From assembly GCF_028649455.1 (NCBI RefSeq), contig NZ_JAQSIO010000016.1:1-37535 (forward strand): DNA of 37,535 nucleotides, given 5' to 3'. Origin of the DNA: Curvibacter microcysteis. Lineage in GTDB: Bacteria; Pseudomonadota; Gammaproteobacteria; Burkholderiales; Burkholderiaceae_C. The stretch's first letter is position 1. The number at the start of each line of letters is the position of its first letter. The position numbers and the translations under genes are program-made. Shown piece by piece: positions 1-37,535 of this stretch. Below the pieces are notes generated by a model, which saw only the letters and a program-made list of their open reading frames with translations, did no database searches and had not been told where the DNA came from.

Positions 1-21
1 GCGGCGGGGGATTTTGAGTCC
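1..21. repeat. Left attachment-site core (attL side)
   Basis: These 21 bases are identical to the last 21 bases of the window (37515-37535), where they form the anticodon arm and variable-arm start of a tRNA-Leu gene. A direct repeat bounding a prophage, with the integrase gene about 100 bases inside it, is the signature of site-specific integration. The true identity block probably extends left of the window into the displaced 3' end of the host tRNA gene, which cannot be seen here. Confidence 0.9.
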
Positions 22-61
22 TAAGCGAAACTCAATTGAATCAATGACTTAGGCCCAAAAC

Positions 62-113
62 GTTCCGCTTTTGCGCTCAAAACCTCCCGAGTGAGAAATC
101 CGAAAAGCGGAAC
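62..113. promoter_or_regulatory. Candidate integrase arm-type sites, left end
   Basis: AAAAGCGGAAC occurs at 103-113 and its reverse complement at 62-72. The same 11-mer is at 37398-37408 near the other end, with a shorter relative (TGCGGAACG) at 37424-37432. Repeats on both sides of the attachment core, outside coding sequence, are what arm-binding sites of a lambda-type integrase look like. They would bind the integrase N-terminal domain in the intasome. The assignment is inferred from position and repetition. Confidence 0.6.
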
Positions 114-117
114 ACTT

Positions 118-1140
118 TTAGCGGGTCGGTTTGAGCTTGGCTACTGCGCCGTAATGACGCTGAGTCAGGCGCTTGTCGTTGTGCTGTAGCAGGGCGCTGG
201 CCTCATCCAATCCGCCGGCCAGTTGCGCGGCCCGCTTGCGCATGTCGCGCAGCACCAGACGTCTGATCTCACGCATGAATTCATCATCGTTGGCCAGGGC
301 GGCTTTCACATAGGCCTGGTTTCTGGCTTTGTCGTACCAGTAGCGCAGCGTGGTGTGGGTCACTCGTTTGCCGTCCTCTGTGGATAGCAGCATCAGGTGG
401 TTCGTGCGCATGGCTTTGCGCCGGGCCACCAGCTCGGGCAGTACCTGGCTGACATTGATGTCGTAGTCGGCCTCTTTGCCGGTTTTGCTGGCTTCCAGGC
501 GCAGCATGTCGTTGCGTGGCATCAGGACGGTGATGCAGTCGGTGAGGCGCATGCCTGTTGCGGTACTGAGGTCCATGCAGTCGCGCAGCAGCTGGTTGCC
601 CTCGGCGTACAGGGCCTCAAACAGCTGGTCGGTCACTACCATGCGGCGGGGCGTTTCCTTGTTTTTCCACTTGGATCGCTCCATCCCCGCGGCAGGCCAC
701 GGCAGGCGTGTCAGACCTTCGCCGCGGGCCCAGTTCCAGATGATCGACAGCAGTGACATTTCCCGGTTGCCCTGGGTTTTGGCCGACCGGGCTTTCAAAT
801 ACCCCTTGATCGACGGCATGTCCACCTGGTCCCATGTTGAGTCGGCAAAAATCGGGCGGATGGTGCGCAGGTTTTTCGCGTAGCCCTTTTTGGTCTCGAT
901 GCTGGTGTAGGTGGGCAGCACCTCTTTTTCCCAGCGGCTGAAGGCTTCTTCTAGAGTGCCGACGATGCGGGGGGCTTTGTTGTGGATCTCATCCCACTTC
1001 TTGATGGCCTGGTCGAAATCGGTACCCAGCGGAACATCAGGCTCGCCGTCCAGTCGCCGGTCATAGAAGTAGTAAGTCACCACGCGCCCGCTTTTGCGCT
1101 TGCGCGTGTGTGATCTGAGGCGGGGATATTGTCCAGTCAT
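118..1140 (-). CDS. int: Tyrosine recombinase integrase
   Basis: Site-specific recombinase that integrates and excises the prophage at the tRNA-Leu gene. The 340-aa protein has a basic N-terminus suited to arm-site binding, a core-binding SAM-like domain around residues 60-150, and a C-terminal catalytic domain. Catalytic residues visible are Arg198 in TGMRLTD, Lys219 in the beta-hairpin, Arg301 in LRDMR, His320 in LLQHND and the nucleophile Tyr330 in RHYG. The usual box II His is replaced by Arg (R298), a tolerated variation. The start at 1140 is chosen over the longer reading from 1197 because its ATG overlaps the stop of the upstream excisionase-like gene (ATGA), implying translational coupling. 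It is the last gene of the leftward operon and lies next to attL, as expected for int. Confidence 0.95.
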   Translation of the reverse strand: MTGQYPRLRSHTRKRKSGRVVTYYFYDRRLDGEPDVPLGTDFDQAIKKWDEIHNKAPRIVGTLEEAFSRWEKEVLPTYTSIETKKGYAKNLRTIRPIFADSTWDQVDMPSIKGYLKARSAKTQGNREMSLLSIIWNWARGEGLTRLPWPAAGMERSKWKNKETPRRMVVTDQLFEALYAEGNQLLRDCMDLSTATGMRLTDCITVLMPRNDMLRLEASKTGKEADYDINVSQVLPELVARRKAMRTNHLMLLSTEDGKRVTHTTLRYWYDKARNQAYVKAALANDDEFMREIRRLVLRDMRKRAAQLAGGLDEASALLQHNDKRLTQRHYGAVAKLKPTR

Positions 1141-1346
1141 CGCACCAGTGCCAAGTTGGGGCCGCGCGAGGGTGTCACAACGCGGCCTGACAGCCATTCT
1201 CGCGTGTGAAAGCGAGACACGATCAGGCGTCGACCGCGGCGCTTGTACGGAATGCCATCGGCCTTGAGCACGCGCTCCTGATCATCCAGGCAGCGAACGC
1301 CAGTCATCGCGCGGATCTCATCCGATGACAGAAATTCGTTTTCCAT
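1137..1346 (-). CDS. Excisionase-like small DNA-binding protein (DUF4224-like)
   Basis: A 69-aa basic protein directly upstream of int and overlapping it by 4 bases. The start FLSSDEIRAMTGVR followed by a basic stretch (KRRGRRLIVSR) resembles the DUF4224 family of small winged-helix proteins that commonly precede integrase genes in proteobacterial prophages. By position it is the candidate excisionase or recombination directionality factor. The start at 1346 is preferred over 1358 because GGAGAGG sits just before it, and the longer start would fall inside that ribosome binding site. Confidence 0.7.
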   Translation of the reverse strand: MENEFLSSDEIRAMTGVRCLDDQERVLKADGIPYKRRGRRLIVSRFHTREWLSGRVVTPSRGPNLALVR

Positions 1347-1527
1347 GATCCTCTCCATTTTCTTGATGTTGTTCAGTGGTGGCAGCAGCCCCAGCAGCCC
1401 GGCAGACCTCAGCCCGCCAGGCGGCCAGTGCGGTGTCGCGCTCGGCGCGCAGCTCTTTGTTCTTGGCCAGCAGGTCGGTGGCCAGTTTTTCGAGATTGGG
1501 GCGGGCCCAGGTCGTGAGGTCAGCCAT
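1318..1527 (-). CDS. Small hypothetical protein, coiled-coil
   Basis: A 69-aa reading frame starting at an ATG preceded by GGGAGG and overlapping the end of the upstream gene by 8 bases. Residues about 10-40 (LEKLATDLLAKNKELRAERD) form a short amphipathic coiled coil, followed by an Ala-rich segment and a polar tail. It overlaps the excisionase-like gene by 29 bases, which is more than usual, so the C-terminal part may be incidental. No family is recognised. Its place in the chain of overlapping genes and the good ribosome binding site are the main support. Confidence 0.5.
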   Translation of the reverse strand: MADLTTWARPNLEKLATDLLAKNKELRAERDTALAAWRAEVCRAAGAAATTEQHQENGEDHGKRISVIG

Positions 1528-1927
1528 CAGCGCCTCCCTTTGCTGCGCGGGCAGCGTCAATTGCGGCGTCGTAATCGTCGGCGTTTTGCTCGATGGGCGT
1601 GAATGAGACGGGCAATCGGTGCGCCAGTCGCGTGATGCCGTTGGCGCTGATCAGCGTCCAAGCAGATCGCCCCCTCAGCCACCGATAGCGCTCCGCATCC
1701 TCCTCGGCTTTCAGCAGCGCCTCCTTGAGTAGCTTGATTTCGGCGTCACGGGTTGCAACTTCTTCGAGGACCACTTGCAGTACGCCCCGCAGGGATTCCC
1801 GGTCGTCATGCGCGGCGCGGGAGGCTGCGACAAAGCTGCGAATGGCCTCGTCGCTGACCTTGCGGCCATCGAGGAGCGCGCCGGCTGTTTTGTGGTCGAA
1901 CTCTTGGCGGGGGACTTGATCACGCAT
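1520..1927 (-). CDS. Hypothetical phage protein with AERYRWLR motif
   Basis: A 135-aa charged protein. A coiled-coil stretch (about residues 45-85, LEEVATRDAEIKLLKEALLK) leads into DAERYRWLRG, and the C-terminus contains DDYDAAIDAARA. This layout is common in small proteins of phage early operons, but no function has been assigned to it. The start at 1927 is chosen because GGGGG lies about 7 bases upstream and the ATG is 1-2 bases from the preceding stop; an ATG at 1939 is possible but has a poor ribosome binding site. Confidence 0.65.
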   Translation of the reverse strand: MRDQVPRQEFDHKTAGALLDGRKVSDEAIRSFVAASRAAHDDRESLRGVLQVVLEEVATRDAEIKLLKEALLKAEEDAERYRWLRGRSAWTLISANGITRLAHRLPVSFTPIEQNADDYDAAIDAARAAKGGADG

Positions 1928-1928
1928 A

Positions 1929-2180
1929 TCAACCCCCATCCCGAATCATCAGATGGTTGTATGCCTCACGCACCAGCCGGACGCCCCGTTTTGTCGGTTT
2001 GCAGGTTTTCCCGATCAGCTTGAGGTCCTGCATGATCGTGGTGATGGTGTGTCCACAGTGGTATCCGACCAGCGCCTTGAGTACGCTGACGTTCAGCAGT
2101 TTGCGGTGGTCGGCACTGCCGAAATTGGTGCCCCGGAAGGCTTGCTCAATTTCAGCGTCGGAGACGATTGGTTCTTCCAT
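1929..2180 (-). CDS. Hypothetical protein
   Basis: An 83-aa protein beginning MEEPIVSDAEIEQAFRG. Its ATG overlaps the stop of the upstream 451-aa gene (ATGA at 2177-2182). A central VLKALVGYHCGHTITTIMQDLKLI segment followed by basic residues (KPTKRGVRLVREAYNHL) suggests a small helical, possibly DNA-binding fold, but no family is recognised. It belongs to the leftward early operon. Confidence 0.65.
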   Translation of the reverse strand: MEEPIVSDAEIEQAFRGTNFGSADHRKLLNVSVLKALVGYHCGHTITTIMQDLKLIGKTCKPTKRGVRLVREAYNHLMIRDGG

Positions 2181-3535
2181 CACGCACCGCCTTTCTGTGC
2201 CTTGAGCGATTGGCCTGCCTCGCAGATGCAGTAGCCTCGCCACTCGCCGATCTGGTCGGTCACGTCGCCGGTGCCATCGCAAGAGGTGCAGCGCTCGGGC
2301 ACCGTGGCCGGATCCACCGGACGCTTTCCCTCCCCGCGCAGTTGCTCATAGATTGCGATGAGCCCACCCAGCGATGCCAGGTAAGCATCTGGCCAAGGGG
2401 CGCCTGAGTACATGCAGGTCAGGTCGCGCACCTCGTCAGGTGTGAGTGTCGCGTAGGCCTCGGGCTGCGGGGCTACGAGCTTGGCGCGCTTCTCACCTTC
2501 GTCTACCCACCCCAACACATCGTCCAGAACAACGAATGTGTGAGTTTGCCCTGTGCCCTCCATCTTGTGCCGGTGCTTTGCGAGCCCTCCGATAACCCCG
2601 CGCAACCACGACCATGAGCCCACTTGAACGGCTGGCCGTGTCGCCTGTTCGGGCTGCGGGGCAATCCCAGCTCCCATGTACCAGTGCATCATGGAGATGA
2701 TGGCTACATCGCGTGGGTCGCCTTTTTCGACATGCTCGCGCAGCATCTTGGAAAGCAACTCGGGTGGGCAGGTTTCCCAGCCACTGCGACCCTTGGCCCG
2801 AGACCCAGCCATCTTGACCTTGAGGTCGGCAGCAAAGCCGTCAATGGCGATGTCGTCTGGGTGGGGCAACGCGGCCCGGCGACGATCCGCGACCCGGTGG
2901 TAAACCTCAAGATCACGCGCTACGGCGGCTTGCGCTTCTCTGACGTGCTCCGGCACGGCTGGCCGTGTCAGCGGCTCGGGCTGCAATCGTTTGATGCCGC
3001 ACCTCCAGTCCTCCACCTCAAGGCCCAGTCGCCCCAGTGCTTCCTCTACCTCGGCAACTGACTTGGCAAAGACTTCGCAGCCCTCCCCGTCATATCCTGG
3101 CACCACATCCAGCATGACGTTGGTGACGGACAGCTTAGTCAGCGCCTCCACCTGGGCGCGCAGCCGCTCCAGTTCAGCCGTGGTGTCGGGCTGCCACCAG
3201 CCGACGAGGCCGTCGGTCGTGATGAAACCACGCTGCGGCCTGGCGCCTTCGGCCTGGCGCTCAATCGCGAAGCCTGAGACCTGGAAGCCCTGGTCCAGCA
3301 GCTCATCGAGCTTGCGCTTTGGCGTGCCGATGAACGCTGGCAGGATGGCGCTGGGCTGCGGGCCGGTAGGCGCCTCGGATTGGGCCACCTGGGCGCGCAA
3401 CTGCTCGTTCTCAGCCTGCAAGCGGCGGAGTTCGCGGCCTGCTGCCTCCATGTCGCTAAATGGCATTTTGTACCAATCTCCTCCGCAAAGACGATCGGCG
3501 AGGCGCAGGGCCTCAGGTTGGTGTTCTTTGGTCAT
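2180..3535 (-). CDS. Large mosaic phage early protein with C-terminal zinc finger
   Basis: A 451-aa soluble protein that looks assembled from interchangeable phage segments. The N-terminus (EALRLADRLCGGDWYKMP, then a coiled coil AAGRELRRLQAENEQLRAQV) is typical of Ea22-like early proteins. A middle part contains PPELLSKMLREHVEKGDPRD followed by VAIISMMHWYMGAGI, resembling a module seen in other phage early proteins. A repeated PQPE/TRPAV linker joins modules. The C-terminus has a probable zinc site (CTSCDGTGD then CICEAG). No catalytic motif is seen. It overlaps its neighbours at both ends by ATGA, so it is an integral member of the operon. Its biochemical role is unknown. Confidence 0.75.
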   Translation of the reverse strand: MTKEHQPEALRLADRLCGGDWYKMPFSDMEAAGRELRRLQAENEQLRAQVAQSEAPTGPQPSAILPAFIGTPKRKLDELLDQGFQVSGFAIERQAEGARPQRGFITTDGLVGWWQPDTTAELERLRAQVEALTKLSVTNVMLDVVPGYDGEGCEVFAKSVAEVEEALGRLGLEVEDWRCGIKRLQPEPLTRPAVPEHVREAQAAVARDLEVYHRVADRRRAALPHPDDIAIDGFAADLKVKMAGSRAKGRSGWETCPPELLSKMLREHVEKGDPRDVAIISMMHWYMGAGIAPQPEQATRPAVQVGSWSWLRGVIGGLAKHRHKMEGTGQTHTFVVLDDVLGWVDEGEKRAKLVAPQPEAYATLTPDEVRDLTCMYSGAPWPDAYLASLGGLIAIYEQLRGEGKRPVDPATVPERCTSCDGTGDVTDQIGEWRGYCICEAGQSLKAQKGGA

Positions 3536-3690
3536 GCCGCCTCCTTGATGCGCCGCAGGATCTCAGCCCCGGCGCGGATTTTTTCCAGTGTGAACATGGC
3601 CCTGATCTCTCGGTGGCTGTAGCCCAGGTCGAGCGGGGTGCCGAGGATCAGGCCGAAATGGGTGGCTTGGGTTTTGGGGTCGCGGGTCAT
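3532..3690 (-). CDS. Small hypothetical protein
   Basis: A 52-aa protein (MTRDPKTQATHFGLILGTPL at the start). The ATG at 3690 overlaps the stop of the small membrane-protein gene upstream (ATGA), and its own stop overlaps the next start in the same way. A longer reading from 3846 is rejected because it runs through that upstream gene in another frame. No family is recognised; the C-terminal half is basic and helical. Confidence 0.6.
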   Translation of the reverse strand: MTRDPKTQATHFGLILGTPLDLGYSHREIRAMFTLEKIRAGAEILRRIKEAA

Positions 3691-3833
3691 GCGAACGGCC
3701 CCCACATTTCCAGCGCCATGAACACCAGTGCGAGTCCCGTGTAGATCCAGAGCCAGATGGCCAGCGTGCGCTGGGTGCAGAGCTGCGCCCAGCAGATCAG
3801 TGCGGCGAGGGCGAAGAGGGTGGAGGTGGTCAT
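3687..3833 (-). CDS. Small membrane protein (48 aa)
   Basis: A short reading frame fitted exactly between its neighbours, with ATGA overlaps at both ends (3687-3690 and 3830-3833). The product, MTTSTLFALAALICWAQLCT at its start, has two hydrophobic stretches (about residues 5-17 and 24-41), so it should be an inner-membrane peptide with two short or one-and-a-half helices. Perfect coupling on both sides argues it is real despite its size. Function is unknown; small membrane peptides in phage early operons sometimes act on host membrane processes, but nothing here shows that. Confidence 0.65.
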   Translation of the reverse strand: MTTSTLFALAALICWAQLCTQRTLAIWLWIYTGLALVFMALEMWGPFA

Positions 3834-4336
3834 GCTGCCCTCCCACTCACCATCTCGCGCAGCATCTGCGTCCCCAAGTCATATCCCGCATCCAACAGGG
3901 CCTGCAGCTGCACGGCGCCGGTGGCCAGCTGCAGGGGGCCCATGGTGTCCATGACGCGCTGCAGGGCCAGCATGCCCACCTGCAGGCTCGGGCGCAGCTC
4001 CTCCAGCCGCCAGTTAGCGATCTGGATGTCGCCCAGGCTTTCAGCCATGCCCATCATGATGTTCACGTCCGCGTACTCTGGATCGCCCCAGCCTTGATTG
4101 ATGCAGTAGCAGGTCATGAACAGCAGTTGGCCCAGCTCGCCCAGCAGCTTGGCGGGGTCTGCGCCCAGCCAGGTGGCCAGGCCTGCATTGACGCGCAGGG
4201 CGGCGATGTTCTTGGCAATTTCAGACTGCAGGGCGGCGATGCCCACTGGGCTGCCCAGGGCCTCGCATTTGCGGGCTGTGGGTTTGGTGTGATGGCGCTG
4301 CTGGCGGGCAGCGGCGCGGCGGTCGGCGCGGTTCAT
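3830..4336 (-). CDS. Hypothetical protein
   Basis: A 168-aa protein with a basic N-terminus (MNRADRRAAARQQRHHTKP) followed by a mostly helical body and no membrane segment. The N-terminal NRADRRAAARQ pattern is common in phage proteins of unknown function. Start and stop are both coupled to neighbours by ATGA overlaps. No enzymatic motif can be identified. Confidence 0.7.
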   Translation of the reverse strand: MNRADRRAAARQQRHHTKPTARKCEALGSPVGIAALQSEIAKNIAALRVNAGLATWLGADPAKLLGELGQLLFMTCYCINQGWGDPEYADVNIMMGMAESLGDIQIANWRLEELRPSLQVGMLALQRVMDTMGPLQLATGAVQLQALLDAGYDLGTQMLREMVSGRAA

Positions 4337-4833
4337 GCTGCGGCTCCGGTGGTCTGCTCGATCAGCTCCACCCGCCCGTCGCGGTAATGCAGGCGCTGGC
4401 CCATGCGGCTGGGCAGCGCAAACGCATCCATGGCGCCGGGGCGGCCTTGGTAGGGGCGCAGTTCCTGGCCTTGGTACACGGTCGGGAGGTAGTGCTTGAC
4501 CTGTACCTCAGCGGCTTTTTCTTTGGAGCTCACCCCCGGCGACTTGATGACACGCGCCCCCGATGTTTGGATGACTTCAGTGCCAGCGCTGGTGATGCTG
4601 TAAACCGGTTGGCGCGGGCCTTCGCGTCGGCAAACACACACATAGCCCCGCTTGGCCATACCGCGCAGGCGGCCCGACAGGTCGATCTGGTCATCCTCCT
4701 TGGGGAGCGCTTTAGCCAGGGATTTGAGGTTGACTTCGCCCAGGTTTTGGATTGTCTTGAGCAGGCCAATGTTCTTGGGCGCCCAGGGGCGGCCGGTGCA
4801 GATCACGGTCATGGATTCTTGGACGTTACGCAT
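4333..4833 (-). CDS. Putative winged-helix protein
   Basis: A 166-aa protein. Residues about 18-80 (APKNIGLLKTIQNLGEVNLK, then LRGMAKRGYVCVCRREGPRQ, then PVYSITSAGTEVI) read as a MarR/ArsR-like winged helix: three helices, a basic wing, and the common YSITSAG strand-helix ending. The C-terminal half is polar and unrecognised. It may regulate phage or host genes, or load a replication partner. The start at 4833 follows GAGGACC at good spacing; the longer reading from 4938 overlaps the upstream gene needlessly. Confidence 0.6.
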   Translation of the reverse strand: MRNVQESMTVICTGRPWAPKNIGLLKTIQNLGEVNLKSLAKALPKEDDQIDLSGRLRGMAKRGYVCVCRREGPRQPVYSITSAGTEVIQTSGARVIKSPGVSSKEKAAEVQVKHYLPTVYQGQELRPYQGRPGAMDAFALPSRMGQRLHYRDGRVELIEQTTGAAA

Positions 4834-5179
4834 GCTGGTCCTCACGGGTTTTAGTGATGTGGTCGGCTGGGTGCCGGGGTTCGATGGCCAGGGACTCAAC
4901 CCGGGCATGGATTTCAGGGGAGCGCGCCAGGCGGTCAAAGTGCGTGCGCGGGCAGGTAAGCTGCACCCGCACCGGCGTACCTGGTTGCAGTTCGCTTTGG
5001 TGCTGTGCCCACCACGTCTGTGCAGCAGGGCCAGCCCAATGAGCCAGCCAAGCCTCAGTGCGGCCTGGGCCCAGCCGGTCCAGCAGGCGCAGGGTCAGCT
5101 GGAAAGTGCCGTCGCGGGCAGTGCTGGCCTCCGGCCGAGCGCGCGGCATGAACATCAGTGCAGTGACAGTGGTGGGCAT
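4826..5179 (-). CDS. Hypothetical protein, possible OB-fold DNA-binding protein
   Basis: A 117-aa protein whose start at 5179 follows a GGAGG ribosome binding site. The strand pattern (VTALMFMPRARPEA, GTFQLTLRLLDR, then PGTPVRVQLTCPRTH) and the helical insert resemble a small OB-fold, as in single-strand DNA-binding proteins of phage early operons. This is a weak structural inference from pattern alone. It overlaps the winged-helix gene by 8 bases. Confidence 0.55.
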   Translation of the reverse strand: MPTTVTALMFMPRARPEASTARDGTFQLTLRLLDRLGPGRTEAWLAHWAGPAAQTWWAQHQSELQPGTPVRVQLTCPRTHFDRLARSPEIHARVESLAIEPRHPADHITKTREDQHA

Positions 5180-5193
5180 GTAGGCCTCCGGGG

Positions 5194-5316
5194 TCAGAAC
5201 AAGCGGATGAACATCACGCAAAGGCCGACGATGACGAAAACGGCGCAGAGCAGTGGGACCAGCAGCGCCGCGGAGGCGAGGGCGTCGGCGATCCAGTCGC
5301 GGGCGCGGGTTTTCAT
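5194..5316 (-). CDS. Small membrane protein (40 aa)
   Basis: A 40-aa frame starting MKTRARDWIADALASAALLV and continuing with a long hydrophobic run to the end. One transmembrane helix (about residues 13-37) follows a basic N-terminus, so the N-terminus is probably cytoplasmic. Its ATG overlaps the stop of the upstream gene (ATGA at 5313-5316). It fills what would otherwise be a gap in the operon. Function is unknown. Confidence 0.6.
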   Translation of the reverse strand: MKTRARDWIADALASAALLVPLLCAVFVIVGLCVMFIRLF

Positions 5317-5660
5317 CGTGCTACCTCGGCCAGCATCAGGCGGTCGCCACCCTTGCGCGGCTGGCCATCGCCATCGCCTCGGCGAACGCAGCGCAGCGTT
5401 TCATCGGGGCCGGACCACACTGCGCGGGTGCCCGGGCCAGCGGTGCGGATGCACAGCATGTCGCCCGTGCGTTGCACACGCTGTTCAAACAGCACGTCTG
5501 CGGCGATCTGGTTGTGGTCCAGGGCCACGGCTTGGACCTGCGCGGCCACGGCTTGGGCGGCCTGGTGTTCGGTGGGTTGGCCATCAAGGGCGGCATTCAG
5601 GGCCAGCCAGGCGAGCGCGCCGACAAACGTGGCCAGGAGGATTCGGGGGCGGATCAGCAT
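5313..5660 (-). CDS. Hypothetical exported or membrane-anchored protein
   Basis: A 115-aa protein with an N-terminal hydrophobic segment (RILLATFVGALAWLALNAAL, residues 6-25) that could be a signal peptide or anchor. The rest is predicted periplasmic and has a Cys pair (C69 and C91) that could form a disulfide. It overlaps the 40-aa membrane gene downstream by ATGA and the upstream gene by 7 bases. No family is recognised. Confidence 0.65.
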   Translation of the reverse strand: MLIRPRILLATFVGALAWLALNAALDGQPTEHQAAQAVAAQVQAVALDHNQIAADVLFEQRVQRTGDMLCIRTAGPGTRAVWSGPDETLRCVRRGDGDGQPRKGGDRLMLAEVAR

Positions 5661-6181
5661 GCGGCACTCCCATAGGTGCGCGGCACAATGGCCTTACCAA
5701 AAAGGAGAGGCGCATGCAAACCAACGGATTGATTCATACCATCAACCGCAGCCGAGGTATGTTTCTGGTGGACTACAGCCTGGCTGGCTTTGGGTTCACT
5801 GCCTACGAGCTGCTCGCGGAGGTTGAACTCACGGTCGGCGCCGAGGTCGTTGGCGATCCCACTCAAGCAGGGCCGCAACAGCTCTTTGGCATGGGCAAAG
5901 GTAATGTTTACGATGTTTGCGCCCAGCAGGTGGCATGCAGTCTGAATGCTGGCCTCCGGGCTATAGGGTTCGCGTAACTTGTTGAACAGGTAATCGTTTT
6001 CCGGCAGCTGTGCAATCAGGCGCAGTGCGTCAGCCTGCCCGCGCCAGTACAGGAAGGTGGCCTCACGGTTGTCTTCAACTGCATACACCATGCACTTGAT
6101 GGCGCGGGCCAGCAATCCTTCAATGGCCGCCTGGATTTGATGCAGATGGCCAAAGGTGGCCTGTTCTTGATGGGTGCTCAT
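5654..6181 (-). CDS. Hypothetical protein
   Basis: A 175-aa soluble, largely helical protein beginning MSTHQEQATFGHLHQIQAAI. The C-terminal 40 residues look low in structure. The local GC is lower than in neighbouring structural genes, which hints at a separate origin. The start overlaps the upstream stop (ATGA at 6178-6181). No motif points to a function. Confidence 0.65.
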   Translation of the reverse strand: MSTHQEQATFGHLHQIQAAIEGLLARAIKCMVYAVEDNREATFLYWRGQADALRLIAQLPENDYLFNKLREPYSPEASIQTACHLLGANIVNITFAHAKELLRPCLSGIANDLGADREFNLREQLVGSEPKASQAVVHQKHTSAAVDGMNQSVGLHAPLLFGKAIVPRTYGSAAC

Positions 6182-6585
6182 GCTGCACCCCCTTCCACGC
6201 GAATCGACTCTTTCGACTCGAGTGCATCAACCATGTCCAGTGCGATCTCTGCGAACTGCCGAGCTTGGTCCCTGCCGCCAATGTCCCCATGGGTGCTGGA
6301 AATCATGGCTGCAACAAGCCCAGTGGCCATTTCCAATCGCTTGGAATCGGTTTTCGACTCGTCGGCGATGGCATTCTTCAGCAGCCAAAGCAGATAGATG
6401 ATGACTTCGACGTAGTGTTTTTTGGTGAGGCCTGAGAGGCTCGAAAGCTTGGTGTCGGGCGATGTGTAGTTAAACAGTTCCAGTGCAGAACTGATATGCG
6501 CTCGCAGCAAAGCCTGTCCAAAGGCATGGGGCAGCGCATTTGCCGTGAGTGCGCTATCAAGGGTTTGCTCCAAATAAACCTTCAT
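6178..6585 (-). CDS. Hypothetical protein
   Basis: A 135-aa helical protein with a hydrophobic stretch (VEVIIYLLWLLKNAI, about residues 59-73) too short to be a confident membrane helix. It ends RVEGGAA, exactly as the gene upstream does, and the DNA around the two stop/start junctions (6178 and 6582) is nearly the same. That suggests exchange of gene cassettes at conserved junctions. No family is recognised. Confidence 0.65.
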   Translation of the reverse strand: MKVYLEQTLDSALTANALPHAFGQALLRAHISSALELFNYTSPDTKLSSLSGLTKKHYVEVIIYLLWLLKNAIADESKTDSKRLEMATGLVAAMISSTHGDIGGRDQARQFAEIALDMVDALESKESIRVEGGAA

Positions 6586-6803
6586 GCGGCACCCCCTTCC
6601 ACGCGCTCGACGCGCAACACCGGCAAGCCGGTGACGTGGTGGGCGGCGGCCTGGGCGCGGTCGCTGCAGCGGGCCTTGACGCGGATGGTCGGCAGGGTGC
6701 CGGCGTCAGCCTTGGTTTCAACCTGGTTGAGGTCCAGGCCCTTGGGGATCAGCACTGCGCGGTAGCTGCGCAGAGGGCGGATCTCGGTGGTGGTGGGGGA
6801 CAT
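6582..6803 (-). CDS. First gene of the leftward operon, hypothetical
   Basis: A 73-aa basic protein (MSPTTTEIRPLRSYRAVLIP at the start) with an AGGAG ribosome binding site. It is the first gene downstream of the PL-like promoter and its three operators, the position of N or similar early regulators in lambdoid phages. It does not have the short arginine-rich N peptide pattern that would support antitermination. Function is unknown. Confidence 0.65.
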   Translation of the reverse strand: MSPTTTEIRPLRSYRAVLIPKGLDLNQVETKADAGTLPTIRVKARCSDRAQAAAHHVTGLPVLRVERVEGGAA

Positions 6804-6841
6804 TTTTCACTCCTGGCCCTGATGGGTAGGGCGCGGAGTGA

Positions 6842-6905
6842 AGTCTAATTTTAATAGACGATAGCAGTCAAGCGTTAATAGACAAAAAGTCTACTAGAAG
6901 TAGAA
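6842..6905 (-). promoter_or_regulatory. PL-like promoter with three 17-bp repressor operators (OL)
   Basis: Three 17-bp partly palindromic sites fit GTCTA-N7-TAGAC: 6843-6859 (both halves perfect), 6867-6883 (left half GTCAA) and 6889-6905 (right half TAGAA). Start-to-start spacing is 24 and 22 bases. A leftward promoter overlaps them: -35 TTGACT (6871-6866) and -10 TAGACT (6847-6842), spacing 18. The same site family flanks the repressor start at 8302-8365, so the repressor should silence the whole leftward operon from here. Confidence 0.8.
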
Positions 6906-6906
6906 T
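6879..6906 (+). promoter_or_regulatory. Rightward promoter inside the OL cluster
   Basis: TAGACA (6879-6884) and TAGAAT (6901-6906), 16 bases apart, match the -35 and -10 consensus at five of six positions each. Both hexamers overlap operators, so this promoter would also be repressor-controlled. It points to the 92-aa membrane-protein gene starting at 6942. Confidence 0.5.
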
Positions 6907-6941
6907 CCACTTGATGCTATCCCGGCGAACTAGGAGTGACG

Positions 6942-7220
6942 ATGCAGAAGTCGATAGACGAAAAAAAACCCGCTGAGGGCGGGTTGATGGGTCGTTGGGC
7001 TAAGTGGCGCCTGCGGCGCACGATCAATCGCGATCGAATGCGCAGGGAGCGCGAAGAAAAAGAGCGGGGGGATTGGGGCTACATCCCGCCCGGGGCGTTT
7101 TTGGTGCCACGGCGCGCCTATCGCCTCACCAGGATCTGCTTTTTGATCTGCATCCTATCCGATTTCATCACTTTGATTGATCTGTGGCATCGCGGGGCAT
7201 TGAGTTGGCTATTTGGGTGA
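6942..7220 (+). CDS. Small membrane protein transcribed from OL
   Basis: A 92-aa protein with a very basic N-terminal half (WAKWRLRRTINRDRMRRERE) and a hydrophobic segment near the C-terminus (about residues 67-84, ICFLICILSDFITLIDLW). A single-pass or hairpin membrane protein with a large basic cytoplasmic part is likely. AGGAG precedes the ATG at 6942; an in-frame GTG at 6936 lies inside that site and is rejected. Unusually, codons 7-14 contain a rho-independent terminator for the opposite strand. It converges with the gene at 7223-7642, only 2 bases apart. Superinfection immunity or membrane sensing are guesses only. Confidence 0.65.
   Translation: MQKSIDEKKPAEGGLMGRWAKWRLRRTINRDRMRREREEKERGDWGYIPPGAFLVPRRAYRLTRICFLICILSDFITLIDLWHRGALSWLFG
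6960..6984 (-). terminator. Rho-independent terminator for the repressor transcript
   Basis: On the minus strand AACCCGC and GCGGGTT form a 7-bp stem with a 5-base loop, followed by eight T. It would stop leftward transcription from the repressor and its downstream gene before it enters the PL operon. It lies inside the coding region of the opposing 92-aa gene. Confidence 0.75.
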
Positions 7221-7222
7221 GG

Positions 7223-7642
7223 CTATTTCACCAGAAGGTCGCGGATGGCCAACGCGACTGCTACGGTTCCTGTTGCGGCAGCAACGAACCCTAGCCAGAA
7301 ATTGTGGTCTTTCCACCAAGCGGGCCGTTTGAACTTTTCCGCTTGACGGCGCAATAGTTCGCTTGTGATCGCCATCTTTGTGCCATCGTCAAGCGGCCTT
7401 TGTTCGTGCCGGATTTCTGTCGTCAGAAATCGCATCAACTGATCCTCGTTCATTGCGCGAAGATCTTCGAGCTTGAGGCTGATAGGGGTCGGCGGTGGCT
7501 CAGGAAAGAATGGCCGGTACATTGGCTGCGCAATTTCCTGCTCTGGCGGCATCGGAATTTCCACATCCGCAAGGCGCGGTGCCTTGGGGGCGGCCTTGAT
7601 CGCCTCCGCTATCGATTGCTTCCCGTCTGGGTTCTCGCGCAT
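7223..7642 (-). CDS. Repressor-linked membrane protein, candidate lysogenic conversion gene
   Basis: A 139-aa protein directly downstream of the repressor (23-base gap), so probably expressed in the lysogen. The N-terminal part is proline-rich and cytoplasmic (EIPMPPEQEIAQPMYRPFFP); residues about 115-135 (FWLGFVAAATGTVAVALAIR) form one C-terminal transmembrane helix, giving a tail-anchored layout. GGGAGG lies about 7 bases before the ATG at 7642, which fixes the start over longer readings. Genes in this position are often superinfection-exclusion or rex-like, but no homology is claimed. Confidence 0.7.
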   Translation of the reverse strand: MRENPDGKQSIAEAIKAAPKAPRLADVEIPMPPEQEIAQPMYRPFFPEPPPTPISLKLEDLRAMNEDQLMRFLTTEIRHEQRPLDDGTKMAITSELLRRQAEKFKRPAWWKDHNFWLGFVAAATGTVAVALAIRDLLVK

Positions 7643-7665
7643 CACCCATCCTCCCATTTTTTTTG

Positions 7666-8292
7666 TTATTTGGGCTGCCACTTCGAGGCCGCCACTACTG
7701 CCGCCACCGGGTGTATCCACTCCAGATCATCGCGATCAATAGTGCGACGATGGTTGCCGTTTACCGATTCAATGACCACTTCGTGGGTGCGCTCAATGAC
7801 CAGCTCTTTAACCATCTTGGAGCCATCCTTGAGTGCAATAGCAACGTATTCGCCAGGCACGGGCCTGCCATGCGGCTCAACGATGACAAACGACCCGTGA
7901 CGGATTGCCGGATGCATGCTGTCGCCCTTCACCCGCAGAGCGTAAGCGCTGGGGTCAGAACTGTACCCATCCACGTAGCCGTCGCCGTGGCCACCCGGAT
8001 ACTGCAGTTCCTCGTAAAAACCATCCTCGCCCATCTTTGCCGTCCCTACGACTGGCGTTCGGCGCGTGGTCTTTGGTGTGCCTGCTTGCTCGAACCCGTC
8101 TTGTTGATCAATCAAGTCGCCCGGCAATGGAAACCCGGTCAACTCGTGAATGGCCATCACTTGGTCAAAACTAGGCTTGGTTTTGCCAGTTTCCCAGTGC
8201 CCGACAGCGCCTTTGCCGCGACCTAGCTTCTCGCCAAGCTGCTCCAACGTCAGCTTTCCGCGCGCGGCTTTGACCCAGTGCTTCAGTTCCAT
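7666..8292 (-). CDS. cI: CI-type repressor with S24 self-cleavage domain
   Basis: The 208-aa lysogeny repressor. Residues about 8-50 form a helix-turn-helix (LTLEQLGEKLGRGKGAVGHW), then a linker, then a LexA/UmuD-like S24 domain. Ser125 in GDSMHP and Lys162 in MVKEL are 37 residues apart, the spacing of LexA Ser119 and Lys156, so RecA-stimulated self-cleavage is expected. No Ala-Gly sits at the usual distance before Ser125 (the only Ala-Gly is 70-71), so the cleavage site may differ, for example near VGTAKMG. The start at 8292 is chosen because upstream sequence holds the operators. A TATACG box at 8306-8301 would place the transcript start at or next to the ATG, giving a leaderless mRNA as for lambda PRM. 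Confidence 0.92.
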   Translation of the reverse strand: MELKHWVKAARGKLTLEQLGEKLGRGKGAVGHWETGKTKPSFDQVMAIHELTGFPLPGDLIDQQDGFEQAGTPKTTRRTPVVGTAKMGEDGFYEELQYPGGHGDGYVDGYSSDPSAYALRVKGDSMHPAIRHGSFVIVEPHGRPVPGEYVAIALKDGSKMVKELVIERTHEVVIESVNGNHRRTIDRDDLEWIHPVAAVVAASKWQPK

Positions 8293-8300
8293 GCGCCGAT

Positions 8301-8366
8301 CGTATAGGTTTGATAGACGGTATTGGTCTAGTATTGCTTGACCTTCTGGTCTATTTAAAATAGACT
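8301..8366. promoter_or_regulatory. OR region: three operators with divergent PR and PRM
   Basis: Three 17-bp sites of the GTCTA-N7-TAGAC family: 8302-8318 (left half GTATA), 8326-8342 (right half TTGAC) and 8349-8365 (both halves perfect), spaced 24 and 23 bases. PR for the Cro-like gene: -35 TTGACC (8338-8343), 17-base spacer, -10 TAGACT (8361-8366). PRM for the repressor on the minus strand: weak -35 TAGACC (8330-8325) and -10 TATACG (8306-8301), spacing 18. A strong PR and weak PRM fit a lambda-type switch in which bound repressor activates its own gene. Confidence 0.85.
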
Positions 8367-8395
8367 TGCGCAATTGTTCGACGGAAGGCTCAAGC

Positions 8396-8653
8396 ATGGA
8401 ACACCCCATTGATCGTGCAGCGAAAGTTGTCGGCTCCCTTGCGGAGCTGGCTCGCTGCCTCGGCGTAACCCGTGGCGCTGTTAACCACTGGAAGCTGCCC
8501 GGGCGCACCACGCCGCCAGAGCACTGCCCAAAAATTGAGCGTATGACCGGCGTGCGTTGCGAAGAACTGAACCCCGATATCGATTGGACGGTGCTGCGAA
8601 ACAATCTGCCCGAGCGCACCCGCCGCACCCAGGCACAGGACGTGCAGGCATGA
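8396..8653 (+). CDS. cro: Cro-like regulator (YdaS-type HTH)
   Basis: An 85-aa protein divergent from the repressor. Residues about 8-35 (VVGSLAELARCLGVTRGAVN) are a helix-turn-helix of the YdaS/Cro type, and the sequence PPEHCPKIERMTGVRCEELN is typical of that family. The start at 8396 follows GGAAGG; a start at 8366 would lie in the promoter -10. It would bind the same operators and favour lytic growth. Confidence 0.88.
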   Translation: MEHPIDRAAKVVGSLAELARCLGVTRGAVNHWKLPGRTTPPEHCPKIERMTGVRCEELNPDIDWTVLRNNLPERTRRTQAQDVQA

Positions 8654-8715
8654 ATCCCCAAGTACCACCACGCCGTCCGCCACCCAGCTACTTTGAAGCG
8701 ATTGCACGGCAGCGA

Positions 8716-9204
8716 TCACGTGAGCTTCTTGCTCAAGCCGATGCTGGTCTTGCAGCTGGGGCAGGTCAGATCGGGCGGGCACATTTCGTTTCCCGGGTGG
8801 TAACGCAGCAAGACGCTCTTGCCCAAGACCTCCAGGCACGGCTGACAAGCGTAGCGCTTGGGGGTGCGATACAGGCCAACTCCTGGCACCTGGAAAACTT
8901 CGCGGTTATCCAGCAACTCAAGAACGAAGACACCCTCGTCAACTTCGACCACGCGGTGCTCAGCCTTCTTGGCTGCGGCGGCCTCCAATTGGCGAATTTT
9001 CTCGTTCGCCTCGGCGAGCTTTGCAACCAACGCCGCCTGGGTGCTTTGTCCGTCGATGACTGCCTGCTGCGCCTTGATGATTTGTTCGTTCAGTTTGGCG
9101 CTTGTCTCGCTGAGCTTCGCCCAGTCCCTGGTGTCCATGGCTGCCTTGGCAACGCCGACCAATCCAACAAGCCCGCTGAGCGCGGCTCCGATTTCACTGC
9201 TCAT
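8716..9204 (-). CDS. Coiled-coil protein with C-terminal zinc ribbon, opposite to the early operon
   Basis: A 162-aa protein. An N-terminal glycine/alanine-rich hydrophobic patch (IGAALSGLVGLVGVAKAAM) is followed by a coiled coil (about residues 35-85), a short beta region (VVEVDEGVFVLELLDNREVF) and a four-Cys zinc ribbon (CQPC then CPPDLTCPSC). The coherent domain order makes this strand the coding one, although an open frame runs through it on the plus strand. It points against the cro/CII operon, the usual layout of an independently expressed accessory gene. AGGG lies 8 bases before the ATG. Function is unknown. Confidence 0.75.
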   Translation of the reverse strand: MSSEIGAALSGLVGLVGVAKAAMDTRDWAKLSETSAKLNEQIIKAQQAVIDGQSTQAALVAKLAEANEKIRQLEAAAAKKAEHRVVEVDEGVFVLELLDNREVFQVPGVGLYRTPKRYACQPCLEVLGKSVLLRYHPGNEMCPPDLTCPSCKTSIGLSKKLT

Positions 9205-9229
9205 GGTGAATCCCTGAAAGGTTGATGTG

Positions 9230-9472
9230 ATGAGAAAGTTTTATCTGACGCACAGGCCCTCTGAGCTGGTTATGGCGTTCATTCAATTTGAAGGCTCTGT
9301 GCTGGGCTTTTACATGGCGTCCCTCATGCCGAACTGGATTGCTGCTTTTTTCGTGGGTCAGGTCGCAGTTCTCGCTGCTGTGATGTGCTGGATCTTCCTT
9401 TTCAGGATGTCGGGCAGTGAGGAGCGGCGCGAGGCTGCGGAGAAAGCGGCTCAAGTTCAGAGATTTCGTTAA
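9230..9472 (+). CDS. Small two-helix membrane protein
   Basis: An 80-aa protein with two probable membrane helices (about residues 20-38 and 39-58, WIAAFFVGQVAVLAAVMCWI) and a charged C-terminal tail (SEERREAAEKAAQVQRFR). AAAGG lies about 8 bases before the ATG at 9230; GTG at 9227 is an alternative start. It starts only 25 bases from the divergent zinc-ribbon gene, so the short interval must hold both start signals. Function is unknown. Confidence 0.6.
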   Translation: MRKFYLTHRPSELVMAFIQFEGSVLGFYMASLMPNWIAAFFVGQVAVLAAVMCWIFLFRMSGSEERREAAEKAAQVQRFR

Positions 9473-9488
9473 CCCCAAGGAGAACCCC

Positions 9489-9836
9489 ATGTGTGACCAA
9501 GCGTGCAACAAGTGCAGCCAAGGCTGCGAGCCGGTGACGGATCTGGATGTGGCGGAGGCAGTGCCCCCTCTGACCAAGGAAGAGGTGGAGGCGCTGCGTT
9601 CGATCCTGAAGCGCGGGGGTGCCCCGGTGCACCTCATCCATGAGGGGGGAGCGGTGGTGCCGAAAGCGCAATCTGCCACCACACTCGGCGGATTGCCGTT
9701 CCCCCCGCTGTGGAGCGACAAGCCTATCTCGCTCGAAAAGGGTAACCCCCTGGCGCTGATCCTGGCTGAGTTGCAGGCGATCAGGCGTCTTTTAGAAGGT
9801 GATACCCAGCCGATTCTGGTTTCGATTGCGAGCTGA
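9489..9836 (+). CDS. Hypothetical protein with Cys-rich N-terminus
   Basis: A 115-aa protein starting MCDQACNKCSQGCEP, four Cys within 14 residues, which may bind metal. The rest has acidic helices (PLTKEEVEALRSILKRG) and NPLALILAELQAIRRLLEG near the C-terminus. AAGGAG precedes the ATG at 9489. No family is recognised; it is probably co-transcribed with its plus-strand neighbours. Confidence 0.65.
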   Translation: MCDQACNKCSQGCEPVTDLDVAEAVPPLTKEEVEALRSILKRGGAPVHLIHEGGAVVPKAQSATTLGGLPFPPLWSDKPISLEKGNPLALILAELQAIRRLLEGDTQPILVSIAS

Positions 9837-9837
9837 T

Positions 9838-10113
9838 ATGAGTAGCCGTCGAATCCCCACTGTTGCTGAACTTCTTGCAGAAGAGGTGCCTGGTATGGCT
9901 GTCTACATTGCTGGTCGACCTGAGCGATGCAAGCCTCAGACCTTGGCTGAGTTGTTGGCTGAAGAGCTACCCCCTGGCGCCGTTTATCTCTGTGAGCTCG
10001 AGTTGCAGCGCCGTCGCGATCTCGGGGTCGAAGTTGAAAACCAACCAGCCCAGGCTGTCGCTGCGAATCCACAGGCGCAAGCGACCATCCGGGAGACCGG
10101 TCGCAATGACTGA
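9838..10113 (+). CDS. Small protein with an internal repeat, overlapping an antisense gene
   Basis: A 91-aa frame starting 2 bases after the previous stop. It contains an internal duplication: TVAELLAEEVPGMAVY and, 26 residues later, TLAELLAEELPPGAVY. The last 147 bases overlap the minus-strand gene at 9967-10293, which looks equally real, so the 3' part may be accidental coding on one of the two strands. The repeat itself mostly lies before the overlap. Function is unknown. Confidence 0.5.
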   Translation: MSSRRIPTVAELLAEEVPGMAVYIAGRPERCKPQTLAELLAEELPPGAVYLCELELQRRRDLGVEVENQPAQAVAANPQAQATIRETGRND

Positions 10114-10293
10114 AGGATTGTTCTCTGACGTTGATGGGCCGTCCGGCCCAATGTCCGCAATGGTCAGTGGTACTGGTGGTGTCATGCTTGATCTCAATAT
10201 GCCCAGTCGGCTGATCAGCGCATCTAAGTTCTTGGCTGTCAGCGTTCGATCCAGTTTGATGCTGAGCCCTTTTTTGTCTTCGGTCAGTTTCAT
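9967..10293 (-). CDS. Hypothetical protein antisense to the plus-strand operon
   Basis: A 108-aa protein beginning MKLTEDKKGLSIKLDRTLTA. It has a credible composition and an alternating strand pattern at the C-terminus (GRLRLWIRSDSLGWLVFNFD then ATALQLELTEI). AGGG lies 6-7 bases before the ATG at 10293; ATG at 10299 is a second choice. It is downstream of a 50-aa coiled-coil gene on the same strand, with which it may form an operon. It overlaps the end of the plus-strand gene 9838-10113. Function is unknown. Confidence 0.6.
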   Translation of the reverse strand: MKLTEDKKGLSIKLDRTLTAKNLDALISRLGILRSSMTPPVPLTIADIGPDGPSTSENNPSVIATGLPDGRLRLWIRSDSLGWLVFNFDPEIATALQLELTEINGARG

Positions 10294-10365
10294 GTCCATC
10301 CCTTTCGCTTTTGGTTGTGTGGGATCTTCCATCGTAAGCCGGAAGCGGATGGGCACCAATCGCAG

Positions 10366-10518
10366 TCATCTCGCCTGCAGCGCAGCCACCTGGCACTCCA
10401 GCTGCTCGATGCGCTGCGTCAGCCGCGCCTGCTCGTCCAGCAATGGCTTGGCCACCTGCATCAAGGCGTTGTGCAGCAACTGCTCCAGCGTGGGCTCGGT
10501 GGTCTGTGCGTTGTCCAT
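10366..10518 (-). CDS. Small coiled-coil protein (50 aa)
   Basis: A 50-aa frame, MDNAQTTEPTLEQLLHNALM at the start, whose second half (about residues 24-50, LLDEQARLTQRIEQLECQVA) is a textbook heptad coiled coil. AAGGAATCAGAGCC before the ATG gives a usable ribosome binding site. It lies 72 bases upstream of the 108-aa minus-strand gene. Function is unknown; dimerisation or binding to a partner protein is likely from the coiled coil. Confidence 0.6.
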   Translation of the reverse strand: MDNAQTTEPTLEQLLHNALMQVAKPLLDEQARLTQRIEQLECQVAALQAR

Positions 10519-10691
10519 GGCTCTGATTCCTTTCAGGTTGATGAGCGTCGTTTTTGCCCAGGCCGCACGAGCGGCCGGTATGTGCCGGGGTCAACTCCTG
10601 CCCCAATGGATTCGCAGCGTGGGCACTCGCACCACGCTGGGTGTTGCATGCCGGCGCGGCCTGGGCCCTGTCTTTTCGGAGTGATCTCGTC

Positions 10692-11222
10692 ATGAAAGCA
10701 ACTGTCTCAGTTCCGCCCGCCCACGCCTATGGCGCGGACGAGGTGCCGCCCTCCACCCCGGAGGGCATGAGCATCGAGGATGCGATCTACCACACGGTGC
10801 ACAGCCACCCGGGTGGCGTGGCTGCTCTGGCGGCCCGCATGGGTATGTCGGCCAACACGCTGACGCACAAGGCCAACCCCAACACCACGACCCACAACCT
10901 GCACCCGCGCGAGCTGGTGACGCTGCAGCACATGAGCGGCAACGTCACAGTGCTGCGGGCCATGGCCGAGGCGCTGGGCCACACGGTGCAGGCCGCCACC
11001 CCTGATCAGTACGGGGGTGACCCGGTGCAGGTGTTCATGGAGCTGCAGGTGGAGTTCGCTGAGTTCGTGCGCTCGGTGGCCGACCCGTTGAACCATGACA
11101 ACCCGGTCAGCCGCAATGAAATGCGCCGGGCCGAGTACCAGGCCGCTGAGCTGCAGGCCCGCATTGGCCACATGCTGGCCGCCCTGCGTGGCCGGATGCG
11201 CCAGGCCCCGGGAGGTTTGTGA
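10692..11222 (+). CDS. CII-family phage regulatory protein
   Basis: A 176-aa protein of the phage regulatory CII/Cp76 family, recognised from SIEDAIYHTVHSHPGGVAAL followed by AARMGMSANTLTHKANPNTT, a helix-turn-helix that precedes the conserved HxLxxxELVTLQHMSGN segment. Family members are expressed early and influence the lysis-lysogeny decision. The C-terminal half has a helical region (EYQAAELQARIGHMLAALRG). The ATG at 10692 is chosen because upstream readings lack family similarity. Its stop overlaps the next start (ATGA-type at 11220-11224). Confidence 0.8.
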   Translation: MKATVSVPPAHAYGADEVPPSTPEGMSIEDAIYHTVHSHPGGVAALAARMGMSANTLTHKANPNTTTHNLHPRELVTLQHMSGNVTVLRAMAEALGHTVQAATPDQYGGDPVQVFMELQVEFAEFVRSVADPLNHDNPVSRNEMRRAEYQAAELQARIGHMLAALRGRMRQAPGGL

Positions 11223-11410
11223 TGGTGGTGAGCCCCATTTCCCCAGGTGTGAAGGGCGCGACAGCGATTTCGCGGTCGGCCGCAGGCTTTCGCGGTCGGC
11301 TGGTGGGTGCACCACTTCGGTGCGCCGGAAGTGGGTCCCTCCTGGAATTCATGCAAGCGGGTAATTCGAGCCCCGCGCAGTGTGTAGACAGCGGTGGTGA
11401 AAGTTACTGA
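11222..11410 (+). CDS. Small hypothetical protein between regulator and primase
   Basis: A 62-aa frame that overlaps the stop of the CII-like gene at its start and the start of the primase gene at its end (TGATG at 11408-11412). The DNA holds a repeated TTTCGCGGTCGGC (about 11266-11300), giving a repeated SRSA/RGRL region. The protein is low in complexity and no family is recognised, so it may be a leader for coupled translation of the primase rather than a functional protein. Confidence 0.4.
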   Translation: MVVSPISPGVKGATAISRSAAGFRGRLVGAPLRCAGSGSLLEFMQAGNSSPAQCVDSGGESY

Positions 11411-13830
11411 TGGCGTCGAATTACGATGATGTCCTGGCCCAGCTGCAAGGGGCTGGCCTCCTGGTCGACAGCCTGGATGTGGGGCGCCTGCGCCGCGTCA
11501 AGGTTGAGGGCGACAAGGAAAAGCGGGGCTGGTACCTGCTGCACGAGATGCGCCTGGACAACGGTGATGACCTGATCGTCGGCACCTATGGCGTCTGGCG
11601 TGGCAATGAGAACCACTCGACCAAAGTCGAGCTGCGCAAGCAGGATCTCAGCCAAGACCAGAAAGCCAGCCTGCGCAAGCGCCTCGAGGAAGACCGCCGC
11701 CGCGTCGAAGCTGAGCGCAAAGCCGACGCCGAACGCGCCGCCCAGGCGGCCGGCAAAGCCTGGCGCCGATATTCAGAGCAGGGCGAGTGCGACTACCTGG
11801 CCCGCAAGGGGATCCGCGGCCATGGCGTGCGCTACACGGCCGAGGGTTCCATCGTGATCCCGATGCTGGATGTGATGGGCGGCATCCATGGCCTGCAGAT
11901 CATCCGCAGCAGCACCAGCCGCAAGATGGCCAAGGAGTACTGGCCCACCGGCCTGGTCAAGAAGGGCCACTTCCACATGCTGGGCATGCCAGGCCCAATC
12001 ATCCTGGTGGCCGAGGGCTACGCCACGGCGGCCAGCCTGCACGAAGCCAGCGGCCTGCCGGTGGCTGTTGCCTTCGATGCGGGCAATCTGGGCCCAGTGT
12101 CCGAGGCGCTGCACAAGCGCTACAAGACCGCCAAGCTGCTGATCTGCGCTGACGATGACCAGACCCAAAAATGCCAGGTCGAGGGCTGCCGCCAGCGCGT
12201 GTGGGTGGCCGATGGTCCCATCTGCCCCCACTGCGGTCAGCCGCACCGCGCGGGCAATGCCGGCATCACCTCGGCCAGCGCAGCCGCCATGTCAGTGGGC
12301 GGCGCCTGGATGGCCCCAGCCTTCGCGGACCTTGCTGCCGTGCGCCAGGCCTGGATGGACAAGGGCACCAAGCTCAACGACTTCAATGACCTGCATCTGG
12401 CCGAGGGCCTACATGTCGTGCGCTCCCAGGTGGAGACCCGCCTCCTGGCATTGGGCTGGCGTCTCGCCCCGGCCGCCCTGCGCATCAGCGCCAAACAGGG
12501 GGAGGGGGATAAGCCTGAGCGCGACCCGCTCAAGCCGATCGACTCCCTCGATGAGCTGCTGGACCGTTACGCCCTGGTCTATGGCCAAGGTGGCACTGTG
12601 TTTGACCACCAGGAACATGTGCTGGTCGCGCTGAGCGACATGCGCGACGCCTGCCTCACCCGCAACCTGCACCGCGAGTGGGCCGAGCACCCCGACAAGA
12701 AACTGGTTCGTGTCTCCGAAGTCGGCTTCGACCCGGCCTGCACCGACCCGAACATCCACTGCAACCTGTGGTCCGGCTGGCCTACCACGCCGCAAGCAGG
12801 GCGCTGTGAAAACCTGCTAGCCCTGCTGCAGTACATGTGCGCCGAGGACAGCCGCCCCGACCAGCTCTACACATGGGTGCTGCGTTGGCTGGCCTACCCC
12901 ATCCAGCACCCTGGCGCCAAGATGAAGACCACCTTGGTCATCCACGGCCCACAGGGCACGGGTAAGAACATGTTCTTTGAGGCCATCATGGACATCTATG
13001 GCCGCTACGGCCGGGTGATCGACCAGAGCGCTATCGAGGACAAGTTCAACGACTGGGCCAGCCGCAAGCTGTTCCTGATTGCCGATGAGGTGGTGGCCCG
13101 CTCGGACCTGTACCACATCAAGAACAAGCTCAAGGCATTCATCACCGGGGAATGGATCCGCATCAACCCCAAGAACATGGCGGCCTATGAGGAACGCAAC
13201 CACGTCAACATGGTGTTCCTCTCCAATGAGGCCATGCCCGTGGTGCTCGAGGAAGACGATCGGCGCCACACCGTCATCTGGACGCCAGAGAAGCTCAGCC
13301 CTGAGTTCTACCAAGGCATCAAGGCCGAGATCGACAACGGCGGCGTGGCCGCTCTGCATGACTACCTGCTGCACCTGGACCTGGGCGACTTTGGCCCTGC
13401 CACGTTGCCACCCATGACCGATGCCAAGCGCGAGCTGGTGGACCTTAGCAAAGACAGCCCCAGCCGCTTTGTCCAAGCCTTTGAGTCGGGTGACATTGAC
13501 GGCTTCCCCGCCAAAACCTCATCCGTGGGCCTGCTGCTGCCGGCGCTCAGCACCGACCTCTACACCCTCTATACGGTCTGGTGTGGGCGTGTCGGGCTCA
13601 AGGCCCTCAACTTGCCTAAGTTCAGCAATGCCCTCATGCGCAAGCACAAGGCCCGCACCGATCGAAAGCGCTACTCCATCGACGGCACAAGCGACAAAGG
13701 CCCCGCGGCCATCGTCAGCATGCCCGGCGGTCACGAGTTGCCCCCTGGCACCCGTGAGTCCACCTGGTTCGGTGAACGCATCCACGCTTTTCAGCAGTCC
13801 CTCAAGGACTACCGGGGAGCCGCACTGTGA
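11410..13830 (+). CDS. Primase-helicase (TOPRIM plus SF3-type helicase)
   Basis: An 806-aa phage replication protein. The N-terminal 130 residues are a charged helical region. A TOPRIM primase domain follows: EGYATAASLHEASG (Glu near residue 202) and LLICADDD (near 246). Directly after the DDD motif is a zinc ribbon (Cys residues from about 255 to 277, CQVEGC and CPHC), an unusual place; the domain resumes with GNAGITSASAAA. The C-terminal half is a D5/SF3-like ATPase with Walker A GPQGTGKN (near residue 512) and Walker B LFLIADEVV (near 555), followed by the DUF5906-type region (INPKNMAAYEERNHVNMVFL). It should open the origin and prime replication. The start overlaps the stop of the preceding small ORF by one base. 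Confidence 0.92.
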   Translation: MASNYDDVLAQLQGAGLLVDSLDVGRLRRVKVEGDKEKRGWYLLHEMRLDNGDDLIVGTYGVWRGNENHSTKVELRKQDLSQDQKASLRKRLEEDRRRVEAERKADAERAAQAAGKAWRRYSEQGECDYLARKGIRGHGVRYTAEGSIVIPMLDVMGGIHGLQIIRSSTSRKMAKEYWPTGLVKKGHFHMLGMPGPIILVAEGYATAASLHEASGLPVAVAFDAGNLGPVSEALHKRYKTAKLLICADDDQTQKCQVEGCRQRVWVADGPICPHCGQPHRAGNAGITSASAAAMSVGGAWMAPAFADLAAVRQAWMDKGTKLNDFNDLHLAEGLHVVRSQVETRLLALGWRLAPAALRISAKQGEGDKPERDPLKPIDSLDELLDRYALVYGQGGTVFDHQEHVLVALSDMRDACLTRNLHREWAEHPDKKLVRVSEVGFDPACTDPNIHCNLWSGWPTTPQAGRCENLLALLQYMCAEDSRPDQLYTWVLRWLAYPIQHPGAKMKTTLVIHGPQGTGKNMFFEAIMDIYGRYGRVIDQSAIEDKFNDWASRKLFLIADEVVARSDLYHIKNKLKAFITGEWIRINPKNMAAYEERNHVNMVFLSNEAMPVVLEEDDRRHTVIWTPEKLSPEFYQGIKAEIDNGGVAALHDYLLHLDLGDFGPATLPPMTDAKRELVDLSKDSPSRFVQAFESGDIDGFPAKTSSVGLLLPALSTDLYTLYTVWCGRVGLKALNLPKFSNALMRKHKARTDRKRYSIDGTSDKGPAAIVSMPGGHELPPGTRESTWFGERIHAFQQSLKDYRGAAL

Positions 13831-13854
13831 CCCACGCCCTGCAACACCCCAATT

Positions 13855-14102
13855 TGTGCGGCATGTGCGGTATCGCGTGCGGTATCCCGTGCGGGTCAAA
13901 CCCCTTGATTTCATTGGCTTGTGCGGCATGTGCGGTATCAGCCCTTACACGGGCAGGCGGGCGGGCGCGCACACACACCCGTGCAGGTGCGCATGCACAC
14001 ACCCATCTACATACCGCACATACCGCACATACCGCACACGCCTTATTCCATGCGGGTTTGCGTGTTCCCGCATGCCGCACAACACACCCCACATACCGCA
14101 CA
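13855..14102. repeat. Inverted 9-bp repeat block: candidate origin or cos/terminase-binding region
   Basis: TGTGCGGTA-type 9-mers occur six times on the plus strand (13855, 13864, 13876, 13888, 13920, 13929) and five times inverted (14012, 14021, 14030, 14073, 14094). A 21-base direct repeat is at 13854-13874 and 13919-13939. Between the two arms lies an alternating CA/GC-rich stretch. The block sits between the replication gene and the terminase module. It could be iterons of the origin, or the cosB-like sites where terminase binds; gene order fits a cos site before the terminase genes. An open frame crosses it but encodes only low-complexity Cys/His/Thr. Confidence 0.7.
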
Positions 14103-14111
14103 AAGGAAAAG

Positions 14112-14366
14112 ATGATGAGTGGCCAGCCTGAAAAGCGGGCCTTCGCCTGCACCCGCGACAACCTGCCCGAGTTCCGTGCTGCTGTTCGCCGCTGGCCTGA
14201 GCTCGATGCCTTGGTGAAAGACCTGCATTCCTCCGGCTACCTGCCCGGCTTGCGCGCCGTGCGTATCGAGCTCACAGGACCTTCTGAGGTGCTGGCCCAG
14301 GGGTTGGGTGCCATCGACTTCCAGAACGCGCCCAGCGCCCCGAATGGAGGCTCCCATGAGGCTTGA
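14112..14366 (+). CDS. Small hypothetical protein at the start of the packaging module
   Basis: An 84-aa protein, MMSGQPEKRAFACTRDNLPE at the start, preceded by AAAGGA. It is soluble with a helix-rich centre (EFRAAVRRWPELDALVKDLH). The longer reading from 13827 is rejected because it translates the repeat block. It overlaps the next gene by 11 bases, so it is translated with the morphogenesis operon. No family is recognised. Confidence 0.65.
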   Translation: MMSGQPEKRAFACTRDNLPEFRAAVRRWPELDALVKDLHSSGYLPGLRAVRIELTGPSEVLAQGLGAIDFQNAPSAPNGGSHEA

Positions 14367-15150
14367 TTTCAAGATCACCGGCTTGGACAAGGTCCAAAAG
14401 ATCCTCACCCAGCTCAGCGGCGCCCAGGCCCGCGAGGCCTACGCCAAGGGCATCAACGACGCCGCATTCCAGCTTCGCGGCAACATGCAGGCGCAGATGC
14501 GTAGCGCCTTTGATCGCCCAACGCCGTTCATCGTCAGAAGCCCCTGGATCGAGCAAGCGACCCCTGACAATCTGCAGGCCTCCATTGCGCCTACCTACCG
14601 CCGCGATACCGCCACCACCGGTGGCAAGATCATCGTGGACCCCCAAAAGATCCTGCTGGCCCAAGAGCAGGGCGGCCAGCGCCGCGACAAGAAAAGCGAG
14701 GTGCTGCTGCGCCGCATGGGCATCCTGCCGGCGGGCTTCCAGATCGCTGTACCCAAAACCCCATTCCCTGGCAGCGTCGACAGTTACGGCAACTTCCGCG
14801 GCCCCTTCATGCAGCAGTTGCTCAGCTACTTCCAGGCCTTCCCGGAGTTGGGCTACAAGGCCAACATGACCGCCAAGCGCAAAGCCCAGATCGCACGCGG
14901 CACCCAGCGCAGCGCCGGCCGCCGCTACTTTCTGGCCTACGGCAAAGCCCGCACCCAAAGCCATCTGCGCGCCGGCATCTGGGCCGCCATGGGCCCGGGC
15001 GGGGTGGATGTGCGGCCGGTGGTCATGTTCGTGCGTGCCGGTAACTACACCCCCCGCATCAGCATGAGCGCCCTGGCCAACGATCCCGCCCTGCAGACCT
15101 ACCTGGAGCGCCGTCTCCGTTTCCGCATCCGGGAGGCTGCAGGCGTATGA
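14356..15150 (+). CDS. Virion protein resembling minor tail protein Z
   Basis: A 264-aa basic protein. The N-terminus (FKITGLDKVQKILTQLSGAQ, then AREAYAKGINDAAFQLRGNM) and the following RPTPFIVRSPWI resemble gpZ-type tail completion proteins. It is usually found near the head-tail junction genes, but here lies before terminase. A GGAGG site fixes the start at 14356. Its stop overlaps the terminase small subunit start (ATGA at 15147-15150). The family assignment is from sequence pattern only and could be wrong; a structural role is likely. Confidence 0.5.
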   Translation: MRLDFKITGLDKVQKILTQLSGAQAREAYAKGINDAAFQLRGNMQAQMRSAFDRPTPFIVRSPWIEQATPDNLQASIAPTYRRDTATTGGKIIVDPQKILLAQEQGGQRRDKKSEVLLRRMGILPAGFQIAVPKTPFPGSVDSYGNFRGPFMQQLLSYFQAFPELGYKANMTAKRKAQIARGTQRSAGRRYFLAYGKARTQSHLRAGIWAAMGPGGVDVRPVVMFVRAGNYTPRISMSALANDPALQTYLERRLRFRIREAAGV

Positions 15151-15755
15151 CCGACCCCACCTTGACCCTCACCCTGGGCGAGTTCTGCGACCGCATCAAC
15201 GTCAAGCGCAGCTACGGCACCCAACTGCGCAACGAGGGCCGCCTGGTCATAGCCCCGGACGGCAAGCGGGTGCTGGTGCAGGCCAGCATCGACCGCATCG
15301 AGGCCACCCGCGACCCCAGCAAGGCAGGCGTGGCTGCCCGCCATGCCGAGCAGCGCGGCGCCCCCGCCGATACTGGCCACCAGGTGGATGCCCCCGCCGC
15401 CGCCGCGTCCGCGACCGAGGCTACAGATGCCACCGATCCCGCCGCTGGCCTCTACGACTTCCAAAGCAGCAAGGCCAAGCGCGAACACTGGGCCGCTGAG
15501 CGCGAACATGCCCAGTACCGCAAAGAAGCTGGCGAGTTGATCGAGCGCAGCGTGCATGTCGCGGCATTTGCCTCCCTGGGGGCGCTGCTGCGGGCCAAGC
15601 TCGAGGGCTGGGCCGCCATCTTGCCGCCGCAACTGGTGGGCCGCGATGAGGCTGGCATGGCTGCCGCCATCGCCGAGCAGGTCGAGTACCTGCTGGGCGA
15701 CATCAGCGCCGCAGCCCAGCGCCAGGCCCAGGCAGAGCAGGGTGACGCACCATGA
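15147..15755 (+). CDS. Terminase small subunit (Nu1-like)
   Basis: A 202-aa DNA-packaging protein. The N-terminus (LTLGEFCDRINVKRSYGTQL, residues 8-27) is a winged-helix DNA-binding motif as in lambda gpNu1, which recognises cosB sites. An Ala-rich linker (about residues 75-95) leads to a helical C-terminal part (SSKAKREHWAAEREHAQYRK) that would bind the large subunit. Immediately upstream of the large subunit with an ATGA overlap. Confidence 0.8.
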   Translation: MTDPTLTLTLGEFCDRINVKRSYGTQLRNEGRLVIAPDGKRVLVQASIDRIEATRDPSKAGVAARHAEQRGAPADTGHQVDAPAAAASATEATDATDPAAGLYDFQSSKAKREHWAAEREHAQYRKEAGELIERSVHVAAFASLGALLRAKLEGWAAILPPQLVGRDEAGMAAAIAEQVEYLLGDISAAAQRQAQAEQGDAP

Positions 15756-17704
15756 GACTGGCCGAAGGCTTCTGCACCCCCGCCCACGGCTTGGCTGCAT
15801 TCGCGCGGGCCGTAGCCCCTCGCAAGGCCATGTCCGTCTCGCAATGGGCCGATGTGGAGCGCAAACTCAGCAGCAAGGGCAGCAGCATCCAGGGCCAGTG
15901 GTCCACCGACCGCAACCCCCCGCTGCGCGAGCCCATGGACTGCCTCAGCGCCCGCAGCGGCGTGCGCGATGTGGGCCTCATGTTCCCCATCCAGTTCGGC
16001 AAGACCGAGGTGGCCATCAACGCTCTGGGCTACTGCATGGACCACGACCCCGCCCCGGTCATGGTCTGCTTGCCTGGCGAGGTGTCCATGAACAAATGGG
16101 TGGCCCAAAAGCTCAACCCCGCGGTGGACGAATCCCCCGCCATGAAACGCGCCCTGACCAGCGTGGCCAGCCGCGACAGCAGCAACACCCGCACGTTCAA
16201 GGACTTTGCCGGCGGCCAGCTCTACATTGAGCACGCCGGTAGCCCGGCCCGTCTCAAGTCCACCACGGTGCGCAAGCTCATCGTGGACGAGGTGGACGAG
16301 TTCGCCAACAGCCTCACCGGCGGCGATGACCCCCTGGACATGCTCAACGGCCGAACCTCGGCATTCCCCAGCACCTACCAGCGGCTGTACATCAGCACCC
16401 CTCAGATCAAAGGCATCAGCCGCATCGAGTTCATCTGGCTCAAGAGCGACCAGCGCCGGTACCACGTCCCGTGCCCGCACTGCCAGCACATGCAGCACCT
16501 CGAGTGGGCGGGCCTGCACTGGACCCCCGACCTCAGCCAGGTCTGGTACGTGTGCCAGGAGTGCGGCGCCCACATTGATGAGCACCACAAAACCGAGATG
16601 ATCCGCCAGGGCCGCTGGATCGCTGGCAACCCGGGCGCCAAAACCCGGGGCTACCACATCAACTGCCTGTACTACCAGTTTGGCCTGGGCCCGCGCTGGG
16701 CCGATCTGGTCGAGATGTGGCGCGACGCCCAAAACGACCCTGCCAAGCTCAAAACATTCACCAACGACCGCCTGGCCGAGCCCTGGGAAGACGCCGCCAT
16801 GCGCAACGTCAAGCACGACGCCATTGCCGACCGGGCCGAGCCGTACGCCCTGCGCAGCGCCCCCGCTGGCGTGCTGCGCATCACTGCAGGCGTCGACACC
16901 CAAGACAATCGCCTGGCCGTGCAGATCGTGGGCTGGGGTCGGGGCATGGCGTTTTGGGTGCTGGACTATGTCGAGCTCATGGGCGATCCGGCTCAAAACG
17001 AGGTGTGGGACCAGCTGGCCGACCTGCTCAACCGCCCCATTCAGCATGCCAGCGGTGCGCTGATGCGTGTCGAAGCCATGGCCAACGATGCTGGGGGCCA
17101 CCGCACCGAAGACGTCAAGAATTTTGTGCGCAGCCGCCGCGTGGCCCGCCCGCTTTGCATCTTTGGTGCCGTGCCCAACAACGCCCCCGTCCTCAACAAA
17201 GGCAAGTTGCAGGACGTCAACTGGCGCGGCCAGCTCGACAAACGCGGCGTGCTGGTGCACCACGTCGGCACGGTAGCGGCCAAACACTGGCTGTTTTCTC
17301 GCCTCTCGACTGACGCCGACAAGGACCCCGCCAGCCGGGCCACCCATTTCAGCGACCAGCTGCCCGCCGAGTATTTTCCTGGCCTGGTCAGCGAAACCTA
17401 CGACCCCCGCAAAAACCGGTTTGAGAAGCGCCGCGGCGCCCGCAACGAACCGCTGGACACCTGGGTCTACGCCTACGCCGCAGCTCACCACCAAGAGCTG
17501 CGCATGCACCGGTACACCAAGGCCGACTGGGATCTGCTCGAAAAGCGCCTGCAGGCCCGCGTGCAACCAGGCGCGCAAGAGCCCACCACCGATGTGCAAG
17601 CAAAGCCGACCGCCCCGGTGCAGCCCGCCGCGCCCAGCCGCACCAACCCCAGCGCCCGCCAATGGGCCCGACGCAACTCATTTGCCACCAACTGGAAACG
17701 ATGA
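15752..17704 (+). CDS. Terminase large subunit (GpA family)
   Basis: The 650-aa packaging motor and nuclease, similar in length to lambda gpA (641 aa). Walker A is MFPIQFGKTE (about residues 76-85) and Walker B is KLIVDEVDEF (about 173-182). A zinc ribbon follows (CPHC near 243 and CQEC near 268). The C-terminal nuclease domain includes GVDTQDNRLAVQIVGWG (near 381), with the first metal-binding Asp. The family cuts at cos and translocates DNA into the prohead. The last 60 residues are a Pro/Ala-rich tail likely to contact the portal. Confidence 0.95.
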   Translation: MRLAEGFCTPAHGLAAFARAVAPRKAMSVSQWADVERKLSSKGSSIQGQWSTDRNPPLREPMDCLSARSGVRDVGLMFPIQFGKTEVAINALGYCMDHDPAPVMVCLPGEVSMNKWVAQKLNPAVDESPAMKRALTSVASRDSSNTRTFKDFAGGQLYIEHAGSPARLKSTTVRKLIVDEVDEFANSLTGGDDPLDMLNGRTSAFPSTYQRLYISTPQIKGISRIEFIWLKSDQRRYHVPCPHCQHMQHLEWAGLHWTPDLSQVWYVCQECGAHIDEHHKTEMIRQGRWIAGNPGAKTRGYHINCLYYQFGLGPRWADLVEMWRDAQNDPAKLKTFTNDRLAEPWEDAAMRNVKHDAIADRAEPYALRSAPAGVLRITAGVDTQDNRLAVQIVGWGRGMAFWVLDYVELMGDPAQNEVWDQLADLLNRPIQHASGALMRVEAMANDAGGHRTEDVKNFVRSRRVARPLCIFGAVPNNAPVLNKGKLQDVNWRGQLDKRGVLVHHVGTVAAKHWLFSRLSTDADKDPASRATHFSDQLPAEYFPGLVSETYDPRKNRFEKRRGARNEPLDTWVYAYAAAHHQELRMHRYTKADWDLLEKRLQARVQPGAQEPTTDVQAKPTAPVQPAAPSRTNPSARQWARRNSFATNWKR

Positions 17705-18015
17705 CCCATCCAATCGACAAACCCAGCGCCAACCATGTGTCCCTGCTGGCTACGCGCGCAGCGGCCCACCCGCTCATGCAGCAGGCCGTCATCACCGCCA
17801 TGACAGCGGTGTTGCCTCAGGTCATCGACAGCGTCATGAAAGACCTCTATGGCGGCCAACGCATGCGCGTCTACGTGGGCAAAGGGGGTGGCAATCGCAC
17901 CGCTCGCCAGCAGCAGATCGAGCAACTGCTCAGCCTGGGTATGTCTGCCCCGGCCATTGCAGCCCAGGTCGGCTGCAGCGAGCGCACCGTCTACCGGATC
18001 GCCTCAAAGCGGTAA
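17701..18015 (+). CDS. HTH protein within the packaging module
   Basis: A 104-aa protein starting at 17701 with ATGA overlap to the terminase stop. The C-terminus (ARQQQIEQLLSLGMSAPAIA then AQVGCSERTVYRIA) is a clear helix-turn-helix of the resolvase/Mor type. The centre, VIDSVMKDLYGGQRMRVYVG then KGGGN, resembles the Mor activator family. A DNA-binding regulator inside the head module could control late genes. Inverted CTGACA repeats directly downstream (18038-18130) are possible binding sites. Confidence 0.7.
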   Translation: MTHPIDKPSANHVSLLATRAAAHPLMQQAVITAMTAVLPQVIDSVMKDLYGGQRMRVYVGKGGGNRTARQQQIEQLLSLGMSAPAIAAQVGCSERTVYRIASKR

Positions 18016-18037
18016 CAACCCCGAAAATATCACCCGA

Positions 18038-18130
18038 CTGACACATGGTGCCCCAATTTGTCAGTGCGGGCCCAGTATCCATGCGGGTTTGCGGGCGTTG
18101 ACTGACACGTTGGTGCCCTATTTTTGGCAG
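18038..18130. repeat. Pair of operator-like repeats after the HTH gene
   Basis: CTGACACATGGTGCCCC at 18038 and CTGACACGTTGGTGCCC at 18102 are near-identical direct repeats 64 bases apart. The first ends in TGTCAG (18059-18064), making an inverted repeat with its own CTGACA; the second ends in GGCAG. They lie in the only noncoding gap of the head region (18016-18155), right after an HTH gene. They may be its operators or part of a promoter for the downstream head genes. Confidence 0.45.
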
Positions 18131-18155
18131 AGCGTCCCCGGCAAAGTGGATGCCC

Positions 18156-18719
18156 ATGGCCACAGGCATTCCCACCACCACCCGCGCCGGCGACACGCTG
18201 AATTTCAGCGTCATTTCGGCCGATTACCCGCCCTCGGCGGGCTGGGCGCTGGGTGTCAGCCTGAAGAACGTGGGCAACGCCTACACCGCCTCGGGCACAG
18301 CCTCTGGCGACGGCTACAGCATCAACATTGGCCCAGCCGTCACGGCCCCCTGGGTGCCTGGCCGCTACATGCTCAGTTGGTGGGTTTCTCGTGGGGCAGG
18401 CCTCACGCTGGAGCGCCACACCCTTGGTGTGCAGGCCATCGTGGTTTTGCCGGACGCCACCACCGCCAGCCCGAGCGATGGCCGCAGCTTTGCCCGCCGG
18501 GCCCTTGACGCCATTGAGGCCGTCATTGAGCAGCGCGCCGGCCGTGCCGACCTCGAATACCGCATCAACGACCGGCAGGTCAAACACATCCCCCCGCTCG
18601 AGCTGATGCAACTGCGCACCAAGCTGCGCGCCGAGGTCAAGGCTGAAGACAACGCCGCCACCTTGTCCGCCGGTGGCAGTCTGCCCAGCCGCAAGGTGTT
18701 TGTGAGGTTTGGCCGATGA
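18156..18719 (+). CDS. Head-tail connector: Ig-like domain joined to a gpW-like domain
   Basis: A 187-aa protein in the place of lambda gpW, between terminase and portal. Residues 1-100 are beta-rich with Ig-like character (DTLNFSVISADYPPSAGWAL, YMLSWWVSRGAGLTLERHTL). The C-terminal part (RALDAIEAVIEQRAGRADLE, YRINDRQVKHIPPLELMQLR) follows the pattern of gpW: a helix, a short strand with a conserved turn, then a long helix. The fusion would add an exposed beta domain to the connector. The start at 18156 has a better-spaced GTGGA than 18150. Confidence 0.6.
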   Translation: MATGIPTTTRAGDTLNFSVISADYPPSAGWALGVSLKNVGNAYTASGTASGDGYSINIGPAVTAPWVPGRYMLSWWVSRGAGLTLERHTLGVQAIVVLPDATTASPSDGRSFARRALDAIEAVIEQRAGRADLEYRINDRQVKHIPPLELMQLRTKLRAEVKAEDNAATLSAGGSLPSRKVFVRFGR

Positions 18720-20308
18720 GCACCCTCATGCAACGCCTTTGGGGCCGCCTCAAGCCCGCACCCACCGCCGCAGCCCCTGCTGCGCAGCGTGCGGTCGAGC
18801 CCACCTTCACCGCTGGTGGCAACTTCCGAGCGCAGCGCCGCAGTTTTGCCGCTGCCGAGGTCAACCGCCTGGCATCGTCGTTTGGCCGGGGCGACATTGC
18901 CATCAATGCCCTGCTCGAAAACGGCCTCAACCTCATGCGCACCCGCTCCCGCGAGTGGTCGCGCAGCACCGAAGAGGGCCGCCGCTTCCTGAGCCTGTGC
19001 CGCAACAACATCGCAGGCCCCTCCGGCATCGCCCTGCAAATGCGCTGTGGCGAGTACATCAAAGACGGCAAGGGCTGGAAGTGGCAGCTTGACGACGCGG
19101 CCAACACCGCCATTGAGCAGCACTGGCTCAAGTGGTGCAAGCGCGGCGGTGGCTGCGACATCACGGGCCGCCAGTCGTTTGCGGCCATGCTGCGCACCTT
19201 GGCCGAAACCTCACCCCGCGATGGTGAGTTTCTGACCCGCCGTGTGCGCGGCACCAAGGGCAATCCTTACCGCTACAGCCTGCAGTTGCTGGCCACCGAC
19301 CGGCTCGACACCGCCTACCGCGCTGTGCTGAGCAATGGCCGCGAGGTCCGCATGAGCGTCGAAACCGACAGCGCCGGCCAGGCCACCGGCTACTACCTGC
19401 TCGAGCGCAACCCCAACGACAGCAGCGCGCTCACCAGCACTGGACAGTACCGCGTGCGTTACGACGCCAATGAGGTGCTGCATGGCTACGTCCAGATCGA
19501 TGCAGAGCAACTGCGCGGTGTTCCCTGGGCCCATGCCGTCCTGATGGGTGCCGACATGCTGCACGGGTTTGAAGAATCCGCCGTGGTGGCCGCCCGCGTT
19601 GGCGCCTCCCACATGGGCTTCTACATCCCCCCGGAGGATCAATCCACCGACGCCGATGGCCAGCTGGGCAACGCCCGTGGCTCGCAGGGTGAGCTGTTGA
19701 CCGACGCCGCGCCTGGCGCGTTTGAAGAGTTGCCCGCTGGCTACGACTTCAAGAGCTTCGACGCCAAATACCCCACCCAGGCCTTCGACCCCTTTGTGCG
19801 CAGCCGCAAAAAGGCGATGGCCGCTGGTTTGGACGTGGCCCACCACAACCTGACGGGTGACATGGAGGGGGTCAACTACTCCAGCGCCCGCATTGCTGAG
19901 CTGGCCGAGCGTGACAACTGGCGCGGCCAGCAAAACTGGCTCATCGAGCAGTTCGTCTACCCGGTGTTCTGCGACTGGCTGGAGATGTCTCTTTTGGCCG
20001 GCGCCATCACCCTGCCCAATGGCTCGGCCCTGCCGGTGGCCAAGCTGCAAAAGTTCATCGACGGCGTGGTGTTCCGTGGCCGCGGCTGGACCTGGGTGGA
20101 CCCGCAAAACGACGTCAAGGCCAACCTGGCCGCCCTGGGCCAGGGCCTCACCACCCGCAGCCAGATCGTCGGCGCCATGGGTGGCGACTTTGAGGACAAC
20201 GTGGCCGAGCTGGCCCGCGAGAACAGTCTGGCCGCCACGCACAGCGTGCAGTTCGGCCCCGTCGATCAACCCGCCGCGCCCGCCCCGGACGCAGGAGCCA
20301 CCGCATGA
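18716..20308 (+). CDS. Portal protein (lambda gpB family)
   Basis: A 530-aa portal subunit, almost the length of lambda gpB (533 aa). The N-terminus (AEVNRLASSFGRGDIAINAL) and the segments TRSREWSRSTEEGRRFLSLC, GEFLTRRVRGTKGNPYRYSL, and EGVNYSSARIAELAERDNWR are characteristic. Twelve copies form the DNA gate at one capsid vertex. The C-terminal 30 residues are Ala/Pro-rich. ATGA overlaps on both sides couple it to connector and capsid genes. Confidence 0.95.
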   Translation: MSTLMQRLWGRLKPAPTAAAPAAQRAVEPTFTAGGNFRAQRRSFAAAEVNRLASSFGRGDIAINALLENGLNLMRTRSREWSRSTEEGRRFLSLCRNNIAGPSGIALQMRCGEYIKDGKGWKWQLDDAANTAIEQHWLKWCKRGGGCDITGRQSFAAMLRTLAETSPRDGEFLTRRVRGTKGNPYRYSLQLLATDRLDTAYRAVLSNGREVRMSVETDSAGQATGYYLLERNPNDSSALTSTGQYRVRYDANEVLHGYVQIDAEQLRGVPWAHAVLMGADMLHGFEESAVVAARVGASHMGFYIPPEDQSTDADGQLGNARGSQGELLTDAAPGAFEELPAGYDFKSFDAKYPTQAFDPFVRSRKKAMAAGLDVAHHNLTGDMEGVNYSSARIAELAERDNWRGQQNWLIEQFVYPVFCDWLEMSLLAGAITLPNGSALPVAKLQKFIDGVVFRGRGWTWVDPQNDVKANLAALGQGLTTRSQIVGAMGGDFEDNVAELARENSLAATHSVQFGPVDQPAAPAPDAGATA

Positions 20309-22167
20309 CCACCCCCACCAAAGACCTGCGCGCCGCCGGTCTGCAGCGCCGCGCGCTGACCGGCACCTTCCAGCGTGACGCCGTCAGCGTTGACGCCCGC
20401 ACGGTGCAAATCGCATTTGCCAGCGAGACCCCCTACGAGCGCTGGTTCGGCATGGAGGTGCTGGACTGCAGCACCGGCTCCGTGCGCCTGGACCGCCTCA
20501 TGAACGGGGCGCCCCTGCTTTTCAACCATGACCCCGATGAGCTCATTGGGGTTGTGGAGTCCGTATCCATCGGCCAGGACCGGGTCTGCCGGGCCACCGT
20601 TCGGTTTGGGAAAACCGAGGACGCCGATGAGGCCTTCGCACTCGTGCAGGACGGAATCCTGCGCAACGTGAGCGTGGGCTACTGCATCCATGCCTACCGG
20701 CTCGAGGGCGAAGCCGATGGCGTGGAGACGTACCGCGTCACCGACTGGGAGCCCATGGAGATCTCCATGGTGTCCGTGCCGGCCGACGCCACGGTGGGCG
20801 TTGGTCGCAGCGTCGACATCCAGCCCGCCACGCCCCCCCAACCTGCAACCGAAACCCAACCGCTCCAGGAGAGCCGCATGACCCAAACCGCTACCCCGCA
20901 GCCGTCGGTGACCCCGATCGCTGGCCCCTCCAGCGCCGATGCCGACGTGCAACGCCGCGATGCCCTCATCTCGCTGGGCGTCAAATACAAGGACTACGTG
21001 TCCATGAACGACGTGCAAGACGCTTGCCGCAGCGGCAAGACTGTCGATGAGTTCCAGGACGTGGTCATCGAGCGCCTGACCAGCAAGCACAGCGACACCC
21101 GCGCTGGCCACATTGGCCTGTCGGAGCGTGAAGCTGGCACCTACAGCATCGCGCGCGCTGTCAGCGCCATGATCTCTGGCGACTGGACCCAGGCTGGCCT
21201 CGAACGCGCCGCCAATGAAGCCGCCATGAAGCGTTTCGGCGGCTCCAAGGGCCTGCTGGTGCCTTTCGACGTGCTGAGTCGCAGCTTCACCGCTGGCGGG
21301 GCCACCACTGGCGCCCCGGTCATCGCCACCGACCTGCGCACCGACCTCTGGACCGATGTGCTGCGCAACCAGCTGGCCTTGGGCCGCATGGGCGCCACCA
21401 TGCTGTACGGCCTCACCAGCGGCATCGACATCCCCAAGAAGACCGTGGGTTCCAGTCTGGGCTGGTTGACGGAAGTGGCCGGCGCTGCCAGCACCGACAT
21501 CAACACCGCCAAGCTCAGCCTGAGCCCCAAGCGCATTGGCGCCTACATTGATTTCAGTAAGCAGGCGGTGATCCAGTCCGCCATGGCCGTCGAGCCCATG
21601 CTGCGCGCTGACATCAACAGCGAGCTGGCCGTGCGCATCGAAGACGCCGCCATCAACGGCACCGGTGCTGCCAACAACCCGCGGGGCATCCGCTTCACGT
21701 CGGGCATCGGCTCGGTCATCGGCGGCACCAACGGTGCGCAAATCGGCTGGAGCCACATCGTGGCCCTGGAAACGGCCTGCGCTGCCGCCAACGCCGAGCC
21801 CGACCAAACCGCCGGCTACCTGGTCAACACCAAGGCCCGCGGTTGGCTCAAGGGTGTGCAGAAGGCCAACGCGCTGCCGTTCGTGTGGGAGAACTCTGAC
21901 AACCCCCTCAACGGCTACCGCGCCGCCGTCACCAACACCGTGCCGAGCAACCTGACCAAGGGTTCGTCCAGCACCTGCAGCTCGGTCATCTTTGGCAGCC
22001 AGTGGGACATGTTGGTGGTGGGCACCTTCGGCGCCGTCGAGATCCTGCTCGACGAGATCACCCAAGCCCCCAACGGGCTGAACCGTCTGGTGGTCAACGC
22101 CTTCGTGGATGCCGGCGTACGCCGCGCCTCCAACTTCGCCGTCTTTGACGACGCCCTGACCAGCTGA
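20305..22167 (+). CDS. Prohead protease fused to HK97-fold major capsid protein
   Basis: A 620-aa fusion. Residues 1-170 are an S78/U35-type (HK97 gp4-like) prohead protease with candidate catalytic His75 (FNHDPDEL) and Ser123 (NVSVGY). A Pro/Thr-rich linker (about 172-190) follows, then a scaffold-like segment and an HK97 major capsid protein from about residue 290 (conserved AGAASTDINTAKLSLSPKRI, then KQAVIQSAMAVEPMLRADIN, then NGTGAANNPRGI). AGGAG precedes an in-frame ATG at 20878 (Met192), so free capsid precursor of 429 aa can probably be made in excess of the fusion. The start at 20305 overlaps the portal stop. Confidence 0.92.
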   Translation: MTTPTKDLRAAGLQRRALTGTFQRDAVSVDARTVQIAFASETPYERWFGMEVLDCSTGSVRLDRLMNGAPLLFNHDPDELIGVVESVSIGQDRVCRATVRFGKTEDADEAFALVQDGILRNVSVGYCIHAYRLEGEADGVETYRVTDWEPMEISMVSVPADATVGVGRSVDIQPATPPQPATETQPLQESRMTQTATPQPSVTPIAGPSSADADVQRRDALISLGVKYKDYVSMNDVQDACRSGKTVDEFQDVVIERLTSKHSDTRAGHIGLSEREAGTYSIARAVSAMISGDWTQAGLERAANEAAMKRFGGSKGLLVPFDVLSRSFTAGGATTGAPVIATDLRTDLWTDVLRNQLALGRMGATMLYGLTSGIDIPKKTVGSSLGWLTEVAGAASTDINTAKLSLSPKRIGAYIDFSKQAVIQSAMAVEPMLRADINSELAVRIEDAAINGTGAANNPRGIRFTSGIGSVIGGTNGAQIGWSHIVALETACAAANAEPDQTAGYLVNTKARGWLKGVQKANALPFVWENSDNPLNGYRAAVTNTVPSNLTKGSSSTCSSVIFGSQWDMLVVGTFGAVEILLDEITQAPNGLNRLVVNAFVDAGVRRASNFAVFDDALTS

Positions 22168-22197
22168 TCAGGCCCCACCAACACACCGGAGAACACC

Positions 22198-22386
22198 ATG
22201 TTCAACAACTCCCAAAGTCCCAAGCGCGTGGCCATCACCCTGGTCGAAAACACCGCCGTCGACGGCGAGCACATTGCTGCAGGCACAACCCTGCTGGATG
22301 TGCCCGGCGAACTGGCTGTCGAGCTGGCAGGCCAAGGCAAGGCCCGCCTGGCCACCGAAGCTGAAATCGAAGGCGCCGAGGGCTGA
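22198..22386 (+). CDS. Small head protein, hypothetical
   Basis: A 62-aa acidic protein with a GGAG ribosome binding site, in the position of small structural or accessory capsid proteins. The sequence (DGEHIAAGTTLLDVPGELAV then ELAGQGKARLATEAEI) is a small beta-turn-helix domain often found after capsid genes in siphophages. Probable virion component; the precise role is not known. Confidence 0.7.
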   Translation: MFNNSQSPKRVAITLVENTAVDGEHIAAGTTLLDVPGELAVELAGQGKARLATEAEIEGAEG

Positions 22387-22391
22387 TCGTC

Positions 22392-22694
22392 ATGGCCATC
22401 ACCGAGGACTTCGACCTGTTCTTCACCGACTTCGGTGCGGATGCCACGCTGGGCGGCCAGCCCGTGCGCGGCTTTTTCGCAGCACCCGGGGTGGTGAGCC
22501 AGGTCGGCGTCCACGGCATGGCCACGACCGAGCCCACGTTCACCCTGCCCACGGCAGCTGTGGTGGCGGTGCAGGCAGACCCCGTTGACCTGCCCCTGGT
22601 GGTTGGCGGCGTCCCCTACACCGTTGCCGAGCACCAGCCGGACGGCACTGGCATCAGCACCCTGGTGCTGCAACTGCCCAGGGGGCTGGCATGA
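22392..22694 (+). CDS. Head-tail joining protein (FII-like)
   Basis: A 100-aa beta-rich protein (FDLFFTDFGADATLGGQPVR, then TEPTFTLPTAAVVAVQADPV, then DGTGISTLVLQL). Size, beta pattern and position between capsid and tail terminator match lambda gpFII, which caps the head for tail attachment. Its stop overlaps the next start (ATGA at 22691-22694). Confidence 0.7.
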   Translation: MAITEDFDLFFTDFGADATLGGQPVRGFFAAPGVVSQVGVHGMATTEPTFTLPTAAVVAVQADPVDLPLVVGGVPYTVAEHQPDGTGISTLVLQLPRGLA

Positions 22695-23128
22695 ACAGCG
22701 ACGCCTTCGCAATCCTCAACGCAGTGGTGGCCATCCTGCAGGCCGACCCGACTCTCTGCGACGGCGGGGTGCATCGCAACCGCGTGCGCCCCATGTCCCA
22801 GTCTGTTCGGGCCTCGGTCAGCGTCTACGGCCAGGGCGAGGTCAACCAAGCCCCGGTCGGTCAGGGCGCACTTCGGGTGCAGGACACGTCGATTCGCTGC
22901 GATTGCTACGCCAAGCCCATTGGCGATCGGCCAGAGGATGAGGTCTGCGACGAGCTGAGCAAGCGCGTCCACGACCTGCTGATGGCCAACCCCAGCCTCA
23001 ACGGGCTGGCAGGCCTCATCCACTTTGACCAGCGCAAGCCGGCCGAAATGGAAATGGACAACGAGGGCACCTGTTGCCTCTCGCTGAGTTTTGTGATCCG
23101 TCACGCCGCCCCGGCGGCAAACCTTTAA
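22691..23128 (+). CDS. Tail terminator (gpU-like)
   Basis: A 145-aa protein. An N-terminal helix (AFAILNAVVAILQADPTLCD) is followed by strands and a C-terminal strand (TCCLSLSFVIRHA), the order of tail terminators such as lambda gpU, which stop tail tube growth at the length set by the tape measure. Position directly before the tail tube gene supports this. Cys residues are unusually frequent. Confidence 0.7.
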   Translation: MNSDAFAILNAVVAILQADPTLCDGGVHRNRVRPMSQSVRASVSVYGQGEVNQAPVGQGALRVQDTSIRCDCYAKPIGDRPEDEVCDELSKRVHDLLMANPSLNGLAGLIHFDQRKPAEMEMDNEGTCCLSLSFVIRHAAPAANL

Positions 23129-23143
23129 ACGCAAGGAGCCATC

Positions 23144-23794
23144 ATGGCAAACGCAATCTTCTGGAGCAACGTCGGCGTCGACGTGCAAACCGCCCTTGGC
23201 GCGGCCATCACCATCAGTGCCATCAGCAAGGCTGCCACCGCTGTGGCCACCTACGCTGGCAGCACGGCACCCACTGTGGGCGACTACATCGCCGTCACGG
23301 CCAATGGCATGTACCAGGTCAGTGACCGCATCTTCCGGGTGGCCAACGTCAACACCGTGGCCAAGACCTTTGAGCTCGAGGGCGAGGACAGCACCAGCTA
23401 CGACTCGTTTGCCTCGGGCAGCTTTCAGGTCATCACCTTTGGCGCCAGTTTTGCCAACCTGCAGAACATCAACGTCAGCGGTGGTGAGCCTGAATTTGCC
23501 GATGTCACCACCATCCACGACAACGTCCGCAAGCGCGTGCCCACCATCGTCAGCCCGCTTTCGTTGTCGATGGATGCCATTTACGACCTGAGCGATGCAG
23601 GCTTTGTGGAATGCAACAAGGCCTACCGCGCCAAGGCCAAGCGCGCGATCCGCCTGCGTTTTGGCACAGGCGCCAAGATGGTTTTGACCGGCTATGCGTC
23701 CGCCTCTGGTGTGCCTACCGGCCAGGCCCAGGGCGTGGTGCAGACCAAGGTCAGCATCGAAGCGCAAAACATGCCCACGGTGTACGCCGCCTGA
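23144..23794 (+). CDS. Major tail tube protein
   Basis: A 216-aa beta-rich protein preceded by AAGGAG. The sequence (GTGAKMVLTGYASASGVPTG, then VQTKVSIEAQNMPTVYAA) and the ELEGEDSTSY strand-turn are typical of siphophage tail tube proteins of the phage_TTP family. It sits before the tail chaperone and tape-measure genes, as usual. It polymerises into the tail tube. Confidence 0.85.
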   Translation: MANAIFWSNVGVDVQTALGAAITISAISKAATAVATYAGSTAPTVGDYIAVTANGMYQVSDRIFRVANVNTVAKTFELEGEDSTSYDSFASGSFQVITFGASFANLQNINVSGGEPEFADVTTIHDNVRKRVPTIVSPLSLSMDAIYDLSDAGFVECNKAYRAKAKRAIRLRFGTGAKMVLTGYASASGVPTGQAQGVVQTKVSIEAQNMPTVYAA

Positions 23795-23866
23795 TAGACG
23801 AGCCGCCCCGGGCATTTGCCTGGGGTTGTTCTCCATCCCCTTAAACCCGAACCAATCCCACCAGCC

Positions 23867-24214
23867 ATGAGCGCCCAAACCCAAGTCATCGACGTTGTCG
23901 AGCCGTTCTCCTTTGACCTGCCCCCCACCTTTGACGAGGTGGTTGAGATCAGCCGCGCCGGTGGTCTGCCACCCCAGCGTCTGCCGGTGGTTTTCCGCTA
24001 CCGCACCCGCAAAGAGCTCGATGAGCTGCGCGATGAATTGGCAGGCAAGTCCGACGCTGAGGCGCTGGAGGAAATGCTGGTTGACTGGCAGGTGCCGGGT
24101 AAGCCGTTCAACCGCGAAAACGCTGAAGAGTTCGCCAACAAGTTTCCGCGGGGCCCCACCGAGGTGCTGGAGACCTACTTCCGCGCGTATTGGACGGCGA
24201 AGGCAAAAAACTGA
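23867..24214 (+). CDS. Tail assembly chaperone, G-like
   Basis: A 115-aa acidic protein (PFSFDLPPTFDEVVEISRAG at about residues 11-30) in the position of lambda gpG. It ends just after an A-AAA-AAC slippery heptamer (24205-24211), at which ribosomes can slip back one base into the next frame and make a longer G-T-type protein. The start at 23867 is chosen as the first ATG with the expected protein sequence, though its ribosome binding site is weak. Chaperones of this type coat the tape measure before tube assembly. Confidence 0.8.
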   Translation: MSAQTQVIDVVEPFSFDLPPTFDEVVEISRAGGLPPQRLPVVFRYRTRKELDELRDELAGKSDAEALEEMLVDWQVPGKPFNRENAEEFANKFPRGPTEVLETYFRAYWTAKAKN

Positions 24215-24585
24215 AAGCCTGCGCCCGCGTCATGGTGCGCGGCACGCAGGCCGTCGACCAACAGGCGGCCACCCGCCTGGGATTCGGAAAACACCTGGCT
24301 TTGTTGCAGCAAATCACCCGGCCCAAACCGCTCAATGTTTACCCAGACAACCAAACCCCGCTGGCCATATTCCGCCGCATGCAAACGCAGTGGCGGTATG
24401 CGCCTGCGGGCATGGGCGCTGCGCGCATTGTCGGCATGGATTGGTCGATACTTCCGCGCCATGAGGCCGCTCTGGGCCTCGATGAGCAGGCTCGCATCGC
24501 TGTGTTTGCAGACCTCGAGCTGCTGGAGTTGGCCTGGCTCGAAGAGCATGCACAGCTGGTGTCTGAGCAGCAGAGCAGGGGGTGA
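24190..24585 (+). CDS. Tail assembly chaperone T-like part, made by -1 frameshift
   Basis: A frame of up to 131 codons overlapping the end of the G-like gene in the -1 frame. It has no ATG or ribosome binding site near its 5' end (first codon option is TTG at 24190). Translation through the slippery site at 24205-24211 would fuse about 125 residues to the G-like protein, for a 239-aa product. The sequence (LGFGKHLALLQQITRPKPLN, then ALGLDEQARIAVFADLELLE) resembles DUF1799-type phage proteins. It ends 3 bases before the tape-measure gene, as in lambda. Confidence 0.75.
   Translation: MDGEGKKLKACARVMVRGTQAVDQQAATRLGFGKHLALLQQITRPKPLNVYPDNQTPLAIFRRMQTQWRYAPAGMGAARIVGMDWSILPRHEAALGLDEQARIAVFADLELLELAWLEEHAQLVSEQQSRG
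24205..24211 (+). other. Programmed -1 frameshift site A-AAA-AAC
   Basis: The heptamer is in phase with the G-like frame (GCA AAA AAC) and the zero-frame stop TGA follows directly. After a -1 slip both tRNAs re-pair on AAA codons and reading continues in the T-like frame. Place and logic are those of lambda G/GT and many siphophages. Confidence 0.8.
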
Positions 24586-24588
24586 GCG

Positions 24589-27500
24589 ATGAGCATCACC
24601 ATTCTTGGGGTAAGGCTCACCCTTGAGGGCGCCGACAAGGTCGATGCCGACCTGCATAAGCTCAGCTCCAGCTTTGCCCAGACCGGGGTATCGGCCGCCC
24701 AGACCGCCGCAGCGATGCGCCAGGTGCCGGCGCAGTTCACCGACATCGTTACCTCGCTCCAGGCGGGCCAGGCGCCATTGACCGTGCTGCTCCAGCAGGG
24801 CGGGCAATTGAAGGACGCCTTTGGTGGTGTCGGTAACGCTGCGCGGGCAATGAGCACCTATTTGTCCAGCCTGGCAACGCCCATCAACCTCACTGCCGCT
24901 GCTGTCGCGGCGGTGGGCGTGGCGGCTTACCAGGGCGCGCAGGAGATGGCGACCTGGCGCAACGCCATGATTGCCAGCGGCAATTCAGTCGGCGCCACAG
25001 TGCAACAGTTCCAGGCTGTGGCAGACAGCATGGACAGCGTGGCCGGCATCACCAAGGGCAGCGCCACTCAGGCGTTGGTCACGTTTGCCAGCACCGGCAA
25101 GGTGGCCTCGGCCAACCTGGAGTCGTTTGCCACTTCGGCCATCCAGTGGTCGCGTGAGACTGGCGACTCGATCTCCGACATTGCCAAGAACTTTGCCGAC
25201 TTGGCCAAAGAGCCGCTCTCGGCAACGATCAAGCTAAACGAGGGAATGAACTTCCTCACCCTGTCGGTTTACCAGCAAATCAAGGCACTGGACGATCAGG
25301 GCAAAACTGTCGAGGCTGCCAACTTGGCCCAGCGCACCTACGCTGACACGCTGGGTAATCGTGCGGCCGAGATGGAGAAGAACATCGGGGCCATCGAACG
25401 CAGTTGGCGGAATGTCAAGGCCGCCACGCTGGATGCCTGGGATGCCCTGAAGTCGCTCGGCAGAGATCCGACCATTGGTGAGCGTGCGCTGCCGCTTATG
25501 GATCGAATCGGCGATCTTGAAAAGATGAAGGCCTTCGGCCTTTTTTGGAATGAGGAGCGCGAAAAGTCGTTGCAGCTTGCCAAAGCTGAACTGGCCGAAC
25601 TGGAAAAGGAATTCAACGCCAAGAACAAGATTGCTGCAGCTGATGCTGCTCGTAATACCTCGGTAGCCGCACGAATTCAGGCTGACAAGGACGGCCTCAA
25701 GTACCTGTCCGAAGAAGTCAAGATGCGGCGAGAGATCGCTCAGCAGCTTGAAACTTTGAATGCCGCCGGTGCTTCCGACGCCGAAAAGGCCAAGCGCGAG
25801 GCGGACATTCGGGCTAGCTACAACAAGAAAGGCCCTGCGGCGTCCAAAGAAGCCAACCCCTTCGCCGCCGACCAGGAGGCCGCCAAAGAGTGGGCCAAAT
25901 ACGTTCAAGAATTCAGCAAAGCCGCGGCTGATGCCGAGGCCAAGACCGAGGGACTGACCAAGAGCCAGGCTACCCTGGTGGAGTTCTTGCAGTCACCCGG
26001 CTACGCCAACATGCCCGAATCGGCCCGCCAGCTTGCGCTGGAGAAGGCCTACGCCGCCATTGCTGCGGAAAAACAGGGCGAGGCCGAGAAGGTGCTGGCC
26101 GCCCAGGCCAAAGAGGCCGCCAAAGCCTATGACGACACCTACGAATCGATCGTCAAACGCACGGACGCCATCGCCGGCGAGGCCGCAAAGCAGCGCGAGG
26201 CCAATGAAGCTATCGGCTTGAGTGCCTCCGCCATCGCAGCGCTGGAGGCGGCCCGCTTGGAAGAGCAGGCTGTGGCCAAGTTGGACCGCGCGCGGCTGGC
26301 CGATGAGATCGATTGGTCTGGCAAGCTGGGCGACGCCTACCGCGAGCAGGCTTCTGCGCTGCGCGATCTGGCCAAAGTGAAAGTCGACGGTGCTGCGGCA
26401 AAGGGCATTGCAGAAGCAGCCAAGGCTGCTGCCGACGAATGGAAGCGCACCTCCGAATCCATTGAACGCAGCATCACCGACAGCCTGATGCGTGGGTTCG
26501 AGTCCGGCAAGGGCTTCGCCCGGAACATGCGGGACACCCTGGTCAATCTGTTCAAAACGCTGGTCCTGCGGCCCGTCATCAGCTTCATCGTCAACCCTGT
26601 TGCCGCCGCAATCACCGGCTCCATGGGCCTGAGCACGGCCGCCAACGCAGCCGGCACGGTCAACGCGGTCACAACCGGCAGCAGCCTGCTCAGCGGCAGC
26701 GGCTATGTCAGCGGCGCGCAGTCAATTTTCAATGGCGGCAGCCGGCTTTTCGACATGGGCCTGGAAACGATGGGCCAGGGGATGATGGATATCGGCAACT
26801 GGGCTGCGCGCAATGCCACATCCCTCGAAACATTCGGCAACGGCCTGGGCTACGCCAGCGCGGCCATCTCCGCATTCAAAGGCAACTGGGGCGCGGCGGC
26901 GGGGGCTGCCATCGGCACGTACCTCGGCGGGCCCATCGGCGCCACCCTGGGTAACTTCCTGGGCGGGCTGATCGACAGCGCGTTTGCGGGCGAGTCGCGC
27001 AGCGGCGGCCAGTACGGCGTGGCCTACAACGGCCAGGTGGCCAACAACCGTCGCGGCGAGACATACCAGTACGTCGGCCAGCAGTTCAACCGGGACAACT
27101 CGACCGGCGTGCGCGTCACCAACGGCAAGTCCTATTTGATGGAGGCCGATGGCCTGGGCGCCACGGCTGATGCGGCGATCAATAAGGCGGTGGCCGGCGC
27201 AGCAGAGACGATCGACAAAACGCTGGCAGCCCTGGGCTCCAAGCTGCAGACGACTGGGTACTGGGCCGGGCTGGAGACCTCCGGCAAAGGCCGTGGCGGC
27301 GTGTTTGCAGGCGGCTCGCTCACCGGCGGCGTGGGGTTTGGTGAGTCCGGCAAGGGCGACAACACTGCCGGCACGCTGTACGAAAAGTGGTCAACGCAAA
27401 GCCCGGACGCGGCTACCGCGATGGCCAATTTCACGCTGGACCTCAAGCAGTCCGTGGTGCAGGCCCTGCAAGCGGCCACCGACATTCCGACGACCATCAA

Positions 27501-29883
27501 GACGATGCTCACGGATGACGCCGGCAAGCTGTTGGAAGTCGAGAGCATGACCGCCGAGCAGGTGGACGCGCTGCTCAAGTCCATCGACAACCAGATCATT
27601 GCGGTGCAGACCCTGCAGCAAGTGGCCGATATGCTGCCGCTGCAGAACCTCAAAAAGCTGTCGTTTGATGCGTCGTCTGAGCTGATCAAACTGGCCGGTG
27701 GCCTGGACACGCTCACGAGCCAGGCCCAGAGCTACTACCAGAATTTCTACTCGGCCAGCGAGCAGACCGACAACACCCTGGGCAACATCAAGACCTCGCT
27801 GAAGTCGGTGGGTCTGGAGTTGCCCACGACCCGCGACGGATTCCGCGCCCTGGTCGAAGCCCAGGACCTGAACACCGAAAGCGGCCGCAAAGCGTATGCC
27901 GCCCTGATGGCCGTTAGCTCCGCATTTGCCAGCGTCACGCCCGCTGCCGAGGGCGCAGCCAAGCGCACAGCTGCCGACATCAAGAGCGAGAAGGGCAATT
28001 TGCAGGACCAACTCGACCAGCTGACCATGTCCAACACGGACTTGTTGAAGAAGCAGCGCGAGGCCCTGGATGAGTCCAACCGCGCCATCTTCGATCAGAT
28101 CCAAGCCGAGAAAAAAGCCCAGTCCGTCAAAGCCGAGCGCACCGGTTTGCAGGACCAACTGGATCAGCTCACGCTCACGAATGCGCAACTCCTGGAGAAG
28201 CAGCGCGCCGCCCTGGACGAATCGAACCGAGCCATCTTCGACCAGATTCAAGCTGAAAAGAAGGCCGCAAGCGTCAAGGCCGAGCGCACGAATCTGCAGG
28301 ACCAACTGGACCAGCTGACCCTGACGAATGCCGAGCTGCTGGCCAAGCAGCGGGCCGCTTTGGACGAGAGCAACCGCGCCATCTTTGACCAGATTCAGGC
28401 TGAGAAAAAGGCGGCTGAGGTCAAGTCTCAACGCGCCTCCCTGCAGGACGAATACGACCAGTTGACGATGACCAGCGCCCAGCTGCTCGATAAGCAGCGC
28501 AACGCTTTGGACGAATCGAACCGCGCGCTGTTTGACCAGGTGCAGGCCCAGAAAAAGGCCAACGCCGTCGCCTCCGAGCGGGCCAGCCTGCAAACCCAGC
28601 TCGATCAGGCTCTGGGCAACACCGCCGCGCTGCGCGCTGCCGAACTGGCCAAGCTGGACGAGAGCAACCGTGCCCTGCAGGAGCGCATCTGGGCCATTGC
28701 CGACGCCCGCGCCGCTGCTGATGCTGCGTACTCTGCGCTGGAGGCCTCGATCAACAAACAGCGCACAGCCTTGCAGCAGACCGCCAGCATCGCCCAAGAG
28801 GCGGTCAGCACGATTGGCAGCATCTACGAGACGCTCAAGAGCAACGTCGCCGACCTGTACAACAGCGTGGCCAGCACGCAAGGGCAGGGCAAGGCGGCTG
28901 CGCTGGATTTCATTGATCAAGTGCTGACCGGCGCCCAGGCCACCGGCTCCCTGCCCGATGGCCAGGCTTTGACCGATGCCATCGCCGCTGCTCGCAACGG
29001 CCTCAGCGACAGCAACACGTTTGCCAGTGCTTTTGAGCAGCAGCGCGCCCAGCTCGTCCTGGCCGGCAAGCTGGCCGACCTGCAGACCATTGCGGGCGTC
29101 CAAAAATCGGTGGCGCAGCAGCAGCTGGATGCGGCCAATGACCAGCTCAGCAAGCTCGATGACACGCTCGCGTATTGGAAGCAGCAGCTCGACATTTCCA
29201 ACGGCACGTACAAAGCAACCCTCAGCGTGGCTGATGCGATCAAGGATCTGAGCGCCGCGATCCTCAAAGTCAACGCCGCCACGGGCACGGGCAGTGGCTC
29301 TACCAGCAGCGGCAGCGCGGGCTCCACTTCCGGCGGCACTAGCGGCGGTTTCAGCGCTGGGCCTGGGTCGGGTAGCGCGCCCACGGCTCTGACCGGCGAA
29401 GAGGCCAATCTTGCCTCCATCCGTGGGTATTTCCTGGCCACCTATGACCTGAGCAATCGGGCCGGCAGCCTGGCCAAGATCGCCCAGACCGCCAAGGAAT
29501 ACAACGTCACGCAGGCCCGTCTGGCCAAGGCCGTGGGCTGGAATGAGGACGAGATGCAGCGCCTGTTTGCATCGGCCGGCATCCCCGCATTTGCAGTGGG
29601 CACCAATTTCGTCCCCCGCGACATGCTTGCCATGATCCATCAGGGCGAAGCCATCGTGCCCAAGGCGTACAACCCCGCCGCCAACGGCGTGTTGCAGTCC
29701 GATGGCCAGGTGGCGCAGCTGCTGTCTGCACTGGTGGCACGCGCAGAGGCTGCAGAGGCTCAGCTCGCGGCTCTGGGTGGGCAGCTGGCGGAGTTAAACA
29801 ACCATGCGAAGCGCACAGCGGACGCCACCAACGGCAATGCCGAGGGTGGCCCGCAGCGCGTCCGAATTGTGGGAGGGGCCTGA
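24589..29883 (+). CDS. Tail length tape measure protein
   Basis: A 1764-aa protein, twice the size of lambda gpH. The N-terminus (residues about 1-260) is the TMP_2-like region, including GVSAAQTAAAMRQVPAQFTD and VTSLQAGQAPLTVLLQQGGQ. Long coiled coils follow to about 680. A hydrophobic, Gly/Ala-rich zone (about 658-805, with GNWGAAAGAAIGTYLGGPIG) could insert into the host membrane. Residues about 1138-1333 hold four 49-residue coiled-coil repeats plus a weaker fifth. A Ser/Gly linker (about 1565-1600) precedes a C-terminal domain (FAVGTNFVPRDMLAMIHQGE). By the usual rule of about 0.15 nm per residue the tail would be roughly 260 nm; this is an estimate. Confidence 0.93.
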   Translation: MSITILGVRLTLEGADKVDADLHKLSSSFAQTGVSAAQTAAAMRQVPAQFTDIVTSLQAGQAPLTVLLQQGGQLKDAFGGVGNAARAMSTYLSSLATPINLTAAAVAAVGVAAYQGAQEMATWRNAMIASGNSVGATVQQFQAVADSMDSVAGITKGSATQALVTFASTGKVASANLESFATSAIQWSRETGDSISDIAKNFADLAKEPLSATIKLNEGMNFLTLSVYQQIKALDDQGKTVEAANLAQRTYADTLGNRAAEMEKNIGAIERSWRNVKAATLDAWDALKSLGRDPTIGERALPLMDRIGDLEKMKAFGLFWNEEREKSLQLAKAELAELEKEFNAKNKIAAADAARNTSVAARIQADKDGLKYLSEEVKMRREIAQQLETLNAAGASDAEKAKREADIRASYNKKGPAASKEANPFAADQEAAKEWAKYVQEFSKAAADAEAKTEGLTKSQATLVEFLQSPGYANMPESARQLALEKAYAAIAAEKQGEAEKVLAAQAKEAAKAYDDTYESIVKRTDAIAGEAAKQREANEAIGLSASAIAALEAARLEEQAVAKLDRARLADEIDWSGKLGDAYREQASALRDLAKVKVDGAAAKGIAEAAKAAADEWKRTSESIERSITDSLMRGFESGKGFARNMRDTLVNLFKTLVLRPVISFIVNPVAAAITGSMGLSTAANAAGTVNAVTTGSSLLSGSGYVSGAQSIFNGGSRLFDMGLETMGQGMMDIGNWAARNATSLETFGNGLGYASAAISAFKGNWGAAAGAAIGTYLGGPIGATLGNFLGGLIDSAFAGESRSGGQYGVAYNGQVANNRRGETYQYVGQQFNRDNSTGVRVTNGKSYLMEADGLGATADAAINKAVAGAAETIDKTLAALGSKLQTTGYWAGLETSGKGRGGVFAGGSLTGGVGFGESGKGDNTAGTLYEKWSTQSPDAATAMANFTLDLKQSVVQALQAATDIPTTIKTMLTDDAGKLLEVESMTAEQVDALLKSIDNQIIAVQTLQQVADMLPLQNLKKLSFDASSELIKLAGGLDTLTSQAQSYYQNFYSASEQTDNTLGNIKTSLKSVGLELPTTRDGFRALVEAQDLNTESGRKAYAALMAVSSAFASVTPAAEGAAKRTAADIKSEKGNLQDQLDQLTMSNTDLLKKQREALDESNRAIFDQIQAEKKAQSVKAERTGLQDQLDQLTLTNAQLLEKQRAALDESNRAIFDQIQAEKKAASVKAERTNLQDQLDQLTLTNAELLAKQRAALDESNRAIFDQIQAEKKAAEVKSQRASLQDEYDQLTMTSAQLLDKQRNALDESNRALFDQVQAQKKANAVASERASLQTQLDQALGNTAALRAAELAKLDESNRALQERIWAIADARAAADAAYSALEASINKQRTALQQTASIAQEAVSTIGSIYETLKSNVADLYNSVASTQGQGKAAALDFIDQVLTGAQATGSLPDGQALTDAIAAARNGLSDSNTFASAFEQQRAQLVLAGKLADLQTIAGVQKSVAQQQLDAANDQLSKLDDTLAYWKQQLDISNGTYKATLSVADAIKDLSAAILKVNAATGTGSGSTSSGSAGSTSGGTSGGFSAGPGSGSAPTALTGEEANLASIRGYFLATYDLSNRAGSLAKIAQTAKEYNVTQARLAKAVGWNEDEMQRLFASAGIPAFAVGTNFVPRDMLAMIHQGEAIVPKAYNPAANGVLQSDGQVAQLLSALVARAEAAEAQLAALGGQLAELNNHAKRTADATNGNAEGGPQRVRIVGGA
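28000..28734 (+). repeat. 147-bp tandem repeats in the tape-measure gene
   Basis: Units start at 28000, 28147, 28294 and 28441 (each exactly 147 bp), with a diverged fifth from 28588. Each encodes 49 residues with LQDQLDQLTLTNAxLLxKQR, ALDESNRAIFDQIQAEKKA and a short basic link. Forty-nine residues equal seven heptads, so copy number can change without breaking coiled-coil phase. Confidence 0.9.
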
Positions 29884-29886
29884 CCC

Positions 29887-30825
29887 ATGTCTGCCTACAT
29901 GCTCGACTCTGTGGACGTCACCGATGCGGTGTTGCATTCGTCCTCCATTCCCATGCCCGACAGCGGTCAGGGCGAGTTCGACTGGGTGTCCGGCGCTGTG
30001 CATGTCATTGATGACTTGCGGCTCGACCCGGTGGACCACCTGGTGTACTCGTGCGTCAAGGATCACACCGGCCGCGCTGTGCGGCCCGGCCTGGATGCTA
30101 CCTACTGGCTGCTCAAAGAGGCCAGCAACCGGTGGCGCATGTTTGACGACAAGGTGATGACCGACAGCGTCGCAACCGAGTCCATGACGGTGGTGCTGCG
30201 ACCTGGGTTCATCAACGCATTGCAGGCGTACAGCCCGGTGGGCGCGGCCATGCGGATCGTCTATGAGGACGCCCCGGGCGGTGCTGTGCTGCGCGATGAA
30301 ACCATCTCGCTGCAAGAGCCGCCAGTGGACTGGTACGACTGGGCCTTTGGCCAGATCCGCCCGCTGGAAAACGTGCTGTTCAAAGACCTGGTGCCGTACC
30401 CCAACGCTCAGATCACGGTGACCGTGACCGCAGGCCCTGACAACCCCGTGGGCCTGGGCAAGCTGCTGGTGGGCGACCTGATCCCGCTTGTGGATGAAAA
30501 CGACGCGGCAGGCCCTGGCGGTGTGGGTGACGGCCCCACGGCTGAGCCTATTTCGCACAGCTATGTCGATATCGACCGCTGGGGCAACACCCGCATCGAA
30601 GACGGCGCGTCCAGCACTGATCTGCGGTTCACCTTGCTGATGCCCACCGTCAACGCGGACTACGTGCTGCAAGTCACGCGCCGCCGGCTGAACAAACCTA
30701 CTTCTTGGATTTTGAGTGACCGCCCTGGCTTTCGGGGGCTGAACTCGTACGGCCTGGGCGCTGTGACCGTCAAGTACGGCACCACGCGCTCTGAGGCCTC
30801 TGGTTACGTGAAAGGGATGATCTGA
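29887..30825 (+). CDS. Tail tip / minor tail protein
   Basis: A 312-aa beta-rich protein directly after the tape measure (3-base gap). The sequence (FDWVSGAVHVIDDLRLDPVD, then WYDWAFGQIRPLENVLFKDL) gives no familiar enzyme motif. A Gly/Pro hinge (about residues 215-225) separates two beta domains; the last (HSYVDIDRWGNTRIEDGASS) may be exposed. Position and composition indicate a distal tail or baseplate component. The lambda-type J protein is not evident in this window, so the tail tip may be built differently. Confidence 0.6.
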   Translation: MSAYMLDSVDVTDAVLHSSSIPMPDSGQGEFDWVSGAVHVIDDLRLDPVDHLVYSCVKDHTGRAVRPGLDATYWLLKEASNRWRMFDDKVMTDSVATESMTVVLRPGFINALQAYSPVGAAMRIVYEDAPGGAVLRDETISLQEPPVDWYDWAFGQIRPLENVLFKDLVPYPNAQITVTVTAGPDNPVGLGKLLVGDLIPLVDENDAAGPGGVGDGPTAEPISHSYVDIDRWGNTRIEDGASSTDLRFTLLMPTVNADYVLQVTRRRLNKPTSWILSDRPGFRGLNSYGLGAVTVKYGTTRSEASGYVKGMI

Positions 30826-31496
30826 TGTCTGCAACACCCCCCACCAGCCTGACCAGCATGCCGGATTCCCCGGACCGTGCTGACCGGTTGACATTCTCAG
30901 CGCGCTGCACCGCGCTGTTCGACTTCCTCAAAAACACGGGCATTGGCGAATGGCGCGCCATGATGGCCAACGTCTACGCCAATGCGCTCGACGCCCTGGC
31001 CAGCGCCGTATCGGCCTCATCCAGTGCCAATGCTGCCCAGGCCAGTGCCAATGCCGCGCAGGCCCTGGTCAATGCCGCCAAGTGGGTGCCCGGCGCGTAC
31101 ACAGCGGGCCAGGCCGTTTGGTCGCCCGTTGACCTGCTTACTTACAGGGCGCGTGTTGACCTAGCCGCGTCCAGCGTGGACCCCTCCAGCGATCGCCCCA
31201 ACTGGGCCCCCGCCCAGGACAGCGGCCTGCCTGCCCAGCGCATCACGGCAAACACATCTGCCCAGGTCGGTCTGCACTACGTGTTTGCCGCCGGTGGCAT
31301 CACGCTGACATTCCCTGCCTCGCCCGCCGTGGGCGACCGCATCGGCATCACCAATGCCTCTGGCACGGCCACCTGCCTTGTGGACCCCAACGGCAAGAAA
31401 TTCAAGGGCAACAGCACTGTGATGAAGCTGGACGACTTGGCTGCGTCGGCGGTGCTGCGGTACGCCAACTCCACTGATGGATGGATCAAGCAATGA
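30825..31496 (+). CDS. Tail fibre-like protein with carbohydrate-binding pattern
   Basis: A 223-aa protein. An Ala/Ser-rich heptad region (about residues 50-85, ASSSANAAQASANAAQALVN) suggests a trimeric coiled coil. WVPGAYTAGQAVWSPVDLLT resembles the chitin/cellulose-binding CBM5/12 core found in phage fibres. The C-terminus (TLTFPASPAVGDRIGITNAS) matches a small beta domain common in fibre proteins. Probable receptor-binding component. Start overlaps the previous stop by one base. Confidence 0.65.
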   Translation: MSATPPTSLTSMPDSPDRADRLTFSARCTALFDFLKNTGIGEWRAMMANVYANALDALASAVSASSSANAAQASANAAQALVNAAKWVPGAYTAGQAVWSPVDLLTYRARVDLAASSVDPSSDRPNWAPAQDSGLPAQRITANTSAQVGLHYVFAAGGITLTFPASPAVGDRIGITNASGTATCLVDPNGKKFKGNSTVMKLDDLAASAVLRYANSTDGWIKQ

Positions 31497-32341
31497 GCAC
31501 TTTTTCGGCACTTTTCGGCGGCGGCGGTACGCCTGCTGGCTATACCCAGTCGGGCGTCCTGACGACCTCGCAGACCGTGGCCGTCCCTGACGGCACCAAG
31601 CGCATTGAGGCGCTTTTGGTGGGCGGCGGCGGTGGTGGTGGAGGTAGCAACACCGGCGGGGGTAGCGGCGGCGGCGGCTTCGGTGGCGCGCAAATTTTCC
31701 TGATTCCCCTGCCTGCTGCAGGACAGTCGCTGGCTGTGACGGTAGGGGCTGGTGGCGCTGGTGGCGCCTCTGGTCAGCCCGGCACCCGTGGTGGCACAAC
31801 GTCGGTTGCTGTGGATGGCGTTGAGCTGGCCCGCGTGGGCGGTGGTGGTGGCGGCGCTGCAGCCGGTGCATCCAACGCAACGTCCGGGGTTTTGGGCGGT
31901 GGCGGCGGTGGCGGTGGCAGCACGCCCGGTGCGGGCGGTGTCTGTGCCAGCAACCTGCCGATCTGGAGTCTGCTGGACGGCGCGGGCACGGCCAGCCCTG
32001 GTGCTGGCGGCGCAGGCGCTGCAGCCGGTGGCATGCCCAGCTACCCCGGCGGCGGCGGTGCTGGCGGCGCAGGAACCGCGCCTGCCCAGCTGGGCGGCGG
32101 TGGTGGCGGCGGTGGTTATGCCGGTGGTTCGCTGTCGGCCGTGACTGTTTGGGGGCTGACCGGCGGTGCTGCGGGCGTAGCTGTTCCTGGCGGCGCCGGG
32201 ACTGGCGGGGGCGGCGGTGGTTTGTTCGGCGCCGGTTCGGGCACCACTGGCGGCGCTGGTGGTGGTGGTGGCGCAGGCCTGAACACCGGCGCAGGCGGCA
32301 ACGGTGGCGCAGGCGGCGTTGTCTTCCGCTTCTACATCTGA
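31493..32341 (+). CDS. Glycine-rich tail adhesin
   Basis: A 282-aa protein that is dominated by glycine, in runs such as GGGGGGGGSNTGGG spaced by short variable segments. The N-terminus (TQSGVLTTSQTVAVPDGTKR, then IEALLVGGGGGGG) and C-terminal GGAGGVVFRFYI are the edges of a glycine-rich domain known from phage fibre tips. In T-even phage S16 such motifs pack as polyglycine II helices with variable loops that bind the receptor. The same fold is inferred here. Start overlaps the upstream stop (ATGA). Confidence 0.75.
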   Translation: MSTFSALFGGGGTPAGYTQSGVLTTSQTVAVPDGTKRIEALLVGGGGGGGGSNTGGGSGGGGFGGAQIFLIPLPAAGQSLAVTVGAGGAGGASGQPGTRGGTTSVAVDGVELARVGGGGGGAAAGASNATSGVLGGGGGGGGSTPGAGGVCASNLPIWSLLDGAGTASPGAGGAGAAAGGMPSYPGGGGAGGAGTAPAQLGGGGGGGGYAGGSLSAVTVWGLTGGAAGVAVPGGAGTGGGGGGLFGAGSGTTGGAGGGGGAGLNTGAGGNGGAGGVVFRFYI

Positions 32342-32353
32342 CGGGAGCAAACC

Positions 32354-32755
32354 ATGCGATTCGCAATCATCGAACACGGCCAAGTTGCCAATGTGGCTGA
32401 GGCCGAAGAGGCCCTGGCCCCCAACTGGGTGAAAACCGACACCGCCGGCCCTGGCTGGCTGTACGACGAGGCCACGGGGGCGCTCTCTGCGCCGCTGCCC
32501 GCTGCACCCGCTATCCCCCAGGCCGTCTCCATGCGCCAAGCCAAGCGCGCATTGCTGGCTGCTGGCCTGCTCGACGCCGCCGACCTGGCCATTGTCAGCA
32601 TCCCCGACGACACCGCCCGCCGCGCCGCACAGATCGACTGGACGACCTCGACCGAGGTGCGCCGCGACTGGCCCCTGGTGGCCGCAATTGCCCAGGCGCT
32701 GAGCCTGACGGATGAACAAATAGACGCGCTGTTTGTGAGCGCGTCGCAACTTTGA
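32354..32755 (+). CDS. Tail fibre accessory or chaperone-like protein
   Basis: A 133-aa protein. The start FAIIEHGQVANVAEAEEALA followed by WVKTDTAGPGWLYDEATGAL is typical of small proteins next to tail fibre genes. The C-terminal half is helical (QAKRALLAAGLLDAADLAIV). It may help fold the fibre or be part of it. The ATG at 32354 is 12 bases after the previous stop. Confidence 0.6.
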   Translation: MRFAIIEHGQVANVAEAEEALAPNWVKTDTAGPGWLYDEATGALSAPLPAAPAIPQAVSMRQAKRALLAAGLLDAADLAIVSIPDDTARRAAQIDWTTSTEVRRDWPLVAAIAQALSLTDEQIDALFVSASQL

Positions 32756-32773
32756 ACACAGAAAGGAAGCGCT

Positions 32774-34093
32774 ATGGAACCCGGTGACAAGACAATTTCG
32801 GTGCTCGATGCACAGACTCAGAAACGCCTCAAATTGATGCCTGACGGCACCTATGCCGAGGTCGTGGCGGTGCAGTTCACAATGGATCCGACGGAACACG
32901 CTGTCGAGCACCGAGCCATGGCGACAGGAGGGACGCTGATCACCAATGATGAGCTGGCGGCGCAGCTGGCGGGGCTGGGGGTGGGTTATGTCCCGCCGTT
33001 GTCAATGCATCTGCTCGCTCCGAGCGCGGATGTCCCAACGATTTCGTATTCGGCTTCGTCCGGGTGGGGCGCGCTGGGTATTTATGCAACCGATGCGCGG
33101 ATTACTTACTGGGGATCTGCGCAAGGCGTCGCGCCCGATAATACAAACGGGTTTGGGCAGATGAAGAGCCTTAGCACATCACAATATGTGGGTGCTCTGC
33201 CGTTTTTCCACGAATACGGTTTTGATGGCGCATCGCTGACGATTCGGGCCGGAGTCGATTCGGGTAAACAAAAATTCTTTGTCTGGGTCGATGGCCAGTT
33301 GGCAGCGACTAGCTCCGCTGCTTACTCAGCAACGGCTGGTACTACCGACATTGTGCTGACGTTCGGAGCGGCAAAACCTCGCTTGATTACGTTCCTAAGC
33401 ACATGGGGGCCGCATGTCATAACGCCCGGCGCAGCAACGAATACATTGTGGAAAGTCACCCGCCCAAAAGGGCGGCGGGTTGCGTTTGTTACTGACTCAT
33501 GGGGCAGCATGGACCAGGGTGATGCCCTGGACGGTTGGGCGTACAAGCTGGCCCTGACGGCTGGTTATTGTGACATCATCCCCAGCGGACAAGGGGGCAC
33601 CGGGTATTACGCGTCGGGCACTGCCGGGCAGGGGCGGCGTAGTTTTGCGGCGCGGCTGCACGATGAGGTTTTAGTGGCCTCGCCAGACGATATTTTCGTG
33701 GGCGGATCAATCAACGATTTGCCATCTGCATTGCCTGGCGTTGACAGGTCTTTGGTCACTGCAGCAATCACGAGTTTCTATTCTCAGATCGCCGCGTCCG
33801 CTCCTCGTGCTCGTGTTTATTCGTTCGGCGTGCAATACGTGCGGCCCGATTTGACTGCAACATATGCGGCACTTGAGGCCGAGTTTGCTGCGGCGACAAT
33901 TGCATATCCGTCTGTGCAAAAAATATCAACACAGGGCTGGCTGACTGGGACCGGCAATGCGTCTGCTCTTGCTGGCGATGGAAATCGTGATGTGTATCGA
34001 GATTCGACACTAGATCACTGCACAAACGCTGGCTACGCATACTACGCCCGGCGGGCGCTGCAATCGTTTACTCGGGTTAATTCTGTGGTCTAA
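32774..34093 (+). CDS. Tail-associated SGNH/GDSL-type hydrolase
   Basis: A 439-aa protein with AAGGA before the start. The N-terminal 60 residues resemble a fibre attachment region. The C-terminal half carries SGNH blocks: FVTDSWGS (block I, Ser near residue 241; the usual Gly-Asp-Ser is Thr-Asp-Ser), GQGGTG (block II), VGGSINDLP (block III, Asn) and LDHCTNAGYAYYAR (block V, His). The Asp is adjacent to the His rather than three before it, so the triad may deviate. Such enzymes deacetylate or de-esterify surface polysaccharide during adsorption. GC and codon use are visibly lower than in neighbours, suggesting recent acquisition. Confidence 0.75.
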   Translation: MEPGDKTISVLDAQTQKRLKLMPDGTYAEVVAVQFTMDPTEHAVEHRAMATGGTLITNDELAAQLAGLGVGYVPPLSMHLLAPSADVPTISYSASSGWGALGIYATDARITYWGSAQGVAPDNTNGFGQMKSLSTSQYVGALPFFHEYGFDGASLTIRAGVDSGKQKFFVWVDGQLAATSSAAYSATAGTTDIVLTFGAAKPRLITFLSTWGPHVITPGAATNTLWKVTRPKGRRVAFVTDSWGSMDQGDALDGWAYKLALTAGYCDIIPSGQGGTGYYASGTAGQGRRSFAARLHDEVLVASPDDIFVGGSINDLPSALPGVDRSLVTAAITSFYSQIAASAPRARVYSFGVQYVRPDLTATYAALEAEFAAATIAYPSVQKISTQGWLTGTGNASALAGDGNRDVYRDSTLDHCTNAGYAYYARRALQSFTRVNSVV

Positions 34094-34166
34094 CCCAACA
34101 CTCACAAAACCCCGCCCACCATCGTGGGCAAACCCCACAACTCAGCCCGCCATGTGCGACCCAGCC

Positions 34167-34502
34167 ATGAACGACACACCTGAAATACAAACCCCTGAGT
34201 ACGTCGGGCCTGAGCGCCGCCGCTCGGTGCGCGACTGGCAAGAGTCCGTCGAGCGCCGGTTTGCTGATGGCTCGGAGACGATGCAGCGCCTGGCCGAGGG
34301 GCTGGCCGAAAACACCGAGTCGACAAAGCGCACGGAGACCAACACCGCCGAACTCGTCGAGATGTTCCAGGCGTTCAAAGGCGCGTTCCGCGTGTTCGAC
34401 ATGATCGGCAGCCTGGCCAAGCCCCTGGGCTACATCATCATGTGCGCGTCCGCGATCTGGGGCGCTGTCGTGCTGATCAAAACCGGCGGGGGCCACCGAT
34501 GA
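34167..34502 (+). CDS. Single-pass membrane protein of the lysis cassette, holin candidate
   Basis: A 111-aa protein: a polar N-terminus (TPEYVGPERRRSVRDWQESV), an amphipathic helix (GSETMQRLAEGLAENTESTK) and one C-terminal transmembrane helix (about residues 86-104, PLGYIIMCASAIWGAVVLIK). It is directly upstream of a SAR endolysin with ATGA overlap, which is the place of a holin or pinholin. One helix instead of two or three is atypical, so it may be an accessory. ATG at 34152 is an alternative start; neither has a strong ribosome binding site. Confidence 0.6.
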   Translation: MNDTPEIQTPEYVGPERRRSVRDWQESVERRFADGSETMQRLAEGLAENTESTKRTETNTAELVEMFQAFKGAFRVFDMIGSLAKPLGYIIMCASAIWGAVVLIKTGGGHR

Positions 34503-34972
34503 TCGACAAGCGAAAACTGATCATTGTTGGCCTGGCCACGGCGATTGCAGCGCCTGCTGAGGGCCTGCGCACGATGGCCTACCGCGACCCAGTTGGCGTG
34601 CCAACCATCTGTTTTGGGTCCACAAAGGGCGTCCAAATGGGCGACACCGCCACGCCTGTGCAGTGCCGACAGCTGCTCACGGCTGAGATGCTTGAGGCTA
34701 TCGACCAGGTCGACCGCTGCGTGCCCGGCCTGCCCGTGCAGGTCGCGGCCGCATTTGCTGACGCGGCATACAACCTGGGCCCCACCATCGTCTGCGACCG
34801 CACCCGGTCAACCGCCGCGCGGCTGCTGGCTGCTGGGCGTCTGCGCGAGGCCTGTGAGCAACTCCTGCGCTGGGACCGCGCACGCGTCGCCGGTGTCCTG
34901 GTCGCGCTGCCCGGGCTGACCAAGCGCAGGGCGGCTGAGCGTGATCTGTGCATGCAAGGGGTGGCCCCATGA
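34499..34972 (+). CDS. SAR endolysin, GH24 lysozyme
   Basis: A 157-aa muramidase. Residues 5-19 form a weakly hydrophobic N-terminal signal-anchor-release segment (RKLIIVGLATAIAAP), so it can be exported by Sec and held inactive at the membrane, as in phage 21. The catalytic triad has the family spacing: Glu21 (AEGLR), Asp30 (YRDPVG) and Thr36 (GVPT). The body contains the AFADAAYNLGP segment typical of GH24. The start at 34499 overlaps the preceding stop (ATGA). It cleaves peptidoglycan glycan strands. Confidence 0.9.
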   Translation: MIDKRKLIIVGLATAIAAPAEGLRTMAYRDPVGVPTICFGSTKGVQMGDTATPVQCRQLLTAEMLEAIDQVDRCVPGLPVQVAAAFADAAYNLGPTIVCDRTRSTAARLLAAGRLREACEQLLRWDRARVAGVLVALPGLTKRRAAERDLCMQGVAP

Positions 34973-35430
34973 ACCTCACCCTGATCACATCCCTCACCGC
35001 CGCCACCCTGGCCGCCGCTTGCACCTGGGCATTCGAGGACGCCCGCCACCGCGCCGCCCTGGCCGAGCTGCGTCTGGATCAGTCCACCGCTGCCATGCAG
35101 GCCCAGGCCACCGCACGCGCGGCAGAGCAGTCGATCACCCGCAAATACACGGAGGCCCTGAATGCAGCCCAAACCCGCCAAGCGACTCTGCGTGCTGACG
35201 CTGACAGCGCTCGCGCTGAGTCTGAGCGCCTGCGCGAGCAAACCGCCGACGCAGGCCGCCGACTCGCCACAGCTCCCGCCCCCGCCGTCATTGAGTACGC
35301 CACTGCCGCCGGCGAGTTACTCGCTGAGTGCAGCCGCAGCTATCAAGCGCTGGCGGCAGCGGCTGACGGGCATGCCAGCGATGTCAGAACCCTGATTGAC
35401 GCATGGCCGCGTAACAACCCCGAGGAATGA
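34969..35430 (+). CDS. Rz: i-spanin (Rz-like)
   Basis: A 153-aa inner-membrane spanin subunit, the same length as lambda Rz. The N-terminal membrane anchor (LTLITSLTAATLAAACTWAF) is followed by a long periplasmic coiled coil (about residues 25-105). It overlaps the endolysin stop by ATGA and contains Rz1 in another frame. With Rz1 it fuses inner and outer membranes at the end of lysis. Confidence 0.85.
   Translation: MNLTLITSLTAATLAAACTWAFEDARHRAALAELRLDQSTAAMQAQATARAAEQSITRKYTEALNAAQTRQATLRADADSARAESERLREQTADAGRRLATAPAPAVIEYATAAGELLAECSRSYQALAAAADGHASDVRTLIDAWPRNNPEE
35162..35395 (+). CDS. Rz1: o-spanin lipoprotein (Rz1-like), embedded in Rz
   Basis: A 77-aa protein encoded entirely inside Rz in another frame. 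It has a lipoprotein signal peptide with lipobox LSAC (lipidated Cys24) and a proline-rich mature part (SPQLPPPPSLSTPLPPASYS), the hallmark of Rz1. It would be anchored in the outer membrane and bind the C-terminus of Rz. Confidence 0.9.
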   Translation: MQPKPAKRLCVLTLTALALSLSACASKPPTQAADSPQLPPPPSLSTPLPPASYSLSAAAAIKRWRQRLTGMPAMSEP

Positions 35431-35432
35431 AC

Positions 35433-35747
35433 ATGACAACCACCGTCCAACAGCGCGAAGAGTTGCTGACCTTTTTCTGTCCGGGCTGCAAAACAACGCA
35501 CTCGATCCAGCACGGCTCGGACTTTGGCCCGAACTGGTCGTGGAATCTGTGCTTGGAGCGGCCGACGTTTCAGCCGTCGGTGCTCGTGACTTACGACGGG
35601 GCTGATGCAGGGCGTGATGGCGCTCCACCAGTCAGGTGCCACACCTTTGTGACCGATGGCCGCATCCAGTTCCTGGGCGACTGCACGCATGAGCTGGCTG
35701 GCCAAACCGTTGACCTGCCAACGTTCCCGGTTGAGTCAGCCAAGTGA
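35433..35747 (+). CDS. DUF6527-like protein
   Basis: A 104-aa protein with conserved-looking Cys/His positions: FFCPGCKTTHSI, WNLCLERPTFQPSVLVTY, RCHTFVTDGRIQFLGDCTHE. This pattern matches the DUF6527 family, seen in many phages and in some bacterial operons with ubiquitin-like proteins (BubE). The residues suggest a metal site. What it does in phages is not established. GAGG lies 8 bases before the ATG at 35433; 35427 is too close to it. Confidence 0.7.
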   Translation: MTTTVQQREELLTFFCPGCKTTHSIQHGSDFGPNWSWNLCLERPTFQPSVLVTYDGADAGRDGAPPVRCHTFVTDGRIQFLGDCTHELAGQTVDLPTFPVESAK

Positions 35748-35881
35748 TTGCCAGGCCTGACCGGGACGGCCCGCCCCAGACCAGGCGGCAGATCAAGCGC
35801 CAGGCGCAGAGGCAGGCCGCGCTTCCGCCTCCCAAGGACTACCCGGAGCGGGAGGTGGCGCCGTGGAAGCCAATGGGGTGA
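35744..35881 (+). CDS. Small basic protein at the end of the late operon
   Basis: A 45-aa frame with a GTG start overlapping the preceding stop (GTGA). The product is rich in Gln, Arg and Pro (PPQTRRQIKRQAQRQAALPP) and ends EREVAPWKPMG. Translational coupling is the main support. No family is recognised. Confidence 0.45.
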   Translation: MIARPDRDGPPQTRRQIKRQAQRQAALPPPKDYPEREVAPWKPMG

Positions 35882-35885
35882 TGTG

Positions 35886-35919
35886 AAAAAGCCCGCCAGG
35901 GCAGGGCCGAGGCGGGCTT
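35886..35919 (-). terminator. Rho-independent terminator of the GIY-YIG transcript
   Basis: AAGCCCGCC (35889-35897) pairs with GGCGGGCTT (35911-35919) around a 13-base loop. On the minus strand the stem is followed by a T-run (35890-35886), so it ends leftward transcription of the GIY-YIG gene. On the plus strand it lacks a T-tract and would be weak. Confidence 0.75.
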
Positions 35920-35946
35920 GAGGGTGGCCGTCAGGCCGTGGTCAGA

Positions 35947-36435
35947 TCACAGCAAGCCGCGGCGGACTCCGTCGATCAGGCCCAAACCGGGGCGGAAGCC
36001 GAAACCTTGGCTGGCTCCATCGATCTGGCCGAGACCAGGACGGAAACCAAAGCCGAGATCGGCGGAGGGAATGGACCCCAGACCAACCTTCTGCTGGAAG
36101 CCCGGCTTCGGGCGGTGATGCACGTTCAGCATCGGGTCGTAGGTATCAATCAGGGCCTTCTCCAGCTTGTCGCGCGCCGATGCGTCGCGCACGATCAAGG
36201 CCAAGCGGTGATCTGCCCCCAGCAATTCAGCCTCTTCCCACCGCTCGTGGTTGGAGAACCGGCTTTTGAAACTGTCAGCCTGGCCGATGTAGAGGTGGTG
36301 CATGCTCCCATCAGCGTTGCGCTTGGCGAACATGTAGACCCCGGGAACATCGTTCCAGTTGATCTGCTGGTTGACCGGGTGGCACTCGAACAGGTGTTCG
36401 GTTCCCTGGTTGGTTGCTACTAAACAGGAGTTCAT
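35947..36435 (-). CDS. GIY-YIG nuclease-fold protein with C-terminal repeats
   Basis: A 162-aa protein. Residues 28-105 are a GIY-YIG domain: PGVYMFA (Tyr34), HLYIGQAD (Tyr49), Arg59 in FKSRF, His63, Glu92 in LEKALIDTYDP and Asn104, so the active site looks intact. The C-terminus is two tandem repeats of about 17 residues, each with GFGFRPGLGxIDG, of unknown purpose. AAAGGA precedes the ATG at 36435. It is on the opposite strand to the late operon, with its own promoter and terminator, so it can be expressed in the lysogen. A defence, exclusion or recombination role is possible; homing is less likely because no DNA-binding domain is seen. Confidence 0.8.
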   Translation of the reverse strand: MNSCLVATNQGTEHLFECHPVNQQINWNDVPGVYMFAKRNADGSMHHLYIGQADSFKSRFSNHERWEEAELLGADHRLALIVRDASARDKLEKALIDTYDPMLNVHHRPKPGFQQKVGLGSIPSADLGFGFRPGLGQIDGASQGFGFRPGLGLIDGVRRGLL

Positions 36436-36566
36436 TTCATTTCCTTTAGATGAACAAAATCCCGACCTTTTCAACGCGCAACATCTGTGGGAACATAAGC
36501 GTCTTGCTACGGAGGCATCTGTTCTTTCAGGTGTCACCAAGCCGGGTCGGTTTCGGCTCGGTTGGG

Positions 36567-36600
36567 AAGGCCACGGTTCCAGCCGTGGCCTTTTCATTTT
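36567..36600 (+). terminator. Rho-independent terminator, plus strand
   Basis: AAGGCCACGG (36567-36576) and CCGTGGCCTT (36583-36592) form a perfect 10-bp stem with a 6-base loop, followed by TTTTCATTTT. It can end late-operon transcription that runs past 35881, which until here would be antisense to the GIY-YIG gene. In the minus-strand transcript the same hairpin lies in the GIY-YIG leader. Confidence 0.8.
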
Positions 36601-36602
36601 GG

Positions 36603-36655
36603 ACACTACATCTAGTGTTCGCGGCAATGCTAAAGCACTACCGGTAGGGTATCAA
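36603..36655 (-). promoter_or_regulatory. Promoter and palindrome for the GIY-YIG gene
   Basis: On the minus strand TTGATA (36655-36650) and TAGCAT (36632-36627) are separated by 17 bases and match the -35/-10 consensus at five and four positions. A palindrome, ACACTACATCTAGTGT (36603-36618), covers the expected transcription start and could be an operator. Its sequence is unrelated to the phage repressor operators. The leader to the ATG is about 185 bases and has two hairpins (36567-36592 and 36536-36562). Confidence 0.55.
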
Positions 36656-36956
36656 GTTGACTGCTTCGACAGGCTCAACTGTAAGTGATACCGCCATCAT
36701 GGATCGATCGCGCTTTGAATCCGGCCCGCATAAATCATGGCTGAGCCTTTCCTTGCCCTGCGCCATGAGTGCCACTAAGTCATTGAAATCAATGGGATTT
36801 TGCTTGGCGAAGAGGTGGTGTCCACGCAGAAGGTATTGATCTTTTGGGTGTCGCTTTTTGCAGCTTGATGCCTATTGAGTTGTCGTACTGCTCGTCATCT
36901 TTGTCGTCCAGTCTCTCGCGGCGCTTGACGTCTTCGAGCTCGCTTTGGATGTGTAC
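36638..36956 (-). pseudogene. Decayed coding region downstream of the SOS-box gene
   Basis: The stretch has no complete gene, but two frames read like real protein. Directly after the TAA of the SOS-box gene, in the same frame, come about 53 open codons starting VHIQSELEDVKRRERLDDKD. In the +1 frame a second piece includes KDQYLLRGHHLFAKQNPIDF and NDLVALMAQGKERLSHDLCG and stops at 36640. The switch point is near a run of five A (about 36855). A former gene broken by a nonsense codon and a frameshift is the best reading. The promoter of the GIY-YIG gene lies over its 3' end. Confidence 0.45.
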
Positions 36957-37337
36957 TTAGTCCGCGTCATCATCCTCAGGCGAAAACCCCGTGATGCTAT
37001 TGATCTGAACGCGGGCCAGCAGCTGTAGCGCCACCACCTCATCCCACACGCAGAGCCACGACTGCCGGCATTTCGTGGCCCGGCCTTTGGTCGTCCTGGA
37101 CGTGATTTCAAACCCTGTGATGTGCATAGCCTCGCCGCGGATCTGGACGACCCGGGCAAACTCCAGCGGCTGAGTCAGGTCCAGGCCAGCAGAGTCGATC
37201 AGGCGCGCGCGCAGGCGGGGCTCATCGGACGAGGCCGGCAGCAGCTGCAGATCACCCCGCAATGGCGATCGCAGTGCGGGGTCTGAGCCGGGGATTCGCT
37301 GGCCGCCGGCACGGAGTCGGTAGATGATGAATTGCAC
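36957..37337 (-). CDS. Hypothetical protein under LexA control
   Basis: A 126-aa protein. The likely start is GTG at 37337 (VQFIIYRLRAGGQRIPGSDP), since that GTG directly follows a LexA box with a TATAAA -10 inside it, which would give a leaderless or almost leaderless mRNA; no ribosome binding site is visible. The protein is soluble with beta strands (ARVVQIRGEAMHITGFEITS) and an acidic tail (SPEDDDAD). No family is recognised with confidence. SOS induction would switch it on when the repressor is cleaved or under sublethal DNA damage. Confidence 0.65.
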   Translation of the reverse strand: MQFIIYRLRAGGQRIPGSDPALRSPLRGDLQLLPASSDEPRLRARLIDSAGLDLTQPLEFARVVQIRGEAMHITGFEITSRTTKGRATKCRQSWLCVWDEVVALQLLARVQINSITGFSPEDDDAD

Positions 37338-37352
37338 TGTGTATTTATACAG
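37337..37352. promoter_or_regulatory. LexA (SOS) box
   Basis: CTGTGTATTTATACAG is a perfect CTGT-N8-ACAG palindrome of the consensus used by LexA in beta- and gammaproteobacteria. On the minus strand it holds TATAAA as a -10 element and ends at the GTG start of the 126-aa gene. LexA binding here would block transcription until DNA damage. Confidence 0.8.
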
Positions 37353-37362
37353 CAATGCAATC

Positions 37363-37387
37363 AAAAAAAAGCCACCTCGGGGGTGGC
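37363..37387 (-). terminator. Phage-borne terminator for the tRNA-Leu transcript
   Basis: GCCACC (37371-37376) and GGTGGC (37382-37387) form a 6-bp stem with a 5-base loop; on the minus strand it is followed by eight T. Its only upstream gene on that strand is the tRNA-Leu at the attachment site, so it would end the tRNA transcript and shield the SOS-box gene from read-through. Confidence 0.8.
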
Positions 37388-37397
37388 CTGTTTCTTC

Positions 37398-37432
37398 AAA
37401 AGCGGAACATCACGGTGAACGGATGCGGAACG
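37398..37432. promoter_or_regulatory. Candidate integrase arm-type sites, right end
   Basis: AAAAGCGGAAC at 37398-37408 is an exact copy of the left-end repeats (62-72 inverted, 103-113). TGCGGAACG at 37424-37432 is a partial copy. They lie between the tRNA terminator and the attachment core, the expected place of the second phage arm. Confidence 0.6.
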
Positions 37433-37479
37433 TTTTTTTGCTCTTACCCATCAATCGAACGCAAGTCGTTGATTTGTAA

Positions 37480-37535
37480 TGGTGCCCGGGGCCGGAATCG
37501 AACCGGCACGCCTTGCGGCGGGGGATTTTGAGTCC
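37480..37535 (-). tRNA. tRNA-Leu (CAA), 3' part, split by the prophage boundary
   Basis: The minus strand reads from the anticodon arm (loop CTCAAAA, anticodon CAA) through a long variable arm (class II tRNA) and a T arm (GGTTCGATTCC) to the acceptor end and encoded CCA at 37480. The 5' half lies beyond the window. The part left of the repeat core comes from the phage, so integration rebuilds a complete tRNA gene. The isotype is inferred from anticodon and class II arm. Confidence 0.85.
37515..37535. repeat. Right attachment-site core (attR side)
   Basis: Exact copy of bases 1-21. It spans the anticodon loop, the 3' side of the anticodon stem and the start of the variable arm of tRNA-Leu, a common target for tyrosine integrases. 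Its end coincides with the end of the window. Confidence 0.9.

Follow-up and report, generated by a model that had tools for sequence, protein, structure and literature searches.

The locus is very probably a lambda-type OL/OR switch, a kind already known, and has an operator sequence of its own; six 17-bp sites of the form GTCTA-N7-TAGAC form two clusters of three on either side of a cI repressor gene (Table 1). Judged by its sequence, the switch is the lysis/lysogeny control of a complete-looking temperate tailed Curvibacter phage. In the window (the whole stretch of DNA analysed, a contig of 37,535 bases), a scan at up to one mismatch returns six sites, all of them within 6843-6905 and 8302-8365. 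From start to start, neighbouring sites are 24 and 22 bp apart on the left and 24 and 23 bp on the right, with a gap of 1,396 bp between the clusters. These values agree with the preliminary description, which had listed six such sites in two clusters of three, spaced by 22-24 bases, with the clusters about 1.4 kb apart and the repressor between them; the cI gene in the gap indeed encodes HTH and S24 domains. The divergent lytic promoters PL and PR, as read from the sequence, are overlapped by the clusters as claimed, and the overlap also proposed for PRM is plausible.

Table 1. Features of the switch region and its flanks.
Feature	Position	Strand	Remarks
First left-operon gene	6582..6803	-	73 aa, no family assigned
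PL leader hairpin	6806..6842	-	5' arm lies between -10 and expected +1; Shine-Dalgarno (SD) of first left gene within 3' arm
PL promoter	6842..6871	-	TTGACT-18-TAGACT
OL1	6843..6859	-	0 mismatches to GTCTA-N7-TAGAC; last half-site plus next T is PL -10 box
OL2	6867..6883	-	1 mismatch; variant half-site TTGAC is PL -35 box
OL3	6889..6905	-	1 mismatch
92-aa ORF	6942..7220	+	hydrophobic C-terminal stretch; promoter-like sequence at 6879-6906
Terminator-like hairpin	6967..6985	-	faces left, before OL; 3 such sites in region scan vs 3.6 in shuffles
140-aa ORF	7223..7645	-	follows cI directly; C-terminal end hydrophobic; matches one PHROG of unknown function (E 1.5e-5)
cI repressor	7666..8292	-	HTH_3 and Peptidase_S24, 208 aa
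Putative PRM	8301..8330	-	TAGACC-18-TATACG, 8 nt before cI ATG
OR3	8302..8318	+	1 mismatch; overlaps putative PRM -10 box
OR2	8326..8342	+	1 mismatch; one half-site is PR -35 box, other within putative PRM -35 box
PR promoter	8338..8366	+	TTGACC-17-TAGACT
OR1	8349..8365	+	0 mismatches; last half-site plus T is PR -10 box
Cro-like gene	8396..8653	+	YdaS family, 85 aa

The six matches at up to one mismatch compare with a mean of 0.092 and a maximum of 2 in 1000 Markov sequences, none of which contains an operator pair within 30 bp (0/1000). At up to two mismatches the window holds 8 matches against a shuffle mean of 3.1 (8 were reached in 2 of 100 shuffles); the two extra matches, at 13558 and 33992, have two mismatches each and are solitary, in line with the expectation that few others would be found. 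The matrix scan that had been proposed as a check places the six sites at the top, with scores from 27.4 down to 18.6 and 9.3 for the next best, and when each site is left out of the matrix in turn, the omitted site scores between 13.0 and 24.8, against 10.1 for the best non-site. The rest of the 4.82 Mb genome has 12 lone one-mismatch sites and no clustered ones, and the reversed pattern gives 61. The promoter-operator composite TTGAY-N6/7-GTCTA-N7-TAGACT has two matches in this genome, PL and PR, and none in a sample of 398 other genomes of the order.

The arrangement resembles that of lambda (L058) in having two clusters of three 17-bp sites 20-24 bp apart, cI between the clusters, divergent lytic promoters, extra genes between cI and OL, and a PRM-like promoter immediately upstream of the cI start codon. 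The OR sites start at -73/-50/-26 relative to the cI ATG, within 1 bp of lambda's -74/-50/-27, and in all five distinct phages of the group the -35 and -10 boxes lie at -11/-12 and +12 from the O1 start (lambda, -10/+13). The PRM-like TAGACC-18-TATACG is likewise present in all five, and the -10 boxes of PL and PR match only four of six consensus positions. The locus differs from lambda in its operator sequence, its YdaS-type Cro, the lack of a recognised N gene and the distance between clusters (1.4 kb here, 2.3 in lambda), and in that the first left gene starts 39 nt past the PL -10 box behind an SD-hiding hairpin. The earlier statement that the operator is unlike those of lambda, P22 and 434 thus holds for lambda, the only one of the three covered by the comparison.

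In the mechanism that we propose, a CI dimer most likely binds each of the six operators. In each cluster the lytic promoter has its -10 box in the outer, perfect O1 and its -35 box in the less perfect O2 in the middle; CI on O1 and O2 would thus shut both PL and PR. OR2 and OR3 also contain both boxes of the probable PRM, whose transcript, like lambda's, may begin no more than about 2 nt from the cI start codon. The Cro-like protein probably recognises these operators too, in a different order. By analogy with lambdoid phages, looping between OL and OR is likely.

The predicted fold of CI has its best structural matches in the lambda-186 hybrid and lambda repressors, and among 23 aligned sequences S125 is invariant and K162 nearly so. 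The cro gene, first under PR, matches the YdaS_toxin family (E 7e-21), and P22_Cro scores below its cut-off. The first left gene matched no family in Pfam, PHROGs or NCBIfam, and no N-like antiterminator was recognised. Two small ORFs between the clusters, like the PL leader hairpin, had gone unmentioned in the preliminary description. No relative of the 92-aa ORF was found among viral contigs or phage records, nor one of the 140-aa ORF among phage records, viral contigs or the 60 genomes searched (its Pfam match is sub-threshold and its PADLOC match weak, E 0.011), and both are therefore left unnamed. A DNA search of phage records with the region gave just one short cI match; in the window, Rfam gave no match at gathering scores and ARAGORN no tRNA.

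Both clusters are kept in four distinct relatives, one of them with a ruined OL2 (L032, where only the TTGAC half survives), around different intervening DNA and at varying inter-cluster distances. Within the group, variation is concentrated in the linkers: 1 of 30 OR half-site columns and 10 of 13 OR linker columns are variable, as are 3 of 20 half-site and 7 of 7 linker columns of OL1 and OL2. Two loci with related HTH sequences (L037, L038) have sites drifted to GGATAG/GTATA forms and were missed by the two-cluster searches. GTCTA clusters are absent from 31 other loci obtained by CI searches (some are near copies), and the HTH sequences differ in the 18 of these that were aligned.

Operators of the form GTCTA-N7-TAGAC are, on the evidence of these scans, a recurrent operator class. 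Scanning by DNA alone yielded 120 viral loci, of which 20 have two such clusters (17 after removal of copies): 15 among 80 loci, against none in 20 shuffled sets, and 5 among 40 further loci. In all of the 15 two-cluster loci an HTH protein encoded at the clusters or between them matches the CI profile (in a small database); it is 44-58% identical to the N-terminal domain of the window's CI in seven and matches more weakly in eight, where the profile match is weak proof since HTH proteins are common in phage switches. In every one of the 16 loci that have two exact composites, the two are arranged divergently; four of these loci duplicate others of the set or known relatives. In some phages with these operators the repressors are short, with no S24 domain recognised. 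When two-cluster operators were sought de novo across 28 loci, the six annotated sites of lambda were recovered; 11 of the 28 beat their own shuffled maximum (L020 and PHB09 weakly), L036, L039 and L049 did not exceed theirs, and 14 gave nothing, including L032, L037 and L038, in all three of which sites can be made out by eye. The two-cluster architecture is thus shown only for some of the distant relatives. The operators carry the plan of the lambda switch beyond the enteric model phages to a further phage group, and a recognisable operator class with different repressor C-terminal domains is a natural test of exchangeable switch parts.

That the six sites are a chance or AT-rich promoter artefact is exceedingly improbable: both clusters are AT-rich promoter DNA and the half-sites do resemble -10 boxes, but a chance origin is refuted by the Markov null, the conservation in relatives, the rarity of the composite and the excess of two-cluster loci over shuffled ones. 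The sites might instead serve the Cro-like (YdaS) protein or an unrelated regulator rather than CI. In lambda, Cro and CI share operators. A similar sharing is described for CP-933P, where the footprints of PaaR2 and YdaS overlap on repeat operators (PMC8630535). We consider an assignment away from CI very unlikely, given that the sites accompany proteins close to the CI N-terminal domain in seven of the 15 loci, with weaker matches in the rest, and are missing from the 31 other CI-search loci. It is less improbable, though still unlikely, that the clusters repress PL and PR independently with no loop between OL and OR. The short repressors without recognised S24 may not form octamers, and the 933W repressor is described as lacking OR1-OR2 cooperativity in a phage without OL3 (PMC5977221); against this, CI here has a lambda-like S24 domain, and all three lambdoid repressors that PMC8053113 reports as tested loop OL to OR, the natural distances given there being about 0.63, 0.7 and 2.3 kb.

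Several other systems share parts of this arrangement. HK022 and phiKO2 likewise have OL and OR flanking the repressor in a short immunity region, and looping is described for those systems (PMC8053113, PMC4997575); phiKO2 differs in having five 16-bp sites and a repressor reportedly without self-cleavage residues, compared with six 17-bp sites and an S24 domain here. The PaaR2/YdaS/YdaT module of CP-933P is alike in that a CI-like repressor faces a YdaS-family Cro analogue, and different in its four 18-bp palindromes between the divergent genes, its other consensus and the toxin-antitoxin genes described beside the repressor (PMC8630535). Variable accessory genes between cI and OL recall BstA and RexAB in the cI-n regions described for lambdoid phages (PMC8585504), although the genes here and in the relatives belong to other families.

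The PL leader hairpin has a predicted energy of -21.2 kcal/mol (z -5.5) and is also found in a 198-nt fold; its 5' arm lies within 7 nt of the PL -10 box. The inverted repeat was rejected as an extra repressor site because it has a long loop and includes the SD. The hairpin may act as a second, translational lock on the first left gene, a reading to which we give a little less than an even chance; our estimate was lowered from even after three later loci. RNA reading through from the cI side would fold so as to close the ribosome site of that gene, whereas RNA started at PL should lack the 5' arm, leaving the site unclosed. Among 18 unrelated loci with operators of this class, 11 have their cro ATG exactly 7 nt past the -10 box, which suggests indirectly that +1 is there, with nearly the whole arm outside the PL RNA. 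If true, the hairpin would explain the silence of the left operon under read-through, the cI transcript pointing straight at PL. More tentatively, we suggest that in a class of lambda-type prophages, marked by GTCTA-N7-TAGAC operators and by repressors whose C-terminal domains are interchangeable, the left operon is often under a double lock: the repressor would stop initiation at PL, and a hairpin formed from the DNA between the PL -10 box and +1 would stop translation of RNA arriving from upstream. Many of these phages would also make leaderless cro mRNA at PR; two promoters with the same operator and -10 sequence would then feed opposite modes of translation. Gene e (lysozyme) of T4 offers a parallel, since its long transcripts hide the SD or start, and RNA from the proximal promoters, without the 5' portion of the structure, is open; that effect is described as experimental, about 100-fold and seen at late promoters (PMC3014915), whereas ours is predicted and concerns a repressor-controlled early PL.

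Leaders were scored together with 60 nt of upstream and 40 nt of downstream sequence, as closed at 0.05 or less unpaired and open at 0.2 or more. By predicted folds, 15 of 19 scored PL leaders are closed in read-through RNA, including all five phages of the window's group, and 12 of the 15 open from +7 (L068, L101 and L123 stay shut); L065, L066, L069 and L122 are not fully closed, and L112, the twentieth leader, had no start to score. With the window's own group set aside, 10 of 14 are closed and 7 of 14 both closed and opening. For L099 and L113 the score rests on a loose SD, and the starts of L071 (ORF of 36 aa), L109 (25 aa) and L123 (TTG start) are uncertain. None of the three later loci, which had no part in forming the lock idea, is fully closed in read-through RNA (L150, 0.38; L153, 0.41; L155, 0.33 unpaired), which brings the unrelated loci to 10 closed of 17 scored. 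In the window itself the predicted PL-started RNA is mostly closed (0.23-0.40 unpaired), and its gain in opening over shuffled leaders has p=0.058, in a test on 15 hand-picked leaders that omitted L065, L066, L099, L112 and L113.

Instead of a lock, the hairpin could be a 5'-end RNA stabiliser, the DNA site of another regulator or a side effect of strong SD complementarity, and one of these has an appreciable chance, if below one half, of being the right account. The inverted repeat spans the promoter start and CTCC pairs with any GGAG, which favours them, as do the three later loci that are not fully closed and the long-context shuffles, which are often equally closed. The long-context set comprised 35 distinct leaders (14 promoter-first, 15 without a promoter and 6 without an SD; two more loci gave no start), and in this longer context closure exceeded that of 95 of 100 shuffled leaders in just 2 of 14 cases. 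The translational lock is favoured by the letters of the arm, which differ between phages while the pairing with the SD region is kept, by the position of the cro ATG at +7, and by six PR leaders with an SD, used as controls, which have no such effect (L041, with a PR leader identical to that of L017, was omitted). Of the 14 promoter-first leaders only 8 have a stem that beats shuffles (p<0.05), which tells against the lock. In L155 a stem lies beside the SD.

The six 17-bp operators (GTCTA-N7-TAGAC) lie in the window at the positions proposed in the preliminary description, and the contig has no further match at up to one mismatch, scattered or otherwise (six matches, versus a Markov expectation of 0.092). 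Two sites within 30 bp occur in none of 1000 Markov sequences, and a scan with the six-site matrix ranks the operators above everything else (13.0 for the lowest site by leave-one-out, versus 10.1 for the best non-site). The rest of the genome has 12 single scattered sites at one mismatch. The composite of -35 box, operator and -10 box (TTGAY-N6/7-GTCTA-N7-TAGACT) occurs twice in the genome, as PL and PR, and in none of a sample of 398 other genomes from the order. The six-site observation is confirmed, and the operators and switch are real and lambda-type, constituting a further member of an already known kind of switch.

The outer site (O1) of each cluster has no mismatch, and the -10 box TAGACT consists of its last half-site and the T that follows; the consensus departure of the middle site (O2), TTGAC, is the -35 box. 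The offsets of these boxes are equal in all five distinct phages of a group comprising the window and its closest relatives, which are prophages of Curvibacter gracilis (L016, also found as L006, L031 and L166) and C. lanceolatus (L017, also L007), and the viral contigs L032 and L041. In four of the five, TTGAT replaces TTGAC at PR. All five also have a PRM-like sequence (TAGACC-18-TATACG), formed by OR3 and the other half-site of OR2, 8 nt ahead of the cI ATG. Relative to this ATG, the OR sites of the window begin at -73, -50 and -26, and those of phage lambda (L058) at -74, -50 and -27. In a lysogen, CI on O1 and O2 would keep PL and PR closed, and OL-OR looping is likely by analogy with three lambdoid repressors for which it has been demonstrated (PMC8053113, excerpt). 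A right-pointing promoter-like sequence at 6879-6906 (TAGACA-16-TAGAAT) lies upstream of the 92-aa ORF and is built from OL2 and OL3 half-sites; it may be incidental to the operator sequence.

The three OR sites are retained in all four relatives and the three OL sites in three of them, the exception being L032, which has OL1, OL3 and only the TTGAC half of OL2. Variable columns number 1 of 30 in the OR half-sites and 3 of 20 in those of OL1 and OL2; in the linkers, they number 10 of 13 (OR) and 7 of 7 (OL1, OL2). OL lies 0.8-3.2 kb from the start of OR1, and the DNA between cI and OL varies among the relatives (see table); lambdoid phages are known to have a hotspot at this slot (PMC8585504, excerpt). 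In the window, the 140-aa ORF matches one PHROG of unknown function, with a sub-threshold Pfam match and a weak PADLOC match, and sequence searches found no relative for either it or the 92-aa ORF.

Features of the switch region in the window, and DNA between cI and OL in its relatives
Feature	Source	Position	Strand or orientation	Remarks
cI repressor	window	7666-8292	minus	HTH_3 and Peptidase_S24 domains
Cro-like gene	window		divergent from cI	YdaS family (family match)
140-aa ORF	window	between cI and OL	same as cI	C-terminal hydrophobic stretch
92-aa ORF	window	between cI and OL	opposite to cI	C-terminal hydrophobic stretch
Terminator-like hairpin	window	6967-6985		
Intervening DNA	L016			137 bases, too short for a gene
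Intervening gene, candidate defence	L017	3955-4659		HNH protein
Intervening gene, candidate defence	L041	5927-6787		DUF4145 protein, weak PD-T7-4 match
Intervening genes, candidate defence	L032	6079-7788		hydrophobic-stretch protein and CAP12/Pycsar-type TIR protein (PDC-S35)

The AlphaFold model of cI (20 sequences; mean pLDDT 79.5, pTM 0.57) most resembles lambda-186 hybrid and lambda repressors. Over the whole chain the TM-scores reach only 0.38-0.48; against the C-terminal part of lambda repressor the score is 0.72. The self-cleavage site of LexA-type repressors is usually Ala-Gly. At this position in the alignment, within residues 80-91, cI has Met-Gly, and several relatives have Leu-Gly. 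A YdaS protein plays the role of Cro analogue in CP-933P (PMC8630535, excerpt). Just past cro, a minus-strand 162-aa ORF with cysteine pairs (8716-9204) opposes the right operon and overlaps a plus-strand ORF at 8557-9225.

Scanning viral contigs with the composite gave at least 120 stretches. Two GTCTA clusters are present in 15 of the first 80 loci, versus none in 20 shuffled sets run for those 80, and in 5 of the remaining 40. The 20 include three copies (L140 of L071, L165 of L121, and L166 of L016), leaving at least 17 distinct loci. Every locus of the first set (15 of 15) encodes, at or between its clusters, an HTH protein that matches the CI profile; seven of these proteins share 44-58% identity with the N-terminal domain of the window CI, and the match of the other eight is weaker and could reflect the general likeness of HTH proteins. 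When ten of these proteins were scanned, three passed the S24 cut-off and seven fell below it. Where each strand carries an exact composite, the two are divergent and 0.6-3.2 kb apart (16 of 16 loci, including the copies L140, L165, L166 and L087, the last being the contig of L032). GTCTA clusters are absent from all 31 other loci from CI searches (some of them near copies), 18 of which, when aligned, have a C-terminal domain in common with the window CI and a different HTH. These patterns suggest that the operator and the HTH domain move as a unit, with exchange of the C-terminal domain. Among these relatives, OL/OR pairs of other motifs stand clearly above the shuffled maximum in L044, L045, L051 and Pseudomonas phage PS-1. 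With the operator tried in four literal spellings, no earlier report of this class was among the matches listed from open-licence papers.

The start of PL RNA can be estimated from cro. Its ATG lies exactly 7 nt past the PR TAGACT in nine of 15 loci from other phages that carry these operators, and 8-10 nt past it in four more, and three further loci have 7 nt (two) or 8 nt (one). The cro messages of the 7-nt loci (L065, L066, L068, L071, L099, L109, L112, L121, L123, L150 and L153) are probably leaderless. The similar cro starts of L065, L066 and L099 are non-independent; L072, L113 and all five group phages have an SD leader before cro instead. Since a leaderless mRNA needs its start codon near +1, transcription probably begins at about the seventh base after TAGACT, and nearly all of the 5' arm of the hairpin described below would then be missing from PL RNA.

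This hairpin is an inverted repeat (6806-6842) that separates PL from the first left gene (73 aa). Its RNA folds at -21.2 kcal/mol (z -5.5), and the hairpin also appears in a 198-nt fold. The final base of the -10 box is the first of the 5' arm, TTCACTCC, and the Shine-Dalgarno region, GGAGTGAA, forms the 3' arm. The stem is kept in the five group phages, with two compensated inner pairs, and is weaker in L017 and L032 (z -1.7). A promoter lies directly upstream in 14 of 35 distinct leaders of first-left-gene homologues; in eight of these 14, the stretch that follows the -10 box pairs with the SD region better than shuffled sequences do (p<0.05), but in longer context only two of the 14 exceed 95 of 100 shuffled leaders in how closed they are. 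Other phages that carry these operators also show the SD-hiding layout at PL, and among them one of 11 first genes checked (L072) belongs to the family of the window gene. In a set of 15 leaders, read-through RNA leaves the SD no more than 0.05 unpaired in every case, and opening exceeds that of shuffled leaders at p<0.05 in ten (window p=0.058). The combined p for opening is 1e-7 (window and ten unrelated loci), versus 0.67 for six PR leaders with an SD. Under a uniform rule with longer context, 15 of 19 leaders are closed, and 12 of these go on to open. The SD opens only to 0.23-0.40 in the window PL RNA, and none of three new loci (L150, L153, L155) is fully closed. Acidovorax phages (L061, L062, L063) have relatives of the first left gene; in phage Aval, the gene likewise lies behind a promoter that has a hairpin hiding the SD and repeats of a different operator-like sequence.

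Transcription from the cI side is directed at OL, and in the window the terminator-like and leader hairpins would each hinder production of left-operon protein from read-through RNA. With CI gone, PL RNA would begin beyond the 5' arm and be translated. From the predicted folds, it is possible, at somewhat under an even chance, that the leader acts as such a translational lock, a rating that we lowered from an even one because L150, L153 and L155 are not fully closed; for a lock across phages of the operator class, our expectation is slightly lower still. If true, this would be known logic in a new setting. Read-through protection is found in IS10. The logic proposed for the window has a demonstrated 100-fold effect in T4 gene e (PMC3014915, excerpt), where the lock was shown by experiment; that of the window is a prediction from folds. 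A Gifsy-1 prophage RNA follows a different read-through logic (PMC4825925, excerpt). A lambda-type PL with a leader of this kind was not described among the matches listed from open-licence papers.

The 37,535-base contig carries integrase, primase, terminase, portal, capsid, tape measure, endolysin and spanin-like genes, and is therefore probably a whole temperate tailed phage. A stretch within the terminase gene (15905-17248) has 72% DNA identity to Stenotrophomonas phage S1. The contig ends, 1-21 and 37515-37535, are an identical 21 bases, and the sequence before the right copy resembles, by eye, the 3' part of a tRNA gene (ARAGORN found none); from these two features, the repeat probably represents the att core, and the phage may be present in the contig in an excised or circular form.
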